Translations under genes and position numbers: made by a program
Notes under the pieces: model-generated
Databases searched by the model: none
The model's input: the letters and a program-made list of their open reading frames with translations, nothing else
What the model was told of the DNA's origin: nothing
Part shown: positions 1-64,000 of the stretch, piece after piece
How the letters are laid out: the number at the start of each line of letters is the position of its first letter
How positions within the stretch are numbered: the stretch's first letter is position 1
NCBI RefSeq assembly: GCF_027923555.1
Contig: NZ_AP025523.1
Location: 2,918,484-2,982,483 of the forward strand
Direction of reading: 5' to 3'
Length of the DNA stretch: 64,000 bases
DNA from: Vulcanimicrobium alpinum
Lineage (GTDB): Bacteria > Vulcanimicrobiota > Vulcanimicrobiia > Vulcanimicrobiales > Vulcanimicrobiaceae

Positions 1-760
1 CGCTGCCGACCGCGGCGCCGAGCGGTTCGTCCATGTCGCTCACCAGCGCGCTCGCGCGGCGCCCGAAGCGCTCCGCGAGCTGCACCAGCATCCGCGCGAG
101 TCCGACGGCCTCGGCGGCCGTGCGCATGAACGCGCCGCGTCCCGCCTTCACGTCGAAGACGATTGCGCCGGCACCGCCGGCGATCTTCTTCGAGACGATC
201 GAGGCGGCGATGAGACCCGGCGACGGGACGGTGCCGGTGCGGTCGCGCAGCGCGTAGAGCTTGCGGTCGGCCGGGACGAGCCGGTCCGACTGCGCGGCGA
301 TCGCGCAGCCGATCGTCTCGACCTGCGCGACGAACGCCTCAGGGGAGAGATCGGTGCGCACGCCCGGGATCGCCTCGAGCTTATCGAGCGTCCCGCCGGT
401 GTGGCCGAGGGCGCGGCCCGAGAGCTTGGCGACCGGGACGCCGCAGGCGGCGACGAGCGGGACCGCGACGAGCGAGACGGTATCGCCGACGCCCCCGGAG
501 GAATGCTTGTCGACGACGATTCCGGCGGCATGCGGATACGCGAGCACGTCGCCGGAGCGTACCATCGCGCCGGTCAGGGCCGCGACCTCCGCGTCGCCCA
601 TCCCGCGGATCGCGCAAGCCATCGCGAGCGCCGCAATCGGGGCGTCGTCGATCGTGCCTGCGACGTAGCCCTCGACGATCCGCCTCCAGGTCGCGTCGTC
701 GAGGATCTCACCGTCGCGCTTCGCGGCGAGCGCACGCCGCAGCCACCCCTCGCAGTTCAC
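1..760 (-). CDS. deoA: pyrimidine-nucleoside (thymidine) phosphorylase, N-terminal part
   Basis: This is the N-terminal 253 codons of a nucleoside phosphorylase; the gene runs off the left edge of the window. It cleaves thymidine or uridine with phosphate to give free base and (deoxy)ribose-1-phosphate in pyrimidine salvage. The translation begins at a GTG, with the family-typical AAKRDGEILDD helix near residue 12. It carries the phosphate-binding loop KHSSGGVGD near residue 89, then LSGRALGHTGGTLDK and SDRLVPADRKLYALRD, all diagnostic of the family. The frame was read by translating the reverse strand directly. No clear Shine-Dalgarno precedes the GTG. A divergent membrane glycosyltransferase starts 15 bases away, so the start cannot lie much further upstream. 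Confidence 0.92.
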   Translation of the reverse strand, partial: MNCEGWLRRALAAKRDGEILDDATWRRIVEGYVAGTIDDAPIAALAMACAIRGMGDAEVAALTGAMVRSGDVLAYPHAAGIVVDKHSSGGVGDTVSLVAVPLVAACGVPVAKLSGRALGHTGGTLDKLEAIPGVRTDLSPEAFVAQVETIGCAIAAQSDRLVPADRKLYALRDRTGTVPSPGLIAASIVSKKIAGGAGAIVFDVKAGRGAFMRTAAEAVGLARMLVQLAERFGRRASALVSDMDEPLGAAVGS

Positions 761-774
761 GAGCGATCGGATTC

Positions 775-2361
775 GTGCGGCGCCGCCGCGAAGCCCCCGG
801 CGTGCGCATCCGCCTTGCCGTCGCGGTGCCGGTGCTGATCGTCGCGCTCGCGCTTCCGCCGCTCTCCGCCGACGTCTGGGCGTACGCGGCCTACGGGGCC
901 CTCCTCGGCCGCGGCGTCGATCCGTGGGCGCACGCGTTCGGCCCGGCGGCGATCGCCGGCTTCCGCGATCCGGTCCTCGACGCCGCCCTGGGCGCATGGA
1001 ACGGCTCGCTGCCGCGCGACGTGTACGGCCCGCTCTTCACGCTTCCGGCGGCGGCGTTGGTCGCCACGCTGCGTCCCTGGGGGCCTGCGGCAGTAGTGCT
1101 CGCGTTTCGGATCGTCGCCGCGGCGGGGCTGATCGGGTGCATCGCGCTTGCGGCGCCGCGGCGTCCGGCGCTCTCGGCCGCGCTCTCCCTGCACCCGGTC
1201 GTGCTCTGGAGCGCGGCCGAGGGTCACAACGACCCGTTCTGGCTCGCACTGGTCCTCGCCGCGGACTGCGCGCGAACCCGACGCGGCGCGCTCGCCGCGC
1301 TGATCGCCGGGACCGCGGTGAAGGCCGTCGCGGCGATCCCGCTGGTTCTGCGCATCGCACGAGACCGCGATCGACGCGCAACGTGGACGGCGCTCGCCCT
1401 GGCGGCAGTCGCCTACGCACCGCTGGGCTGGTCGGTGATCGCCCACGGGCTCGACCGAAGCATCGGGGCGCCGCGCCTCTCGCTGGTACACGGCCCGGCG
1501 CTCGCCGCGTGGTCGGGGTCGCCGATCCCGTTCATCACGGCGGCCGCGATGGCCGCGTTGGGCGGCGTCGGGGTCGTCCGGGCCTGGCGGAGCGGCGACC
1601 GGCTCGCCGGACTCGCGCTGGCAGGCTGGATCGCGCTCCCCAGCCCCGAACCCTGGTATGCGATCTGGCTGCTTCCCGTCGTCACGGCGGTCCGCCGGTC
1701 GCCCGCCGCGCTCGGGCTCGCCGTCGCGACGGTGACCGGTCTCGCAGGGTACGCTCAGGACGCCGTTGTCGGAACCGCGCTACGGGACCCGACGTTCCTC
1801 GGAGGAACGATGCTCGCGCACTACGCCCTGCCGCTGCTCCTGGCGGCGATCAGCCCCGCTCCCTCGCCTCAGCCGCTCCCGGCGCAGCCAGCGCCGCCCA
1901 CGCCGCCGCCGCTCGCGAGTCCGGCTCCGCAGCCGCTCCCCGTCGCGACGACGACGCCGACCCCGGCGCCCGCCGCATCGCTCTCGCCCGCGCCGTCCGC
2001 GACGCCGGTACCGACCGCTGCGCCGACGCCGCCGCTCTTCGGCTACGTGGTGACCCCGCCGCCCGCCGCCGGCACGCCGCGGATCACGGAGGTCGCGCTG
2101 AACGATCGGACCCTGCACCGCGGCGGGATGCTCCTGGTGCGAATCGTCACCAGCCTCGACGTCACCTCGCTGTCCGCGCGCACTATGGGCCGCGAGATCG
2201 GGATCCCGCTCCAGGCGCCGGGGGTCTTCGCCGGCCAGCAGCAGCTCCCCGACGCGATCCCGTCCTTCTTGCTCGGGCGGACCTACCAGATCGAGTTCAT
2301 CGCCAACACGGCCGACGGCCACAGCACGAGCTTCTCGCTCCCGCTTCGCCTCGAACGGTGA
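775..2361 (+). CDS. GT-C (GT87-like) membrane glycosyltransferase with proline-rich tail domain
   Basis: 528-residue polytopic membrane protein. The first ~350 residues hold about ten hydrophobic segments and resemble polyprenol-phosphate-dependent GT-C mannosyltransferases. Supporting motifs are the acidic first loop SADVWAYAAYG, the segment VYGPLFTLPA and the GHNDPFWLALV segment. Residues ~355-420 are a low-complexity Pro/Ala/Thr stretch. The last ~110 residues look like a soluble beta-sandwich, with TPRITEVALNDRTLHRGG near its start. Such enzymes transfer a sugar from a lipid-linked donor on the outer face of the membrane; the substrate here is unknown. The start is GTG; a second in-frame GTG nine codons later is also possible. 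The family call rests on motif resemblance. Confidence 0.7.
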   Translation: MRRRREAPGVRIRLAVAVPVLIVALALPPLSADVWAYAAYGALLGRGVDPWAHAFGPAAIAGFRDPVLDAALGAWNGSLPRDVYGPLFTLPAAALVATLRPWGPAAVVLAFRIVAAAGLIGCIALAAPRRPALSAALSLHPVVLWSAAEGHNDPFWLALVLAADCARTRRGALAALIAGTAVKAVAAIPLVLRIARDRDRRATWTALALAAVAYAPLGWSVIAHGLDRSIGAPRLSLVHGPALAAWSGSPIPFITAAAMAALGGVGVVRAWRSGDRLAGLALAGWIALPSPEPWYAIWLLPVVTAVRRSPAALGLAVATVTGLAGYAQDAVVGTALRDPTFLGGTMLAHYALPLLLAAISPAPSPQPLPAQPAPPTPPPLASPAPQPLPVATTTPTPAPAASLSPAPSATPVPTAAPTPPLFGYVVTPPPAAGTPRITEVALNDRTLHRGGMLLVRIVTSLDVTSLSARTMGREIGIPLQAPGVFAGQQQLPDAIPSFLLGRTYQIEFIANTADGHSTSFSLPLRLER

Positions 2362-2367
2362 CACGCA

Positions 2368-2398
2368 AAAGCCCCGCGCCGCGAGGCTGCGGGGCTTT
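2368..2398. terminator. bidirectional intrinsic terminator
   Basis: A perfect 10-bp inverted repeat, AAAGCCCCGC at 2368-2377 and GCGGGGCTTT at 2389-2398, has an 11-base loop. The flanking A and T runs make it a terminator on both strands. It lies between the convergent glycosyltransferase and hsp20 genes. Confidence 0.9.
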
Positions 2399-2431
2399 CG
2401 TCATTCACGAGGCAACCGAGGTCGCTCGACG

Positions 2432-2815
2432 TTAGTTGACGACTTGGACGGCGATCTTGCGGGGCTGCGCCTTCGGGTGCAGGTGCAGGCCCAGGGTCAG
2501 CAGACCGTGCTCGACCTTCGCCTCGATCGACTCGGCGTCGACCTCTTCGGGCAGCAGGATCGAGCGCTGGAACGAACGCCGCTCGCTCTTGCCGGTGACG
2601 GTCAGGACGCGATCCTCGACGCTCACGTCGATCTGGTCGGGCTTGTAGCCGGGGACGGGGAGCTCGACGGTCCAGCCGCTTTCGGACTTCTGGACGTCGA
2701 TCCCGAGCCCGTACTGGGCCGAGCCGCCGAAGAAGCCGCGAACTGGGTCGAAGCCGGCGAGAAAATCGGTGACGAAGGAACGGTTGCCGCCGTTGCGGGT
2801 CATCAGATCAGCCAT
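2432..2815 (-). CDS. hsp20: small heat-shock protein (Hsp20/alpha-crystallin)
   Basis: ATP-independent holdase that binds unfolding proteins during stress. The alpha-crystallin domain covers most of the protein: LGIDVQKSESGWTVELPVPG, then DQIDVSVEDRVLTVTGKSER, ending in the beta strand GLLTLGLHLHP. The ATG at 2815 was chosen (127 residues) because GGAGG lies upstream at 2829-2833, although its 13-base spacing is long. The ATG at 2875 would add 20 residues but has no ribosome-binding site. It would also sit only about nine bases after the transcription start predicted from the promoter at 2891-2919. The longer form cannot be excluded. Expression is probably heat-inducible (see promoter entry). 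Confidence 0.88.
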   Translation of the reverse strand: MADLMTRNGGNRSFVTDFLAGFDPVRGFFGGSAQYGLGIDVQKSESGWTVELPVPGYKPDQIDVSVEDRVLTVTGKSERRSFQRSILLPEEVDAESIEAKVEHGLLTLGLHLHPKAQPRKIAVQVVN

Positions 2816-2890
2816 GGTGTGCGAAAAACCTCCAAATGTGCGCCGCCTCTGTCCGCTCACGGGGAGGTCGGCCATATTTCTGACACACCA

Positions 2891-2930
2891 ATTCTAACGT
2901 AGTTTAGCACTCATGTCAATACACTGCCAA
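2891..2930 (-). promoter_or_regulatory. hsp20 sigma-70 promoter with CIRCE-like operator
   Basis: Reading the minus strand, TTGACA (2919-2914), a 17-base spacer and TAGAAT (2896-2891) form a near-consensus vegetative promoter, unusually good for this GC-rich window. Within the spacer, GAGTGCTAA (2912-2904) is identical to one half of the CIRCE operator recognised by HrcA. At the canonical 9-base spacing, the other half (2930-2922) matches 6 of 9 positions. This suggests HrcA repression of hsp20. The promoter is seen directly; the operator assignment is inference. Confidence 0.75.
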
Positions 2931-2963
2931 TAGTGCCAGATCGGCGGCCACGATCGGGGTGGC

Positions 2964-2986
2964 CCTACGACAAGCTCAGGGTGACG
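2964..2986 (+). repeat. REP-like element
   Basis: One arm of a dispersed repeat, core ACAAGCTCAGGGTGAC, between hsp20 and mfd. Related copies occur at 40675-40769, 42464-42485, 45474-45505 and 47433-47454. Confidence 0.7.
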
Positions 2987-3015
2987 GGGTGTGGGGGTGA
3001 CGGGGGTGGCGGGAC

Positions 3016-6000
3016 GTGATAGAGTTGGACGTTCCCGTGGCTGCCATCGCACCCAATCTCGTCCGCGCGCTCCCGGCGTCCTCGCGGTCGCTCGCCGAGC
3101 TGATCGAGCGCCTGCGCACGCCCTTGAGCGAGCGCGGTCTCGCATTCGCGCTGCACGAGACGACCGGCGCCGCCCGCCCGTTTCTCCTCGCCGGCCTCCA
3201 CGAAGCGCTCGGCGGGAGCGTCTTCGTCGTCGTTCCGACCAGCGACGTCGCCGAACGGACCTTCACCGATCTCACTTACTACCTCGGCGAGAAAGCCGCG
3301 GTCGCGCTCCTGCGGCCGCGCGATGAGAACCTCGGCGCGCTCGAGTCGCCCTCGGAACGCAGCGCGCGCATGTCGCTGCTCGCCGATTTGTGCGCGCGCA
3401 AGCCGCAGGTGGTCGTCGCGCCGGTCGCCGCGCTGCGCCAGTACGTCATCCCGCGCGCCGTTTTCGAAGGCGCGTCGTTCACGCTGCGCGCCGACGAGAC
3501 GGCGGGCTGGGAGGCGACCCAGCAGCGGCTGTACCGGCTCGGCTACGCGCGCGTCGACGTCGTGAGCGCCGCCGGCCAATATGCGGTGCGCGGCGGGATC
3601 CTCGATGTCTTCCCGGCGACCGCCGACGCGCCGGTGCGAATCGAGTTCTTCGGCGACGACGTCGATGCGGTGCGCGCGTTCGAATTGCAGTCGCAGCGTT
3701 CGACCGGCGAACTCGACGACGTGACGATCACGCCGTGGCTCGAGGTGCTGCGCGACGACGCGCTGCGCGAGAACGTCGTCGCGCGCGCGACCGGCGAGTC
3801 CAACGTGATCTCGGCGCTGCGCGCGTTTCTCGGCGCGCACAACGACGTCCCCGAACCGTGGCTCAGTCTCGCGTACGACGAGCGCGCGACCGTGCTCGAC
3901 TACCTCGACAGCGACGCGCTCGTCGTCCTCGACGAGCCCGGGATGCTCGAAACCGTCGAACGCGGTCTCGACGAAGAGCGCGCGCGCGGCGCCGACGTGC
4001 TCCTCGCCGGCGTCGACTCCGGCGAACTCGACGTGCGTGACGACGAGATCGGCGAAGCGCTCCTCGCCGACGTCGTCGCGCCGCATCCGACCCTGCACGG
4101 CGACGGCGCGCGCCTGCACGAACGCCGCGTCCTCGTCGTCACCGGCGGGATCGAAGCCGGCGAGCTCGGGTGGCTGCCGAAGACGCTCGAAGGATTCGTC
4201 CTCGAGACGCGGCCGGCGGAACATTTCAACCGCCGCATCGAACGCTTCGCGCAGTCGGTACGCGAGTGGGTGGCGGCCGGTGAGACGGTGTGGCTCGTCG
4301 CGAGCGGCGCGTCGCGCTTGGCGGAGATCCTGCGCGGCGCGAACGTGAGCGTCGAACGCTCCGCGCCGTTCGTGCACCTGCGCTCGCACGTCGGCACCGA
4401 CGGGATCGCGATGTCGGCGTCGGGCGTCGCGCGGGCCGGGACGGTGTACGTCGATCAAGGTTCGATCGAGCACGGCTTCGCCATCCCCGGCCTGCACCTC
4501 CACGTGCTCGGCGACCGCGAGATCTACGGTCAGCCGGCGCGGCGCGTCAAACTGCGCGCCGTCAAGGAAGGCGTCCCGGTCACGCTCGCGGATCTCAAGG
4601 TCGGCGACTACGTCGTGCACGCGGTGCACGGGATCGGGCAGTATCTCGGACTGCGCACCGAGACGATCCTCGGCGCGACCAGCGACTACCTCGATCTCAA
4701 GTACGCGGGGACCGATCGCATGCTGGTGCCGGTGCATCAGATGCATCAGGTCACCAAGTACACCGCCGCCGAAGGCCACGCGCCGCGCCTCTCCAAGATG
4801 GGCGGCGGCGACTGGGCGCGCACGAAATCGCGCGTCTCGGAAAAACTCGCCGAGATCGCCGAAGGGCTGGTGCAACTCTACGCGGAGCGCGAGATCGCGC
4901 GCGGACACGCGTTCGCGCCCGACACGCCGTGGCAGGCCGAACTCGAAGAGGCCTTCCCCTACGAACCGACGCCCGATCAGGCGAAGGCGATCGCCGAGGC
5001 CAAGGCCGACATGGAGTCGCCGCGACCGATGGACCGGCTCGTCTGCGGCGACGTCGGCTACGGGAAGACCGAGGTCGCGGTGCGCGCGATCTTCAAGGCG
5101 ATCGCCGACAGAAAGCAAGTCGCGGTGCTCTGTCCGACGACCCTGCTCGCGGCCCAGCACGCGCGCACGATCGCGGCGCGCTTCGCGTCGTTCCCGGTCC
5201 GCATCGAAGAACTCTCGCGCTTCAAGACCAAGAAAGAAGCGCAGGCGATCCTCGACGACCTCGCGCAGGGCAAGGTCGACGTCGTGATCGGCACGCACCG
5301 CATCCTGCAGAAGGACGTCGTCTTCCGCGATCTCGGCTTGATCGTCGTCGATGAAGAGCAGCGTTTCGGCGTGATGCACAAAGAGCGACTCAAGCAGCTC
5401 AAAGCGACCGTCGACGTGCTGACGCTCTCGGCGACGCCGATCCCGCGCACCCTGCAGATGTCGCTGATGGGCGTGCGCGATCTCTCGCTGATCCAGACCG
5501 CGCCGAAGAATCGCATGTCGATCAAGACCGTCGTGGTGCCGGCCTCCGACGCCGTCGTCCAGCGCGCGATCGCGAACGAGCTCGACCGCGGCGGTCAGGT
5601 GTACTACGTCCACAACCGGATCGAGTCGATCTACGGAATCGCGCGCGCGCTCGAACAGCTCGTGCCGAAAGCGCGCGTCGCCGTCGGTCACGGTCAGATG
5701 CGCGAGCACGAGCTCGAGCCGGTGATGGAAGCGTTCATCAACGGCGAGATCGACGTCTTCGTCTCGACGACGATCATCGAGAACGGGATCGACATCCCCA
5801 ACGTGAACACGATCGTCGTCAACGACGCCGACAAGTTCGGCCTGGCGCAGCTGTACCAATTGCGCGGCCGCGTCGGGCGTTCCAACCATCAGGCGTACGC
5901 ATTTCTGCTCTATCAAGCGCACAAGGCGCTCACCGAAGAGGCGAAGGCCCGGCTGGAAGCGATCCGCGAGTTCACCCATCTGGGCAGCGGGCTGCAGATC

Positions 6001-6582
6001 GCGATGCGCGATCTCGAGATCCGCGGCTCGGGGAACCTGCTGGGCGCGGCGCAGTCGGGGTTCATCGGCGCGGTCGGCTTCGAGACGTACGCGCAGCTTC
6101 TGGCCGACGCGATCGCCGAGCGCAAGGGAGTCGAGCACGCCCGTGAGGATGCGCGCGAAGCGGTGATCGACGTCAAGCTCGACGCCTACGTCCCCGACGA
6201 CTACGTCCCGCAGATTTCGCAGAAGATCGCGATCTACCAGCAGTTGGCCGCAGCCGGCACGCTCGCCGCGGTCGAGGCGGCGGCCGAGTCGGTGCGCGAC
6301 CGCTTCGGCGCACCGCCGCCGGAGTTCGAGGCGCTCGTGGAGATCACGCGCCTGCGCGTGATGGCGCTGCGGGCCGGCGTCACCCGCGTCGTCATCAACG
6401 AACAACGGCTGACGCTGGGCGTCGGGACCGGCTTCCGACTCGATCCGGCGTCGATCCCGAAGCTTCAGTCGCTCACGAAGAACAAGTTCCGCTTCGGCGA
6501 AGGGAAGATCACGATCGACCTGCCGGCCCGCTCGCCGGCGGATCAGCTCCCGACCCTGCGCGCTCTGCTCGGATCGCTCTGA
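3016..6582 (+). CDS. mfd: transcription-repair coupling factor
   Basis: Mfd removes RNA polymerase stalled at DNA lesions and recruits UvrA. The 1188-residue length is normal. The N-terminal UvrB-homology region is followed by the CarD-like RNA polymerase interaction domain near residue 525 (LKVGDYVVHAVHGIGQYLGL). The superfamily 2 translocase follows with Walker A GDVGYGKTEV, DEEQRFGV as the DEAD-type box, and LSATPIPRTL. The QLRGRVGRS motif VI and the RGSGNLLGAAQSGF translocation region come next, then the C-terminal domain. The start is GTG; a TTG three codons later is an alternative. In many Firmicutes mfd precedes prsA, yabN and rqcP, and those genes lie further along the same strand here. 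Confidence 0.97.
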   Translation: MIELDVPVAAIAPNLVRALPASSRSLAELIERLRTPLSERGLAFALHETTGAARPFLLAGLHEALGGSVFVVVPTSDVAERTFTDLTYYLGEKAAVALLRPRDENLGALESPSERSARMSLLADLCARKPQVVVAPVAALRQYVIPRAVFEGASFTLRADETAGWEATQQRLYRLGYARVDVVSAAGQYAVRGGILDVFPATADAPVRIEFFGDDVDAVRAFELQSQRSTGELDDVTITPWLEVLRDDALRENVVARATGESNVISALRAFLGAHNDVPEPWLSLAYDERATVLDYLDSDALVVLDEPGMLETVERGLDEERARGADVLLAGVDSGELDVRDDEIGEALLADVVAPHPTLHGDGARLHERRVLVVTGGIEAGELGWLPKTLEGFVLETRPAEHFNRRIERFAQSVREWVAAGETVWLVASGASRLAEILRGANVSVERSAPFVHLRSHVGTDGIAMSASGVARAGTVYVDQGSIEHGFAIPGLHLHVLGDREIYGQPARRVKLRAVKEGVPVTLADLKVGDYVVHAVHGIGQYLGLRTETILGATSDYLDLKYAGTDRMLVPVHQMHQVTKYTAAEGHAPRLSKMGGGDWARTKSRVSEKLAEIAEGLVQLYAEREIARGHAFAPDTPWQAELEEAFPYEPTPDQAKAIAEAKADMESPRPMDRLVCGDVGYGKTEVAVRAIFKAIADRKQVAVLCPTTLLAAQHARTIAARFASFPVRIEELSRFKTKKEAQAILDDLAQGKVDVVIGTHRILQKDVVFRDLGLIVVDEEQRFGVMHKERLKQLKATVDVLTLSATPIPRTLQMSLMGVRDLSLIQTAPKNRMSIKTVVVPASDAVVQRAIANELDRGGQVYYVHNRIESIYGIARALEQLVPKARVAVGHGQMREHELEPVMEAFINGEIDVFVSTTIIENGIDIPNVNTIVVNDADKFGLAQLYQLRGRVGRSNHQAYAFLLYQAHKALTEEAKARLEAIREFTHLGSGLQIAMRDLEIRGSGNLLGAAQSGFIGAVGFETYAQLLADAIAERKGVEHAREDAREAVIDVKLDAYVPDDYVPQISQKIAIYQQLAAAGTLAAVEAAAESVRDRFGAPPPEFEALVEITRLRVMALRAGVTRVVINEQRLTLGVGTGFRLDPASIPKLQSLTKNKFRFGEGKITIDLPARSPADQLPTLRALLGSL

Positions 6583-6604
6583 TTGCCGGAGGTTCAGTGC
6601 ATCG

Positions 6605-7177
6605 ATGGACGTTCACGACCTCGCCCTCGCGTATTCGCTGAGTTCGATCGCCGGGCTGCGCGCCGGTCTCACGATCGCCGCGCTCTCGCTCGCCGTGCAC
6701 CTGCACTGGCTCGCGGCGCCGCCTGGAATGCAGTGGATCGGCTCCGACGCGACGCTCGGAATCGCCGCGGTTCTCGTCGTCGCCGACTTCGTCGCCGATA
6801 AGGTCCCCGGCGTCGATCACGTCCTGCACCTGGTGCATGCCGTCCTCGCACCGGTCGCCGGCGGCACGGCGGCGCTGGTGAGCGATCCTGCACTGAGCGA
6901 CGGAAACGGGACGGCGATCGCACTCGCCGTCGCCGCCGGGGCGAACGCGCTCGGCGTTCACGGACTGCGTTCGTCGGCGCGTGCGGCGAGCACGGTGACG
7001 ACCTTCGGCGCATTGAACCCCGTCGTCAGCATCGTCGAGGACGTTGCTGCACTGGTCGCCTTGGTGCTGGCGTTTTTCGTCCCGATCCTGGTCGCGATCG
7101 CGGCGCTGCTCTGCACGCTGGCTGCGATCCTCGTCGTTTGCCGCATCCTCGCCCGTCGCTTGACGCGCGCCGCGTGA
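6605..7177 (+). CDS. DUF4126 family membrane protein
   Basis: 190-residue integral membrane protein of unknown function. The sequence SLSSIAGLRAGLTIAALSLA at the start, then VVADFVADKVPGVDHVLHLVHAVLAPVAGG around residues 60-90, match what is known of DUF4126 proteins. Four or five hydrophobic helices follow to the C-terminus. A GGAGG lies 12 bases before the ATG. It sits 22 bases after mfd on the same strand and may be read with it. No specific role can be assigned. Confidence 0.8.
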   Translation: MDVHDLALAYSLSSIAGLRAGLTIAALSLAVHLHWLAAPPGMQWIGSDATLGIAAVLVVADFVADKVPGVDHVLHLVHAVLAPVAGGTAALVSDPALSDGNGTAIALAVAAGANALGVHGLRSSARAASTVTTFGALNPVVSIVEDVAALVALVLAFFVPILVAIAALLCTLAAILVVCRILARRLTRAA

Positions 7178-7195
7178 CGCTCTACCGTTTTCCGT

Positions 7196-7411
7196 ATGGT
7201 GGACGGCGCGGGACGGTCCAGACTCGGGGACGATCTGCACTGCTGCGGCCACTCGTGGCGGCTGCATACGCCGACCTGCCACTATTGGTATCCCGGGACG
7301 CGCCAAGCGGCGCCGCAAGAGTGCGGCTGCGACGGCACGGTGCGTCCGGCCCATGACGAGACCCTCGACGATCCGACGCGCGTGCGTCCGGCGTCGAGTC
7401 CCGCGCGCTAG
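7196..7411 (+). CDS. small Cys/His-rich hypothetical protein
   Basis: 71-residue frame with strongly GC-biased third positions and no good competitor in the gap between the DUF4126 gene and the HD-GYP gene. The central part carries HCCGHSWRLHTPTCHYWYPG followed by CGCDG: five Cys and four His in about 33 residues, suggesting a small metal-binding knuckle. There is no signal peptide. No Shine-Dalgarno is visible before the ATG, so the start is uncertain. I do not recognise a family. Confidence 0.45.
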   Translation: MVDGAGRSRLGDDLHCCGHSWRLHTPTCHYWYPGTRQAAPQECGCDGTVRPAHDETLDDPTRVRPASSPAR

Positions 7412-7415
7412 CTAG

Positions 7416-8465
7416 CTAGACGGCGTCGCTGCGGCGGACGATGCCGGCGTCCGGCGAGACTTGCAGCGGCAGCGCGAGGTTCGCGTCGACCGAGCGATTC
7501 CGTTCTTCGACGGCCAGCGCGACCATGACGTCGACGACCGAGGCGTCCCACTGCGTTCCGCGGCCCTCTTGGAGGGCGGCGATCGCCTGACCGTAGGTGA
7601 GCGCGGCGCGATACGGCCGATTCGTGATCATCGCGTGGAACGAATCGGCGACGGAGACGACGCGCGACTCGAGCGAGATTTCATCGCCCTTGAGGCCGTA
7701 CGGGTAGCCGCGTCCGTCGATGCGCTCGTGGTGCGCCGCGACGATCGGCGCGTACTGCGCCAGCGTAGGGAGCTCGTTAAGAATCTCGGCGCCCGCCTCG
7801 GCGTGGCGCTTCATGATCTCCCACTCGTCGTTCGCGAGCGACCCCGGCTTGAAGAGGATCGCATCGGGGACGCGGATCTTGCCGATGTCGTGCAGGACGC
7901 CGGCGCGCACGATGCGCTCCGTGGTCGTCGCCGACAGGCCGACGCGTACCGCGATCCGTCGACCCCACTCCCCGGTAGCCTGCGCATGCGTGCACGTCGC
8001 ATCATCGCGCGCTCGCAACATCGCCAGCAGACTCTGGATCGCCGCGCGTCCGGGTATTTCGCCCTCCGCCGCGGGGGTCGCATCGTCAAGTGGAACGGAC
8101 CGCGTCCGGACTTTGACAATTTCGAGAAAAACAACGATCGAAGCGAAATCGCCTTCGAGTCCGTGGGCCAGACGTTCCGCGACTTCACACACGGCATCAA
8201 CCATGGCGAACACAATCGCGGTGGAGTGCGCGTGGCGTACCATGCGCGACCAGTGGATGAATGGGTCGGCCGAACCTTCGGCGAGACTTTCGGCAAGCGT
8301 GTGGACGAGCGTTCGCACGATGAGCGGCGACACGTTCATCTCCAGCTTGGTGCGCAGGAGGCCGACGACATCGTTCGCCGTCTCAACTCGACGTTCGTCG
8401 AGGAGCTCGGAGAGCTGGACCCGCAGCGAGTGCGTGCACTCCTGCGTCAATTCGTCGTCGTACAT
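7416..8465 (-). CDS. HD-GYP domain protein (probable cyclic-di-GMP phosphodiesterase)
   Basis: 349-residue cytoplasmic protein. The C-terminal half is an HD-GYP domain: HAQATGEWGRRIA, then VLHDIGKIRVPDAIL (the HD pair and the conserved GK.. strand), KRHAEAGAEIL, and HHERIDGRGYPYGLKGDEI with an intact GYP signature. VVSVADSFHAMITNRPYR follows. The N-terminal ~140 residues are helical and lack a receiver domain, so the input is probably another kind of sensor. HD-GYP proteins hydrolyse c-di-GMP. It is the second gene of a minus-strand pair, 16 bases after the 121-residue protein, and probably shares its promoter. Confidence 0.9.
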   Translation of the reverse strand: MYDDELTQECTHSLRVQLSELLDERRVETANDVVGLLRTKLEMNVSPLIVRTLVHTLAESLAEGSADPFIHWSRMVRHAHSTAIVFAMVDAVCEVAERLAHGLEGDFASIVVFLEIVKVRTRSVPLDDATPAAEGEIPGRAAIQSLLAMLRARDDATCTHAQATGEWGRRIAVRVGLSATTTERIVRAGVLHDIGKIRVPDAILFKPGSLANDEWEIMKRHAEAGAEILNELPTLAQYAPIVAAHHERIDGRGYPYGLKGDEISLESRVVSVADSFHAMITNRPYRAALTYGQAIAALQEGRGTQWDASVVDVMVALAVEERNRSVDANLALPLQVSPDAGIVRRSDAV

Positions 8466-8481
8466 GCGCGTGAAACCGGGT

Positions 8482-8847
8482 TCAGCCCGCGTAGACCGTG
8501 CGGAACGTGTCGCGAGTCCGGCGTGCCGGGTTCAACGCTTCACGTTCGATCTGTGCAACGCGCCGAATCAGGTCATGCAGTTTTTGAAACGGGAGTTCAT
8601 CGTGTTCGTCGACGACGGCCTGTCCGGCAGCGGCGAGCGCATCGTCGATGTCGCCATCGGTCGAAGCGGCCATTGCAACGTAGTCGCGCAGTTCGCGCGT
8701 GTCAGAGCTGGCGAGGGCGTCGCGCATCATGCGAGCGAGCGTGCCGACGAGTCCGAGATTATCCGTGGTGGGGGCCATCGACGTGCAGCTCTCGATGAAG
8801 AGGCGCGTGCGGTCGCTGGAGCGCGCTTCCGGTGCGAGTTGATACAT
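8482..8847 (-). CDS. hypothetical protein upstream of HD-GYP gene
   Basis: 121-residue soluble, helical, acidic protein without recognised motifs. It has no signal peptide or membrane segment. It begins with ATG six bases after a short 21-codon frame and ends 16 bases before the HD-GYP gene, so the three appear to be one transcript. Its position suggests a partner or regulator of the HD-GYP protein, but nothing in the sequence shows what it does. Confidence 0.6.
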   Translation of the reverse strand: MYQLAPEARSSDRTRLFIESCTSMAPTTDNLGLVGTLARMMRDALASSDTRELRDYVAMAASTDGDIDDALAAAGQAVVDEHDELPFQKLHDLIRRVAQIEREALNPARRTRDTFRTVYAG

Positions 8848-8853
8848 GAACGT

Positions 8854-8919
8854 TTAGCAGCCGATGGGCTGGGTGAAGAACAGAACGTCGATCGAGGGCG
8901 AAGCGAAACGCGTCATCAT
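8854..8919 (-). CDS. possible 21-residue peptide
   Basis: Short frame starting with tandem ATG codons, preceded by GGAG at 4-7 bases, and ending in QPIGC before TAA. It lies just upstream of the hypothetical/HD-GYP pair. The stop is six bases from the next ATG, a spacing typical of translational coupling. It could be a leader peptide or a chance frame. Confidence 0.3.
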   Translation of the reverse strand: MMTRFASPSIDVLFFTQPIGC

Positions 8920-9009
8920 AGCACTCCATATAAGGGACGGCGGTGTGATGACAGAACACTAGCATACTGGTGGCGAGGGGGGAGAGGGTCGAGCACCCCA
9001 TGAGCGCCG

Positions 9010-9034
9010 AAAAGGTGCGCCGCTCCGGCCTTTT
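9010..9034 (-). terminator. weak intrinsic terminator after LuxR-type gene
   Basis: AAAAGG at 9010-9015 and CCTTTT at 9029-9034 form a short A/T-ended stem enclosing a GC-rich loop. It begins 16 bases downstream of the LuxR-type gene's stop on the minus strand. Confidence 0.4.
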
Positions 9035-9050
9035 TCTACCGAGAAAAAGT

Positions 9051-10547
9051 TTAGGCGTAGATGCCGAGATCTCGGGCGCGGCGCACCGCCTCGGCGCGGC
9101 TCCCGACCTGCAATTTTGAGTAGATGCTGCCGACTTGCTTCTCGAGCGTTTTCTTCGACTTGCCGAACGACGTCGCGATCGTCGCGAGCGTGACGCCCTC
9201 CGGGAGAACGCGCAGGATCTCGAGCTCGGTCTCGGTCAGCCCGTGACGGGGACGCGTCAGCATCGCGCTGCGGCACGCTTCGTTCACGAAGCGCACGTAG
9301 CCGACCATCAGCGGCGGGACGCGTTCTTCGTCCAAGCCCTTGCTTGTCATCAGGGTGGCGAACTGCGCATCCGGGTCGAATGCGCGCGAGAGGGCGCGCC
9401 GGCCGCGCGTCGCATCGCCGATGATCACGCAGATTGTCGCCGCCAGGATGCGGGCGATCCGGCGTTGGCGCGTCTCGAAGAGCGGTTCCTTGGTCGAGCG
9501 CTCGGTCGTCTGGCTGATCACGCGTCGGGCCAACGTGCGGGCCTCGTCGATCTGCCAGCTCGCCACCGCGACCGCGGCGAGGAGCGCGTCGCAGAACGCG
9601 CGTTCGGCCAGGGTGAGCGTCTCGACCTTGCGCTGCGCGACCAGCAGGGTCCGCGCGATGTCGAACCGGCCGGCCCAGCCATGGGCCAGCGCCTCGGCGA
9701 CCGAGTAGGTGTAGCGCTGGTGCCAGAACTGCTCGTTCATCCGGTTCGCGAGCATTCGGCCGCGGATCGAGCCGAAGCGCCGCGAGTCGCCGGCCGCGGC
9801 CGCGGCCTCCAATTGGTAGAGCAGCCCGATGTGCTCGAGCGACTGGTCTCCGGCGAGATGCGCGCACATCGTGAGATGGCGCGCGTAGAATCGCGTGACG
9901 TCGGGATCGGCGAGCCAGTAGTGCGCGATGACGTAGAGAATGGAATACGCCATCGCGGCGTTGCGGTGCGATTCGATCCGCTCGAAACAGCGCGCCGCTT
10001 CGAGCGCGCGCTCCTGCGCTTCGTCGAAGTCCTCGCGGTAGAACGCCGCCAGCCCGCTGCGCTGGATCAGGCGGCCGACGATCAGCGGATTGTCGAGCGC
10101 GCGGCCGAGTTCGAGGGCGTCCTGCGCCAGCTCGGCGCTGAGCGCATCCTGGCCCTGACGGGCCGCGATGACCGAGCGCTGGGCCTGAAACGCCGGGATC
10201 AGTTCGGCCGGCACGTCGACGGCGGAATCCATCAGCGCGAGCGCTTCGTCGACCTCGTTGGAGATCAGCATCAGCGGCGTCAGCAGATCGATGATGTAGG
10301 GCCGCGCGTCGGGCTCGGCGTGCGTCGTCGCGCGCTTGAGCAGTGCGACGCCGCCGGCGACGTCGCCGCTGGTCGCGGATTTCATCCCGCGCGCCGCGAT
10401 CGCGATCGGGTCGCGAATGCGCGCTGACGCGGGGAAGCGCATCAGGAACGCTTCGATATCGGTGCGCCGGCCTTGGCACGCGATCTCGTAAAAGCGTTCC
10501 AAAGTGACGACCGGCTCTTGAGCGCGCCCGTTCAGCATGGCATCCAT
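9051..10547 (-). CDS. LuxR-family transcriptional regulator with TPR-like helical region
   Basis: 498-residue protein. The last ~65 residues are a LuxR-type helix-turn-helix: LTETELEILRVLPEGVTLATIA, then GKSKKTLEKQVGSIYSKLQV. The preceding ~420 residues are alanine-rich helical repeats resembling the TPR/MalT sensor region (e.g. EDFDEAQERALEAARCFERI). There is no ATPase P-loop, so it is shorter than classical MalT-type regulators. These proteins usually bind DNA after sensing a small ligand or partner; neither is identifiable here. A perfect palindrome, CGGCAA-GA-TTGCCG, lies 60 bases upstream and could be its own operator. Confidence 0.82.
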   Translation of the reverse strand: MDAMLNGRAQEPVVTLERFYEIACQGRRTDIEAFLMRFPASARIRDPIAIAARGMKSATSGDVAGGVALLKRATTHAEPDARPYIIDLLTPLMLISNEVDEALALMDSAVDVPAELIPAFQAQRSVIAARQGQDALSAELAQDALELGRALDNPLIVGRLIQRSGLAAFYREDFDEAQERALEAARCFERIESHRNAAMAYSILYVIAHYWLADPDVTRFYARHLTMCAHLAGDQSLEHIGLLYQLEAAAAAGDSRRFGSIRGRMLANRMNEQFWHQRYTYSVAEALAHGWAGRFDIARTLLVAQRKVETLTLAERAFCDALLAAVAVASWQIDEARTLARRVISQTTERSTKEPLFETRQRRIARILAATICVIIGDATRGRRALSRAFDPDAQFATLMTSKGLDEERVPPLMVGYVRFVNEACRSAMLTRPRHGLTETELEILRVLPEGVTLATIATSFGKSKKTLEKQVGSIYSKLQVGSRAEAVRRARDLGIYA

Positions 10548-10606
10548 GAGCGGAAGTCACGTCCGTGCGACAAGCCGCGTGCACAATGAGCGCGGCTCAT
10601 ACTACC

Positions 10607-10620
10607 CGGCAAGATTGCCG
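10607..10620. promoter_or_regulatory. palindrome upstream of LuxR-type gene (candidate operator)
   Basis: CGGCAA-GA-TTGCCG, a perfect 6-bp inverted repeat 60 bases upstream of the regulator's ATG. The 211-base gap 10548-10758 also holds a 7-bp GC stem (10660-10666 with 10678-10684) without a T tract. No convincing promoter was found in the gap. Confidence 0.35.
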
Positions 10621-10758
10621 ATATAGTCCCGAAGTCCTGTTGCAAGGACGTGCGGGGATGCGGCGGCGGGGCGCCATCCGCCGCGCGTGCGTGGTCAGCC
10701 GGCGCTTCTGCAGCCATCGATCTCCTGCCCGTACACCCTATTCAGCGGCCCGGTTCGT

Positions 10759-12321
10759 TCAGAAGAGCCGCGACTCCGCCAGATCCATGTCATATTGGAC
10801 CTTCCGGAAGATCTCGTCGGGGATCTCGCCGCGGTCGCGCAGGCGCATGATCGCGCGCCGCTCGGCCCGGATCGCGGCGGTCTGGGCGTCGTGATCGAAG
10901 CGGCTGGCGGCGGTCTCCGCCGCCGTCCCGGTGCCGTGCCGGTTCAGGTGCTCGATGCGATGCTGATACTCGTCGGCAAGGCGGTCGAGCACTTCACGCT
11001 CGTCGGGCGCGGCATGCCGCGCGCGCATCTCGCGGATCTTCTGCAGTCCGGCGCGCAGCCCGGCGATCCGCACCTCCACCTCGCGGCGCTCACCGTCACC
11101 GTCCCGGCTGATGCGCAGCAGCCGCAGCAGCGGGATCAGGGTGAGCCCCTGGCCGACCAGCTTCACGAAGATCACGACGAACGTAATGAAGATGATGTCA
11201 TCGCGGCGCGCGATCGGCGGGAGCGCGAGCGCCGCCGCGAGCGACACGATCCCGCGCATCCCCGTCCAGCCGATGATCGTCAGCCACGACCACGGCGGGC
11301 GCGGGTCGGCGCGCCGCACCGCCGGGATCAGCCGCGGGATCACCGCGGCCGGGTAGATCCAGGCCAGCCGGACCGCGATCAGGAGGGCGCTGATCGCGAG
11401 CGCCGCCGGAAGCAGCGCCGCCGCGCGGCCGCCGCCGGCGACGAAGCCGCGCAGCTGCAGGCCGATCGCCAGAAAGACGTACGCGTTGAGCAGGTAGATC
11501 CAAACGTTCCAGACGTTGACGCCGATCAGCCGCGATTCCGGCGAGAACACCACCGACGAGCGCCGCGAGATCAGCAGCCCCGCGACGACCGTCGAGAGGA
11601 CGCCGGAGACGTGCAGCGCCTGGCCGCCCAGATACGCCGCGTACGCCGCTCCGATCACCAGCAGCGTGTCGATCAGCGAGTCGGTGAGGTCGAGCCGCAC
11701 GAGCGCGCGCGACAGCCGTTCGACGATCCAGGCGACCGCGACCCCCGCCGCCACGCCGCCGACGGCGACGACGACGAACGAGCCGAGCGCGGGGACGACC
11801 GCGAACTCCCCGGTCGTCGCTGCCGCGACCGCGTACCCGTAGATCACCAAAGCCGTCGCGTCGTTGACGAGACCCTCGCCGTCGATCACGGCGGCGATCC
11901 GGCGCGGGACCGCGAACCGCTCGAAGACGGCGATCGCCGCGACGGCATCGGGCGGCGAGACGATCGCCCCGAGGACGAACGCGCCGGCCCAGCCGAGCAC
12001 CGGCACGATCCGGTCGGCCAAGGCCGCGACGGCGACGGTGCTGACGACGACCAGCCCGATCGCCAGCTGAAGAATCGGCCGCAGATTGCGCCGGAACATC
12101 ACCCAGTCGGTCGCCCAACCGCCCGAAAAGAGCAGCGGCGGCAGGATCGCGAGAAAGATCCAGTCGGGCGCGATGCGGACCTGCGGCAGCCCCGGGACGA
12201 ACGCCAGCGCCGTCCCGGCCAGCACGAAGACGATCGGGTAGGGCAGCGCGAACCGCTTCGCAACGATCGCGAAGGCGATCGCGGCTGCCAGCCCGAGCAC
12301 GAGCAGGACCGGTTCGCTCAC
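10759..12321 (-). CDS. CPA1-type Na+/H+ antiporter
   Basis: 520-residue membrane antiporter exchanging Na+ (or K+) for H+ across the cytoplasmic membrane. About a dozen hydrophobic helices occupy residues 1-400. Family hallmarks are FVLGAIVSPPDAVAAIAVF, the ion-site helix DGEGLVNDATALVIYGYAV with its ND pair, and GWTGMRGIVSLAAALALP. The C-terminal ~110 residues are a charged cytoplasmic helical tail. The GTG at 12321 (SEPVLLVLGLAAA) was chosen because the frame open further upstream would run antisense through the divergent DUF1003 gene. No clear ribosome-binding site is seen. Confidence 0.92.
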   Translation of the reverse strand: MSEPVLLVLGLAAAIAFAIVAKRFALPYPIVFVLAGTALAFVPGLPQVRIAPDWIFLAILPPLLFSGGWATDWVMFRRNLRPILQLAIGLVVVSTVAVAALADRIVPVLGWAGAFVLGAIVSPPDAVAAIAVFERFAVPRRIAAVIDGEGLVNDATALVIYGYAVAAATTGEFAVVPALGSFVVVAVGGVAAGVAVAWIVERLSRALVRLDLTDSLIDTLLVIGAAYAAYLGGQALHVSGVLSTVVAGLLISRRSSVVFSPESRLIGVNVWNVWIYLLNAYVFLAIGLQLRGFVAGGGRAAALLPAALAISALLIAVRLAWIYPAAVIPRLIPAVRRADPRPPWSWLTIIGWTGMRGIVSLAAALALPPIARRDDIIFITFVVIFVKLVGQGLTLIPLLRLLRISRDGDGERREVEVRIAGLRAGLQKIREMRARHAAPDEREVLDRLADEYQHRIEHLNRHGTGTAAETAASRFDHDAQTAAIRAERRAIMRLRDRGEIPDEIFRKVQYDMDLAESRLF

Positions 12322-12370
12322 GCCGGGCGGTTCGCGGGACGCCCGTCGCTCTCCGGGGATACGTAGAGGA

Positions 12371-12901
12371 ATGAATCTCGAAGCGGACGCCGTCGACCAG
12401 ACGATCGACTCGATCGCCGAATTGGAACGCCGGGCGCTCAGCGAGGCGTCGCAGCACGCGCGCGCAATCGAGCGTGCAACGCTCGCGATCGGCCGGCCGC
12501 GCACGCTCTACACGGCGATGACGGCGATCTTCACCTGGATCGCGGCCAACCTGATGCTGATCGCTTCCGGCCGGCCCCCGCTCGACGCGCCGCCGTTCTA
12601 CTGGCTCGATACCGCGGTCACGATCAGCGCGTTCCTGACCACGATCATGATCCTGGTTTCCGCCAACCGCAGCAGCACCCTCGACGAACAGCGCGACCGG
12701 CTTTCGCTCCAAATTGCGCTGCTCACCGATCGCAAGACCGCCAAGCTCATCGCGCTGATCGAGGAACTGCGCCGCGATATGCCGACCGTCCCCAACCGGA
12801 CCGACGCCGAAGCCGTCGCGCTCTCCCAGTCGACCGACCCGCACGCCGTGACGGCCGAACTCGAGAAGCGGACCCCGAACCGCTCCGAGGTCGTCCCGTA
12901 G
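12371..12901 (+). CDS. DUF1003 family membrane protein
   Basis: 176-residue protein with two closely spaced membrane helices (about residues 45-65 and 78-98). They frame the PPLDAPPFYWLDTAVTISA loop typical of DUF1003. An SANRSSTLDEQRDRLSLQIAL amphipathic region follows. The function of DUF1003 is not established. AGAGGA immediately precedes the ATG, a closer spacing than usual. It is divergent from the antiporter with 49 bases between them, so the two may share a regulatory region. Confidence 0.8.
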   Translation: MNLEADAVDQTIDSIAELERRALSEASQHARAIERATLAIGRPRTLYTAMTAIFTWIAANLMLIASGRPPLDAPPFYWLDTAVTISAFLTTIMILVSANRSSTLDEQRDRLSLQIALLTDRKTAKLIALIEELRRDMPTVPNRTDAEAVALSQSTDPHAVTAELEKRTPNRSEVVP

Positions 12902-13008
12902 CGCGCTCGCGCCGACAGGACGGCCGCCGCCGGAGCCGAACCCGGCGCAGGTCGCGCGGGGGCCCTTGCTCCCGCTCTTTTCGCGTCAACCCATCTGACG
13001 GAGTACTG

Positions 13009-13938
13009 ATGTCCCGTACCTACCGCGCGGTCGCCGGCCTCGGCGCGATCGCGCTCAGCATCTCGCTCGCTGCGTGCTCGGGCGGTTCCGGCGGAGGCGA
13101 CGTCGCGTCCGTGAACGGCCAGAAGATCAGCCGCGGCGATTTCGATCGCAAGCTCGAGACCGGACCGCAAGCGAAGCAAGTTCTCAACCAGATGGTGCAG
13201 ATGGCGCTGATCGATCAGTACGCGAAGGACAAGAACGTCAGCGCGACCGACGACGAGATCACCAAAAAAGAAAACGAGATCAAGGCGAAGTACCCGCCCG
13301 GCCAATTCGACCAGATCCTCAAACAGCAAGGGCTCACCGAAGCCGACGTCCGCCAGATCCTGCGCCAGCAGGTGATCATCGACAAGGCCGTCGGACCGAA
13401 CGTCAAGGTGACGGATGCCGACGTGAAGTCGTACTTCGAGAAGAACCACGCGATCTACGACAAGCCCGAACAAGTGCGCGCGCGCCACATCCTCGTCGCC
13501 GACGCGGCGACGGCGAACACCGTGCTGCAGAAACTCAAAGCCGGCGGCAGTTGGGACGCGCTCGCAAAACAGTACTCGACCGATCCGTCGAGCAAGGACA
13601 AGGGCGGCGAACTCGGCTTCTTCGGCAAAGGCCAGATGGTCGCGCCGTTCCAGGAGGCCGCGTTCAAGGCGAAGGTCGGACAGATCGTCGGGCCGGTGAA
13701 ATCGCCGTTCGGCTACCACATCATTCAGGTCGAAGAGAAGAAACCCGCGCAGACCGCGACGTTCGCGAGCACCAAGGATCAGATCAAAGCGCAGCTCACG
13801 CAGCAGCAGGCCTCGCAGCAGTACCCCGTGTTCCTCCAAGGCCTGCGCAGCACCGCGAAGATCGAGATCTACGACGACCGCTTCAAGGATGCGGTGCCGC
13901 CGGCGCCCGCCGCGGCCGCATCACCGGGCACCAAGTAG
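13009..13938 (+). CDS. prsA: PrsA/SurA-like peptidyl-prolyl isomerase lipoprotein
   Basis: 309-residue exported foldase. The signal peptide ends in the lipobox LAAC (Cys at residue 23), followed by a Gly/Ser linker, so it is membrane-anchored in the periplasm. Residues ~30-145 form a SurA_N-like helical chaperone domain. Residues ~155-245 are a parvulin domain: RARHILVADAATANTVLQKL, STDPSSKDKGGELGFFGKGQ and SPFGYHIIQVEEKK. A C-terminal helix and an Ala/Pro tail complete it. GGAG lies 7 bases before the ATG. In Firmicutes a prsA gene often sits between mfd and yabN, which matches this position. A strong hairpin follows the stop codon. Confidence 0.9.
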   Translation: MSRTYRAVAGLGAIALSISLAACSGGSGGGDVASVNGQKISRGDFDRKLETGPQAKQVLNQMVQMALIDQYAKDKNVSATDDEITKKENEIKAKYPPGQFDQILKQQGLTEADVRQILRQQVIIDKAVGPNVKVTDADVKSYFEKNHAIYDKPEQVRARHILVADAATANTVLQKLKAGGSWDALAKQYSTDPSSKDKGGELGFFGKGQMVAPFQEAAFKAKVGQIVGPVKSPFGYHIIQVEEKKPAQTATFASTKDQIKAQLTQQQASQQYPVFLQGLRSTAKIEIYDDRFKDAVPPAPAAAASPGTK

Positions 13939-13946
13939 CGCATCGC

Positions 13947-13975
13947 CGAGGCGGGAGTCGTTGACTCCCGCCTCG
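13947..13975. terminator. perfect 13-bp hairpin between prsA and yabN
   Basis: 13947-13959 pairs perfectly with 13963-13975 around a GTT loop (core GAGGCGGGAGTC). There is no T run on either side, so it may be a Rho-linked pause, an RNA-stability stem or a partial terminator. Confidence 0.55.
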
Positions 13976-13992
13976 CGAAGTTCCCCGTCATC

Positions 13993-15183
13993 GTGATTCG
14001 CATCGTCGGTCTAGGCCCGGGCGATCCGGGGCTGCTCACGCTGGGCAGCCGCGAGTCGCTGCGCGCGGTCGGACGTGCGACGACGGTGCTTGCGCCGCCG
14101 GAGCTGGTGCGCTTCCTCGAGAGCGACGGCGTCGCGATCGAGAAGACGCTCATCACCGACCAAGGGCTGTTTCTGCGCGGTTCGAGCGAGGTGATCGACG
14201 CCTTCGCCGATCGCATCGATCAGCGTGACTTGGGCCTCGGCGTGCTCGGCAACCCGCTCTCTGATTTTCTCGGCCTGCCGATGCTCTTGCGCGCGCTCGA
14301 ACGGCGCGGCATCGCCGCCGAGATCATCCCCGGGATGCCGCGCGCAACGCTCTCGGCGTCGATCACGATGCCGCTGGTCCCGCTCCCGCCGGGATCGACG
14401 CACCACACCTGGGACGACCTGGTCGAGATCATGGCGCGGCTGCGGCGCTCGTGTCCGTGGGACCGCGAGCAGACGCACGCGTCGCTGGTACGCTATTTGA
14501 TCGAGGAGACGTACGAGGTCGTCGACGCGATTGAACACGGCACCGACGCCGAATTGTGCGAAGAGCTAGGCGATCTGCTCTTTCAAATCGTGTTCCACTC
14601 GCAGCTCGCGACCGAGCGCGGGAAGTTCTCCGTCGCCGACGTGATCGACGGGCTCTCGAACAAGATGATCCGCCGGCATCCGCACGTCTTCGGCGACGTC
14701 GCGGTCGCCGACGTCGAGCAGGTGTGGGCGAACTGGGAGCAGCTGAAAGCGCAGGAGGCGACGGGACAGTCCCGCAGCTCGAAGCTCGACGGGATCCCCG
14801 TGCACATGGGCGCGCTGCAGCGCGGCCAGAAGATGCAGGAGAAAGCGGCGCGGGTCGGCTTCGATTGGACCGACGCGCGCGACATCACCGAGAAGCTCTC
14901 CGAAGAATTGCGCGAGCTCGCCGATGCGCGGATCAAAGCCGGCGATCTCAAACCGGAGGATCCGCACGTGCGCGAGGAACTCGGCGACGTGATCTTCACC
15001 GTCGTCAACCTGGCCCGGCGGCTCGGCGTCGACGCCGAGGGTGCGATGCGCGACGCGAACGCGAAGTTCGAACGCCGGTTTCGCTACATGGAGGCCTACG
15101 CCGTCGGAAGCGGCCGCGCGCTCAACGACATGACGCTCGACGAACTCGAGGACTTGTGGCAGCAGGCGAAGACCGCGGCGTGA
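13993..15183 (+). CDS. mazG: YabN-type protein: truncated tetrapyrrole-methylase-like domain fused to MazG pyrophosphohydrolase
   Basis: 396 residues. Residues 1-125 hold only the N-terminal half of a tetrapyrrole methylase fold ([20 protein letters not shown], then [11 protein letters not shown] and [10 protein letters not shown]). Residues ~135-390 are a full double Maz[21 protein letters not shown] with the EE..E metal motif, [27 protein letters not shown] and a second [20 protein letters not shown]. MazG hydrolyses non-canonical or excess NTPs to NMPs. B. subtilis YabN is about 490 residues, so the methylase part is short by roughly half and is unlikely to be an active methylase. The start is GTG. 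The gene overlaps the next by one base. Confidence 0.9.
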
Positions 15184-15617
15184 TGATCCGGGTGCGGATG
15201 AGCGCCCACGACGCGCACTACGGCGGCAGCCTCGTCGACGGGGCGCGCATCCTCGGCCTCTTCGGCGACGTGGCGACCGAACTGCTGATCCGCCGCGACG
15301 GCGACGAGGGCCTCTTCGTCGCCTACGACCTGGTGGAGTTCAAAGCGCCGGTCTACGCCGGCGACTACATCGAAGCGCGCGGCCGGATCACGAAGACCGG
15401 AGCGACCTCGCGGACGATGGAGTTCGAGGCGCACAAGGTGATCGCCGCGCGGACCGACCTCAGCCCCTCCGCCGCCGACGTGCTCGCGGAACCGCTGCTG
15501 GTCGTGCGCGCGCGGGGCACCTGCGTGACGCCGGCGGAGAATCAGCGTCGCGGTGACGCACGTCACCGCGACCTGACGAAGCCGCAAGGCAACCCAGCGG
15601 CGGTAAGCGAACCGTAA
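15183..15617 (+). CDS. kal: 3-aminobutyryl-CoA ammonia-lyase-like hotdog protein
   Basis: 144-residue hotdog-fold protein. The N-terminal [20 protein letters not shown], the [19 protein letters not shown] segment and [13 protein letters not shown] closely match Kal. In lysine fermentation Kal removes ammonia from L-3-aminobutyryl-CoA to give crotonyl-CoA. The recognisable Kal sequence ends near [17 protein letters not shown]. The last ~20 residues are polar and appear to read into the structured region downstream. Its ATG overlaps the yabN stop (TGATG), so it is translationally coupled to a nucleotide house-cleaning gene and not to other lysine-fermentation genes. Its real substrate is therefore open. 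Confidence 0.8.
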
Positions 15618-15677
15618 TCGAGGCTACGGACAATCCTCGACGTGCCCGTTTCCTTGGGTCGGCTGCGGGCCTTTTTC
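15582..15677 (+). promoter_or_regulatory. structured leader with competing hairpins and a terminator
   Basis: After a small GCC-GCAA-GGC stem (GNRA loop), CCGTA (15612-15616) can pair with TACGG (15625-15629). TCGAGG (15619-15624) can instead pair with CCTCGA (15635-15640). These two hairpins exclude each other. GCCCG (15644-15648) with CGGGC (15666-15670) followed by CTTTTTC resembles an intrinsic terminator. The segment overlaps the tail of the kal-like gene and ends 36 bases before the DUF4870 gene. It may be a riboswitch or attenuator; no known class was recognised. Confidence 0.4.
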
Positions 15678-15712
15678 ACCGGACTCGTGCGCTCATAAGG
15701 GGTCGCCCAACC

Positions 15713-16102
15713 ATGATTCAAGACCAGTCTCAATCATCGTTCGGCTTGGCGCCGAACGTCGCCGCCGGGATCGCCTCGTTCTTCACGTGGCTCGGCGGCC
15801 TCATCATCCTGCTCGGCAAGCCGCCGCAGCAGTGGGTCCGATTCGTCGCCGTCCAAGCGATCGTGATGTTCGTCGTCTACTTCGCGATCATCATCGGGCT
15901 CAACGTCGTCGTCGGGCTGCTCTCCGCGCTGCACCTCGGGATCCTCGCGCTGATCCTCTTCCCCGTCGAGATGATCCTCGGGCTCGCATACTTCGTCGCA
16001 TGGATCCTCATGACGGTGAAGGCGTTCCAGGGACAGGCGATGCGTCTGCCGTTCATCTCGACGCTCGCGGACCGCTGGGTCTCCGCGTCGACGAGTCTCT
16101 AG
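15713..16102 (+). CDS. DUF4870/Tic20-like small membrane protein
   Basis: 129 residues with three hydrophobic helices. The opening GLAPNVAAGIASFFTWLGGL, the WVRFVAVQAIVMFVVYFAI segment and the final LAYFVAWILMTVKAFQGQ match the DUF4870 pattern of small integral membrane proteins of unknown function. AAGGGG lies 10 bases before the ATG. It is the only gene downstream of the structured leader described above. It ends one base before the convergent methionine synthase-like gene. Confidence 0.8.
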   Translation: MIQDQSQSSFGLAPNVAAGIASFFTWLGGLIILLGKPPQQWVRFVAVQAIVMFVVYFAIIIGLNVVVGLLSALHLGILALILFPVEMILGLAYFVAWILMTVKAFQGQAMRLPFISTLADRWVSASTSL

Positions 16103-16103
16103 C

Positions 16104-17123
16104 CTACAGCCCGACGCTGGCGAGCAGCGCGCCTTCGGCGAGGCTGCGAAGCTTCGCGTAGGCGACCTCGCGCGCCATCGGCGCCATCCCGCAGTTGGTC
16201 GAACAGACGATGCGCTCGTCCGGCAGATACCGCCGGGCGAGCGCAATCGTGTTCGCGACATCGTCGGGCGTCTCGATCCGTTCCGTCGCGACGTCGATCA
16301 CGCCGATCGCAAGCGTCTTGTCGCCGGCGAGTTCGAGCGTTTCGGGCGGCACGTGCGAGCCCGCGAGTTCGATCGAGATCTGATCGACGCTCGAGCGCGC
16401 GAGCAGCGGGAGGACGTGCGCGTACTGATCCCAACGCTCGCCGAGATTCGCCTTCCACGCGACGTTCGCGGGGATGCCGTAGCCGTAGCAGACGTGCACG
16501 GCGGTCGTACAGGTCGCCGCGCCGAGCGCGGTGTCGAGCGCGTCGATCCCCCAAGCGGCGACCTCGTCGAAGTAGACGTTGAAGGCCGGCTCGTCGAGCT
16601 GCACGACGTCGACGCCGGCGGCGATCAAATCGACGATCTCGGCTCGGATCGCGCGCGCGAACGCGAACGCGAGTTCGCGCCGGCTCCCGTAGGCTTCGTC
16701 GACGACGGTGTCGACCAGCGTCATCGGTCCGGGGATCGTGATCTTCAGCGTCCCGCCGGTGAGCGTGCGCGCGAAGCGAACCTCCTCCACGTGCACGGGC
16801 GCGACGCGGCGCACTTCACCCGTCACGGTCGGACACACCGCCTCGTATCGGTCGGCGCGTATCCCGCGCTTCTGCCGCTTCGCGGGATCGACGCCGCCGA
16901 GCCGTTCAGCGAAGCCGTGCACGAAGTGCTTGCGCGTCTGTTCACCGTCGGTCACGGTGTCGATCCCGGCGCGCAGCTGCTCGCAGACCGCGATGCGGGT
17001 CGCGTCGCGCTGCGCTTCGGCGAGTTCGGGACCGTCGAGGCGCCACGTCGGAAAGATGCGTTCGGGCTCGGCAAGCCACGCCGGCTTTGGAAGGCTGCCG
17101 GCGATCGTGGTGCGGAACGGCAT
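16104..17123 (-). CDS. cobalamin-independent methionine synthase-like (MetE C-terminal-type) protein
   Basis: 339 residues corresponding to the catalytic half of MetE without the N-terminal domain (full MetE is about 750 residues). Such core enzymes transfer methyl groups to homocysteine from donors other than methyl-tetrahydrofolate-polyglutamate. TTIAGSLPKPAWL opens the barrel, followed by the TLTGGTLKITIPGPMTLVDT segment and VVQLDEPAFNVYF. Zn ligands appear in AVHVCYGYG (His, Cys) and CSTNCGM (Cys). The ATG at 17123 was preferred because the longer open frame would cross the divergent S4-domain gene starting at 17158. Confidence 0.85.
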   Translation of the reverse strand: MPFRTTIAGSLPKPAWLAEPERIFPTWRLDGPELAEAQRDATRIAVCEQLRAGIDTVTDGEQTRKHFVHGFAERLGGVDPAKRQKRGIRADRYEAVCPTVTGEVRRVAPVHVEEVRFARTLTGGTLKITIPGPMTLVDTVVDEAYGSRRELAFAFARAIRAEIVDLIAAGVDVVQLDEPAFNVYFDEVAAWGIDALDTALGAATCTTAVHVCYGYGIPANVAWKANLGERWDQYAHVLPLLARSSVDQISIELAGSHVPPETLELAGDKTLAIGVIDVATERIETPDDVANTIALARRYLPDERIVCSTNCGMAPMAREVAYAKLRSLAEGALLASVGL

Positions 17124-17157
17124 GGCCCGGTGTTCCGACGTCCGAAGATCACCGGCC

Positions 17158-17436
17158 TTGCGCTTGGACAAGTTTCTGAAAGTCTCGCGGCTGGCGAAAC
17201 GGCGCGCGGAAGCGAAAGACGGCATCGAGGCCGGCCGCATCACCAAAGACGGCCGCGCGCTCAAGCCCGGCTACGAGGTGAAAGCCGGCGACGTGCTGGT
17301 GCTTCACTACCGCACGAAGTTTCTCACCGTGCGCGTCCTGCTCGTCCCCGAACGCGTCGTGCCGTCGCTCAAGCCCGCCGATCTCTACGAGATCGTCGAC
17401 GAGCGCAAAGACGATCCCGTCGATTGGCTCGGGTGA
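17158..17436 (+). CDS. rqcP: S4-domain RNA-binding protein, RqcP/YabO-like
   Basis: 92-residue S4 protein opening RLDKFLKVSRLAKRRAEAKD, then GRALKPGYEVKAGDVLVLHY. It matches RqcP (YabO), which in Firmicutes works with RqcH in ribosome-associated quality control by holding the peptidyl-tRNA during C-terminal tailing. The start is TTG, read as Met; no in-frame ATG or GTG precedes the conserved RLDKF. In B. subtilis yabO directly follows yabN, and here yabN is 2 kb upstream on the same strand, which strengthens the orthology. Hsp15 is the alternative, but the compact form and location favour RqcP. It is followed six bases later by whiA. Confidence 0.82.
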   Translation: MRLDKFLKVSRLAKRRAEAKDGIEAGRITKDGRALKPGYEVKAGDVLVLHYRTKFLTVRVLLVPERVVPSLKPADLYEIVDERKDDPVDWLG

Positions 17437-17442
17437 TCGCAC

Positions 17443-18342
17443 GTGCCTGAACGCGCGCGCCTCTCGGCGGATGCCAAGGACGCGCTGGCGCGCAGCGTTC
17501 CGGCCGATCCCGGCGTCCGCGCGGCGCTGCGCGCAGGACTGCGGTACTACGGCGCGCAGGCGCACGACGGCGGCTTCGTCTTCCGCACGCGGCGGCCGGC
17601 GGTCGCGCGGCTCGCGCGCACGCTCTTCGAGGAACCGGGGCGCGCCGCGGCGGTGCGCCGCGGACACGACGTGCGGCTCTACCGCGCGACGACGTTCGAG
17701 ATCGACCTCGGCGGCGACGCGACCGCGCCGCCGCCGAAGCCGAAGCGCCGCGCCGAACGCCGCGCGGAGCTGCGCGCCGCCTTTCTCTGCGCGGGCTCGG
17801 TCGCGGCACCGCAGCACGGCTACCATCTCGAGTTCGTGCTCGCCGACGCGGAGCGGGCCGAACGCGTCGCGGCGCTGATCCGCAGCGAGGGGATCGAGCC
17901 CGGCCGGATGCTGCGCAAAGCGCGCCGCGTCGTCTATCTCAAAAGCCTCGACGCGATCGTCACCGTGCTCGGCGCGATCGGCGCGTCGGGCGCCGTCTTG
18001 CACCTCGAAGACGTGCGCGCCGTGAAGGAGACGAAGAACCGCATCCACCGGCTCGTCAACACCGACGCTGCGAACGTGGTGCGGGCGGCGGCTGCGGCAG
18101 CCGCGCAGCGCGAGGCGATCGCCTATCTCGCGGATGCGTACGGCCTGCGCAACCTCACCCCGGCGCTGCGCGAAGCGGCCCAGCTCCGCCTTGCCCATCC
18201 CGACGAGACCCTCGCCGAACTCGGCCGGCGCGCCTCGCCGCCGGTCGGCAAGGCGACGATCAACGGCCGCATCGCCGCGCTCGTCCGCCTGGTGAAGCGT
18301 TTGCGCGGCGGCCGAGAGGACCTCGAAGTATCCTCCGCCTAA
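17443..18342 (+). CDS. whiA: WhiA-family DNA-binding protein
   Basis: 299 residues. Residues ~15-190 form the degenerate LAGLIDADG-homing-endonuclease-like region. They are followed by the conserved VKETKNRIHRLVNTDAANVV junction and a C-terminal helix-turn-helix (REAAQLRLAHPDETLAELGR, then SPPVGKATINGRIAALVRLV). WhiA is a sporulation regulator in Streptomyces and affects cell division and chromosome organisation in Firmicutes. In Gram-positive genomes it lies near the glycolytic operon, and here gapA begins 12 bases downstream. The start is GTG, six bases after rqcP, so the two are probably cotranscribed. Confidence 0.9.
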   Translation: MPERARLSADAKDALARSVPADPGVRAALRAGLRYYGAQAHDGGFVFRTRRPAVARLARTLFEEPGRAAAVRRGHDVRLYRATTFEIDLGGDATAPPPKPKRRAERRAELRAAFLCAGSVAAPQHGYHLEFVLADAERAERVAALIRSEGIEPGRMLRKARRVVYLKSLDAIVTVLGAIGASGAVLHLEDVRAVKETKNRIHRLVNTDAANVVRAAAAAAAQREAIAYLADAYGLRNLTPALREAAQLRLAHPDETLAELGRRASPPVGKATINGRIAALVRLVKRLRGGREDLEVSSA

Positions 18343-18354
18343 GGACGGCGATCT

Positions 18355-19371
18355 ATGCGCATCGGTATCAACGGGTTCGGCCGCATCGGCCGCAACTTCA
18401 CCAAGGCCCTCTTCGAGCGGCATCCCGGGATCGAGATCGCCGCGGTCAACGACCTGACCAGCGCCGCCGAGTGCGCGCACCTCTTCAAATACGATTCGAA
18501 CTACGGGACCTTTCCGGGTGACGTCACCGCGACGTCGGACGGGATCACGATCGACGGCAAGGCGATTCGCATCCTCGCCGAACGCGATCCGGCGAAACTT
18601 CCGTGGAAGGACCTCGGCGTCGACGTCATCGTCGAATCGACCGGGATCTTCACCGACGCGGCCAAAGCGCGCGCGCACATCGACGGCGGCGGCGCGAAGA
18701 AAGTGATCATCTCCGCGCCCGCCAAGGGCGAAGACATCACGCTGGTGCTCGGCGTGAACGAAGAGCGCTACGATCCCGGCGCGCACCACATCATCTCGAA
18801 CGCGTCGTGCACGACCAACTGTCTGGCGACGGCGGTGAAGCCGATCGTGGAGAATCTCGGCTGGGTCAAAGGCTTCATGTCGACGATCCACTCGTACACG
18901 AACGACCAGAACATCCTCGACGCGCCGCACAAGGATCTGCGCCGCGCCCGCAACGCGGCGACGAACATCGTCCCGACGTCGACCGGCGCCGCCAAGGCGC
19001 TCTACCTCACGATCCCCGAGGTGAAGGGGACCTTCGACGGCTTTGCGCTGCGCGTCCCGACGCCGACCGTCTCGATGGTCTACCTGGTCGTGCAGACGAA
19101 GAAAGAGACGACGCGCGACGACCTCAACGCGATCCTGCGCGGGGCGGCGTACGGCGCGATGCGCGAGTACGTCGAGTACACCGACCAAGAACTCGTCTCC
19201 AGCGATTTCAAGCGCAACCCGCACTCGTCGATCATCGACGGCAAGCTCACGAACGCCAACGGCGACCTCATCCAGATCGCGGCGTGGTACGACAACGAGT
19301 GGGGCTACTCGTGCCGCCTCGCCGACTTGGTGCGGATGGTGACCGAGAAGCTGCCGACCGCCGTCGCGTGA
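18355..19371 (+). CDS. gapA: glyceraldehyde-3-phosphate dehydrogenase
   Basis: Glycolytic enzyme oxidising glyceraldehyde-3-phosphate with NAD and phosphate. At 338 residues it has the normal length. The Rossmann start is IGINGFGRIGRNF. The catalytic loop is SNASCTTNCLATAVKPI with the active-site Cys. STIHSYTNDQNILD, RRARNAATNIVPTSTGAAKA and the C-terminal WYDNEWGYS are all intact. It is the first gene of a glycolytic run with pgk, tpiA and gpmI. Confidence 0.97.
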   Translation: MRIGINGFGRIGRNFTKALFERHPGIEIAAVNDLTSAAECAHLFKYDSNYGTFPGDVTATSDGITIDGKAIRILAERDPAKLPWKDLGVDVIVESTGIFTDAAKARAHIDGGGAKKVIISAPAKGEDITLVLGVNEERYDPGAHHIISNASCTTNCLATAVKPIVENLGWVKGFMSTIHSYTNDQNILDAPHKDLRRARNAATNIVPTSTGAAKALYLTIPEVKGTFDGFALRVPTPTVSMVYLVVQTKKETTRDDLNAILRGAAYGAMREYVEYTDQELVSSDFKRNPHSSIIDGKLTNANGDLIQIAAWYDNEWGYSCRLADLVRMVTEKLPTAVA

Positions 19372-19400
19372 GATCGAGCGCGCGCCGCTGAGCGCGGGCG

Positions 19401-20132
19401 ATGTGCACCGTTCTGCTGCTCTCCCGGCCCGGTGACGCGTGGCCGCTGCTCGTCGGCGCCAACCGCGACGAGCGGCGCGACCGCGCGTTCGATCCGCCCG
19501 GACGCTGGTGGCGCGATGCGCCCGGGATCCTGGCGGGGCGCGACCGTCTGGGCGGCGGGAGCTGGCTCGGCGTCAACGACGACGGCGTCTTCGCGACGAT
19601 CGTCAACGGCCCGTCGCGACTGGGTCCGCTCGAAGGCAAGCGCAGCCGCGGAACGCTGGTCGTCGACGCGCTGCGGCACGCCGGCGCCGGCGACGCTGCG
19701 GACGCGCTCCGCGCCACGCCGGCCGGCGCGTATCGCGGTTTCACCCTGATCGTCGCCGACCGGCGCGGCGCGTACGCGATCGTCAACGACGAGCGCACGG
19801 TCGCGGTGCGTGTGCTCGCGCCGGGCCATCACCTCGTCAGCCCCGAGGGCTGCGACGTCGAGGACGCCCCGCGCTATCGCGCGGCGATGCCCGCGCTGCG
19901 CGCCGCATCGCCGCCCGATCCCGGCCGCGACGATTGGGAAGCGTGGCTCGCGCTGCTGCGCGTCACCGACGAGAGCGATCCGCACCGCGGGCTCACAATC
20001 GCGGGCGAGGAGTTCGGAACGGTCGCAAGCGCGCTCGTCGGCATCGCGGCCGATCCGCACGCGCCGCCGGTGCTTCATTTCGCCGCTCCCGGCTTCGGCG
20101 CACCGTCTCTCCCGGCGAAGGACCCTGCATGA
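19401..20132 (+). CDS. NRDE (TANGO2-like) protein
   Basis: 243-residue protein of the NRDE family, an Ntn-hydrolase-like fold. It starts MCTVLLL with Cys2 as the expected N-terminal nucleophile after Met removal. The NRDE signature follows in VGANRDERRDRAFDPPG, then GGGSWLGVNDDGVFATIVNG. Members include animal TANGO2, linked to acyl-CoA and haem handling; the bacterial role is unsettled. It lies inside the glycolytic operon between gapA and pgk, and its stop overlaps the pgk start (ATGA). Confidence 0.88.
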   Translation: MCTVLLLSRPGDAWPLLVGANRDERRDRAFDPPGRWWRDAPGILAGRDRLGGGSWLGVNDDGVFATIVNGPSRLGPLEGKRSRGTLVVDALRHAGAGDAADALRATPAGAYRGFTLIVADRRGAYAIVNDERTVAVRVLAPGHHLVSPEGCDVEDAPRYRAAMPALRAASPPDPGRDDWEAWLALLRVTDESDPHRGLTIAGEEFGTVASALVGIAADPHAPPVLHFAAPGFGAPSLPAKDPA

Positions 20133-21313
20133 ACTTTAAGACCTTGCGCGACGCCGATGTGCGCGGCCGCCGCGTGCTGCTGCGCGAAGACCTCAACGTC
20201 CCGATGAAAAACGGTGCGATCGCCGACGAAACGCGGATCACCGCGGCGCTGCCGACGCTGCGCCTCCTGCACGGCCAGGGCGCGAAGACCGTGATCCTCT
20301 CGCACCTGGGCCGCCCCGACGGTCAGCGCAACCCGAAGTACTCCCTGCGCCCGCTCGCGCCGCGGCTCTCCGAACTGCTCGGAACGCCGGTCGGCTTCGT
20401 CGACGACTGCGTCGGCGACGCGTGCGTCGCCGCTTCGCGCGCACTCCCCGACGGCGGCTTCGTGCTGTTCGAAAACGTGCGCTTCCACGCCGAGGAAGAG
20501 CAGAACGATCCGGCGTTCGCGGCCCGGCTCGCCGAATCGGGCGATCTCTACGTCAACGACGCGTTCGGCACGGCGCACCGCGCGCACGCGTCGACGGCGG
20601 GCGTCGCAGCGGACCTGCCCGCGTACGCGGGCTTGCTGATGGAGGGCGAGCTTGCGGCGCTCGCGCGGCTCACCGACGAGCCGGTCCATCCGTTCGTGTG
20701 CGCGATCGGCGGCGCGAAGGTCGTCGACAAGGTCGGCGTCTTCGAGAATCTCCTCGGGAAAGTCGATGCGTTCGTGATCGGCGGCGGGATGGCGAACACG
20801 TTCCTCGCCGCCCAAGGGATCGACGTCGGCGCATCGCTGCGCGATCCCGACCTCGCGCCGGCGCAGCGCATCATTGCCGCGGCGCGGAACGCCGGCGTCT
20901 CGCTCCATCTCCCCACCGACGCCGTCGTCGCCGACGCGTTCGACGCCGACGCGACCGCGCGCGTCGTCGCGCTCGACGCGGTCGGGAGCGGGATGATCCT
21001 CGACATCGGTCCGGCGAGCGCGCAGGCCTACGCCGCGGTGCTGCGCGGCGCGAAGACGATCGTCTTCAACGGCCCGATGGGCGTCTACGAGAAGCCGCCG
21101 TATCAGAACGGGACGCGCACGATCGGCGAAGCGATCGCCGACGCGACGCGGCACGGCGCGATCAGCGTCGTCGGCGGCGGCGACGCGGCGGCCGCCGCGC
21201 ACGCGCTCGGGTTCGCCGATGCGATGACGCACGTCTCGACCGGCGGCGGCGCGACGCTCGAGTTTCTCGAAGGCAAGACGCTCCCCGGCGTCGCCGCGCT
21301 GCTGCGCCCGTGA
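20129..21313 (+). CDS. pgk: phosphoglycerate kinase
   Basis: 394 residues, normal length. It makes ATP from 1,3-bisphosphoglycerate. [17 protein letters not shown] and [11 protein letters not shown] bind substrate. [35 protein letters not shown] and the nucleotide-site segment [16 protein letters not shown] are conserved, and it ends with the GGGDAAAA and [14 protein letters not shown] motifs. AAGGA lies 7 bases before the ATG, which overlaps the NRDE stop. Confidence 0.97.
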
Positions 21314-22071
21314 GCGCGGCGCGCCGGCCGCTGATCGCGGGCAACTGGAAGATGCACAAGACGATCGCGCAGACGCAGGCGTTCATCGCCGATCTGTGCG
21401 CGCGTCCGCTCCCGCTCGATGACGTCGACGCGGTGCTGTGCCCGCCGTTCACCGCGCTCGCCGCCGCCGGTGCAGCGCTGGCGGGTTCGCGCGTCGGCCT
21501 GGGCGCGCAGAACGTGAGCTGGGCGGAGCAGGGCGCGCTCACCGGCGAGATCGCGCCGGCGATGCTGACCGAATGCGGCGTGCGCTGGGTCGTGATCGGC
21601 CACTCCGAACGCCGCGCGATGTTCGGCGAACTCGACGAACGCGTCAAGGAAAAAGCGCGGATCGCCCTCGCGCACGGCCTGACGCCGATCGTCGCGGTCG
21701 GCGAAACGGCGGAGGAGCACGCGGCGGGGATCGCGCTCGACAAGGTGCGCCGGCAAGTGCGCGCAGCGTTCGACGGGTTTGCGGACGACGAGATCGCGCG
21801 CTGCGTCGTCGCTTACGAACCGATTTGGGCGATCGGGACGGGCAAGGCCGACTCTCCCGAGGAAGCGAACGCCGTGATGGGCGCGATCCGCGCCGACGTC
21901 CCGGGCTTGCGCGACGCGCGCATTCTCTACGGCGGCAGCGTCAAACCCGACAACATCGCCGCGTTCGTGTCCCAGCCGCACATCGACGGCGGGCTCGTCG
22001 GCGGCGCGAGCCTCGAACCAGCATCGTTCGCAGCCCTGCTCGAGGGAGCGCGCAAAGGAGCCGCCGCGTGA
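21310..22071 (+). CDS. tpiA: triosephosphate isomerase
   Basis: 253-residue TIM barrel interconverting dihydroxyacetone phosphate and glyceraldehyde-3-phosphate. AGNWKMHK carries the active-site Asn and Lys. [14 protein letters not shown] carries the electrophilic His, and [16 protein letters not shown] the catalytic Glu and the flexible loop 6. The phosphate site is [11 protein letters not shown]. The GTG start overlaps the pgk stop (GTGA). Confidence 0.97.
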
Positions 22072-23615
22072 GCCGTCGCCGCCCACTCGTTCTCGCCATC
22101 CTCGACGGCTGGGGCACGACCGCGGAGACGCACGGCAACGCGATCGCGGCGGCGGATCTGCCGAACTGGACGCGCTTTCTGGCGACGTATCCGCACGCGC
22201 TCCTCGAGGCGAGCGGCGAGGCCGTCGGGCTTCCGGCGGGCGTGATGGGGAACAGCGAGGTCGGCCACATCAACATCGGCAGCGGCCGCGTCGTCCCGCA
22301 AGGCGTCGTCGTGATCGACGAGGCGATCGCGAGCGGATCGCTTTCGCGGAATCCGGTGCTCGCCGACTGCTTCGCGCACGTCCGGCGCAGCGGCGGACGC
22401 CTGCACCTCCTGGGCCTCGTCTCCGACGGCAAGGTGCATAGTTCGCTCGATCATCTCGAAGCGCTGATCGGCGCGGCGGTCGACGCCGGCGTCCCGTTCG
22501 CGATCGACGCCTTCCTCGACGGGCGCGACACGCCGCCGCGCTCGGCGCAAACGTTTCTCGACCGCCTCGAGGCGTACTGCGCGGGGCGCGCGCGGCCCGG
22601 CGCGATCGCGACGGTCATCGGCCGCTACTTCGCGATGGACCGCGACAAGCGGTGGGACCGCACGCGCAAGGCGTACGACGCGCTCGCGAAGGGGCAGGCG
22701 GAGTTTTACGCGGCGAGCGCGAGCGCCGCGCTGCGCGACGCGTACGCGCGCGGCGAGAACGACGAGTTCGTGCAGCCGACGATCGTCGGCGAGCCGCGGC
22801 CGATCGCCGACGGCGACGCCTGCATCTTCTTCAACTTCCGTCCCGACCGCGCGCGTCAGCTGACGCTCGCGTTCAGCGATTCGTCGTTCGAACACTTCCC
22901 GGTGCACCGGTACGCCGACTTCGCGTTCGCCACGATGACGCGCTACGAAGAGAACTTTCCGAATCCGGTGCTGTTCGGTCCCCGACCGCAGTTCAACGTG
23001 TTCGGCGAAATCGTCGCCGGTGCAGGCCGCACCCAGCTGCGGCTCGCCGAGACCGAAAAGTACGCGCACGTCACGTACTTCTTCAACGGCGGGCGCGAAG
23101 ACGTGTTCCCGGGCGAAGACCGCATCCTCGTACCCTCCAACCGCGTCGTAGCGACCTACGATCTCGCGCCGGAGATGTCGGCCGCCGACATCACCGCGGC
23201 CGCCATCGAAGACGTCTCGCACCGTCGCCACGATCTGATCGTGATGAACTACGCCAACGCCGACATGGTCGGTCACACCGGCGTGTGGGATGCGACGATC
23301 TCGGCGCTCGAGACGCTCGACGTCGCGCTCGGCCGGCTCGAGAAGGCGGTGCTCGCCGCCGACGGGATCCTCGCGATCACGTCGGATCACGGAAACGCCG
23401 AAGAGAAGCTCGACGCCGACGGCAACCCGCTGACCGCGCACACCACCAACCCCGTCCCGTTTCTGCTGATCGCGAACGGCATTCAAGGACGGCTGACCGC
23501 AGGCAAACTCGGCGATGTCGCGCCGACGCTGCTGCCGCTGCTCGGCCTCGACGTTCCGGCGGAGATGACAGGGACGAACCTCCTCGCCTCCGCGGGCACC
23601 GAGGAAGTGGCCTAG
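22068..23615 (+). CDS. gpmI: 2,3-bisphosphoglycerate-independent phosphoglycerate mutase
   Basis: 515-residue Mn-dependent mutase converting 3- to 2-phosphoglycerate. [11 protein letters not shown] opens the phosphatase domain. [19 protein letters not shown] holds the phosphoserine nucleophile. [12 protein letters not shown] and [14 protein letters not shown] form the transferase site. [12 protein letters not shown] and [10 protein letters not shown] are the metal ligands. The GTG start overlaps the tpiA stop, with AAAGGAG 7 bases upstream. This is the last gene of the glycolytic run; enolase is not in the window. Confidence 0.97.
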
Positions 23616-23618
23616 GGT

Positions 23619-23954
23619 TTAGGGCGCCGCGTCGAACAGCTTGAGCGCGAGAGCACCGTGCGTGACGGCCGCACCGGCCCGCAGCGCCGATGCGATCAAC
23701 GCCGTCTCTGCGATCTCTTCCCGCGTCGCGCCGGCCTTCTTCGCCTTGCCGGTGTGCACGTCGAGACAGTACGGACACTGCGTGGTGCACGCGACCGCGA
23801 GTGCGAGCAGTTCGCGGTACTTCTGCGGGATCGCACCGTCCTTGCGGCCGACGATCGCATCGAGGGCGGCAAAACCGGCAAAATCCTTCGGCGCGAGTTG
23901 CTGCAGATCGGCGACGTGCTGGAGGTCCGCGTGTTCGGCGTAATGAGTCGACAT
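23619..23954 (-). CDS. AhpD-like/carboxymuconolactone decarboxylase family protein
   Basis: 111-residue helical protein with ALAVACTTQCPYCLDVHTGK, the CXXC redox pair and downstream His of the AhpD-like peroxidase partners. REEIAETALIASALRAGAAV follows. Such proteins act as alkylhydroperoxidases or thiol reductants. The ATG at 23954 was chosen because GGGGAG sits 7 bases upstream; a longer frame continues but its extension is Arg/Ser-rich noise. It is convergent with gpmI. Confidence 0.85.
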   Translation of the reverse strand: MSTHYAEHADLQHVADLQQLAPKDFAGFAALDAIVGRKDGAIPQKYRELLALAVACTTQCPYCLDVHTGKAKKAGATREEIAETALIASALRAGAAVTHGALALKLFDAAP

Positions 23955-24112
23955 CTGTGTACTCCCCGAGCGCCGGCGCCCCGGCGAGGCGGCAGCGCGA
24001 CGTCCGCGGCCTCGTGACCGCGGGTCGGACACAGATACGCCGCAATCAGCGCAGACGACTTTAAATCCGCCGGGCGATGAACGGCGGGGAAGCCCGTCGA
24101 AGGGGCGCGCCG

Positions 24113-24967
24113 ATGAAGCGCAAACGCCTCGACGCCGCCGCCGGTTTGCTTCGGGAAAAGGCCGGCGGCGATCTCGACTGCGCAATCGTGCTGGGGTCGG
24201 GGTTCGGGGCGGTGCTTCGCGACCGGATCGACGGGACGACCATTCCCTATCGAAAGATCGACGGGATGCCGGAACCGACGATCGCCGGCCACGCCGGCGA
24301 GGCGCACGTCGGGAGGCTGCACGATAAGCGCGTCGTCGCGTTCAGCGGCCGCTTTCATCTCTACGAAGGCCGCGACGCGACCGAGGTGATCTATCCCGTC
24401 GTCGCGGCGGCGCTCGCCGGCGCGAAGACGATCGTGCTGACGAACGCCGCCGGCGGGATCAATGCCGACTACCGCGCCGGCGACGTGATGCTGCTGGTCG
24501 ACCAGCTCAACCTGACCGGACAGAACCCGCTCACCGGCGTCGAGCTGCTCCCGGGCGCCGGCGCACGGTTCGTCGACATGGTCGACGCCTACGCGCCGCA
24601 CCTGCGCGAACTGGCGCGTCACATGGCGGCGGAGTACGGGATCGTCCTGCACGACGGCGTCTACGCCGGGCTCACCGGGCCGACGTACGAGACGCCGGCC
24701 GAGATCCGCTACCTGCGCACGATCGGCGCCGACGCGGTCGGGATGTCGACGGTACTGGAGACGATCGCCGCCCGCGCGCTCGGACGCGACGTCGTCGGCT
24801 TCTCGCTGATCACCAACGTCCACGGCAGCGGCGCGCCGACCTCGCACGACGACGTGCTCGAGGTCTCGCAGCGCAGCGCGGAGGGCGTCGCGCGCCTCGT
24901 CGAAGGGATCGTCGCCAACCTCGACCCGGCGCCGCCGGCGGAACCCGTCGAAGAACGCACGTCGTGA
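24113..24967 (+). CDS. purine nucleoside phosphorylase
   Basis: 284-residue PNP of the trimeric class: inosine or guanosine plus phosphate gives base plus ribose-1-phosphate. IVLGSGFGAVL, the GHAGEAHVGRL phosphate site and FSGRFHLYEG are conserved. So are VLTNAAGGINADYRAGDVM, GPTYETPAEIRYLR and the base-binding SLITNVHGSG. The ATG at 24113 has AAGGGG 7 bases upstream; an ATG 12 codons earlier lacks one. Its stop overlaps the GTG of the beta-lactamase-like frame (GTGA). Confidence 0.93.
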   Translation: MKRKRLDAAAGLLREKAGGDLDCAIVLGSGFGAVLRDRIDGTTIPYRKIDGMPEPTIAGHAGEAHVGRLHDKRVVAFSGRFHLYEGRDATEVIYPVVAAALAGAKTIVLTNAAGGINADYRAGDVMLLVDQLNLTGQNPLTGVELLPGAGARFVDMVDAYAPHLRELARHMAAEYGIVLHDGVYAGLTGPTYETPAEIRYLRTIGADAVGMSTVLETIAARALGRDVVGFSLITNVHGSGAPTSHDDVLEVSQRSAEGVARLVEGIVANLDPAPPAEPVEERTS

Positions 24968-26132
24968 GACGGAGATCCGCAGGGCTTGCGTCAGCGCTCT
25001 TCTGTTCCGTCCTGACGTGCACGGGGATCGGCGAAGCGGTCGACGGCAGCGTCAACCGCATCAAGAGCTCGGTAGACGCCGCGGTCGTGCCGTCATGGCA
25101 AAAGACCGCATCCCCGGCATGGCGGTCGGCATCGCCGTCGGCGGCACGGCGTACGTCCTCAACTACGGCGTGGCCTCGCGCGAGACGCGGCGGCCCGTCA
25201 CGCGCGACACGCTGTTTGAAATCGGTTCGATCACCAAGTCCTTCACGGCGACGCTCACCGCCTATGCGCAGCGCCGCGGGTACCTCTCGCTCTCGGAGAC
25301 GACGTCGAAGGTGCTGCCGCAGCTGCGCGGCACCGATTTCGGAAACGTGCGTCTCCTGGCACTGGCGACGCATACGCCCGGCGGTCTGCCGCTGCAAGTG
25401 CCGGACAACGTCGGCAACGACGAGCAATTGATCGCGTATCTGCGCGAATGGCATCCGGCGGACGCGCCGGGCACCTACCGTACGTACTCCAACGTCGGGA
25501 TCGGAACGCTGGGCTTGATCGCTGCACGGAGCATGGGTGGCGACTTTGCAGCGCTGATGGGAGAGCGCGTCTTTTCCGCGCTCGGGATGACGAACTCGTT
25601 CATCGCCCTTCCCGCGGCAAAGGCGGCCCGCTACGCGCAGGGATACACCGGGCGCGACGCTCCGACTCGCTTGGCGACCGGCGAACTCTGGCCCGAAGCC
25701 TACGGCATACGAACGTCGGCGGCCGACATGATCCGCTTCGTGGAAGCGAACATGGACGAGATCGCACTTGACCCGACGCTCCGGCAGGCGATCCGCGATA
25801 CGCACGTCGGGTACTTCCGAACACGCGCGATGACGCAAGACCTGATCTGGGAGCAGTATCCGTTTCCCGTCGAGCTCGCAACGCTGCTGGACGGAAACTC
25901 GCCGGCGTCGATTTACGACCCGACGCCGGTCACGCGCATCGCCCCGCCGCAAGCGCCGCTTCGGAACGCGTGGCTCAACAAAACCGGATCGACCAATGGG
26001 TTCGGCGCGTACGTCGCGTTCGTGCCTGCGAAGCGGATGGGGATCGTCATCCTGGCCAATAAGAGCTACGCGATCGCGGATCGCGTCACCACCGCGCACG
26101 CCATCCTCACCGCGCTCGGCGTTCGGCACTAG
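24964..26132 (+). pseudogene. class C (AmpC-type) beta-lactamase, broken by a frameshift
   Basis: The reading frame from GTG 24964, coupled to the PNP stop by a GTGA overlap, gives a signal peptide (SAGLASALFCSVLTCTGI) and the mature N-terminus up to about 25094. AmpC homology then continues in another frame from ATG 25095 (MAKDRIPGMAVGI) to 26132. The second part is complete: IGSITKSFTA is the SxxK motif, TYSN the YxN motif, and LNKTGSTNGFGAYVAFVP the KTG motif. One missing base near 25092-25095 explains the break. An internal start at 25095 would yield a cytoplasmic protein without signal peptide. The shift could be a genuine inactivation or a sequencing or assembly error. Confidence 0.8.
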
Positions 26133-26145
26133 CTGCGCGAGACGT

Positions 26146-26427
26146 TCAGCGCAGGTGGTACGACCCGCTCGGGTCGACGTCGAGCCGGCGGGACCCCAGC
26201 GCGATCGTCCGCACGGCGTGGTCCCAGAACCAGAGCACGCGCACGACGACCGGGTTCAGCGCCGCGATCGCGGCGCGAACGCGCGACGAGATCGCGAGCA
26301 TGTCGCGCTGCCACGCTGGCTGATCGCCGGCGATCGCGTGCGAAGCGCGCGGCGCGTCGGTGTCGTCGAGCGAGTCGGGGGCCGGAACGGCGTCGAGCAA
26401 ATGCGGCGCGAGCGCTGAGCCGCTCAT
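26146..26427 (-). CDS. small hypothetical protein coupled to flagellar sigma gene
   Basis: 93-residue protein whose ATG overlaps the stop of the upstream sigma factor gene (ATGA), which supports real translation. The first half is acidic and polar. The second half has a hydrophobic amphipathic stretch (SSRVRAAIAALNPVVVRVLW) with aromatic residues. No signal peptide and no recognised family. By position it is the last gene of the flagellar operon. An anti-sigma factor of FlgM type or a chaperone would be plausible there, but the sequence shows neither. Confidence 0.55.
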   Translation of the reverse strand: MSGSALAPHLLDAVPAPDSLDDTDAPRASHAIAGDQPAWQRDMLAISSRVRAAIAALNPVVVRVLWFWDHAVRTIALGSRRLDVDPSGSYHLR

Positions 26428-27095
26428 GCACTTTCCCCGAGCACGGCGCGCAAGCGGCGCATCGCGCTCAGATGAAGCTGCGAGACGCGCTGCGGCGAGA
26501 TTCCCATCTCGGCATGCAAACGGCGCAGCGAGCGCTCCTGAAAATAGTACGCGACGATGACGCGGCGCTGTCGTGCCGAGAGCCCGCCGATCGCGGCGCG
26601 CACGCGAGCGCGCTCACCGCGCACTTCGTAGACGAGCTGCGGGTCGGCGGCGCTGTCGGGCTCGAGGTGTTCGCCGGGCGGCAGCGAGGCGTCGAGCGAG
26701 AGCGGCGTCGCGCGAAGCGCGCTCGCGCGTGCCTGCGCGAGACCGGGGATGCGCGCTTCCATCTCGTGATGCGTCGGCAGCACGCCGAGCTGCTGCGCGA
26801 GCGCGAAGCGCGCCGCATCGGCCGTACGCAGCACGCGGCGCGTCCGTTCCGGGACACGATCCATCCGCCGCACGCCGTTGAGGATCGCGCCGAGTACCAC
26901 CTTGCGCGCGTACGCCGCCGGCGGGACGCCGAACGACGGATCGAACGCGTCGATCGCACGGATCAGCCCGACGCTGCCGTCGCCGATCAGATCGTCGAGA
27001 TCGGCGGTGGGGATCATCCGGTGGACGCGCCGCGCGAGCTGCTTCACCAGGGGGAGCAGTTCGCGGATGCGCGCCTCGCGCTCGTCGCCGTTCAT
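26424..27095 (-). CDS. fliA: FliA/sigma-28-type RNA polymerase sigma factor
   Basis: 223-residue sigma-70 family factor. Region 2 is ADLDDLIGDGSVGLIRAIDA, then DPSFGVPPAAYARKVVLGAI. Region 3 follows (ELGVLPTHHEMEARI-type helix), and region 4 is LSARQRRVIVAYYFQERSLR followed by the HTH GISPQRVSQLH. It lacks regions 1.1 and 1.2, as in the flagellar/WhiG class. Its place at the end of an operon of flagellar rod genes supports the FliA role. Its ATG overlaps the stop of the mini FlgJ-like gene (ATGA). Confidence 0.85.
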   Translation of the reverse strand: MNGDEREARIRELLPLVKQLARRVHRMIPTADLDDLIGDGSVGLIRAIDAFDPSFGVPPAAYARKVVLGAILNGVRRMDRVPERTRRVLRTADAARFALAQQLGVLPTHHEMEARIPGLAQARASALRATPLSLDASLPPGEHLEPDSAADPQLVYEVRGERARVRAAIGGLSARQRRVIVAYYFQERSLRRLHAEMGISPQRVSQLHLSAMRRLRAVLGESA

Positions 27096-27208
27096 CGCCG
27101 CGGGCGGACGAACATCGCGTCCGCGACCTGCCCGGTGACGATCTCGCCCATCGGACCGAGCCCTTGCGCGAGCGGTTTGAGAACCTCGCGAAAGAGCACG
27201 GCGTTCAT
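27092..27208 (-). CDS. miniature FlgJ-like rod-binding protein
   Basis: Short frame, 38 residues from ATG 27208 (39 from GTG 27211). It contains LFREVLKPLAQGLGPMGEIV and GQVADAM, which resemble the helical rod-binding N-terminal domain of FlgJ. That domain is normally 80-100 residues. An upstream ATG at 27286, inside the end of flgG, would give 64 residues and include the helix preceding the homology. It sits exactly where flgJ is expected, after flgG, and its stop overlaps the sigma factor start. It has no muramidase domain. The identification is tentative. Confidence 0.5.
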   Translation of the reverse strand: MNAVLFREVLKPLAQGLGPMGEIVTGQVADAMFVRPRR

Positions 27209-27245
27209 CACGTCGCGCGCAGCGCGCTGTTCCTGCGCGCGCGGC

Positions 27246-27971
27246 TCAGCCGCGATGGAGGTTGTTGGCGATCCGCAGCATTTCATCGGCGGCCTGCACT
27301 CCCTTGGCGTTGGCTTCGTACGCGCGCTGTGCGCTGAGGATCTGCATGACGGACTCGACGATCGAGACGTTGGAACGCTCGAGCATCCCGAACGCGATCG
27401 ACGGCGCGCCGTGCGCGCCCGGCTCGACCAGCCGCGCGCGCCCGGACGCATCGGTCGGGACGAACAGCGTCGCGCCCGCCGGCCGCATCGCTTCAGGCGC
27501 CGGGAAGGTCGCGAGCCGCAGCCGCGCGATCGTGCGATCGCGATCGTGCGCGGTGTCGATTGCGACCCGCCCGTCGCGCTCGACGCGCACGGCGAGCGCA
27601 TCGCCGGGGATGCGCACGCCGTCGAGCCGCCAGCCCGCGCTGTTGCGCAGCGAGCCGTCGGGTTCGCGCGCGAACTCGCCGTTGCGCGTGTAAGCGCGGT
27701 GTCCGTCGCGTTCCACCACGAAAAATCCCGGCCCGTCGATCGCGACGTCGAAGGGGCCGCTGCTCTTCACCAGTTTGCCCTGCGCGAAAAGCGCGTGGCG
27801 GCCGAGCGTCGTCGTCCCCAAGCCGATCTCGCCGGCGCGCACGTCGGCGAACGTCGCGGCCGCGCCCTTGAAGCCGGCGACCTCGGCGTTGGCGAGGTTG
27901 TCGGCGACGATCTCGAGCTGCGTCTGCTGCGCGGCCATCCCGCTGGCGGCCGCATACATCGCGCGGTTCAT
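27246..27971 (-). CDS. flgG: flagellar distal rod protein FlgG
   Basis: 241-residue rod protein. The N-terminal coiled coil has the diagnostic QLEIVADNLANAEVAGFKG (the LANANTxGFK motif). The central part contains FDVAIDGPGFFVVERDGHRA and YTRNGEFAREPDG, and the C-terminal helix ESVMQILSAQRAYEANAKGV leads to the end. The protein assembles the rod through which the flagellar filament is built. It is slightly shorter than typical FlgG (about 260). The ATG overlaps the stop of the upstream flgF-like gene (ATGA). Confidence 0.9.
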   Translation of the reverse strand: MNRAMYAAASGMAAQQTQLEIVADNLANAEVAGFKGAAATFADVRAGEIGLGTTTLGRHALFAQGKLVKSSGPFDVAIDGPGFFVVERDGHRAYTRNGEFAREPDGSLRNSAGWRLDGVRIPGDALAVRVERDGRVAIDTAHDRDRTIARLRLATFPAPEAMRPAGATLFVPTDASGRARLVEPGAHGAPSIAFGMLERSNVSIVESVMQILSAQRAYEANAKGVQAADEMLRIANNLHRG

Positions 27972-28555
27972 TGCACGCGCACCACGTCGTTCGCCGACTT
28001 CTCGCGCGTCGCGTCGATCGCGAGCATCGTCTTCTGCGCGGTCTCGAACGCGCGCTGCGCGGTCAGGATCGCGAGCGTCTCGCCGATCGGGTTGACGGTG
28101 CTCGTCTCGAGCGCTCCGGAGAGCACGTGCGTTCCGGCCGGGAGCGCGAGCCGGTCGACGGCGCGGCCGCCGTCGCGGACCGTTCCGTCCGCGGCGATCG
28201 TCGCGCGCTCCGAGACGTGCAGCACACCGCAAGTTCCGCGGAGCGCACGGCCCCGGTCGTCGACGAGCCGGCCGTCGCGATCGCGGACGAACGCGCCGCT
28301 GCGCGTCGTCGCATCGCCCACGCGGAACGCGCCGTCGCCCAGCAGCGCCAGGTCGAAGGCCCGCCCGGTGCGGCGCACTGCGCCCTGCTCGTGCGTCGCG
28401 TGCGTCGACACCGCGAGACCGCGGGCGGAGAGCGTGATCGCGGCCTGGGCCTTGCGGTAGCCGTCGCTCGAGGCGTTGGCGAGGTTCTGTGTCGCGACGT
28501 CGAGCGCGCCGCGAGCGGCGCGCATCGCGCTGCCCATCCATTCCATCCCGTCCAT
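27968..28555 (-). CDS. flgF: flagellar basal-body rod protein (FlgF-like)
   Basis: 195-residue member of the flagellar rod/hook family. The N-terminus RGALDVATQNLANASSDGYR has the LANxxxxGYR form, and the C-terminal helix is ILTAQRAFETAQKTMLAIDA. The middle is short and includes LALLGDGAFRVG and GAFVRDRDGRLVDDRGRALR. First gene of the minus-strand operon flgF, flgG, flgJ-like, fliA, small protein. Several in-frame ATGs near the start leave 0-6 residues of uncertainty. No flagellar genes are seen elsewhere in the window. Confidence 0.82.
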   Translation of the reverse strand: MDGMEWMGSAMRAARGALDVATQNLANASSDGYRKAQAAITLSARGLAVSTHATHEQGAVRRTGRAFDLALLGDGAFRVGDATTRSGAFVRDRDGRLVDDRGRALRGTCGVLHVSERATIAADGTVRDGGRAVDRLALPAGTHVLSGALETSTVNPIGETLAILTAQRAFETAQKTMLAIDATREKSANDVVRVQ

Positions 28556-28709
28556 GCCCGCGATGCTAGCGACCGGGCGTTTCCGGGATGTGGCCGAGGC
28601 GTGTGCATTTCGGCCGCCGACGGGTCCGCCCGCGGAATCCAGCGCCCCGACGGCGTAACCCGCAAGGCAGAGGGTCGGGAGCGGACTCCCGGTCGGTCAG
28701 AGGATACGG

Positions 28710-29333
28710 ATGGAAATCGGGATCTTGGGCTCCGGAAACATCGGAGGCAACCTCGCGCGATTGTTCGCGCGCGCCGGGCACCACGTGCGCATCGCCAACT
28801 CGCGCGGACCGGAGTCCCTCCGCAGCCTCGTCGCGTCGATCGGCGAGAACGCCGAAGCCTCAACCCCCCAAGATGCCGTCGACAAGGCCGATCTGGTCGT
28901 GGTCGCCGTCCCCTGGACGAAGCGCGAAGAGGTGCTCGGCGAGACCGGCCCGTTCGACGACAAGATCGTCGTCGACGCGATGAACCCGTACACCGAGGAC
29001 TTCGAGATCGAAGACCTCGACCGCACCTCGAGCGAGGTCACCCGCGGCCTGGTCCCGGGTGCGCTGGTCGTCAAGGCGTTCAACACCATCTTCTACAAGC
29101 GGCTCGCCGACGAGGGGAAGCCGAAGGGCGCCCCTGGCCGGCTCGCGATCCCGGTCGCCGGCGACGACCCCGGCGCAAAGCAGGTCGTCATGGACCTGAT
29201 CGATGCGATCGGTTTCGACCCCGTCGACAACGGCGGGCTCAAGGAAGGCGGCCGCAAGCAGCAGCCGGGCTCGCCGATCTACAACAACCCGATCGGCGCC
29301 GCCGATATGAAAGACCGGCTGGCCCGGATCTGA
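28710..29333 (+). CDS. NADPH-dependent F420 reductase-like/NADP oxidoreductase, coenzyme F420-dependent family
   Basis: 207-residue Rossmann protein starting MEIGILGSGNIGGNLARLFA, then HHVRIANSRGPESL (NADP-phosphate-binding SR). KADLVVVAVPW and VKAFNTIFYKRLADEG follow. It belongs to the NAD-binding F420-like reductase family; most bacterial members act as predicted reductases with unknown substrates. AGAGGA lies 6 bases upstream of the ATG. The 154-base gap before it contains a CGGGAG-CGGA-CTCCCG hairpin but no recognised element. Confidence 0.82.
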   Translation: MEIGILGSGNIGGNLARLFARAGHHVRIANSRGPESLRSLVASIGENAEASTPQDAVDKADLVVVAVPWTKREEVLGETGPFDDKIVVDAMNPYTEDFEIEDLDRTSSEVTRGLVPGALVVKAFNTIFYKRLADEGKPKGAPGRLAIPVAGDDPGAKQVVMDLIDAIGFDPVDNGGLKEGGRKQQPGSPIYNNPIGAADMKDRLARI

Positions 29334-29337
29334 GACG

Positions 29338-30090
29338 CTAGGAGATCGCGCGGATCGCGCCGCCGTCGACCGGGATCGTCATCCCGGTGACGTACGACGC
29401 GCGCTCCGAAGCGAGGAACGCCACCACCGACGCGAACTCGTCGGGCCGGCCGAAGCGCCGCAGCGGGATCGCCTCGGCCTGTTCGGGCTTGGCGCCGAAG
29501 TGCTTGAGGCGGTCGGTCAGGATCAGCCCGGGCGCGACGTTGTTCACCGTGATCCCGTGCGCGCCGACTTCCTCCGCCAGCAGCTTCGCCATCCCGACGA
29601 CGCCCGCGCGCATCGCGGTCGAGAGCATCGAGCCCGGAAGCAGCGAGCGTACCGACATGCTGACGACGTTGATGATGCGGCCGTGCCCGTCATGCGGGAG
29701 ATGCGGCAGAACCAGCCGCGTCATCCGCACCGTGCTGCGCAGGCTCAGTTCGAACGCCGCGAACCACGCATCGTCGTCGAAGTCGTCGAAGCGCCCGAAC
29801 GGCGGGCCGCCGGCGTTGTTGACGAGGATATCGATCCGGCCGAGTTCGCCCAGCGCCGTTTCGACGAAACGCTGCGACTGCACCGCGTCGGTGACGTCGA
29901 CGGGGATCGCAACGACGCGGCAGCCGGTGCGCTCGCGGATCGCCGCCGCCGTCGCATCGAGTTCACCGGCATCGCGTGCGCCGATCGCGACGTCGGCGCC
30001 TTCGTTCGCCAGCGCCTCGGCCGTCGCGCGCCCCAGCCCCTTGCTCGCGGCGAGGACGAGCGCGGCGCGTCCGGCCAGGCCGAAATCCAT
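29338..30090 (-). CDS. SDR-family oxidoreductase lacking the catalytic tyrosine
   Basis: 250-residue short-chain dehydrogenase-like protein. The cofactor site is LVLAASKGLGRATAEALA, and LVNNAGG is present. Where the YxxxK pair is expected, the sequence reads SMLSTAMRAGVVGMAKLLAE. The Lys is kept but the Tyr is absent, as in the FabG-like subgroup with a degenerate active site. APGLILTDRL and YVTGMTIPVDGGA complete the fold. Its ATG abuts the divIVA stop, placing it last in the lgt, yggS, sepF, divIVA run. Confidence 0.87.
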   Translation of the reverse strand: MDFGLAGRAALVLAASKGLGRATAEALANEGADVAIGARDAGELDATAAAIRERTGCRVVAIPVDVTDAVQSQRFVETALGELGRIDILVNNAGGPPFGRFDDFDDDAWFAAFELSLRSTVRMTRLVLPHLPHDGHGRIINVVSMSVRSLLPGSMLSTAMRAGVVGMAKLLAEEVGAHGITVNNVAPGLILTDRLKHFGAKPEQAEAIPLRRFGRPDEFASVVAFLASERASYVTGMTIPVDGGAIRAIS

Positions 30091-30798
30091 CTACTGGACG
30101 AGCTTGCGCGCACGCACTCCGTTGTTGATCGGGAGCTGATCCGTCTCGTCGATCTCCGACTTCACCAGCGGGAGCCGATCGGCGGGCGTGCGCTGCGGTT
30201 TTGCGGGCGCAGCGGGCGCCTGGGCGGCCGACGCGTCGGCGGGCGACGGTTTTTCGGGCGGTGCGGACTTCTCGGCGGGTGCCGCCTCGGCGGGCTCCGC
30301 CGGCGCAGCGTCCGCGACCGGCGCCGGCGCGACCGCGCGCAACGGCCCCGTGTCGCCTTGGCGATCGATCAGCGAGAGGTGCGACATCAGCAACGAACGC
30401 AGCTCGCTCTTTGCCTTCTCGGCGGTGTCGCGATGGCGCTGCGCTTCGCGGCGCGAGTCGTCGATGCGGTCGCCGAGCAGCGCGATCTCGCGTTCGGCGG
30501 CGATCCGCGCCTCCTGCTTGATCAGATCGGCCTCTTTGTGCGCGTTCGCTTTCACTTCGTCGGCGGTGCGCTGGGCGAGGATGAGCGTCTGGTTCATCGT
30601 CTCTTCCATCGCCTTGAAGTGCGAGATCCGGTCGCGCAGGTCGGCAATCTCCGCTTCGAGCGCAGCGCGCGCCTGCGCCTCGTCTTCGAGCGTCTCCATG
30701 ATCTCTTCGAGGAAATGATCGACGTCGGAGCGGTCGTAGCCCTGCAGGGCTTTCTTGAACGCTTTGTGCTGGATGTCGACGATCGTGACTTTCGCCAT
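30091..30798 (-). CDS. divIVA: DivIVA-domain protein
   Basis: 235 residues. The N-terminal DIQHKAFKKALQGYDRSDVD is the membrane-binding DivIVA domain, normally attracted to curved membrane. It is followed by a long coiled coil (about residues 35-140) and an Ala/Pro/Glu-rich disordered tail. DivIVA organises cell poles or septa. ATG 30798 was chosen because the upstream sepF stop overlaps it (TGATG) and because the conserved domain starts immediately. The gene order yggS, sepF, divIVA matches the ylm cluster of Gram-positive bacteria, and it is unusual to find it next to outer-membrane genes. Confidence 0.92.
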   Translation of the reverse strand: MAKVTIVDIQHKAFKKALQGYDRSDVDHFLEEIMETLEDEAQARAALEAEIADLRDRISHFKAMEETMNQTLILAQRTADEVKANAHKEADLIKQEARIAAEREIALLGDRIDDSRREAQRHRDTAEKAKSELRSLLMSHLSLIDRQGDTGPLRAVAPAPVADAAPAEPAEAAPAEKSAPPEKPSPADASAAQAPAAPAKPQRTPADRLPLVKSEIDETDQLPINNGVRARKLVQ

Positions 30799-31214
30799 CA
30801 ACGCAGATCCTTGATTCCGAGCAGGCCGTCGTTGTCGAGTTGCTCTTTCACGCCGGCCGAGTTGACGTTGACGCCGGACGGAACGATCAGATAGATCGCC
30901 TCGGCGAGTTTTTGAATGCGGCCGTCGATCGTGTACGCGACGCCGGAGGTGAAGTCGACGACGCGCTGGAGCAGGTTGCGGTCGGCACCCTGCACGTTGA
31001 CGATCACGACCTGACGCGAACGCAGGGCGTCCGCGATCTCGGTGACGTCGGCGAACGAGCGCGGTGCGAAGACCGCGACCGAACCGCCGGGCCGCCGCGA
31101 CGCGTCGGTCAGCGGCACGACGTTGCGCTTCGCGCCGACTTCGTCGGGGTAGAGTTCTTCTTCGTCCTCGTCGTTGATCGCAAACCACGATCCGATACGG
31201 GCGAACACGCTCAT
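30798..31214 (-). CDS. sepF: cell-division protein SepF
   Basis: 138 residues. It starts SVFARIGSWFAINDEDEEEL, an N-terminal amphipathic membrane anchor, followed by an acidic linker. The globular dimer domain is VAVFAPRSFADVTEIADALR, then DRNLLQRVVDFTSGVAYTID and ending ...YLIVPSGVNV. SepF anchors FtsZ to the membrane where FtsA is missing or supports it. ATG 31214 overlaps the yggS stop (ATGA). Confidence 0.93.
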   Translation of the reverse strand: MSVFARIGSWFAINDEDEEELYPDEVGAKRNVVPLTDASRRPGGSVAVFAPRSFADVTEIADALRSRQVVIVNVQGADRNLLQRVVDFTSGVAYTIDGRIQKLAEAIYLIVPSGVNVNSAGVKEQLDNDGLLGIKDLR

Positions 31215-31891
31215 GCTGCGTTCCTTTCTTTCGCGGGACGCGGCCCGAAGATTGCCGTGCCGATCCGGATCATCGTCGATCCGTACCGCACGGCGCGTTC
31301 CCAATCACCCGACATCCCCAGCGACAGCGTCGTCCCGCCGACCTGTTCGAACGTCTCCCGCGCGCGGGCGAACGCGCCGTCGACGTCGCCGTCGAGCGGC
31401 CCGATCGCCATCACGCCGTCGACGTCGAGGCCTTCGTCGCGCAGGCGCGCGGCAAGCCCCGGCGCCTCGCGCGGCGCCGCACCGAACCGTTCCGACGGCG
31501 AGACGTTCACCTGCACGAGAACGCGCAGACGGCGCCCGGCGTCGCGCGACGCCTTTGCAAGCGCGAGGCCGGCGTCGAGCCGATCGACGCTCTGCACGAC
31601 GTCGAACAAACCGGCGACCGCTTTCGCTTTGTTCGTCTGCACGTGGCCGATGAAGTGCCGCGTGCACGGCGGAAGGTCGACGTACTTCTCGCGCGCTTCC
31701 TGGACGTAGTTCTCTCCGATGTCGGCAAGACCGGCACCGAGCGCCTGCAGCACCGCCTCGCGCGGATGCTTCTTGGTGACCGCGAGGATCGCGACCGATC
31801 CTGCGGCCCGACCGGCGGCGACGCTGACGTCGTCGACGCGTTCGCGCAGCGCCGCTACGCGCTCCGCGACCGTTCCCGTGGCGAGGGCCAT
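31211..31891 (-). CDS. yggS: PLP homeostasis protein, YggS/YlmE family
   Basis: 226-residue fold-type III PLP-binding protein. SVAILAVTKKHPREAVLQAL carries the PLP Lys, and LADIGENYVQEAREKY, RHFIGHVQTNKAK and LSLGMSGDWERAVRYGSTMI (phosphate contacts) follow. These proteins buffer pyridoxal phosphate and affect amino-acid pools. ATG 31891 was preferred over an upstream ATG that would overlap lgt. It precedes sepF with a 4-base overlap. Confidence 0.92.
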   Translation of the reverse strand: MALATGTVAERVAALRERVDDVSVAAGRAAGSVAILAVTKKHPREAVLQALGAGLADIGENYVQEAREKYVDLPPCTRHFIGHVQTNKAKAVAGLFDVVQSVDRLDAGLALAKASRDAGRRLRVLVQVNVSPSERFGAAPREAPGLAARLRDEGLDVDGVMAIGPLDGDVDGAFARARETFEQVGGTTLSLGMSGDWERAVRYGSTMIRIGTAIFGPRPAKERNAA

Positions 31892-31940
31892 GGACCGGTA
31901 TCTTCGCTGCGCCGGCCGGAAAACCCGCGCTCGCATGCGA

Positions 31941-32771
31941 TCAGGCCGGCGCGTTTTCCATCCGCGTCGTGGTGCGCACACCGCGCCGGTACGAGTACGC
32001 GATCATCGCGATCCCGATGAAAATTTGTACCACGGCGACGAACTGGCCGCCGTCCAGGCCCAGCACGGTGAAGCCCGGCTCGCGCCAGATCTCGGCGACC
32101 GAGCGCGTGATCCCGTAGATGGTGAACCACGTCCAGGCGACGACGCCGTCGGGCGGACGCGAGCGGTAGACGAGCAGGATCACCGGAAGCGTCAGGATGT
32201 CGAGGATCGCTTCGAAGATCTGCGAGGGATAGCGCGGGCCGTCCGGATACGCCGGGAACGTGACGCAGTACGGATGGTCGGGATTGCAGAGTTTCCCCGG
32301 CAGCTCGTCGTTGATGAAGTTGACGAGCCGGGTGGTGAAGATCCCGATCGAGAGCAGCGGCACCACTTCGTCGCCGAGGATCCCGAAGGTGAGGCCGGGA
32401 TGCTTGCGCAGGAAGAGCAGGATCGCGAGGATCACGCCGACGAGCGCGCCGTGGAACGCCATCCCGCCTTCCCAGATCGCGATGAACTTCAGCGGGTGGG
32501 CGGCGTAGTCGGCGAAGTTGTGCTTCGTGATCCAGTCCGCGATCAAGAAGCCGGTGCGCCCGCCGACGAGGACGCCGACCAGCGCGTAGACGAGGAAGTC
32601 CTGGATCTGATCGCTGGTGAGCCCGAGGCGCCGGCGTCCGGCGGGACGGTTCATCCACAGAAACACGCAGATGAACCCGAACAAGTACGAGAGGCCGTAC
32701 CAGTGCACGGCGACCGGGCCGATCCGGAACGCGATCGGATCGATGTTCGGATAGCTGAACCAGTGGCTCAC
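31941..32771 (-). CDS. lgt: prolipoprotein diacylglyceryl transferase
   Basis: 276-residue polytopic enzyme that transfers diacylglycerol to the lipobox Cys of prolipoproteins. Seven membrane helices are visible. RIGPVAVHWYGLSYLFGFI, VGGRTGFLIAD, the active-site loop EGGMAFHGALVG and YGITRSVAEIWREP are conserved. The GTG start at 32771 was chosen at SHWFSYPNIDPIAF; an open extension is Arg/Pro noise and overlaps the divergent ccdA region. Its likely substrates include the PrsA and cupredoxin lipoproteins in this window; lspA lies about 0.9 kb away on the other strand. Confidence 0.93.
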   Translation of the reverse strand: MSHWFSYPNIDPIAFRIGPVAVHWYGLSYLFGFICVFLWMNRPAGRRRLGLTSDQIQDFLVYALVGVLVGGRTGFLIADWITKHNFADYAAHPLKFIAIWEGGMAFHGALVGVILAILLFLRKHPGLTFGILGDEVVPLLSIGIFTTRLVNFINDELPGKLCNPDHPYCVTFPAYPDGPRYPSQIFEAILDILTLPVILLVYRSRPPDGVVAWTWFTIYGITRSVAEIWREPGFTVLGLDGGQFVAVVQIFIGIAMIAYSYRRGVRTTTRMENAPA

Positions 32772-32887
32772 CCGGCGGCAGTTACGGCGCGGGGGTGCCG
32801 GCTCCCCGTGACCCGCGCTCCCTCGTTCTGCTTGCCACCGCGGCGGCACCAGGCGCGGTTGTGGAGGCGTCAAACCCCGGGAGTGCC

Positions 32888-33610
32888 GTGAACTCAGTCA
32901 ACATCCTCACCGCTTTCCTCGCCGGCGTCGTCTCCTTCGTCTCGCCCTGCGTCCTGCCGCTGATCCCGGCCTACCTCTCGTTCCTCACCGGCTCGAGCCT
33001 CGAGGAGCTCAAGGCGCAGACCGACGCCGGCGACCGCGCGCGCGTGATGATCCACGCGCTGGCGTTCATCGGCGGCTTCACGCTGGTGTTCATGGCGCTC
33101 GGATTCACGGCGAGCGCGGTCGGGACGGCGCTGATTCAGTACCGCGACTGGGTCGCGAAGATCGGCGGCGTCATCGTGATCGTGCTGGGTCTCAACATGA
33201 TCGGCGTCTTCAAGATCCCGTTCCTGATGATGGACAAGCGGCCGCAGTTCCGCAGCGCGAACCGCTCGTACATCGCGTCGTTTCTCGTCGGGCTGGGATT
33301 CGCCGCCGGCTGGTCGCCGTGCATCGGTCCGATCTTGGCGGGAATTCTGCTGAAGGCGAGTCAGGAGCAGTTCGCTGAGGCGACGGTGCTGCTGTTCTTC
33401 TACTCGATGGGCCTGGGACTGCCGTTCTTCCTGACCGCGGCGCTGATCTCGCGCGCGCTCGGCGCGCTCAACCGCGTGAAGCGGTATCTGGGCGCGATCG
33501 AGGTCGGCGCCGGCGCGTTTCTCGTTGCGACCGGCGTCGTGCTGGTGACCGGAACGTTCGGGCGCGTCGCGGGCTTCTTCTATCAATACGTGAAACCGCC
33601 GAGCCTGTAA
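32888..33610 (+). CDS. ccdA: cytochrome c biogenesis/thiol-disulfide relay protein CcdA
   Basis: 240-residue membrane protein with six hydrophobic helices and the paired CcdA motifs FVSPCVLPLIPAYLSFLTG and GWSPCIGPILAGILLKA, each with one redox Cys. It passes electrons from cytoplasmic thioredoxin to periplasmic proteins for haem attachment and disulfide reduction. GTG 32888 is preceded by GGGAG at 5 bases; an upstream ATG at 32795 would add 31 residues with no ribosome-binding site. A haem-binding (CXXCH) barrel and an SCO protein occur further along this window and would need such a relay. Confidence 0.9.
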   Translation: MNSVNILTAFLAGVVSFVSPCVLPLIPAYLSFLTGSSLEELKAQTDAGDRARVMIHALAFIGGFTLVFMALGFTASAVGTALIQYRDWVAKIGGVIVIVLGLNMIGVFKIPFLMMDKRPQFRSANRSYIASFLVGLGFAAGWSPCIGPILAGILLKASQEQFAEATVLLFFYSMGLGLPFFLTAALISRALGALNRVKRYLGAIEVGAGAFLVATGVVLVTGTFGRVAGFFYQYVKPPSL

Positions 33611-33676
33611 CACGCAGGCCGTGAAGCAAGTAAGCGAGCCGTAGGACCCGACGACCGGCGCGCGAACCCGCGACCG

Positions 33677-34126
33677 GTGATCGTCCTGTGGGTGGTGGCC
33701 GCCGTCGTGTTCGTGCTCGACCGGTGGTCCAAAGCACTCGTGCTCGGCTCGTTCGTTCCCGGCGAGAGCCGGATCGTCGTGCCGCACCTGCTGTGGTGGA
33801 CGTTCGTGCAGAACACGCACGGCGCGTTCGGATTGTTCGGCAACTCGCCGGCGCTGCTGATCGCCCTCGCGATCATCGTGTTGGGGATCTTTGCGTACGC
33901 GTTCCGCGACGCCGTCGGGAATTCTCAGGCGGTGCGGATCGCGTTCGGGATGATCCTCGGCGGAGCGGTCGGGAACATCGTCGACCGCGTCCAGCATCAG
34001 TGGGTCGTCGACTTCATCGACTTCAAGACGATCTGGCCGAACGTCTTCAACATTGCCGACGCGTCGATCACGGTGGGCGTCGCGCTGCTCGTCATCGCGG
34101 CGCTGCGCCGCGAGGCGAGCGTCTGA
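33677..34126 (+). CDS. lspA: lipoprotein signal peptidase
   Basis: 149-residue membrane aspartyl protease that cleaves signal peptides of diacylated prolipoproteins. FVLDRWSKALVL, FVQNTHGAFGLF, the first catalytic Asp in GGAVGNIVDRVQHQWVVDFI and the second in FNIADASITVGV are all present. The start is GTG. The 66-base gap to ccdA contains no clear promoter. The stop overlaps a CTG that appears to start rluD. Confidence 0.95.
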   Translation: MIVLWVVAAVVFVLDRWSKALVLGSFVPGESRIVVPHLLWWTFVQNTHGAFGLFGNSPALLIALAIIVLGIFAYAFRDAVGNSQAVRIAFGMILGGAVGNIVDRVQHQWVVDFIDFKTIWPNVFNIADASITVGVALLVIAALRREASV

Positions 34127-35031
34127 CGCACCGCGTCGACGACGCCGAGGCGGGGACGCGCCTCGACGTCCTGCTCGCGCGCCTGACCGGATTCTCGCGC
34201 TCGCACGTCTCCTCCGCGCTGCGCGCGGGCGCCGCAACGGTGAACGGCGCGTCCGGGAAGCCGAGCACCTTGCTCGAAGCCGGCGACGACGTCACCTACG
34301 CGATCGAGCCGCCGCGTCCGCTCGACGCCCAGGCCGAAGCGATCGCGCTCGACGTCGTGTACGAAGACGGCGACCTGCTCGTCGTCGACAAGCCCGCCGG
34401 GATGGTGACGCACCCTGCGCACGGCGCGACGGACGGAACGCTGGTGAACGCGCTCCTCGCGCACGTCGAGCATCTCCCGGGCGAGCGGATCCGCGCGGGG
34501 CTGATCCACCGCCTCGACCGCGACACCTCGGGGCTGCTGCTGGTCGCCAAGACCGACGACGCGCTCGGGACGCTCGGGCGCGCGATGCAGGCGCGCTACA
34601 TCGAACGCGAATACCGCGGGATCGTCGTCGGCGTCCCCGACGATCCGGCCGGAACGATCCGCGGCGCGATCGGCCGCGATCCGCGCAACCGCATGAAGTA
34701 CGCGATCCGCAGCGAGGGCAAACCCGCGGTCACGCACTACGAACTGCGCGAGAGGCTCGCCGGCGCGAGCGAGCTGACGTTCCGGCTCGAAACGGGACGC
34801 ACGCACCAGATTCGCGTGCACATGGCGGCGCTCGGTCACCCGGTGGTGAACGATCCGATCTACGGCAGGAGTGATTCGCGCCTCCCGCTCCCGGGCCAGG
34901 CGCTGCACGCGTGGCGGCTGCGCTTCAAGCACCCGCGCACGAAGCAGATGCTCTCGTTCGAGAGCGAACCGCCGCCGGAATATCTCGCGACGCTGGCGCT
35001 GTTCCGGCGCAGCGAACCCGGCCGCGGATGA
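34123..35031 (+). CDS. rluD: RluD-type pseudouridine synthase (CTG start proposed)
   Basis: 302 residues. The S4-like N-terminus is THRVDDAEAGTRLDVLLARL, the catalytic motif is HRLDRDTSGLLLVAK with the nucleophilic Asp, and the region ending LETGRTHQIRVHMA follows. It makes pseudouridine in 23S rRNA. No ATG, GTG or TTG lies in frame near the N-terminal homology. A CTG at 34123 overlaps the lspA stop as CTGA, with GAGG 7 bases before it, so CTG initiation by coupling is the best reading. lspA followed by rluD is a common pair in Firmicutes. Confidence 0.9.
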   Translation: MTHRVDDAEAGTRLDVLLARLTGFSRSHVSSALRAGAATVNGASGKPSTLLEAGDDVTYAIEPPRPLDAQAEAIALDVVYEDGDLLVVDKPAGMVTHPAHGATDGTLVNALLAHVEHLPGERIRAGLIHRLDRDTSGLLLVAKTDDALGTLGRAMQARYIEREYRGIVVGVPDDPAGTIRGAIGRDPRNRMKYAIRSEGKPAVTHYELRERLAGASELTFRLETGRTHQIRVHMAALGHPVVNDPIYGRSDSRLPLPGQALHAWRLRFKHPRTKQMLSFESEPPPEYLATLALFRRSEPGRG

Positions 35032-35035
35032 TGCG

Positions 35036-36142
35036 ATGATCGGCGATTTCGTCGTGCACGCAACCGCCGGGGCGGCGCGGCACGCGACATTCAGCACCGC
35101 GCACGGCGAGGTTGCGACACCGTGTTTCATGCCGGTCGGGACGCTTGCCGACGTGAAACTGCTCGAACCGCGCGACCTGCACGAGCTCAACGCGCGGATC
35201 GTGCTGGCGAACACCTACCATCTCTGGCTGCGGCCGGGCCGCGAGACGCTCGTCGCGGCCGGCGGACTCCACCGCTTCATGGCCTGGGACGGCCCGATCC
35301 TGACCGATTCCGGCGGGTACCAAGTCTTCAGTCTCGAGTCGCGCCGCGAGATCGACGACGACGGCGTGACGTTCCGCTCGCATCTCGACGGCAGCAAGCA
35401 TCGCTTCACGCCCGAGAACGTCGTGGCGTTTCAGGAAGATCTCGGCGTCGACGTCGCGATGGCGTTCGACGAGTGCGTGAAGCTGCCGTCGTCGCGCAAG
35501 GACGTCGAACGCGCGGTGACGCGCACGACGGCGTGGGCGCAGCGCTGCGCGGCGGCGTGGCGGCGCGGCCCGACGATGCTCTTCGGGATCGTGCAGGGCG
35601 GCCTCGACGAAGATCTGCGCGCGCAGAGCTCCGCGGAGCTGGTCGCGTTGGATCTCCCGGGATACGCGATCGGCGGGCTCTCGGTCGGCGAGTCGCGCGC
35701 CGAGATGGACCGCGTCGCGCGCTTCACCGCCGCGCTGCTCCCCGCGAACAAGCCGCGGTATCTGATGGGCGTCGGGACGGTGCGCGATCTCGTCGCGGGG
35801 ATCGACCGCGGGATCGATCTCTTCGACTGCGTCTATCCGACCCGCAGCGGACGGCACGGGCGCGCGCTGACCCGCAGCGGCATCGAGTACAACGTGCGCA
35901 ACGCCGGCTGCGTGCGCGACTTCGGACCGCTCGATCCGGCCTGCGACTGCCGCGTCTGCGCGACCTACACCAAAGCCTACATCGCGCACCTTTTCCGCTC
36001 CGGCGAACTGCTCGCGCAGCGGCTGATCTCGTACCACAACGTTGCGGCGCTCACCAGCCTGGTGCGCGACGCGCGCGCGGCGATCGACGGCGGCCGGTGG
36101 AAGGCGTTCCGCGACGCGCTGCTCGCGAGCGCGTCGCCATAG
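35036..36142 (+). CDS. tgt: tRNA-guanine transglycosylase (queuine tRNA-ribosyltransferase)
   Basis: 368 residues. It exchanges guanine 34 for preQ1 in GUN tRNAs. TPCFMPVGTLADVKLLEP, LTDSGGYQVFSL (catalytic Asp region), MAFDECVKLPS, YAIGGLSVGES, MGVGTVRDLV and the Zn site CDCRVCATYTKAYIAHLF are complete. It begins four bases after rluD, so it is likely cotranscribed with it. Confidence 0.96.
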   Translation: MIGDFVVHATAGAARHATFSTAHGEVATPCFMPVGTLADVKLLEPRDLHELNARIVLANTYHLWLRPGRETLVAAGGLHRFMAWDGPILTDSGGYQVFSLESRREIDDDGVTFRSHLDGSKHRFTPENVVAFQEDLGVDVAMAFDECVKLPSSRKDVERAVTRTTAWAQRCAAAWRRGPTMLFGIVQGGLDEDLRAQSSAELVALDLPGYAIGGLSVGESRAEMDRVARFTAALLPANKPRYLMGVGTVRDLVAGIDRGIDLFDCVYPTRSGRHGRALTRSGIEYNVRNAGCVRDFGPLDPACDCRVCATYTKAYIAHLFRSGELLAQRLISYHNVAALTSLVRDARAAIDGGRWKAFRDALLASASP

Positions 36143-36198
36143 CGCGTCGCCGCAGCCGAGCAGGCACGGCGCGCCCCGTCTTCAAACAGCGCCTCGTC

Positions 36199-37026
36199 GT
36201 GAGGAATGCGCTTCGTGGTGTCGCCGTCCTAGCCGCGCTCGCTGCTGCCGCCGCAGCGCCCGCCGCCGCCGATCCGGTTGACGCGACGTTCTCGATCACG
36301 ATCAACGCGCTCGACGGGCACCATCAGGTCAACGGGGGCACCAGCGACCGGCTGAACTTCGCGCCGCTCCCGCTCGGCGAACTCGTCCTGCGCAGCCGTC
36401 GCGAGAGCGTGCGCATCGAAGGGCTGCCGCCGGTGACGTTCGGCTACAGCGGCGCCGGCGACGGCGCCGACTCGACGCGGCTCTCGATCGTCAACGCAAC
36501 GTTGCGGCACGGATTCGACGGCGGCTGGTTCCTGGGCGCCGGCCAAACCATCTACAACCAGTCGACGACGTACACGTCGGTGCAGAGCGGCTACATCTAC
36601 ACGCGCGGCGACACGGTGATCCCGATCGTCGGCTCCGAAGTCCAATTCTCGCGCGTGACCGGGGCGCGCTTCGAAGCGGGACGGATCGTCGAGCGCGGCG
36701 GGAACCGCGTCGAAGCGTGGCTGGCGGTGAACCCGAAGATGCACGGCGTGCAGTACACCCGGATCCCGTCGTCGACGTTCTGCTCGGGGTTCGGCAGCGG
36801 CGGCCCGACCGGCTGCGGGCAATACGCGCCGACCTTCGCCGATCCGGAGAACGCGACGCAGGTCGACGCGACCCTGAGCTTCACCCTTCGCGTCTCGAAG
36901 CACGGCGACGTGATCTACGGGATGCGCTACCTGAACTACGGCGCGCACTACGACGACATCCCCGGGCAGCTCGCCGACCGCAACGTCGGCTTCGCGCCGG
37001 CGTTCGGGTACCGGTTCCGCTTTTAG
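36199..37026 (+). CDS. predicted outer-membrane beta-barrel protein
   Basis: 275 residues. The N-terminal signal peptide (LRGVAVLAALAAAAAAPAAA) is followed by alternating beta strands rich in Gly, Tyr and Ser. The protein ends in an aromatic strand with C-terminal Phe (FGYRFRF), the usual recognition signal for barrel assembly. Two Cys at about residues 194 and 204 may form a loop disulfide. I do not recognise a family. The GTG at 36199 was chosen as the last start before the signal peptide. Its TAG stop shares bases with the TAA of the convergent thioesterase. Confidence 0.65.
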   Translation: MRNALRGVAVLAALAAAAAAPAAADPVDATFSITINALDGHHQVNGGTSDRLNFAPLPLGELVLRSRRESVRIEGLPPVTFGYSGAGDGADSTRLSIVNATLRHGFDGGWFLGAGQTIYNQSTTYTSVQSGYIYTRGDTVIPIVGSEVQFSRVTGARFEAGRIVERGGNRVEAWLAVNPKMHGVQYTRIPSSTFCSGFGSGGPTGCGQYAPTFADPENATQVDATLSFTLRVSKHGDVIYGMRYLNYGAHYDDIPGQLADRNVGFAPAFGYRFRF

Positions 37027-37445
37027 GGCGAGAGCCCGGGTTCGAACGCAACGATCTTTTCGCGCCAGTCCTGCGGGATCGCGATCGCCGCCCCCGCTTC
37101 GTAATCGTAGGCGACGATCGCGTTGGTCGCGCGGACCGCGAGCGTGTTCGCGGTGTGGCTCCAGATCTCGTACTCGAGATCGAGCGATTTGGTGCCCAGG
37201 CGGGAGACGCGCACGCCGACCGAGACCTTCTCGCCCAAACCGATCGGGTAGAGATAGTCGAACTTCTGCGAGGCCATGATGATGCTGCAGCGCGCGTCGA
37301 GCGCGATGCCCAGGACCTCGAGCACGTACTCGATGCGTACCGTCTCGGTCCAGGTGACGTACGCGGCGTTGTTCACGTGACGGAAGAAATCGAGGTCGCG
37401 GAACACGACGTGCTGGTCGCGGATGAAGCGGTAGTTCTCGAACAC
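37023..37445 (-). CDS. 4HBT-type acyl-CoA thioesterase (YbgC/FcbC-like)
   Basis: 140-residue hotdog thioesterase with the active-site motif FRDLDFFRHVNNAAYVTWTE (Asp and HVNN), then FDYLYPIGLGEKVSV. Members hydrolyse acyl-CoA or hydroxybenzoyl-CoA thioesters. The GTG at 37445 has AAGGGA 6 bases upstream; the frame stays open further but becomes Arg/Gly-rich. It is divergent from the ilv operon promoter. Confidence 0.88.
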   Translation of the reverse strand: MFENYRFIRDQHVVFRDLDFFRHVNNAAYVTWTETVRIEYVLEVLGIALDARCSIIMASQKFDYLYPIGLGEKVSVGVRVSRLGTKSLDLEYEIWSHTANTLAVRATNAIVAYDYEAGAAIAIPQDWREKIVAFEPGLSP

Positions 37446-37530
37446 CGCGCGTCCCTTCGCACTCCGCCGCCCCCGGCCCGCCCAGCCGCCCCGAGCCGGG
37501 TGCCTGGGGGCCTTCGTGATCCGGGGTGGG

Positions 37531-37557
37531 TTGACAGGCAAGGGGCGGGCATAGTAC
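37531..37557 (+). promoter_or_regulatory. candidate promoter of the ilv operon
   Basis: A consensus TTGACA (37531-37536) is followed after 15 bases by TAGTAC (37552-37557). The -10 is weak and the spacing short. It would place the transcript start only a few bases before the ilv leader ATG, so the leader mRNA may be nearly leaderless. Confidence 0.45.
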
Positions 37558-37569
37558 AACCTGCCCACG

Positions 37570-37647
37570 ATGCTTTCGCGCCTCGTCGTTCTTGTCAGCG
37601 TGCTTCTTGCGGTCCTTATTGATGGCCGGCGAGACGTTTTCGCGTAG
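37570..37647 (+). CDS. ilvL: ilv operon leader peptide (attenuation)
   Basis: A 25-residue frame (ATG to TAG) directly upstream of ilvC. It contains 6 Leu, 6 Val and 1 Ile, and twelve of these thirteen lie within residues 2-17 (LSRLVVLVSVLLAVLI). Five of the six Leu codons are CTT, and Ile is ATT, choices that are rare in this GC-rich window, so translation should slow readily when branched-chain aminoacyl-tRNA is short. It is followed by mutually exclusive antiterminator and terminator structures. This is the classical architecture of ilv/leu attenuation leaders in proteobacteria and actinobacteria. No Shine-Dalgarno is visible, consistent with a very short 5-prime end. Confidence 0.8.
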   Translation: MLSRLVVLVSVLLAVLIDGRRDVFA

Positions 37648-37707
37648 CACGACGACAGGTCGCGACTCGACGGAAACCCTCGCCGGCAACACGGCGGGGG
37701 TTTTTTT
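37625..37707 (+). terminator. ilv attenuator: antiterminator and intrinsic terminator
   Basis: Terminator: 37675-37685 pairs with 37692-37702 around a six-base loop and runs into seven Ts (37701-37707), 18 bases before the ilvC ATG. Antiterminator: GCCGGCGAG at 37625-37633, inside the leader-peptide gene, is perfectly complementary to CTCGCCGGC at 37679-37687. That segment includes most of the terminator's left arm, so the two structures exclude each other. A ribosome paused on the upstream Leu/Val codons leaves 37625-37633 free and favours read-through. A ribosome reaching the stop covers it and favours termination. Confidence 0.85.
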
Positions 37708-37725
37708 CATCCCTGCGGAGGATCC

Positions 37726-38763
37726 ATGGACGCCTATTACGACCGCGACATCGACCGCGGCGCACTCGACGGGAAAACGATCGCCGTCATCGGCTACGGC
37801 AGCCAGGGGCGCGCGCACGCGCTCAACCTGCACGATTCCCGTCAGCACGTCGTCGTCGGCTTGCGGCCGGGCTCGCCCAAACGCGACGAAGCGCGCCGCG
37901 ACGGCGTGCCGGTCGCTTCGATCGCGGAAGCCGTCACGCAAGCCGACCTCGTGATGATGCTGATCCCCGACGAGGAGCAGCCCGCGGTGTTCATGCGCGA
38001 CGTCGTCGAGCATTTGCGCCCCGGAATGACGCTCGCGTTCGCGCACGGTTTCGGGATCCACTTCGGGACGATCGTGCCGCCGGCCGACGTCGACGTGATC
38101 ATGATCGCGCCCAAAGGCCCCGGGCGCCTGGTGCGCACCGAGTACGAAGCGGGACGCGGCGTGCCGTGCCTGATCGCGATCCACCAGAATCCCTCGGGCC
38201 ACGCCAAAGAGATCGCGCTCGCGTACGCGTCGGCGATCGGCGGCGGCCGCGCCGGCATCCTCGAGACCAACTTCAAGGAAGAGACGGAGACCGATCTCTT
38301 CGGCGAGCAGGCGGTGCTGTGCGGCGGCCTCTCGGCGCTGGTCAAAGCCGGGTTCGAGACGCTCACCGAGGCCGGCTACGCGCCCGAGATGGCGTACTTC
38401 GAGTGCCTGCACGAAGTGAAGCTGATCGTCGACCTGATGTACGAACGCGGCATCGAGGGGATGCGCAACGCGATCAGCAACACGGCGAAATACGGCGACT
38501 ACACGCGCGGCGAGCGGATCGTCAACGACGCCACGCGCGCCGAGATGCGCAAGATCCTGGGCGAGATCCAAAGCGGCCAGTTCGCGCAGGAATGGGTCGC
38601 GGAGAACGCTGCCGGCAAACCGTCGTTCCGCAAGTTCCGCGAGCAGGCGTCGCAGCACGAGATCGAGCACGTCGGTCACGAGCTGCGCGGGCTGATGCCG
38701 TGGATGAACGAGAACGCCGCGTCCGCGAACACGGACGACGACCTGCGGTTCCGGGTGCTGTAG
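37726..38763 (+). CDS. ilvC: ketol-acid reductoisomerase
   Basis: 345-residue class I KARI converting acetolactate or acetohydroxybutyrate to dihydroxy acids with NADPH and Mg. The Rossmann start is [20 protein letters not shown]. The specificity loop [12 protein letters not shown] has Arg, Ser and Lys, consistent with [18 protein letters not shown], the metal-binding [20 protein letters not shown] and the C-terminal knot [18 protein letters not shown] are conserved. GGAGG lies 4 bases before the ATG, just beyond the attenuator. First structural gene of ilvC, ilvB, mini ACT gene. Confidence 0.97.
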
Positions 38764-38767
38764 GATC

Positions 38768-40438
38768 ATGAACGGCGCGCAGGCCGTCGTCGCGACGCTG
38801 GAAGCCGAAGGTGTCGAGGTCATCTTCGGCTATCCCGGCGGCGCGATCATGCCGATGTACGATGCCCTCTTTCAGCATCCGGTTCGGCACGTGCTCTGCC
38901 GCCACGAAGCGGCGGCCGCGTTCGCGGCGGGCGGGTACGCACGCACCTCCGGACGCGTCGGCGTCTGCTGTGCGACCTCGGGCCCCGGTGCGACGAACCT
39001 CGTCACCGCGCTGCTCGACGCCTACATGGACAGCGTCCCGCTCGTCGCGATCACGGGACAGGTGCGTACCGAGCTGATGGGGACCGACGGCTTCCAGGAA
39101 GCCGACGTCTGCGCGATCACCCAGCCGATCACCAAGCAGAACTTCCTGGTCACCCGCGCGGAAGACATCATGCCGACGCTGCGCGAAGCGTTCGCGCTCG
39201 CGCGCAGCGGACGTCCCGGGCCGGTGCTGGTCGACATCCCCAACGACATGCTCAAGGCGCAGATCGGCGAGATCGCGGTCCCGCCGGCACCGGTGGTGCG
39301 CCGCGCCTCGCGCGCGCGCGCCTCCGACGAGGCGGTGCGCGAGGCGGTCGCGCGGATCCGCGCCGCGCGCCGTCCGGTCGCGATCATCGGCGGCGGCGTC
39401 CGCGCCGGCGCGGTGGAAGCCTACCGCACCTTCGTCTCGCTGCTCGGCCTCCCGCACGCTTCGACCATCATGGCGCTCGGCGCGGCCGCGCAGAGCGATC
39501 CGAACGCGCTCGGGATGCTCGGGATGCACGGGCTGAAGGCCGCCAACAAAGCGGTCCAGCGCGCCGATCTGCTGATCGCACTTGGGATGCGCTTCGACGA
39601 TCGCGTGACCGGCAAGCCCGATCGTTTCGCGCGCAACGCGACGGTGATCCACGCCGACATCGACGCGACCGAGTTCAACAAGATCATCTCCGCCGACGTC
39701 TCGCTCCACGGCGACCTGCGCGACACGCTCGAGGCGCTGATCGCCGAACTCGTGCGCGGCCACGTTCCGCGTTTCGACGACTGGGCCAACGAAGCGCGGC
39801 TGCTGGGAGGACCGCTGCCGAGCGATCGCGTCGAGGCGCAGGTCCTCTCCGCGACCGACGTCCTCGACCGCTTCTTCGAGGCGTTGCCGCGCGAGGCGAT
39901 CGTCACCACCGACGTCGGCCAGCATCAGATGTGGGCGGCGCAGCGCGCGCGGCCCGCGCACCCGCGCAACTACGCCACGTCGGCGGGGCTCGGCGCGATG
40001 GGCTTCGGCTTCCCGGCCGCGATCGGCGCGCAGTTCGCGAACCCGGAGGCGCCGGTGTTTGCGATCGTCGGCGACGGCGGGTTCCAGATGTGCCTGCCGG
40101 AGCTGGCGACGCTGCGGCGATACCGCGTCCCGGCCAAAGTGCTGCTGATCGACAACCAGAATCTCGGGATGGTGCGGCAGTGGCAGGAGCTCTTCTTCTC
40201 CGAGCGCTACTCCGCGACGAATCTTTCCGACAACCCGGACTTCGCCGCGATCGCGCGCGCGTACGGGATCGAAGCATTCTTCGTGAACGCGCCCGGCGAC
40301 GCCGACGCGGTGATCGCGCGGTTCATCGCCCATCCCGGTCCGGCGCTGCTGCACGCGGCGTGTCATCCCACCGAGAACGTGTGGCCGATGATCCCGGCCG
40401 GGATGACGGTCGACGACCTGATGGAAGCGCGCGCGTGA
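38768..40438 (+). CDS. ilvB: acetolactate synthase large subunit
   Basis: 556-residue ThDP enzyme condensing pyruvate with pyruvate or 2-ketobutyrate. VIFGYPGGAIMPMYDAL and CRHEAAAAFAAGGYAR (activating Glu) open the Pyr domain. The GPGATNLVTALLDAYMDSVP segment, TGQV, the FAD-site region and the ThDP motif GDGGFQM...N (VGDGGFQMCLPELATL) are all present. It starts four bases after ilvC. At about 556 residues it is normal in length. The stop overlaps the start of the small ACT gene. Confidence 0.96.
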   Translation: MNGAQAVVATLEAEGVEVIFGYPGGAIMPMYDALFQHPVRHVLCRHEAAAAFAAGGYARTSGRVGVCCATSGPGATNLVTALLDAYMDSVPLVAITGQVRTELMGTDGFQEADVCAITQPITKQNFLVTRAEDIMPTLREAFALARSGRPGPVLVDIPNDMLKAQIGEIAVPPAPVVRRASRARASDEAVREAVARIRAARRPVAIIGGGVRAGAVEAYRTFVSLLGLPHASTIMALGAAAQSDPNALGMLGMHGLKAANKAVQRADLLIALGMRFDDRVTGKPDRFARNATVIHADIDATEFNKIISADVSLHGDLRDTLEALIAELVRGHVPRFDDWANEARLLGGPLPSDRVEAQVLSATDVLDRFFEALPREAIVTTDVGQHQMWAAQRARPAHPRNYATSAGLGAMGFGFPAAIGAQFANPEAPVFAIVGDGGFQMCLPELATLRRYRVPAKVLLIDNQNLGMVRQWQELFFSERYSATNLSDNPDFAAIARAYGIEAFFVNAPGDADAVIARFIAHPGPALLHAACHPTENVWPMIPAGMTVDDLMEARA

Positions 40439-40659
40439 CCTGTGACCTCGAGCTGCGGGATTTCCGCAGCATCGCGCGGATCGTGAACCTCGCGCACCGC
40501 TTCAACTGCCGCTGCACGCGGGTCGACGCGACCGCGACCGACGACACGACGACGGCGATGTTCGCCTTCGACGGGCCGGCGCTCGCGCTGTCGCGCCTGC
40601 GCGCGCAGATCGACCGGCTCATGCTCTACGAAGAACGACTTACGCGGCCCCCAAGCTGA
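40435..40659 (+). CDS. mini ACT-like regulatory subunit of acetolactate synthase (IlvM/IlvN-like)
   Basis: 74 residues, starting at a GTG that overlaps the ilvB stop (GTGA). The pattern of a strand, then ARIVNLAHRFNCRCTRVDAT, a DTTTAMFAF strand and a second helix fits one ACT domain with beta-alpha-beta-beta-alpha-beta order. Its length is close to E. coli IlvM (87) and about half of a typical IlvN (about 160). These subunits activate the large subunit and confer valine feedback. The assignment rests on position and secondary-structure pattern more than on sequence identity. Confidence 0.62.
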   Translation: MTCDLELRDFRSIARIVNLAHRFNCRCTRVDATATDDTTTAMFAFDGPALALSRLRAQIDRLMLYEERLTRPPS

Positions 40660-40674
40660 CCGCCCCGCCCCCCC

Positions 40675-40769
40675 GTCACGCTGAGCCTACCGAAGCGCAG
40701 CCTCGGACGTGCACGAAGGGCGGCGGCGCTTCGACAAGCTCAGCGTGACACACGCACGCTCAGCGTGAC
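40675..40769. repeat. REP-like doublet between ilv and leu genes
   Basis: GTCACGCTGAGCCTACCGAA (from 40675) faces the inverted copy GCTTCGACAAGCTCAGCGTG (40728-40749), and a third partial copy, GCTCAGCGTGAC, lies at 40758-40769. It is a paired inverted arrangement like a BIME. It fills most of the 131-base gap before leuA and may modulate operon expression. Confidence 0.8.
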
Positions 40770-40772
40770 TGA

Positions 40773-42535
<1,763 letters not shown>

Positions 42536-42536
<1 letters not shown>

Positions 42537-43870
42537 TGGGGCGTTCGCTGTTCGATAAGGTGTGGGACGCGCACGTGATCGAGGAACTGCCGGGCGGGAA
42601 TGCGCTGGTGTTCATCGATCTGGTGGTCGCGCACGAGATCACGACGCCGCCCGGTGCGATCGCGATCGAAAAAGAGTTCGACGACATCCTCTACGATCCG
42701 AAGCGGATCGTCGCAATGATCGATCACGTCGCGCCGGCGAAGGACTCGGCGACCGCGCTGCAGGCGCACACGGTCCGCACCTGGGCGAAGCGCCAAGGGA
42801 TCCGGTTCCACGACATCGGCGACAACGGGATCTGTCACGTCATCGTCCCCGAACGCGGCTACGTGACGCCGGGGATGACGGTCTGCTGCGGCGACAGCCA
42901 CACCTGCACGCTCGGCGCGTTCGGGGCGTTCGCGCTCGGGATCGGGACGACCGCGCAGGCCGGGGCGATGCTGGCGGGATGCCTGATCCTGCAGCGTCCG
43001 AAGGTGATGAAGGTCGAGGTGACCGGCGAACTGCAGGAAGGCGCGACCGCCAAGGATCTCGCGCTCACCGTGATCGCGACGATCGGCTTCCGCGGCGGCA
43101 CCGGCTACGTGCTCGAATACACCGGCTCGGCGATCCGCGCGCTCACGATGGAACAGCGGATGACGCTGTGCAATATGGCGATCGAAGCGGGCGCGACGAC
43201 CGGGATCATCGCGCCGGACGCGACGACGGAAGCGTATCTTGCCGCGACGCCCGAAGCGCCGAACCACTGGGTCGCGCAACGCGCCGACGACGACGCCGAG
43301 TACGCCGCGACGGTCACGATCGACGCGAGCGCGATCCGGCCCGTCGTCTCGTGGGGGACGAACCCCGGCGAGTGCTCGCCGATCGACGGCGCGATCCCGT
43401 TCGACGCGCCCGCCGAGTCGCTCGAATACATGGCGCTCGCGCCGGGACAGGCGATGCGCAGCATCGCGATCGATCAGGCGTTCATCGGTTCGTGCACCAA
43501 CTCGCGGATCGGCGATCTCCGCGCCGCCGCGGCGGTGCTGCGCGGTCAGCGCGTGAGCGTACCGACGATCATCACCCCCGGTTCGCAGGCGGTGCGCCGC
43601 CAGGCCGAAGGGGAAGGGCTGCACGACATCTTTCAGGATGCCGGCGCGCTCTGGACGCACTCGTCGTGCGGGCCGTGTCTGGGGATGTCGATGGGCGTGC
43701 TGGCGCCGGGAACGCGCTGCGTCTCGTCGTCGAACCGCAACTTCCCCGGCCGCATGGGCGACGGCGGACGCGTCCATCTCGCCGCGCCGGCGGTCGTCGC
43801 CGCGTCGGCGATCCTCGGCCGGATCGCGTCGCCGTCGGAGATCGAGCAGCGCGAAGCGGTGATCGCATGA
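42536..43870 (+). CDS. leuC: 3-isopropylmalate dehydratase large subunit
   Basis: 444-residue aconitase-family subunit with a 4Fe-4S cluster. HDIGDNGICHVIVPE, the CGDSHTCTLGAFGAFALGIG region with the first cluster Cys, IGSCTNSRIGDLRAAA, and the HSSCGPCLGMSMGVL pair of Cys are intact. RNFPGRMG is the substrate-binding Arg region. The ATG overlaps the leuA stop (TGATG); a GTG one codon earlier is equally possible. Confidence 0.96.
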
Positions 43871-44391
43871 TCGTTGAAGGCAGCGTGCTGGCGATCCCGC
43901 GCGCGAACATCGACACCGATCAGATCATCCCGGCGCGCTATCTCACGCGCATCGACGCCGCCGGGATGGGCGTGCATCTCTTCGAGGGGATGCCCGACGG
44001 AGAACGGCTCCTGGCGCAGCATCCCGGCGCGTCGATCGTGGTGACGGGAGAGAATTTCGGCTGCGGCTCGTCGCGCGAGCATGCCGCCTGGGCGCTGCTC
44101 GATCGCGGCTTCAAAGCGGTGATCGCGCCGAGCTTCGCGCGCATCTTCCACGAGAACGCCTACACCAACGCGCTCGTCCCCGTGATCGTCCCGCAGACGA
44201 TCGTCGACGGGCTGATGAGCGCGCGGCACATCGCGATCGACGTCGACGGCGAGACGCTGCGCGCCGACGGCGGCGAACCGATCCCGTTCGGCCTCGACGC
44301 GCTGCGTAAGCACTTCATCCTCGGCGGCGGTTTCCTCAACTACCTCAACGCCAAGATCCCGGCCGTGCGCGCGTGGGAAGCGGCGCGTTGA
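43867..44391 (+). CDS. leuD: 3-isopropylmalate dehydratase small subunit
   Basis: 174-residue swivelling subunit that completes isopropylmalate isomerase with LeuC. IPRANIDTDQIIPARYL, then VVTGENFGCGSSREHAAWAL and FHENAYTNALVPV, are conserved. Its ATG overlaps the leuC stop (ATGA), and its own stop overlaps the leuB start. Confidence 0.95.
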   Translation: MIVEGSVLAIPRANIDTDQIIPARYLTRIDAAGMGVHLFEGMPDGERLLAQHPGASIVVTGENFGCGSSREHAAWALLDRGFKAVIAPSFARIFHENAYTNALVPVIVPQTIVDGLMSARHIAIDVDGETLRADGGEPIPFGLDALRKHFILGGGFLNYLNAKIPAVRAWEAAR

Positions 44392-45482
44392 CCCACCGCA
44401 TCGCGGTGCTCCCCGGCGACGGCATCGGTCCCGAAGTGACGGCGGCCGCGGTGCAGGTCCTGGGCGCCGCGCTCCCCGAATGCACGTTCCGCGAAGCGGC
44501 GGTCGGCGCCGCGGCGATCGCGTCGCACGGCACGCCGCTCCCGCAGGAGACGATCGCGCTGGGCCGCGAGAGCGACGCGATCCTCTTCGGCGCCGTCGGC
44601 GGTCCGGGCTTCGACGACGTCACGCCCGAGAAGCGGCCCGAAGCCGCGATCCTCGGCCTGCGCAAGGCATTCGGGCTGTACGCGAACCTGCGGCCGGCGT
44701 TCGCCTTTGCGGGCTTGGAGTCGCGCTCGCCGCTGCGCGCGGAGCTCGTGCGGGGACTCGACCTGGTGATCGTGCGCGAGTTGACCGGCGGGCTGTACTT
44801 CGGTCCCAAGTCGCTCGAACGCGAGGACGGGGTGCTCACCGCACGCGACACGCTGGTGTACCGCGATTTCGAGATCGAGCGGATCGCGCGCGTCGCGTTC
44901 GATCTGGCGCGGGCGCGGCGAAAACACGTCACCTCGGTCGACAAGTCCAACGTTCTGGTGTCTTCGCAGTTGTGGCGGCGGATCGTCGGCGACGTTGCGC
45001 GCGAGTATCCGGACGTGACGCTCGCGCACATGCTCGTCGACAACGCGGCGATGCAGTTGGTGCGCGATCCGCGCGCGTTCGACGTGATCGTCACCGAGAA
45101 CCTGTTCGGCGACATCCTCTCCGACGAGGCCGCGATGGTGACCGGGACGATCGGCACCGCGGCGAGCGCGAGCCTCGGCGGGCCGCCGAGCGCGCGCGGC
45201 TTCGGCCTCTACGAGCCGATCAGCGGAACCGCGCCGGATATCGTCGGCCGCGGCATCGCGAACCCGGCCGCCGCGATCCTCTCTGCGGCGATGCTCGCAC
45301 GGTTCTCGCTCGGCGAGACCGAGGCGGCGGAGCGCATCGAACGCGCCGTCGCCGCGACGCTCGCCGAAGGCCCGCGCACCGCCGATCTCAGCGACGCCGC
45401 CCCCGCGACGTCGACCGAGTTCACCGCCGCCGTCATCGCCCGCTGCCGCGCAGAGTCCGTCGGAGCACGCCCCTCACGCTGA
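44388..45482 (+). CDS. leuB: 3-isopropylmalate dehydrogenase
   Basis: 364-residue NAD-dependent decarboxylating dehydrogenase. It starts THRIAVLPGDGIGPEV at a TTG that overlaps the leuD stop as TTGA; a GTG 15 bases upstream is an alternative. GAVGGPGFDD, LYANLRPAF, VRELTGGLYFG, VDKSNVL and the cofactor region YEPISGTAPDIVGRGIANPA are intact. The TGA stop lies inside the palindromic REP at 45474-45505. Confidence 0.95.
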   Translation: MTHRIAVLPGDGIGPEVTAAAVQVLGAALPECTFREAAVGAAAIASHGTPLPQETIALGRESDAILFGAVGGPGFDDVTPEKRPEAAILGLRKAFGLYANLRPAFAFAGLESRSPLRAELVRGLDLVIVRELTGGLYFGPKSLEREDGVLTARDTLVYRDFEIERIARVAFDLARARRKHVTSVDKSNVLVSSQLWRRIVGDVAREYPDVTLAHMLVDNAAMQLVRDPRAFDVIVTENLFGDILSDEAAMVTGTIGTAASASLGGPPSARGFGLYEPISGTAPDIVGRGIANPAAAILSAAMLARFSLGETEAAERIERAVAATLAEGPRTADLSDAAPATSTEFTAAVIARCRAESVGARPSR

Positions 45483-45505
45483 GCCCTTCGACGAGCTCAG
45501 GGTGA
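45474..45505. repeat. palindromic REP-like element spanning two convergent stop codons
   Basis: TCACGCTGAGC and GCTCAGGGTGA are inverted arms around CCTTCGACGA. The left arm supplies the TGA of leuB (45480-45482). The right arm supplies the TGA of ileS on the minus strand (45499-45497). It may also stall or terminate converging transcription. Confidence 0.85.
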
Positions 45506-48340
45506 CGCGGGAGCGGCTGCGGTTTCGAGCGCGCGGACGATCGCGGCGCATTCGGCGTGCAGGTCCGGGTGTTCCGGATCGGCGCCGAGCGGGAGATACT
45601 TCCAGCATCGCTGACACTTCTCGCCCTGCGCCGGCAACGTCACGACCTTCGCGGTGCCGTCGGCGGACCGGCCGATCCCGCGCAGCGCCGAGACGACGAG
45701 CGCTTCGCGGAGGCTGTCGCCGAGCGCGGCGAAGCGTTCGTGGAGATCCGGCGCGACGTCGACGCGCGCGTCGAGCTGAAAGTCGCGCACCCCTTCGTTC
45801 GCAGCGACCTGCGCGCGCAGCTCCTTGAGCAGCGCCCACGTCGCGAGCGCGTCGGCATCGGCCGCGACCGGCTGCGGCAACGCGAGATCGAAGACCGACT
45901 CGGCGTCGCCGCGCAGCGCCGGATCGAGGTGCTGCCATGCTTCCTCGGCGGTGAACGAGAGCACCGGCGCGAGCAGGACGCACATCGTGCGGAAGATGGC
46001 GAGCAGCGCCGACTGCGCGCTCGCGCGCCGCTCCGGCGCACCGGAGTAGAGCCGGTCTTTGAGCGCGTCGACGTAGAACCGAGAAAGATCGTCGACGTCG
46101 AATTTCTGAATCGCGACGTAGGCGTCGTGCAAGCGGAACGCGCGATAATGCTCGCCGACCTCGGTTGCGAACGCATCGAGCGCGGCGAGGGCGAGCCGGT
46201 CGAGCGGTTCCATCGCCGCGCGCGGGACGATCGCGTCCGGCGTCAAGCCTTCCACCGAGCCGAGGAACCAGCGCAGGCGGTTGCGCAGGTTGCGGTAGAC
46301 GTTCGAGACGTTGTCGAGGAGGTGCGCGCCCAGCCGGATGTCGCCGGTGAACTCGGCCGACGCGACCCACAGGCGCAGCACGTCCGCGCCGTATTTCGCG
46401 ATCGCCTCGTCGGCGGCGATGTAGTTTCCCGCCGATTTGTGCATCGCGTGGCCGTGCTGATCGACCACCCAGCCGTGCGCGATCACGCGCTCGTACGGCG
46501 CGCGGTCCTCGACCGCGACCGAGGTGACGAGGTTCGAACGGAACCAGCCGCGGTATTGATCGCCGCCTTCGAGATACGCGTCGGCGGGATACTTCATCCC
46601 GCGCTCGACGAGCACGGCACGCCAGGTGACGCCCGACTCGAACCAGATGTCGACGATGTTGCGCTCTTTCTGCAGGTCGGTGCCGCCGCAGCGCGGGCAC
46701 GCCAGCCCCGCGGGCGCGAACGCGCGCCAGTCTTCCGTCCACCACAAATCCGAGGCGTTGCCTTCGTCGAACGAGCGGGCGCGCATCGCCGCCGCGAACG
46801 CGCGCGCGAGCTCCGGCGAGAGGAACGACTCGCTGCACGAACCGCACGCGAGCGCGGGGATCGGCGTCCCCCACGCGCGCTGGCGCGAGACGCACCACTC
46901 GGGATGGTTCTCGACCATCTGCGACATCCGCGTCGCGCCCCAGGCGGGGAAGAACTCGACGGTGCGGACCGCGCCGGCGGCGCGCTCGCGCAAGCCGTGC
47001 CGGTCCATCCCAATGAACCACTGCGACGTCGCGCGGTAGACGACCGGATTCTTGCAGCGCCAGCAGTGCGGATACGAATGTTCGTACGACTCGTTCGCGA
47101 TCAGTGCGCCCGAGGCGCGCAGGTCTTCGACGATGCGTGCGTTCGCGTCGAAGATAAACGCGCCGGCGTAGGGGCCGGCTTCGGCGGTGAAGCGGCCGCC
47201 GCCGTCGACGGGGTTGATCACCGGGAGTCCGTACTCCACGCCGGAGTCGAAGTCGACTTCGCCGTGGCCGGGCGCCGTGTGCACGGCGCCGGTTCCGGTT
47301 TCGAGTTCGACGTAGTCGGCGAGGATCACCAGCGAGTCGCGGTCGAGGAACGGGTGGCGCACGGCCAGCCGGTCGAGCGTCGCGCCGACGGCTTCGCCGC
47401 GCAACGTTGCTTGCGGTGATGGTGACGGCTGCGCTTCGACAAGCTCAGCGTGACGGGGGAACCGGGCCAGGACGTCGGCAGCGAGGGCGGCGGCGACGAT
47501 GACGTCTTCGTTGCCGATGCGGTAGACGCCGTACGTCGCGGTGGGGCTGAGCGCGACGGCGACGTTGGCGGGGAGCGTCCACGGGGTCGTGGTCCAGATC
47601 GCGATCGAGAGCGGCGTGCCGTCGTCGGTGAGTCCGAACTTCTCGAGCAGGGCGGCGCGCTGGGCGGCGCTCGCGGGGAAGCGCACGTAGACCGACGGCG
47701 AGGTGTGGTCTTTGTACTCGATCTCGGCTTCGGCGAGCGCGGTCTCGTCGTAGACGCACCAGAGCGTCGAGCGCAGCCCTTTATAGAGATAGTCGCGTTC
47801 GGCCAGATCGGCGAGCGTCTCGACGATCGTCGCCTCGAACTCCGGCGCGATCGTCATGTACGGATCGTCGAAGCGGCCGAACGACGCACCCATCCGCAAC
47901 ATCTGCGAGCGCTGGCGGTCCAGCCAGTACAAGGCCCGCTCGCGGCAGGCGCGCCGCAGTTCGATCGGATCGGCGGTCCGGAAATCGAGCTTGAGGTGCT
48001 TGAGCGTCTCCTTTTCGATCGGCAGGCCGTGCATGTCCCAGCCGGGGACGAAATCGGCGTAGCGGCCGTCGAGCAGATGGATCTTCACCAGCGCGTCCTT
48101 GAGGAAGCGGTTGAGGAAGGTCCCCATGTGCATGTCGCCGTTGGCGTACGGCGGCCCGTCGTGCAGGATGAACGGCGCGCCGCCGTCGCGGCCGTTTCGC
48201 TCGAGCCGCGTCAGATACGTGCGGCGGTCGGCCCACCATGCGACGCGTGCGGGTTCCCGCTTGGGAAGCTCCGCGCGCATCGGAAAGTCGGTCTTCGGGA
48301 GGTTCAGGCTCCAGCGGTAGTCGCGGTCGGCGTCGGGCAT
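45497..48340 (-). CDS. ileS: isoleucyl-tRNA synthetase
   Basis: 947-residue class I synthetase. The HIGH region is PPYANGDMHMGTFLNRFLKD, and WDMHGLPIE, the CP1 editing domain and the KMSKS equivalent HAMHKSAGN follow. The C-terminal Zn motif is CQRCWKY plus LHAEC, where one of four usual Cys is replaced by His. Within the editing domain, residues ~295-315 (HAELVEAQPSPSPQATLRGE) are encoded by a REP element (47433-47454) and lengthen a loop before RHPFLDRDSLVIL. In Firmicutes ileS follows divIVA; here it follows a site-2 protease gene instead. Confidence 0.96.
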   Translation of the reverse strand: MPDADRDYRWSLNLPKTDFPMRAELPKREPARVAWWADRRTYLTRLERNGRDGGAPFILHDGPPYANGDMHMGTFLNRFLKDALVKIHLLDGRYADFVPGWDMHGLPIEKETLKHLKLDFRTADPIELRRACRERALYWLDRQRSQMLRMGASFGRFDDPYMTIAPEFEATIVETLADLAERDYLYKGLRSTLWCVYDETALAEAEIEYKDHTSPSVYVRFPASAAQRAALLEKFGLTDDGTPLSIAIWTTTPWTLPANVAVALSPTATYGVYRIGNEDVIVAAALAADVLARFPRHAELVEAQPSPSPQATLRGEAVGATLDRLAVRHPFLDRDSLVILADYVELETGTGAVHTAPGHGEVDFDSGVEYGLPVINPVDGGGRFTAEAGPYAGAFIFDANARIVEDLRASGALIANESYEHSYPHCWRCKNPVVYRATSQWFIGMDRHGLRERAAGAVRTVEFFPAWGATRMSQMVENHPEWCVSRQRAWGTPIPALACGSCSESFLSPELARAFAAAMRARSFDEGNASDLWWTEDWRAFAPAGLACPRCGGTDLQKERNIVDIWFESGVTWRAVLVERGMKYPADAYLEGGDQYRGWFRSNLVTSVAVEDRAPYERVIAHGWVVDQHGHAMHKSAGNYIAADEAIAKYGADVLRLWVASAEFTGDIRLGAHLLDNVSNVYRNLRNRLRWFLGSVEGLTPDAIVPRAAMEPLDRLALAALDAFATEVGEHYRAFRLHDAYVAIQKFDVDDLSRFYVDALKDRLYSGAPERRASAQSALLAIFRTMCVLLAPVLSFTAEEAWQHLDPALRGDAESVFDLALPQPVAADADALATWALLKELRAQVAANEGVRDFQLDARVDVAPDLHERFAALGDSLREALVVSALRGIGRSADGTAKVVTLPAQGEKCQRCWKYLPLGADPEHPDLHAECAAIVRALETAAAPASP
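47433..47454 (-). repeat. REP-like element inside ileS
   Basis: GCTTCGACAAGCTCAGCGTG followed by AC on the plus strand. Read on the minus strand it encodes HAELVEAQ within the editing domain of IleRS, without breaking the frame. Confidence 0.85.
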
Positions 48341-48355
48341 GCGACCACGACTCTT

Positions 48356-49108
48356 CTACGCGGCGGCGCCGACCTCCACGTCGCGTGCGCGGATGCGCCG
48401 CATCGTCCGCTCGCTCGACCATCCCTGATGGAGCAGAAACGTCCCGAGCAGCAGATACCACAGGTAGAATGCGTCCTGCGTGGCAGCCGCGGTCAGGACG
48501 GCCGCGACGATGAACGCGAGCGCGAAGCCCATCCCGACGCGTGCGGCGATCGTCGTCGCCGCGAGCGGGTCGCGGAAGCGGTGCCACAGCAGCCCGCGCA
48601 GGACGCGCCCGCCGTCCATCGGGTATGCCGGGATCGCGTTGAAGACCGCCAGCACGGCGTTGGCGATCGCGACGTAGCTCGCGAGGCGCACGGCGTCGCC
48701 GTGCCCGAGCCCCGGGAAGGCGTGACCGATCGCGAACGCTGCGCCGAAGAAAGCGCAGGCGAGCAGACCGCTGAGCGCCGGTCCGGCGATCGCGATCGCC
48801 GCGTCGGCTTGCGGCGTCGGCGGCTCGTTCTCGAGCGTCGCGACGCCTCCGAAGAGAAACAGCGTGATCTCGCTGGTCTTCACGCCGTAGCGGCGGGCGA
48901 CGAGCGCGTGCGCGAACTCATGGGCGACGACGCTGGCGAAGAGTGCGAGCGCGGTGAGGGCGCCGAACGCGAGCGCCGCGGGGCGGGGCTCTGCTCCCAG
49001 TTCGTTCGCGAGCGCGACCGCGAGCAGCACGTAGACGAACAGCCACGACGCGTGCACGCCGACGCGAATGTCGAAAACGCGGCCGAGTGTTAACGTAAGG
49101 CGACTCAA
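48356..49108 (-). CDS. site-2 protease (M50 family) membrane metalloprotease
   Basis: 250-residue protein with about six hydrophobic helices. The Zn site is VVAHEFAHALVARRYG (HExxH), and the second ligand region is FNAIPAYPMDGGRVLRGLLW (NxxPxxPxDGG). It resembles the SpoIVFB/Rip group but has no CBS or PDZ domain. Such proteases cut transmembrane regulators or secreted-protein remnants. It lies 15 bases upstream of ileS and 21 bases downstream of csaB on the same strand. Confidence 0.9.
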   Translation of the reverse strand: MSRLTLTLGRVFDIRVGVHASWLFVYVLLAVALANELGAEPRPAALAFGALTALALFASVVAHEFAHALVARRYGVKTSEITLFLFGGVATLENEPPTPQADAAIAIAGPALSGLLACAFFGAAFAIGHAFPGLGHGDAVRLASYVAIANAVLAVFNAIPAYPMDGGRVLRGLLWHRFRDPLAATTIAARVGMGFALAFIVAAVLTAAATQDAFYLWYLLLGTFLLHQGWSSERTMRRIRARDVEVGAAA

Positions 49109-49129
49109 CGTGTGGCGCGCGTTCGCGCG

Positions 49130-50257
49130 TCAGCGTTCCGACCCTGCTGCCGAATGTGTCGGCCGTGTCACGAGTTCGTTCAAGACGTCAAAGTTGCGCT
49201 CGGCAAGCCGCTCGATCTCCGGGCGAACGCTGCGCAGATGCGCGGCGAGCTGCGCGCGGCGCTCCCACGCGTCGTCGAGGCGGCGCGCGAGTTCGGTGGG
49301 CGGCGGTGCCGGCTGGCCGGGCGTGAAGAGCGGTCCCGCCGGATAACGCAGGTCGGCGCAGAGCGCTTCGACTTTGGGATCGTACGGCAGCGCCAGAAAC
49401 GGAACGCCCAGCCGCGCGGCGATGATGAGCGCGTGCAGGCGCATCCCGATCACCAGCGACGCGCGCCCGATCACCTGCGCCGCTTGCGGGAGGGTGTAGT
49501 CGGGCAGCAGCACCGGCGTCGAGGCGCAGCGCCGGATGATCGTCGTCGACACTTCGGCGTCGGGCGGACCGCCGAGCGGGAGAAACGCGACCCGCGCGCC
49601 GTGCCGCGCGGCGAGCCGGTCGACGACCGAGGCCATCGCCGCGGTCGTCGCGTCGCCGCCGGCCCACTTGCGCACCGAGACGACGACCAGCGGCGCGTCG
49701 TCGTCGGCCAATCCCTCGGCCTTGAGGTCGAGCGGCTCCGTCGACGGTTCGAACAGGAACACCGGATCGGCGGTCCGTTCGACCTGCACGCCGGGAAGGA
49801 GCGACTGCAGCAGCGCACGCGAGCGCTCGTCGCGGACCGTCGCCGCGGCGATCCCGCGGCAGAAATTCCGCACCACCGCGCGCCCCCAGAAGTCCAGAGG
49901 GCCGACGGACTGCGCGAAGACCATCGTCGGCTTGCCGGCCCGGATCGCGGTGCGGATCACGTTGGTGTAATACAGCAGGCTGCGCAGGCTGGTGACGTTC
50001 TGGAGCAGTCCGCCGCCGCCGGAGAGGATCACGTCGGCGCGTTCGATCGCGCCGCGAACGCGGCCGATCTCCATCCGCGGCGTCGCTTCGACGCCGTAGG
50101 TCCGAGCCGTCGCCGGCGGATCGCCGCTCAGCACGTCGACCGCGCAGCCGGGCCAGCGGCGGCGCAGGCGCTCGACGATGACCTCCAGCAGCGCCTCGTC
50201 GCCGAGATTGCCGAAGCCGTAGTAGCCGCTGAGCAGGAAGCGCGGTCCGGCCGCCAC
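49130..50257 (-). CDS. csaB: polysaccharide pyruvyl transferase CsaB
   Basis: 375 residues of the pyruvyltransferase family: LLSGYYGFGNLGDEALLEVI, VILSGGGGLLQN, VFAQSVGPL, VVVSVRKWAGGD and GMRLHALIIAARLGVPFLAL. CsaB adds pyruvate ketal to cell-wall polysaccharide, which in Gram-positive bacteria allows SLH-domain proteins to bind. The start is GTG, separated by one base from the DUF5693 stop, a pairing also common in Firmicutes. It hints at a pyruvylated surface polymer and SLH-type anchoring in this organism. Confidence 0.9.
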   Translation of the reverse strand: MAAGPRFLLSGYYGFGNLGDEALLEVIVERLRRRWPGCAVDVLSGDPPATARTYGVEATPRMEIGRVRGAIERADVILSGGGGLLQNVTSLRSLLYYTNVIRTAIRAGKPTMVFAQSVGPLDFWGRAVVRNFCRGIAAATVRDERSRALLQSLLPGVQVERTADPVFLFEPSTEPLDLKAEGLADDDAPLVVVSVRKWAGGDATTAAMASVVDRLAARHGARVAFLPLGGPPDAEVSTTIIRRCASTPVLLPDYTLPQAAQVIGRASLVIGMRLHALIIAARLGVPFLALPYDPKVEALCADLRYPAGPLFTPGQPAPPPTELARRLDDAWERRAQLAAHLRSVRPEIERLAERNFDVLNELVTRPTHSAAGSER

Positions 50258-50258
50258 G

Positions 50259-52226
50259 TCACGGCTTCCGCAAGCGGCGGTACGCCGCGACGGCGATCGC
50301 GCCGATCACGACGCCGATCACGGCGCCGTTGACGAGCCGCAGCACCGAGATGCTGAGATGCGTGTGCAGGTGCGAGAACGTGTCGACGATGTCGCCGAGC
50401 CCCACGCCGATCGCGAGCGCGAAGAGCCAGCCCCAGCGCACGCGGTCCGCCGGCACGAGCGACGGGAGCAGCATCAGCGCCGGGAACCCGAGCACGAACT
50501 CCTTGAAGCGCGGCCGCACTTGGAGCAGCGTCGTCAGGTGCGCGCGCAGCGCCAGCTCGAACGTCGACGGCGCGATATCGCTTTGGTTGCCGCTCCGCAC
50601 GAGGACGAGATATCCCGCGCCGACCAGCACGACGCCGGCGACGAGCTGCAGCACCGTCACGGGCGTCTCGCCGAGCCGTTCGACCGTGACGCGCGCGTTC
50701 CAGCGCGATGTGAACAGATAGAGCAGCAGCGCGACGATCGGCGAGCCGACCAGCACCAGCCGCACGCCGGTGAAGCGATCGATTTCGAGCATCGTCAGCG
50801 GCGTCGACATCAGCCCGACGACGACGAGCGCGCCGGCGAGCGTCACGACGGTCGCGATCGCCAGCACTTGGATCCCATCGACGATCGCCGCGCCGAGCGA
50901 TGCGGGGCGCGGCGCGCGAAATGCGTACGCGATCGCCGCAAAACCCGCGATCGGAAACGCGATCGCGGCCAGCAGCGCGAGCGCTTTACGCGCCGCCATG
51001 TCGTGATGGACGGCGTAGCCGCCCAGCACGAGCGCGAGATCGACGGCGACGAACGCGGCAATCCAGCGCGAGCCGCGCACGCCGAAGAGGTCGAGCAGGA
51101 TCAGCAGGATCGCCGGGACCGCGAGCGATGCGAACGCGATCTCCCACCAGCGCGTCACGAACGTCTCGAACGGCGATGCCGCACCGACGGTCAGCCCGGC
51201 TTTGCGGATCCCGTCGCGGATCTCTTTGACGAGTTCGACGTTGGTCGCTTCGATCGAACGTCCCGCCCACTGGTGTCCGAACGGGCGCAGGTACACGACG
51301 CGCACGTTGCGCTCGCGCACGCCCAGATCGTAGCGCTGGACGATCTCTTCGGGGCGCAGTTTGTCCTGTTCGGGCTTCGCGATCGCCTGCACGCGCACGG
51401 TGCCGGCGGGGAGCGCCGTTGCGAGCGATTGGTTTCCGGCCTGGTCCTGTTTGGGATCGTAGGTCTCGATCGTCCCGAAGTTGAGCTTCTCGGCGCGCAT
51501 CAGGCGCGCGGTGTCGTCGATCGCGTCGGGATAGCCCAGCACCTGATTGCGCAAGCCGAAGAACACCACGGTGTGCGCGTCGTGCTTGTACGCCGCGTCG
51601 TGCAGGAGCGCCCCGATCTGCGGGGCTTGGAAGCGTTCGTCGTTCTGCAGCCGCGGGACGAGCTTGAGCCCGAGCTGGTGCGCGAGCGCGACGCGGTCGC
51701 CGGGAAGGCCGAGGCCGACCGTCGTGAAGTAGTCGGCCTGCGTGCGGATCGCGAACACGGTCGGCGTTCCGCGGCGCAGCACGCGCACCGCGCGCGGCGA
51801 AAACTTCAGCGCGAGCTGCTGCGTGTAGCGCGCCGCCGTCGGCGCATCGTACGCGACCAGATACACCTCATCGCTGCGGATGCCGTTGGCCGCAAGCTTC
51901 GCGAAGACCGGATCGGAGAAGCGGGACAGCTTCGCCTGCGCGAGCAGCGTCGTCCCCGGATACACCGCCGCCGTCGACGACGTGCTGACCGCGCCGCCGA
52001 GTTCTTCCTGGACCGCGAGCGACGTCAACCCCGCGCGCCGCAGCGCGACGAGCAGCGCGCGCTGGTCGTACGCGTAGGAGCGCGCGAGCGATTGAAAGTC
52101 CTGATCGTCCATCACGATCTCGACGCGGTTGGCGCGATGCTCGTGCCGCTCGCGGCGCACCGCAACGAACAGCGACCCGAGCAGCCCGACGGCGAGCAGC
52201 ACGAAAAGGAGACGGCGATAGGTCAC
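50259..52226 (-). CDS. DUF5693 family membrane protein
   Basis: 655 residues. An N-terminal anchor (residues 5-22) is followed by a ~290-residue extracytoplasmic part (e.g. VEIVMDDQDFQSLARSY, then SLAVQEELGGAVS). About ten membrane helices follow from residue ~330. It matches the DUF5693 proteins encoded beside csaB in many Firmicutes and is probably involved in export or assembly of the CsaB-modified polymer. The GTG at 52226 overlaps the stop of the upstream hydrolase (GTGA). Function unproven. Confidence 0.78.
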   Translation of the reverse strand: MTYRRLLFVLLAVGLLGSLFVAVRRERHEHRANRVEIVMDDQDFQSLARSYAYDQRALLVALRRAGLTSLAVQEELGGAVSTSSTAAVYPGTTLLAQAKLSRFSDPVFAKLAANGIRSDEVYLVAYDAPTAARYTQQLALKFSPRAVRVLRRGTPTVFAIRTQADYFTTVGLGLPGDRVALAHQLGLKLVPRLQNDERFQAPQIGALLHDAAYKHDAHTVVFFGLRNQVLGYPDAIDDTARLMRAEKLNFGTIETYDPKQDQAGNQSLATALPAGTVRVQAIAKPEQDKLRPEEIVQRYDLGVRERNVRVVYLRPFGHQWAGRSIEATNVELVKEIRDGIRKAGLTVGAASPFETFVTRWWEIAFASLAVPAILLILLDLFGVRGSRWIAAFVAVDLALVLGGYAVHHDMAARKALALLAAIAFPIAGFAAIAYAFRAPRPASLGAAIVDGIQVLAIATVVTLAGALVVVGLMSTPLTMLEIDRFTGVRLVLVGSPIVALLLYLFTSRWNARVTVERLGETPVTVLQLVAGVVLVGAGYLVLVRSGNQSDIAPSTFELALRAHLTTLLQVRPRFKEFVLGFPALMLLPSLVPADRVRWGWLFALAIGVGLGDIVDTFSHLHTHLSISVLRLVNGAVIGVVIGAIAVAAYRRLRKP

Positions 52227-53044
52227 GGCGCGGCGTGTTCTGCAAGAAAGCGCCGTAACCGCTCGCTCACCGCGGCCGGCCGATCGAGTTGCAGATAGTG
52301 GCCGCCGGGGATGCGATCTTCGATGAAACGCGGCCCCAGCCGTTCGTGCAGGCGCGTTGCGAGCGCGGAGAAGCGGCCGTTGAGGACGAGCGTCGGCGCG
52401 ATGATGCGATCGGCGAGGCCGTCGAGCGTGAACCCCTCGACGCCGCCGATCCCCTCGAGGACCATCCGCGGATACTCGAGCGGCACTTGCGCGCGCTGCA
52501 CCGGCCACCAGCGCTCCGCTTCGGCGCGATCCGCGAAGGAGCGAAAAAAGATCGAGCGCGAGATCCACGTTGCGACCGGACCGCCGCGCTCGAGCGAGCC
52601 GACCAGCGGCGCTGCGAGCGCGCGCGCGAGCGGGCGCAACGGCGGCGGCACGTGCGCTTCGTTCGCTTCCGCGTAGACCGGATCGATCAGCGCGAGCGCG
52701 CCGACCGCGGACGGTTGACGGCCGGCCAGTGCGAGCGCGAGGAGGCCGCCCATCGAGTGGCCCGTGAGCGCGACCGGGGCTGGCGACGCAACGCGGACCG
52801 CGTCGAACGCTTCCTGCGCGTCGACCGCGTAGTCGGCGAGTCCGGCATCGTCAACGCGCGCCGCGTCACCGTGTCCGCGCGCTTCCCAGACGTAGACGCG
52901 CCGATCCGAAGCGAACTCCGCGACCTGCGGCGCCCACGACCAGGCCCCCCCGCCCACGCCGTGCAGGAACAGAATCGGCGGCGCCGCGGCAGGCCCGTGC
53001 ACGTGGAGGACGGCGCCTCCGGGCAACCGCAGCAGCTCGCTCAT
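52223..53044 (-). CDS. alpha/beta hydrolase
   Basis: 273-residue alpha/beta hydrolase. ILFLHGVGGGAWSWAPQVAE forms the oxyanion loop, ALTGHSMGGLLALALAG has the Ser nucleophile, LALIDPVY and APTLVLNGRFSALA follow, and the catalytic His is in GGHYLQLDRP. The substrate is unknown. The ATG at 53044 was chosen because the longer frame would start at a TTG inside the terminator stem at 53069-53099. First gene of a minus-strand run continuing into DUF5693, csaB, the M50 protease and ileS. Confidence 0.88.
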   Translation of the reverse strand: MSELLRLPGGAVLHVHGPAAAPPILFLHGVGGGAWSWAPQVAEFASDRRVYVWEARGHGDAARVDDAGLADYAVDAQEAFDAVRVASPAPVALTGHSMGGLLALALAGRQPSAVGALALIDPVYAEANEAHVPPPLRPLARALAAPLVGSLERGGPVATWISRSIFFRSFADRAEAERWWPVQRAQVPLEYPRMVLEGIGGVEGFTLDGLADRIIAPTLVLNGRFSALATRLHERLGPRFIEDRIPGGHYLQLDRPAAVSERLRRFLAEHAAP

Positions 53045-53068
53045 CGGCGCGAAGCGTTCGCGGAAAAA

Positions 53069-53099
53069 CAACAAGACCCGCCGAAGGCGGGTCTTGTTG
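53069..53099 (-). terminator. strong intrinsic terminator
   Basis: A perfect 14-bp stem, 53069-53082 with 53086-53099 (core ACAAGACCCGCC), has a three-base loop. On the minus strand it is followed by GTTTTTCC-like T-rich sequence. It ends transcripts arriving from the 53.1-54.7 kb region. Confidence 0.9.
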
Positions 53100-53268
53100 C
53101 CGTCGCGTAGCAGGTTGCCCTACTACCGGGTGTGGGCGACGATGTGTAGCGCCGTTGAAGGCCCAGCCCACCCCTGGACGATGAGAGGATGATTGGAAAA
53201 ACGACCCCAAAGTCCTCGTCGCGAAAAAAGGCGTTCGTTAAGGTTCCTTAATGTTGATGCGTCGGGCG
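53100..53268 (-). ncRNA. candidate non-coding RNA or long structured 3-prime UTR
   Basis: 169 bases without a credible frame between the enoyl-CoA hydratase stop and the strong terminator. On the minus strand GTAGTAGG-GCAA-CCTGCTAC forms an 8-bp stem with a GNRA tetraloop (about 53108-53127). GGGTGGGC can pair with GCCCACACCC around it, and a TTAAGGAACCTTAA palindrome lies at about 53238-53251. No known RNA family (6S, SRP, tmRNA, RNase P) was recognised and no clear promoter found. Confidence 0.35.
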
Positions 53269-54054
53269 TCAGGTGCGCCAGCGCGGCTCCCGCTTGTCGA
53301 CGAAGGCACCCATCCCTTCCTGCGCGTCCTCGGCGAGTGCGTTCATCGACATGATCTCCTTCGCGTACGCGTAGGCCTTGGGCTGATCGAGATCGATCTG
53401 CGCGTAGAACGCGCTCTTCCCGAGGCCGACGACGAACCCGGCCGCCGACGCGATCTTCTCCGCGAGCGCGCGGGTCGCGCCGGCGAGGTCGGCTGCCGGA
53501 ACGGCGCGGTTCACGAGCCCCCAGTCGACCGCGGTCTTCGCGTCGATCGGCTCGCCGGTGAGCAGCATCTCCATCGCGCGCTTCCGTCCGATCGCGCGCG
53601 TGAGCGCGACCATCGGTGTCGTGCAGAACAATCCGATCTTCACGCCCGGCGTGGCGAACACCGCATCCGTCGAGGCGATCGCGAGATCGCAGGTCGCGAC
53701 GAGCTGACAGCCGGCTGCGGTGGCGACGCCGGCGACCTCGGCGATCACCGGCTGCGGCATCGCCTGCAGCGTCTGCATGAGCCGCACGCAGACGTCGAAC
53801 GTCAGCCGGTACTCGTCGACGCTGCGCGAGAGCATCTCGCGCAGATCGTGACCGGCGCTGAACGCCGGGCCGAGCGCGCGCAGGATCACGGCTTTGATCG
53901 AACGGTCGGCGCCGATCTCCTCGCACGCCGCGATCAGCTCGCGCATCACCTCGAGCGAGAGCGCGTTGCGTTTCTCGGGACGGTCGAGGGTGATCGTCGC
54001 GATCCCCGCACCGGCGTCGATGAGCAGAAAGCGATACGCCGAGCCTGCGATCAT
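53269..54054 (-). CDS. enoyl-CoA hydratase/isomerase family protein
   Basis: 261-residue crotonase-fold protein. ATITLDRPEKRNALSLEVM is the family opening, the oxyanion motif GPAFSAGHDLREM is intact, and the second oxyanion region reads VAGVATAAGCQLVATCDLAI. GLFCTTPMVALTRAIGRKRA and the GLVNRAVPA region follow. It most resembles the ECHDC3-like branch. AAGGAG lies 9 bases before the ATG. The exact acyl-CoA substrate is not evident. Confidence 0.88.
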   Translation of the reverse strand: MIAGSAYRFLLIDAGAGIATITLDRPEKRNALSLEVMRELIAACEEIGADRSIKAVILRALGPAFSAGHDLREMLSRSVDEYRLTFDVCVRLMQTLQAMPQPVIAEVAGVATAAGCQLVATCDLAIASTDAVFATPGVKIGLFCTTPMVALTRAIGRKRAMEMLLTGEPIDAKTAVDWGLVNRAVPAADLAGATRALAEKIASAAGFVVGLGKSAFYAQIDLDQPKAYAYAKEIMSMNALAEDAQEGMGAFVDKREPRWRT

Positions 54055-54067
54055 CGCATGCGCTCCT

Positions 54068-54697
54068 TTACGGCGTCGGCGACGGAGCGGGCATTGCGCC
54101 CGACTTCGCGCTGCCGTGGTGTTTCTTGTGATGCGGCTTCGGCGACGCCATCGCATCGGCCGCCGTCGCCGTCGTTCCCGCCGCGGCGCCGGATGTCGTG
54201 TCGCCCGGCATCGCACCGCCGGTCATCGCGCCGTGGTGCTTCTTGTGATGCGGCTTCGGCGACGCCATCGCATCGGCCGACGTCCCCGTCGCCGCGCCGC
54301 CCGACATTGCGCCGCCGTTCATCGCGCCGCCCGACATCGCGCCGCCGGACATCGCGCCGCCCGACATTGCGCCGCCGTTCATCGCGCCGCCCGACATCGC
54401 GCCGCCCGACATCGCGCCGCCGGACTTCCTCATGAAACCGCCGCTCTTCGCGGCGCGCGCGCCCATCGCGACGGCGGCCGACGTGCACGCGTAGCCGCCA
54501 TGTTTGGTCTTGCCGTAATATTCGCTGCCCTGCGGCCAATAGATCTTCGACGACGTGTTGATCCACACGTTCGGATCAGAGGCCGGACAGTTCACCGGCG
54601 TCGCGGAGAGCTTCTCGGCGGTCCGTGTTTGCGCGATTGCGGCCTGCGAGAGGGCGACGGCGAGAGCCAGGGCGAGGAGCGCAGCACGTCTCTTCAT
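54068..54697 (-). CDS. secreted Met/His-rich repeat protein (candidate metal binder)
   Basis: 209 residues. A signal peptide (ALLALALAVALSQAAIAQ) is followed by a compact domain around residues 35-83, DPNVWINTSSKIYWPQGSEY then YGKTKHGGYACTSAAV, with two Cys; similar small secreted domains are seen in Acidobacteria and related phyla. Next come eight consecutive SGGAM/NGGAM pentapeptides plus SGGAA (about 91-135), giving a Met every five residues. Two copies of ASPKPHHKKHHG follow. Met- and His-rich motifs like these typically bind Cu(I)/Cu(II) or other soft metals. It lies downstream of the copper-protein genes on the same strand, supporting a periplasmic copper-buffering role, which is inference. 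Confidence 0.7.
   Translation of the reverse strand: MKRRAALLALALAVALSQAAIAQTRTAEKLSATPVNCPASDPNVWINTSSKIYWPQGSEYYGKTKHGGYACTSAAVAMGARAAKSGGFMRKSGGAMSGGAMSGGAMNGGAMSGGAMSGGAMSGGAMNGGAMSGGAATGTSADAMASPKPHHKKHHGAMTGGAMPGDTTSGAAAGTTATAADAMASPKPHHKKHHGSAKSGAMPAPSPTP
54113..54279. repeat. 50-bp direct repeat pair in the His-rich region
   Basis: 54113-54162 and 54230-54279 are identical except for one base. They encode the duplicated His-rich block. Confidence 0.85.
54301..54420. repeat. 60-bp tandem duplication of four pentapeptide units
   Basis: 54301-54360 and 54361-54420 are identical except for one base (54347 versus 54407). Each is four 15-base units, giving a higher-order S-S-S-N pattern and a locus prone to copy-number change. 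Confidence 0.9.
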
Positions 54698-54785
54698 GGC
54701 GCGGTGATTCGGCCGTCGCGGCCGATGCCCTGGACTCCGGCCGCGACCGGTTATCGCATTGCCGCCGGGCGTCCGGCGCCGAGGG

Positions 54786-55928
54786 TCAGCGGCCGCGCGG
54801 CCAGGGGAAGCCGACGGTGAGCGCGCCCTGCAGCGCGGTGGGTCCGCCGGGGATCGGGCGCGACTGCTGGATCAGCACGCGCGCGTGCGCGGTCACGTGC
54901 GCCTCCGCGAACCACAGCAGCGAGCGCGTCGCCGCCGGTGCGGCGAAGCCGTCTTCGCGGACGCCGACGAAGGCGTGATTGCCCAGCCGCCAACGCAGCC
55001 GCGCGAAACCGCCGGTCGAATCGATCCGTCCGCCTTGTCCGTCGCCGTCGTCGTCGCGGCCCCACCATTGCTCGGCGAGGAGTTCGAGGCGGCCGCGGCG
55101 CGCATCGAGCGAGAGCCCCATGCGCCGGTATGCATCCGTGAATCGCGCGCGCCCGAGCGGGACGATCGCAGCGTTCCCCGCGATCGCGTCGGCGCCGACG
55201 CGCACGTTCTCGGCGATCGGCACGCGCGCGTAGAGGCCGTACTCGGGCGTCGCGAACGTTTGCGTGGTTCCGGTGGGAACGGGTTTGCCGCCGTAGGCGG
55301 AACCCGCGCTGTTGCCGTACGCCGCGGTCGCGGCGAGATCGACGTTTCCGACGCGATGCTCGGCTTCGAGCCCCCAACGTGGCGTCGCGAGCGTGAGCTC
55401 ATTGAGCCCCACGCGGGAACCTTCGTAGCCGTAGGTCGTCAGCGTGTCGTTGCGCTGGGCCGGCGAGTGCACCAGCGGCATCTCGAACAGTCCCGCGCGA
55501 TACAGCGTCTTCGAGCGGTCGTCGTGATAGGCGAGGTAGCCGAGAAACAGCGATGACGGGCCGCCCTGACTGCCGAGGCTTTCGTGCACGAACGCCTCGA
55601 CGCGGCCGACTTCGACCGCTCCGAGGAGCGCGCCGGCGGGGACGGTGCGCGTGGTCGAACCGGACGGCGGCGTCTCGGTGTAGCCGACCTGTTCGCGCAG
55701 CGCGACGACGGTCGTTCCGTGCTTGGGCAGCCCGTAGATGCGGTATCCGCGATTGCGGAACTCGTTGCCGAACGCGTTGAGTTCGGGCAGCACGGAGTGG
55801 CACGCGCCGCACTGCAGATTGTAGCGCTGCGCGAAGAGCGGCACCGCCTGCGCGGGGCGCGCGCTCACCGCACCGACGAACGCGATGCCCGCTCCGCACG
55901 CCGCGAGCAGCGCGCGCTCAGCGGACAA
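54786..55928 (-). CDS. outer-membrane beta-barrel with N-terminal CXXCH haem motif
   Basis: 380 residues. After a signal peptide (LLAACGAGIAFVGAVSARPA) comes a cytochrome-like segment YNLQCGACHSVLPELNAFGN with one covalent haem site, FRNRGYRIYG following it. About 300 residues of alternating beta strands with porin character then follow. The combination suggests a haem-bearing outer-membrane barrel for electron transfer or a porin with a redox plug. The TTG start overlaps the stop of the upstream cupredoxin by 11 bases, so the two are made together. No distal haem Met is obvious. The barrel is inferred from strand pattern. Confidence 0.72.
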   Translation of the reverse strand: MSAERALLAACGAGIAFVGAVSARPAQAVPLFAQRYNLQCGACHSVLPELNAFGNEFRNRGYRIYGLPKHGTTVVALREQVGYTETPPSGSTTRTVPAGALLGAVEVGRVEAFVHESLGSQGGPSSLFLGYLAYHDDRSKTLYRAGLFEMPLVHSPAQRNDTLTTYGYEGSRVGLNELTLATPRWGLEAEHRVGNVDLAATAAYGNSAGSAYGGKPVPTGTTQTFATPEYGLYARVPIAENVRVGADAIAGNAAIVPLGRARFTDAYRRMGLSLDARRGRLELLAEQWWGRDDDGDGQGGRIDSTGGFARLRWRLGNHAFVGVREDGFAAPAATRSLLWFAEAHVTAHARVLIQQSRPIPGGPTALQGALTVGFPWPRGR

Positions 55929-56379
55929 CGATCGCCGCGCGCATCGGCGCGCCGTAGTGGAAAAAGCATCCGTACAGGTACGTGCCGGCCTTGTCGGCGA
56001 GGAGCGTCTGCGATGCCGCGCCCGCCGCGAGGTTGCCGGAGCTCCAGCCGCTGGAGAGCGTCGCGCCGGAGGTCGTGAGCGCCGAACCGCCCAGCGGGGA
56101 ACCGGCGGGGAACGTCGCGCCGCCGAACGCGGTCGCGGTGTGCGCGAACGAATCGACGTTCAGAAAGCGCACCGTCGTCCCGACCGCGACGGTCGTGACG
56201 GCCGGCGTATACCCGCCGCTGGTGCCGTACGCCGTCGCGACGACCGACAACCCGGTGAGCGACACGGGGATCGTCACCGCGTTGCCGGGCGCCGCAACGG
56301 GGTTCTCAGCACCCGCCGGCGGAGCGCCGGGCGTGCACGCGACGAGCGCGGAGAGCAGAACAAACGCGGAAACTCGCAC
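55918..56379 (-). CDS. cupredoxin lipoprotein (type-1 copper)
   Basis: 153 residues. The signal peptide ends in LVAC (lipobox Cys15). The cupredoxin fold has VAVGTTVRFLNVDSFAHTAT with the first Cu His. GTYLYGCFFHYGAPMRA supplies Cys, His and Met in the usual C-x3-H-x4-M spacing. Such blue copper proteins shuttle electrons in the periplasm. It is paralogous to the divergent cupredoxin at 58127-58735. Position: after the histidine kinase and before the haem barrel on the same strand. Confidence 0.85.
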   Translation of the reverse strand: MRVSAFVLLSALVACTPGAPPAGAENPVAAPGNAVTIPVSLTGLSVVATAYGTSGGYTPAVTTVAVGTTVRFLNVDSFAHTATAFGGATFPAGSPLGGSALTTSGATLSSGWSSGNLAAGAASQTLLADKAGTYLYGCFFHYGAPMRAAIVVR

Positions 56380-56446
56380 GCGCCGATGCTCTACCGCCGG
56401 AGTGAGGACGTGATGAACGCGGCGCCATACCGCGTTCAGACTGTTC

Positions 56447-57352
56447 TCACACCTCGAACGGCGGCAGCCGCGCGACGAAGCGGTTGCGGCCTTCCAGGGT
56501 CAGGTCGCCGCCGTGCGCGCGCGCGATCGTGCGGCAGATCGCGAGCCCGAGCCCCGTCCCCGCCTTCTCGTCGCTCCCACGCACGAAGCGGCCGAAGATC
56601 CGCGCGCGCACCGCGTCGGGTACGCCCGGCCCATCGTCCTCCACGCTCAGGAGGACGGCGTGCGAAGCGGCGGCGACTTCGACGCGCACGGTCCCCGCGG
56701 CGTGGCGCGACGCGTTTTCGATGAGGTTGTCGGCGAGGCGCCGTAGGCGGCGTTCGTCGCCGACGACCCAAGCGCCGTCGGACGCCGCGACGTCGTACCG
56801 CACGCCGTCGCGCGCCAACTCGGCGACCGCCGTGCGCGCGACGCTCGCGAGATCGACCGGTTCGGAGAGTCGCGCCGCGACGGTCTCTTCGCGCACGAGC
56901 GTCAGCAGGTCGCCGACGGTCTGCGCCGCGTCGACCGCGATCCGCGCAATCCGCTCGAGGGCGTCGGGCGGCGGACTCTGTGTGAGGCCCGCGATGCGCG
57001 CCAGCGGCGTGCGCAGTTCGTGCGCCGCTTCGGCGGCGAAGCGCGCCTCGCGTTCGCGGGCTTCGACGAGCGGACGCACCGCGAAGAGCGCGAGGACGTA
57101 CGACGCCGCGCCAACGACGAGCAGCAGCGGCAGGTCGAGCAGGGCGAGGCCGATGCCGATCCGGCGCAGCGCGGCGTCGTACACCGCACGTCCCTCCGGA
57201 GTTCCCAGCAGCGGCTCGAGCAGATCGTGCTGGACGCGCGCGAGATACGCGAACTCGGCTGCGTCGAGCGCGATCAGCACGACGACGAAGACCGCGAGAA
57301 ACGACGCCGCGAGGCGCGCGACTACGCGTGCAATGAGTACCCGACTCCCCAC
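56447..57352 (-). CDS. sensor histidine kinase
   Basis: 301 residues with two membrane helices (about 8-30 and 68-92) enclosing a small ~38-residue periplasmic loop. The dimerisation box is RFAAEAAHELRTPLARIAGL (phospho-His), the N box LRRLADNLIENASRH, and the G boxes SVEDDGPGVPDAVRARIF and GTGLGLAICRTIARAHGGDL. No HAMP or PAS domain is evident, so sensing is through the short loop or membrane. The start lies 31 bases inside the response-regulator gene, and the two are one operon. The copper-protein context suggests a metal or redox signal. Confidence 0.92.
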   Translation of the reverse strand: MGSRVLIARVVARLAASFLAVFVVVLIALDAAEFAYLARVQHDLLEPLLGTPEGRAVYDAALRRIGIGLALLDLPLLLVVGAASYVLALFAVRPLVEAREREARFAAEAAHELRTPLARIAGLTQSPPPDALERIARIAVDAAQTVGDLLTLVREETVAARLSEPVDLASVARTAVAELARDGVRYDVAASDGAWVVGDERRLRRLADNLIENASRHAAGTVRVEVAAASHAVLLSVEDDGPGVPDAVRARIFGRFVRGSDEKAGTGLGLAICRTIARAHGGDLTLEGRNRFVARLPPFEV

Positions 57353-57990
57353 ACCGTTGTGATGCGGTCGCGTGCGCCGGCCGCCGCGAGCTTGCGGCGC
57401 ACCGCGCTGACGTACACGTCGACGACGTTGCTCGATCCGTCGAAGTCATCGCCCCAAACGCGCTCGAGGATCTGCGCGCGGCTGAGCGCGAGCCCGGCGT
57501 TGGCGGCGAGATACTCGAGCAGCCGGAACTCCGTCGCACCCAGCGGGACGTCGCGCCCGGCGATGCGCACGGTGCGCGCGCCGAGATCGACGACGAGATC
57601 ACCGACCTCGATCGTCGGCCGCAGGGCGAGCGGCGCGCGACGCAAGAGCGCGCGCACGCGCGCGGCGAGCTCCGCCTCGACGAACGGTTTCACCAGGTAA
57701 TCGTCGGCGCCGGCGTCGAGACCGCGCACGCGATCTTCGACCGCGTCGCGCGCGGTAAGGATCAGCACCGGCGTGGCGACTCCTTCGGCACGCGCGTCGC
57801 GGCACAGCGCGAAGCCGTCGCGTCCGGGCAGGACGACGTCGACGACCGCGGCGTCGTACGTGCCGCGCAGCAGCAGCTCGTAACCCGCCTCGCCGTCGCA
57901 CGCGACGTCGACGGCGTATTTTCGCCGTTCGAGCATCATCCGCAGCGCGTCCGCAATCTCGCGCTGGTCTTCGACCACCAGGATGCGCAC
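57322..57990 (-). CDS. OmpR-family response regulator
   Basis: 222 residues. The receiver domain is RILVVEDQREIADALRMML (acidic pair), AAVVDVVLPGRDGF with the phospho-acceptor Asp, LILTARD and YLVKPF. The C-terminal winged helix is LGATEFRLLEYLAANAGLAL, then LERVWGDDFDGSSNVVDVYV and WGVGYSLHA. The GTG at 57990 was chosen because the receiver strand begins there; a GTG at 58023 would add 11 residues. First gene of a minus-strand operon RR, HK, cupredoxin, haem barrel, and divergent from the second cupredoxin. Confidence 0.92.
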   Translation of the reverse strand: MRILVVEDQREIADALRMMLERRKYAVDVACDGEAGYELLLRGTYDAAVVDVVLPGRDGFALCRDARAEGVATPVLILTARDAVEDRVRGLDAGADDYLVKPFVEAELAARVRALLRRAPLALRPTIEVGDLVVDLGARTVRIAGRDVPLGATEFRLLEYLAANAGLALSRAQILERVWGDDFDGSSNVVDVYVSAVRRKLAAAGARDRITTVWGVGYSLHA

Positions 57991-58126
57991 CGTTATGTCG
58001 TTCGCCACGCTCCATCGGAGCACCGTTGTGTGAAGAGTTTCTGAACCCGCGCGCGCCGTGCTTTCACCGGCGTCTCAACCGCTCGCTCTACGGTGGCGGC
58101 GTTCACCGCACTTCGGAGGGATGGTT

Positions 58127-58735
58127 ATGGTTCATCGTAGGTTCGCCGCGATTGCGGCGTTGAGCATCGCCGCGGGCCTCGCCGCTTGCGGCGGCGGAGG
58201 CAGCACCGGCGGCGGGGGTTCCGTCGCGCCGCCGCCGACCGGCACCACACCGACGCCCGTGCCGACGCCGACGTTGTCGACGCAGCAAGTCGTGACGATG
58301 GCGCTGCCGTCGACCGCGATCGGTGTCGTCACCGATCCCACCTACGGCAGCCTCGGCGGATACACGCAATCCGTCTACTCGCAGTCGCTGGGTTTCGCAC
58401 CCGGCAGCCAGATCATGATCCGCAACGGCCAAGCCGGCGTGCCGCATACCCTCAACGTGGTCTCCACGACGAGTTTTCCGGCGTCGCCGGCGCTCTCCAC
58501 GACCGCCGCCGGCGGCACGACGATCGGCGCCGACTTCGCGTCGGGTACCGTTGCCGGCTCGACGACGGTCGGTCCGTTCACGCTCAGCCCGGGCACCTAC
58601 TACCTCGGCTGCGCGTTCCACTACGCCTCCTCCGCAATGCGCACGGTTCTCAACGTGTCGGCCGGCGCGACGCCGGGACCGCAGGCCACGCCCGCGCCGT
58701 CGGCGACCCAGCCGCCGTGCATCTACTGCTACTGA
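58127..58735 (+). CDS. cupredoxin lipoprotein (paralogue)
   Basis: 202 residues. Signal peptide with lipobox LAAC, then a Gly/Pro/Thr-rich linker. The cupredoxin domain contains GVPHTLNV (Cu His) and GTYYLGCAFHYASSAM (Cys, His, Met). A C-terminal Pro/Ala tail ends CIYCY, adding a CxxC. GGAGG lies 7 bases before ATG 58127; an ATG two codons earlier touches the GGAGG and is unlikely. It shares the GGYT, FPA and GTYxxGCxFHY features with the cupredoxin at 55918-56379, so the two are paralogues on divergent transcripts flanking the two-component genes. Confidence 0.85.
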   Translation: MVHRRFAAIAALSIAAGLAACGGGGSTGGGGSVAPPPTGTTPTPVPTPTLSTQQVVTMALPSTAIGVVTDPTYGSLGGYTQSVYSQSLGFAPGSQIMIRNGQAGVPHTLNVVSTTSFPASPALSTTAAGGTTIGADFASGTVAGSTTVGPFTLSPGTYYLGCAFHYASSAMRTVLNVSAGATPGPQATPAPSATQPPCIYCY

Positions 58736-59262
58736 CGGGAGCGCTCGCGCTCGCCGCATCGCTCGCGGTCCCGGCCTCGGCCGGTACCGCGCGCGACGCG
58801 CGCGACGTTCCGGTCGTCGATCAGGCCGGCACGACCTTCACCCTGCGCGACCTCCGCCGCCCCACCGCCGTCGTGTTCATCGATTTGGATTGCGACGACG
58901 CGTGCACGATCGCCGAAGGCGTGTTCGCCAAACTCGCCGTCGCGCTCGACAAAGAGCACGTCGACGCGCGGCTGGTCACGCTGACCCTGGACCCCGAGGC
59001 CGATCCGCCGATCGCGATGGCGGCGATGGCGCGCAGATTCGGAGCCGACGCGACGCGCTGGCACTGGGCCAGCGGCGCGCCCGCGAACGTGAAGGCGCTG
59101 ATGAGCGCGTTTCACGTCGTGCGCGTCAACCGTACGGAACACAGCACGTTCTGCTATCTGCTCGACGCGCACGGCCTGCCGTCGCGCGTGATCCCGCTCT
59201 CAACGGCCGCCGACGGGGAACTGCTCGCCGGACTGCGCGCGCTGGCGCACCGCCGCACCTAG
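58717..59262 (+). CDS. SCO1/SenC-like thioredoxin-fold protein
   Basis: 181 residues with a signal peptide (LLLLTGALALAASLAVPASA). The thioredoxin fold has PTAVVFIDLDCDDACTIAEG, where Cys-x3-Cys is the SCO metal/redox pair. The conserved His follows in NRTEHSTFCYLLDAHG. SCO proteins deliver copper to the CuA site of cytochrome oxidase or act as copper-dependent reductases. The GTG at 58717 overlaps the end of the cupredoxin gene by 19 bases, indicating coupled translation. Its TAG stop shares the palindrome CTAG with the convergent TPR gene. Confidence 0.82.
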   Translation: MHLLLLTGALALAASLAVPASAGTARDARDVPVVDQAGTTFTLRDLRRPTAVVFIDLDCDDACTIAEGVFAKLAVALDKEHVDARLVTLTLDPEADPPIAMAAMARRFGADATRWHWASGAPANVKALMSAFHVVRVNRTEHSTFCYLLDAHGLPSRVIPLSTAADGELLAGLRALAHRRT

Positions 59263-60065
59263 ATCCGGTCGCGCAGATCGATCGCCAGCGCGCGGAGTGC
59301 CGGGTCCGCGGCGTCGCGCGCGCAGCGATCGAACGCGACGCGCGCGTCGTCGCGCCGTCCGTCACGCAGCAGCACGGTCCCGAGCGCAAAGCGCGCCCGC
59401 GCGTACCCCGGTGCGAGCGCGAGCGCCCGTTCGAGTTCGGAGCGCGCGGCGTCGTCGTTCCCGTCGCGCAGGGCGATCAGCGCCAGGTCGTAGTGCGCCA
59501 CCGCGTACGACGGATCGGCGTCGAGCAGGGCGCGGAAGTCGGCGCGGGCCGCCGCCAAATCGCCGGTACGCAGCGCGGTGATCGCGCGCGCGTAACGAGC
59601 CAGGACTCCGTCGGGCGTGAGCGCGACGAAACGGTCCGCCGCCGCGCGGGCGGCGGCGAGGTCGCCGCGGCGCAGATCTACCGCGACGAGGGTCGCGGCG
59701 GCGGCTGCGAAATGCGGATCGCGATGAAGCGCGTCGTCGAGGAGGGTCGCTGCGGCGTCGTTGCGCCCGAGGTGCGCATCGGCGAGCGCGAGATCGTAGC
59801 GCGCCGTCGAGCCGCGCGGTTCGGGCGGATCGAGCGCGATGATGCGCGCGAACTCCGGGACGGCCGCCGCCCAATCGCCGCGCGTCTCGGCCGCGACGCC
59901 GCGTTCGAAGCGTTCGTGAATCTCTCGCGCCCGCGTTTGCGCCGCCAGCGCGCCGGGGTCGAGCGTGCGCGGCGGGGCGCCGCCCCTCGGATAGGTTTGC
60001 GCCGCGACGGCGCCCGCCGTCGCGACGAAGGCGAGCAGCGACGCGACGAGCGCGCGAGCGGCCAT
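59259..60065 (-). CDS. secreted TPR-repeat protein
   Basis: 268 residues. Signal peptide (ALVASLLAFVATAGAVAAQ), then roughly six to seven 34-residue TPR units. Examples are AAVPEFARIIALDPPEPRGS, LLDDALHRDPHFAAAAATLV, ADFRALLDADPSYAVAHYDL and SELERALALAPGYARARFAL. It is a periplasmic scaffold of unknown partner. The ATG at 60065 starts one base after the stop of the upstream small secreted gene, so the two are coupled. Convergent with the SCO-like gene. Confidence 0.82.
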   Translation of the reverse strand: MAARALVASLLAFVATAGAVAAQTYPRGGAPPRTLDPGALAAQTRAREIHERFERGVAAETRGDWAAAVPEFARIIALDPPEPRGSTARYDLALADAHLGRNDAAATLLDDALHRDPHFAAAAATLVAVDLRRGDLAAARAAADRFVALTPDGVLARYARAITALRTGDLAAARADFRALLDADPSYAVAHYDLALIALRDGNDDAARSELERALALAPGYARARFALGTVLLRDGRRDDARVAFDRCARDAADPALRALAIDLRDRI

Positions 60066-60066
60066 C

Positions 60067-60306
60067 TCAGTCCTGCGGCAACGCTGCGCCGGCCGCGGTG
60101 CGCGCCCGCGCGGCGTGTTCCGGTACGCAGTCCCAGCCCGTCCGGCCGCTCTCGGTGATCGGTCCAAGGAGCCCCGGCGCCGAACTCCACGGCAGCGCGG
60201 CAGGGTCGCCCGCGAGCAGTTCCGCGCCCGCGGCGGCGCCGGCGCTCGCGACGATGGCGAGCGCCGCAACGATCGCCAGACGCCGGAGGAGCTTCATCCC
60301 TGCCAT
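60067..60306 (-). CDS. small secreted hypothetical protein
   Basis: 79 residues. Signal peptide (KLLRRLAIVAALAIVASAGA) followed by a ~50-residue mature part with one Cys (TGWDCVPEHA) and no recognised motif. Three ATGs (60309, 60306, 60297) are possible; 60306 is chosen on weak AGG spacing. It precedes the TPR gene by one base and may be its partner. Confidence 0.5.
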   Translation of the reverse strand: MAGMKLLRRLAIVAALAIVASAGAAAGAELLAGDPAALPWSSAPGLLGPITESGRTGWDCVPEHAARARTAAGAALPQD

Positions 60307-62005
60307 CATACGCCTGGGACGTGAAGGGTTCCTGAGTGCCGTCCTCACGTGCTGCCTGGCCGCCGCGGCGCTTCCCGCCCGAGCCGACGAGCTCGTGGTC
60401 GGCATCCTCCGGGATCAGGACGGCGCCGTCGTGACGGGGGCACGGGTGACCGCGCTCGACGCGGCGGGGCGGGCGCTCGCCGCCGACCACTCGGCGGCGG
60501 ACGGCACCTTCGCACTCGCCGCGCCGCAGCGGCCGGCGATGCTGACCGTCTCCGCCGACGATGCGGACCCGCTCCGCGTCGCTGTCCCGCTCGACGGCGC
60601 CGTCACCGCGATCGTCCGCCGCCATCGGGCCGCCGACGCCGTCCCGAGCGCGGCCGACGTCGCGGCGCTACCGGCGGGATCGCTGGCCGAGATCGGGACG
60701 TCGATCCCGTACTGGATCGCGGTTCGCGGCGCGCTCGGCGATCGTTGGCTGGCGCGCGGCCGCGGCGTGACGACGATCGAGTCGCTGCCGTTCTACCGTC
60801 GCGGAGACGGGACCGACGCGTCGACGCTGCTGCCCTCGCACGCGATCGGTGCGGTGACGACGGTCGATCCGCTGCGCGCTCCGTCGTACGGCGACCGCGC
60901 CGGCGGCGGCGCGATCGACGCGCGGCTGTTCGACCGCGTCGACGCGCTGCGTGCGACGAATCGCGATGCGGTCCTCGCGGCGGGGAACGCCGCGCGTGCG
61001 CTGATCGCGCAGTCGTGGGACCCCGACGGAGAACGGCGCTTCGCCGCCGGCGAGGCGACGGGGCGCGTCGGCCCGATCGCTGCGACGTTGGTCGCGCTGG
61101 CCGGCGATCTGCCGCATGCGGCGTACGCCGGAGCCGGCACCGTGCTGCGCGGCGCAACGCGCACCTTCGACGTCACCGGTGCGCTGGCGCTAACGCGGGA
61201 CGCGGCAACGGACGGAATCGTCGACGGCGGCAGCGTCGCGTCGGCGGTCTTCGACGTCGCGGCGCGCGGCCCGAACGCGCTGTCGACGCGCCTGCGGTGG
61301 CGCAGCGAGAGCGGGATCGCCGGCACCGCTGCGAGCACGCACCGCGACGCGGCGATCGTCGTCGGCGCTTCGCGCGGGAGCGACGGCGGCCTGCGCGTGA
61401 ACGCCGATCTTGCGCTCGCATACGGCAGCGATCGCACTGAAGACGGGCCGACGCGCACGGCTCTGGCGCTGCTGCCCTCGCTCGAACTCGAGGCGCTGCT
61501 CGGCGGCGGCTGGACCGCGCGGGCGGGCGCCGGCGCGTCGACCCTCGGGACGCCCGGCGTCGCGCTCGCGCGCGCGTCGCTGGCGCAAGCCGGCTTCCAG
61601 TACTCCGACCGTCGCCGCCTGCGGTTCGAAGCGCTTGCGTACGCGGAGAGCACCGATGCGCCGTCGGCGCTGACGCGCGGGTTCGCCGCTGGCGCCGGAT
61701 GGGAGATCGCGCCGCGGTTGTCGCTGCGCGCCTGGACGCTCAACGATGCCGACCGCGAACAGCGTCTCGTGCAGGCCGTCGAGGACGGTCCGTACGGCGC
61801 CGTCCTGGTGCGCCGGCCGTTTCGGCGCGGTCTCGCGTGGCTGACGTGGGATGCACCGGTGCGCATCGACCTGCTCGTCCGCGCGGGCGCGCTCGAAGGC
61901 GATGCGCGCATCCCGCTGGGCGCGCATGCCGCGCTCGTCGTCGGTTCGGCACGGCGCGTCGAGGGCGCGCAGCGGCAGCTGTCGATCGGGCTGACGGCGC
62001 GCTGA
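60254..62005 (+). CDS. TonB-receptor-like outer-membrane protein with carboxypeptidase-regulatory-like domain
   Basis: About 583 residues from ATG 60254. After a signal region (SAVLTCCLAAAALPARA) comes an Ig-like carboxypeptidase-regulatory domain: VVGILRDQDGAVVTGARVTA, then AADGTFAL. A plug-like part follows (IESLPFYRRGDGTDASTLLP, then SYGDRAGGGAIDARLFDRVD), and a barrel of about 350 residues. It is shorter than ordinary TonB receptors and no TonB box was seen. The start is uncertain: 60254 overlaps the divergent small gene by 53 bases, and no other ATG, GTG or TTG is close to the signal peptide. Confidence 0.6.
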   Translation: MASAATIARRRRSFIPAIIRLGREGFLSAVLTCCLAAAALPARADELVVGILRDQDGAVVTGARVTALDAAGRALAADHSAADGTFALAAPQRPAMLTVSADDADPLRVAVPLDGAVTAIVRRHRAADAVPSAADVAALPAGSLAEIGTSIPYWIAVRGALGDRWLARGRGVTTIESLPFYRRGDGTDASTLLPSHAIGAVTTVDPLRAPSYGDRAGGGAIDARLFDRVDALRATNRDAVLAAGNAARALIAQSWDPDGERRFAAGEATGRVGPIAATLVALAGDLPHAAYAGAGTVLRGATRTFDVTGALALTRDAATDGIVDGGSVASAVFDVAARGPNALSTRLRWRSESGIAGTAASTHRDAAIVVGASRGSDGGLRVNADLALAYGSDRTEDGPTRTALALLPSLELEALLGGGWTARAGAGASTLGTPGVALARASLAQAGFQYSDRRRLRFEALAYAESTDAPSALTRGFAAGAGWEIAPRLSLRAWTLNDADREQRLVQAVEDGPYGAVLVRRPFRRGLAWLTWDAPVRIDLLVRAGALEGDARIPLGAHAALVVGSARRVEGAQRQLSIGLTAR

Positions 62006-62060
62006 CGCGGGTGACGGAACGACGGGTGCAGGATGCGCGCGGCGCCGCGCGGACGTATGC

Positions 62061-62972
62061 ATGCGAATGCCGTTGCGAGATTTGACCGGCTACGGTGCGA
62101 CGCCGCCCCATCCTCGCTGGCCCGGCGGCGCGCGCGTCGCGGTGCAGATCGTGATGAACTACGAAGAAGGCTCCGAGTACACGATCGGGGACGGCGACGG
62201 GATCTCGGAAACGTACCTCACCGAAGTCCCCGGCGCGACGCTCGGTCCCGGTGCGCGTGACCTGATCGTCGAATCGATCTACGAGTACGGCAGCCGTGCC
62301 GGGTTCTGGCGGCTGATGCGGATGTTCGGAGAGCGCGGCATCCGGATCACCGTCTTCGGCGCCGCGCTCGCCCTCGAGCGCAATCCCGCGGCGGCGGCGG
62401 CGATCCGCGCGGCGGGCTATGAGGTGTGCTCGCACGGCTGGCGCTGGATCAGCTTTGCCGGGATGGACGTCGACGAAGAACGGGCGCAGATGCGGCGCGC
62501 GATCGCGTCGCTCACGCAGACGATCGGCGAACGTCCCTACGGCTGGTACTGCCGCTACGCGCCGAGCGACAACACGCGCCGGCTCGTGGTCGAGGAGGGC
62601 GGCTTTCTCTACGATTCGGATGCGTACAACGACGATCTGCCCTACTGGACGCGCGTCGAGGGCAAGCCGCACCTGGTGATTCCGTACACGCTCGACAACA
62701 ACGACATGAAATTCTCGGTCGCACCGGGTTTCACGTCGGGCCAAGGCTTCTTCGCGTATCTGAAGGATGCGTTCGACGTGCTCTACCGGGAGGGTGCGAC
62801 GCAGCCGAAGATGATGTCGGTCGGACTGCACACGCGACTGGCCGGCCGGCCCGGCCGCGCCGCCGCGCTGGAGCGGTTTCTCGATTACGTGCTCGGCTTC
62901 GACGGCGTGTGGATCGCGCGCCGCGTCGACATCGCGCGGCATTGGATCGCGACCTTCCCGGCGCCGGCATGA
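62061..62972 (+). CDS. polysaccharide-deacetylase-family protein, PuuE allantoinase-like
   Basis: 303 residues of the NodB/deacetylase fold. [20 protein letters not shown], then [20 protein letters not shown] and [20 protein letters not shown] (metal His region) follow the PuuE pattern. So do the [15 protein letters not shown] and [13 protein letters not shown] segments. PuuE members hydrolyse allantoin to allantoate without the usual urease-type centre. The stop overlaps the adenine deaminase start (ATGA), which supports a purine-degradation role over chitin deacetylation. Confidence 0.82.
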
Positions 62973-63982
62973 ACCAACTCGCGTTCGCACTGCCGAAGGC
63001 GGAGCTACACCTCCACATCGAGGGGACGTTCGAGCCGGGCTTGATCTTCACGCTTGCCGAGCGCAACGGCGTGCAGCTGCCGTATCCGAATGTCGACGCG
63101 CTGCGCCGCGCATATGCATTCACCGATCTGCGGTCGTTTCTCGACGTCTACTATGCGGCGATGGCGGTGCTGCGCACCGAACGCGATTTCACGGAGCTCG
63201 CCGACGCGTATCTGTCGCGCGCCCGAGAGCAGGGCGTGGTGCACGTCGAGATGTTCTTCGATCCGCAGGCGCACACGGCGCGCGGAATCCCGTTCGCGAC
63301 GGTGATCGACGGGCTGTGGGAAGCGGTGCGGACCAGCGAGGCGCGGTTCGGGATCAGCGCGTCGCTGATCATGTGCTTTCTGCGCGACCAGAGTGAGGAG
63401 TCGGCGTTCGCGACGCTCGACGAGGCGCTTCCGTACGGCGACCGCATCGTCGCCGTCGGCCTCGACTCCGCCGAAGTCGGCCACCCGCCGTCGAAGTTCC
63501 GCCGCGTGTTCGAACGGGCGCTGGCGGAAGGCTGGAAGACCGTCGCGCACGCGGGCGAAGAAGGGCCGCCTGCGTACGTGTGGGAGGCGCTCGATCTTTT
63601 GCGCGTCTCGCGCGTCGATCACGGCGTCCGTTCGCTCGAGGATCCGCGGCTCGTGGCGCGGCTGCGTGACGAACGCATCCCGCTCACCGTCTGCCCGCTC
63701 TCGAACGTGAAGCTGCGGGTAGTCGACACGCTCGCCGATCACCCGCTGCGGCGGATGCTGGACGAAGACCTCGTCGTCACGGTCAATTCCGACGATCCCG
63801 CGTATTTCGGCGGGTACATCGGGACCAACTACGCCCAGGTCGCGCAGGCGCTGCACCTCGACGATGCTGCGCTGCTGACGTTGGCGCGCAACAGCTTCGA
63901 AGCGTCATTCATCGACGTGCGCACGCGAGACGCGTACCTGGCGCGCGTCGACGCCGCCGTGCCGGCGCACCGGTGCAGGTAA
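62969..63982 (+). CDS. adenine deaminase (adenosine-deaminase family)
   Basis: 337 residues. The metal motif is [34 protein letters not shown] and [15 protein letters not shown] follow. [20 protein letters not shown] carries the His and Glu, VDHGVRS the next His, and [13 protein letters not shown] the catalytic Asp pair. Features such as GTFEP and the GHPPSKF loop match the adenine deaminase subgroup (yeast Aah1-like), not adenosine deaminase. It converts adenine to hypoxanthine in purine salvage. It is translationally coupled to the PuuE-like gene. The remaining bases to 64000 hold nothing recognisable. Confidence 0.9.
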
Positions 63983-64000
63983 CGCAGGCCCTCGCCGAGC

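Follow-up and report, generated by a model that had tools for sequence, protein, structure and literature searches.

A Cyc2-like fused cytochrome-porin with a blue-copper partner gene in Vulcanimicrobium alpinum: a candidate outer-membrane electron conduit

What is the role of a protein that appears to join a single haem to an outer-membrane barrel in one chain? The question is raised by a reading frame of Vulcanimicrobium alpinum, here called BAR, which lies at 54786 to 55928 on the minus strand of the window, the 64,000-nucleotide stretch of DNA that was analysed (GC 69.6%). The genome of this bacterium is a single contig of 3.508 Mb. A sequence-only reading of the frame had offered two ideas, namely that a fusion with one haem is a different solution from that of the known multihaem conduits, or that the haem gates the pore.

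A conserved haem module ahead of a predicted barrel

BAR encodes 380 amino acids from a TTG start, which lies inside the 3' end of the upstream gene with an overlap of 11 bp. By inspection, residues 1 to 28 (55845 to 55928, minus strand) were judged to form a putative signal peptide, with an arginine in the n-region, a hydrophobic core and the ending ARPAQA, which is followed by VPLFAQRYNLQCGACHSVLPELNAFGNEFRNRGYR and then by some 300 strand-rich residues. The core of the haem module, AVPLFAQRYNLQCGACHSVLPEL (residues 28 to 50; 55779 to 55847, minus strand), is the counterpart of the Cyc2 signature (consensus from PMC8406198) and includes the haem-attachment motif CGACH (residues 40 to 44; 55797 to 55811, minus strand). 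The only cysteine besides those of the CXXCH is residue 11, within the putative signal peptide.

Shuffling the BAR protein produced a CXXCH in 0.05% of cases and did not once, in 20,000 shuffles, produce the wider motif A.P.FA...CxxCHxxxPxL; a six-frame scan of the window found this wider motif once, in BAR itself. The haem-attachment motif was retained in 51 of 51 homologues, and the residues conserved in 100% of this alignment were C40, C43 and H44 together with A28, P30, F32, P48, L50, F53, G54, F57 and G61. The invariance of the CXXCH and of nine residues around it in 51 homologues shows that the motif is not a product of chance, and BAR is a real, well-conserved feature. The earlier description of a single CGACH following the signal peptide in a conserved-looking segment was therefore borne out, and the homologues lacking a CXXCH that could have overturned it did not occur. 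With regard to a second haem ligand, no histidine or methionine outside the CXXCH was invariant in the alignment of the BAR clade; the best-placed candidate is His70, present in 42 of 47 sequences.

AlphaFold2, run on BAR with a 44-sequence alignment, predicted a beta-barrel of 16 strands spanning residues 72 to 374 (54807 to 55715, minus strand; mean pLDDT 84.2, pTM 0.80). With this model, Foldseek against the PDB retrieved the 16-stranded porins OmpU, OmpF-type porins, Omp32 and PorB, with a best E of 8.6e-12 and TM values of about 0.5-0.6, while the sole gain against viral structures was a match to a phosphate-selective-porin-like protein. The roughly 300 residues of porin-like strands seen earlier behind the haem motif thus hold as a prediction, and the check by structure prediction returned a barrel and not some other fold. 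The cytochrome part (residues 22-50) was of low confidence and poorly ordered in the model, which was built without haem. At the level of sequence, six of the 44 members of the BAR family matched Pfam Porin_O_P weakly (best E 3.6e-4), and OprO and OprP are porins that have been named as structural homologues of Cyc2 (PMC8406198). Pfam and NCBIfam searches with the BAR protein assigned no family, and no solved structure was matched by sequence search. The best Pfam match of BAR, a plant zinc ribbon, was taken as noise because it matched through the CxxC.

One loop of the barrel deserves separate mention. Residues 287-307 (window about 55008-55070) carry the invariant residues G290, D292, D296, G306 and G307, and the loop is EF-hand-like, with a DxDxDG-like composition in relatives. 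Judged by this composition, it is a possible metal-binding site.

Relation to Cyc2 and distribution in the phylum

In Cyc2, a protein already described, a monohaem cytochrome and a 16-stranded porin form one chain; its signature is AXPXFAR[Q/K][T/Y]...CXXCH...PXL, and it has been shown biochemically to oxidise Fe(II) (PMC8406198). We compared BAR with the strict criteria of that study and with Cyc2-type plasmid proteins of Acidithiobacillus, Methylocystis, Caballeronia, Paraburkholderia, Ideonella and Polymorphobacter. Alignment of the BAR profile with a profile of six Cyc2-type plasmid proteins using hhalign gave a probability of 98.4% (E 9e-15); the aligned region took in the haem module plus the first strands and left out the remainder of the barrel. 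This profile comparison, one of the checks proposed for fusions of a CXXCH with a barrel, indicates that the haem module of BAR is homologous to that of Cyc2. The best tblastn match to the Cyc2-type plasmid proteins, which are not the published queries, had an E of 2e-3, the published criterion being a blastp value of 1e-5 or better.

BAR has a single CXXCH after the signal peptide (the latter judged by inspection), a PXL four residues past it (P48-E-L50, the proline and leucine being invariant), 380 residues where at least 365 are called for, and a C-terminal 16-stranded porin as a prediction. Where the strict signature has AXPXFAR[Q/K][T/Y], BAR reads AVPLFAQRY, and FAQRY or FAERY is found throughout its clade. 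Under a broader definition, which covers any 16-stranded porin joined to a homologous monohaem module, BAR with its predicted barrel belongs with the Cyc2-like proteins. In a tree of 97 columns, the BAR clade stood apart from seven Cyc2-type rows with 100/100 support, and apart from other one-haem porins of the phylum as well; the published Cyc2 tree holds 1,593 sequences in Clusters 1-3 (PMC8406198). Because the strict signature is absent, the pairwise similarity is weak and the clade is separate, we class BAR on sequence grounds as a Cyc2-like sister group rather than as Cyc2 proper. The idea of a different solution accordingly stands in part: the fusion, the predicted barrel and the invariant CXXCH were all upheld, but the architecture is already known, being that of Cyc2 (PMC8406198).

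The Cyc2 signature appears to grade between groups, since FARQY or FARQL occurs in some relatives within the phylum (L090, L086 and L087) and L086 and L087 group with the Cyc2-type rows in the same tree; the paralogue L090, with FARQY, satisfies the strict motif. L086 and L087, from genomes G007 and G008 of another family of the phylum, are one-haem porins with FARQL(G/D)VNC(D/N)ECHTVWPRL, and by their sequences are possibly closer relatives of Cyc2 within the phylum.

Strong BAR matches (E below 1e-50) were found in 68 of 149 genomes of the phylum, all of them in one class (families f1, f2 and f3), and matches of any strength in 117 of 149. The profile of six Cyc2-type plasmid proteins matched BAR-like proteins in 114 of the 149 genomes, and a single-sequence scan of genome contigs with BAR returned two close relatives only. 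No relative of the BAR family was found in the viral contigs searched; one Cyc2-type contig was observed among them. The V. alpinum genome encodes a second one-haem porin (L036:8270-9349; C1:538404-539336, minus strand), which is ~30% identical to BAR and has the motif AIPYFAHEYGLACQKCHTVVPRLNDFG. Another fusion type was also seen: L101 and other matches of the Cyc2-type profile, spread over many genomes of the phylum, have open frames of about 570-660 aa, which start with a similar haem module (e.g. AVPVFANGQGVSCEACHTTFPGM) and are about 200 residues longer.

A predicted copper partner and a conserved gene cluster

The most informative part of the locus, unmentioned in the earlier reading, is the gene directly upstream of BAR, which encodes a predicted blue-copper (plastocyanin-family) lipoprotein of 153 aa, here called CUP1 (55918 to 56379, minus strand). 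CUP1 matches Pfam PF00127 (E 9.2e-5), and a profile search leads to solved plastocyanins and pseudoazurins. The AlphaFold2 model (pLDDT 88.7) was matched by Foldseek to purple cupredoxin, plastocyanin and auracyanin, so that CUP1 combines a predicted cupredoxin fold with the His, Cys, His and Met ligands of the plastocyanin family. These ligands (His80, Cys138, His141 and Met146) were invariant in 47 of 47 sequences and the lipobox Cys15 in 34 of 34, on which account CUP1 is predicted to be a lipid-anchored type-1 copper protein; the spacing C-x2-H-x4-M is that of the type-1 ligand set of electron-transfer cupredoxins.

A CUP1 homologue was present in all 38 loci examined from the class Eremiobacteriia, and lay immediately upstream of BAR, in the same orientation, in 37 of them, the exception being L062, where the CUP1 copies sit in the divergent half of the cluster. 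The pairing extends over three families of this class and persists where BAR identity has dropped to 32%, and overlapping CUP1 and BAR frames, such as translationally coupled genes have, were seen in the window and in L065. This pairing suggests a two-part device that would carry electrons across the outer membrane. Four of the more distant one-haem porins of the phylum (L036, L073, L074 and L075), one of which is V. alpinum's own second copy, showed no CUP1-like neighbour. The plasmid Cyc2-type genes examined mostly adjoin c-type cytochromes, in contrast to BAR with its blue-copper lipoprotein; we observed direct adjacency for L034, L035, L078 and L079 (Caballeronia, Methylocystis, Ideonella and Polymorphobacter). 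The Caballeronia gene also has a HiPIP gene nearby, and its annotated start cuts off the haem motif.

ORF clustering was swamped by shadow frames in this GC-rich DNA, and the presence of neighbours was therefore counted by tblastn with the named neighbours across the 38 loci. A sensor histidine kinase (56447 to 57352, minus strand; HisKA, HATPase_c) and an OmpR-type response regulator (57322 to 58023, minus strand; Response_reg, Trans_reg_C) were each found in 28 of 38 loci. Beyond them, in divergent orientation, lies a second cupredoxin-like lipoprotein, CUP2 (58127 to 58735, plus strand; C-x2-H-x5-M; 16/38), which is related to CUP1 by tblastn and whose homologue in L004 weakly matches PF00127. 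It is followed by a SCO1/SenC-like copper chaperone with an approximate start (58732 to 59262, plus strand; PF02630, E 7.3e-13; 25/38), an exported TPR protein (59259 to 60065, minus strand; TPR_16, E 1.9e-21; 28/38), a small exported protein that is a conserved cluster member (60067 to 60405, minus strand; 25/38), and a probable outer-membrane barrel with a carboxypeptidase-regulatory-like N-terminal domain (60098 to 62005, plus strand, the true start probably being near 60350; PF13620, E 5.5e-6, under the gathering score; 26/38).

The larger cluster, with this second barrel, the small exported protein, the TPR protein, CUP2, SCO1, CUP1, BAR, the response regulator and the histidine kinase, occurs in family f1 and partly in f2. 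In family f3 the CUP1-BAR pair was found alone, and we therefore regard this pair as the core of the cluster. A probable role for SCO1 is the supply of copper to the cupredoxins, and the cluster is probably regulated by the two-component system. We found no description of this conserved cluster of up to nine genes in the literature. Directly downstream of BAR (54068-54697, minus strand) lies an exported protein with a GGAMS-type repeat tract, which weakly matches the pentapeptide MXKDX repeat family and part of which was found in one relative only (L037).

A candidate conduit, its alternatives and known systems

From these sequence comparisons, we consider it moderately probable that BAR, as a Cyc2-like fused cytochrome-porin, conducts electrons across the outer membrane from a dissolved reductant to CUP1. 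The haem module would sit at the periplasmic mouth of the barrel, where its haem would be reduced by a small dissolved reductant entering the pore from outside. The haem would in turn reduce the type-1 copper of the neighbouring CUP1 lipoprotein, and CUP1 would hand the electron on to a respiratory or photosynthetic electron-transport chain in the periplasm. The leading candidate donor, by homology only, would be Fe(II). In favour of such a conduit are the homology of the haem module to Cyc2 and the shared order of parts, the invariant CXXCH, the constant pairing with CUP1 and the presence of SCO1 in 25 of 38 clusters; in addition, the V. alpinum genome carries COX1 (terminal oxidase), RuBisCO and type II reaction-centre genes, which could use such electrons. 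The weak pairwise similarity to Cyc2, the departure from its strict signature, the barrels that do not align past the first strands, the lack of an invariant second haem ligand and the published description of V. alpinum, which reports no growth dependent on iron (PMC9758169), count against it. The published description of strain WC8-2 likewise gives a genome of 3.50 Mb with 68.4% GC, RuBisCO 1E and reaction centre II (PMC9758169).

A narrower form of the proposal would make BAR, like Cyc2, an oxidase of Fe(II) in particular, serving energy or supplying electrons to photosynthesis and CO2 fixation; this is possible, though we lean against it. The homology of the haem modules argues for it, as do the RuBisCO, reaction-centre and COX1 genes and the earlier report, for a genome of Eremiobacterota from acid mine drainage, of a Cyc2-like protein (PMC8357290). 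It is opposed by the position of BAR outside the seven Cyc2-type sequences and by its deviating signature, and the function of the divergent Cluster 3 homologues of Cyc2 is the one its authors call most uncertain (PMC8406198). Moreover, a text search of the V. alpinum description found no iron-dependent growth and no "plastocyanin", the word "iron" occurring in the reference list only (PMC9758169). A more tentative variant, about which we are somewhat more doubtful, takes the family as a distinct, class-wide Eremiobacteriia branch of fused cytochrome-porins with a dedicated lipid-anchored plastocyanin partner and a conserved gene cluster of as many as nine members, and would have it use another substrate, such as copper, in place of Fe(II) or in addition to it. 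That the barrel and haem instead handle the redox state or entry of copper, in a circuit that also takes in two cupredoxins, SCO1, the second barrel and the two-component regulator, seems unlikely to us: copper proteins and SCO1 do dominate the cluster, with which the regulator pair is associated in 28 of 38 loci, but the type-1 ligands and C-x2-H-x4-M spacing of CUP1 are those of electron-transfer cupredoxins, SCO1 could be a mere copper loader, and a c-type haem is not a usual part of copper transport.

Neither the BAR sequence nor the fold dictates which way the electrons flow, and porin-cytochrome conduits can work both ways, since MtrA, known for export, can conduct inward too (PMC10734462). 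Even so, it is quite improbable that BAR is an exporter reducing an external acceptor, because those Cyc2 proteins for which tests are reported are oxidases (PMC8406198) and V. alpinum is an aerobe that showed no anaerobic growth with the acceptors tested (PMC9758169). Least credible of all is a haem that is structural, or that acts as a gas or redox switch gating the pore. As no second haem ligand is invariant, a five-coordinate haem is possible, which would suit such a role, but the constant pairing with an electron-transfer copper protein has no place in gating and the homologous haem of Cyc2 is redox-active with Fe(II) (PMC8406198). The gating suggested by the sequence-only reading thus found no support; the nearest idea in the literature is the proposal that the Cyc2 cytochrome plugs the periplasmic mouth of the barrel while passing electrons (PMC8406198).

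If the conduit proposal is true, much of the class Eremiobacteriia, most knowledge of which comes from genomes, possesses a putative means of drawing in electrons from the cell exterior. V. alpinum, the first cultured member, is an aerobic phototroph that has RuBisCO but no settled electron source for CO2 fixation, the driver of which was left open in its description (PMC9758169); because it is cultured, the conduit proposal can be tested directly. Downstream electron transport in neutrophilic Cyc2 pathways is largely unknown (PMC8406198), and the pairing with CUP1 points to a specific electron partner of a monohaem porin.

Among known systems, it is Cyc2 (Acidithiobacillus ferrooxidans, Mariprofundus ferrooxydans PV-1; Cyt572 of Leptospirillum) that provides the architecture: BAR shares with it the signal peptide, a short, homologous N-terminal haem module with A.P.FA before a single CXXCH, the PXL and 16 strands, all in one chain. 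It differs in having FAQRY/FAERY for FAR[QK][TY], 380 aa against mostly 400 or more, and a barrel that cannot be aligned by sequence. What is new here is the lineage-specific branch and its constant copper partner, for which we found no report. The cyc2 operon of Acidithiobacillus includes copper proteins (PMC8406198, PMC10654088), and this rus operon (cyc2-cyc1-cup-cox-rus) resembles the BAR cluster in encoding a monohaem cytochrome-porin with cupredoxins (PMC10654088); in the BAR cluster, however, no cyc1 or oxidase genes were seen, and SCO1, the TPR protein, another barrel and a two-component system are found instead. Slit_1812-1818 of Sideroxydans lithotrophicus ES-1, which is more highly expressed on magnetite, is similar by its description in that several cupredoxins occur with a SCO1/SenC protein and a predicted cytochrome, but no fused cytochrome-porin is described there (PMC12016527). 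MtrCAB, MtoAB and PioAB also move electrons with an outer-membrane barrel and haem. These systems, however, employ a separate 26-stranded barrel and cytochromes of 10 haems or larger, and BAR does not show the MtrCAB/MtoAB arrangement of a separate multihaem cytochrome held in such a barrel; the contrast with MtrCAB drawn from the sequence alone was correct, since BAR has one haem motif and 16 predicted strands in one chain.
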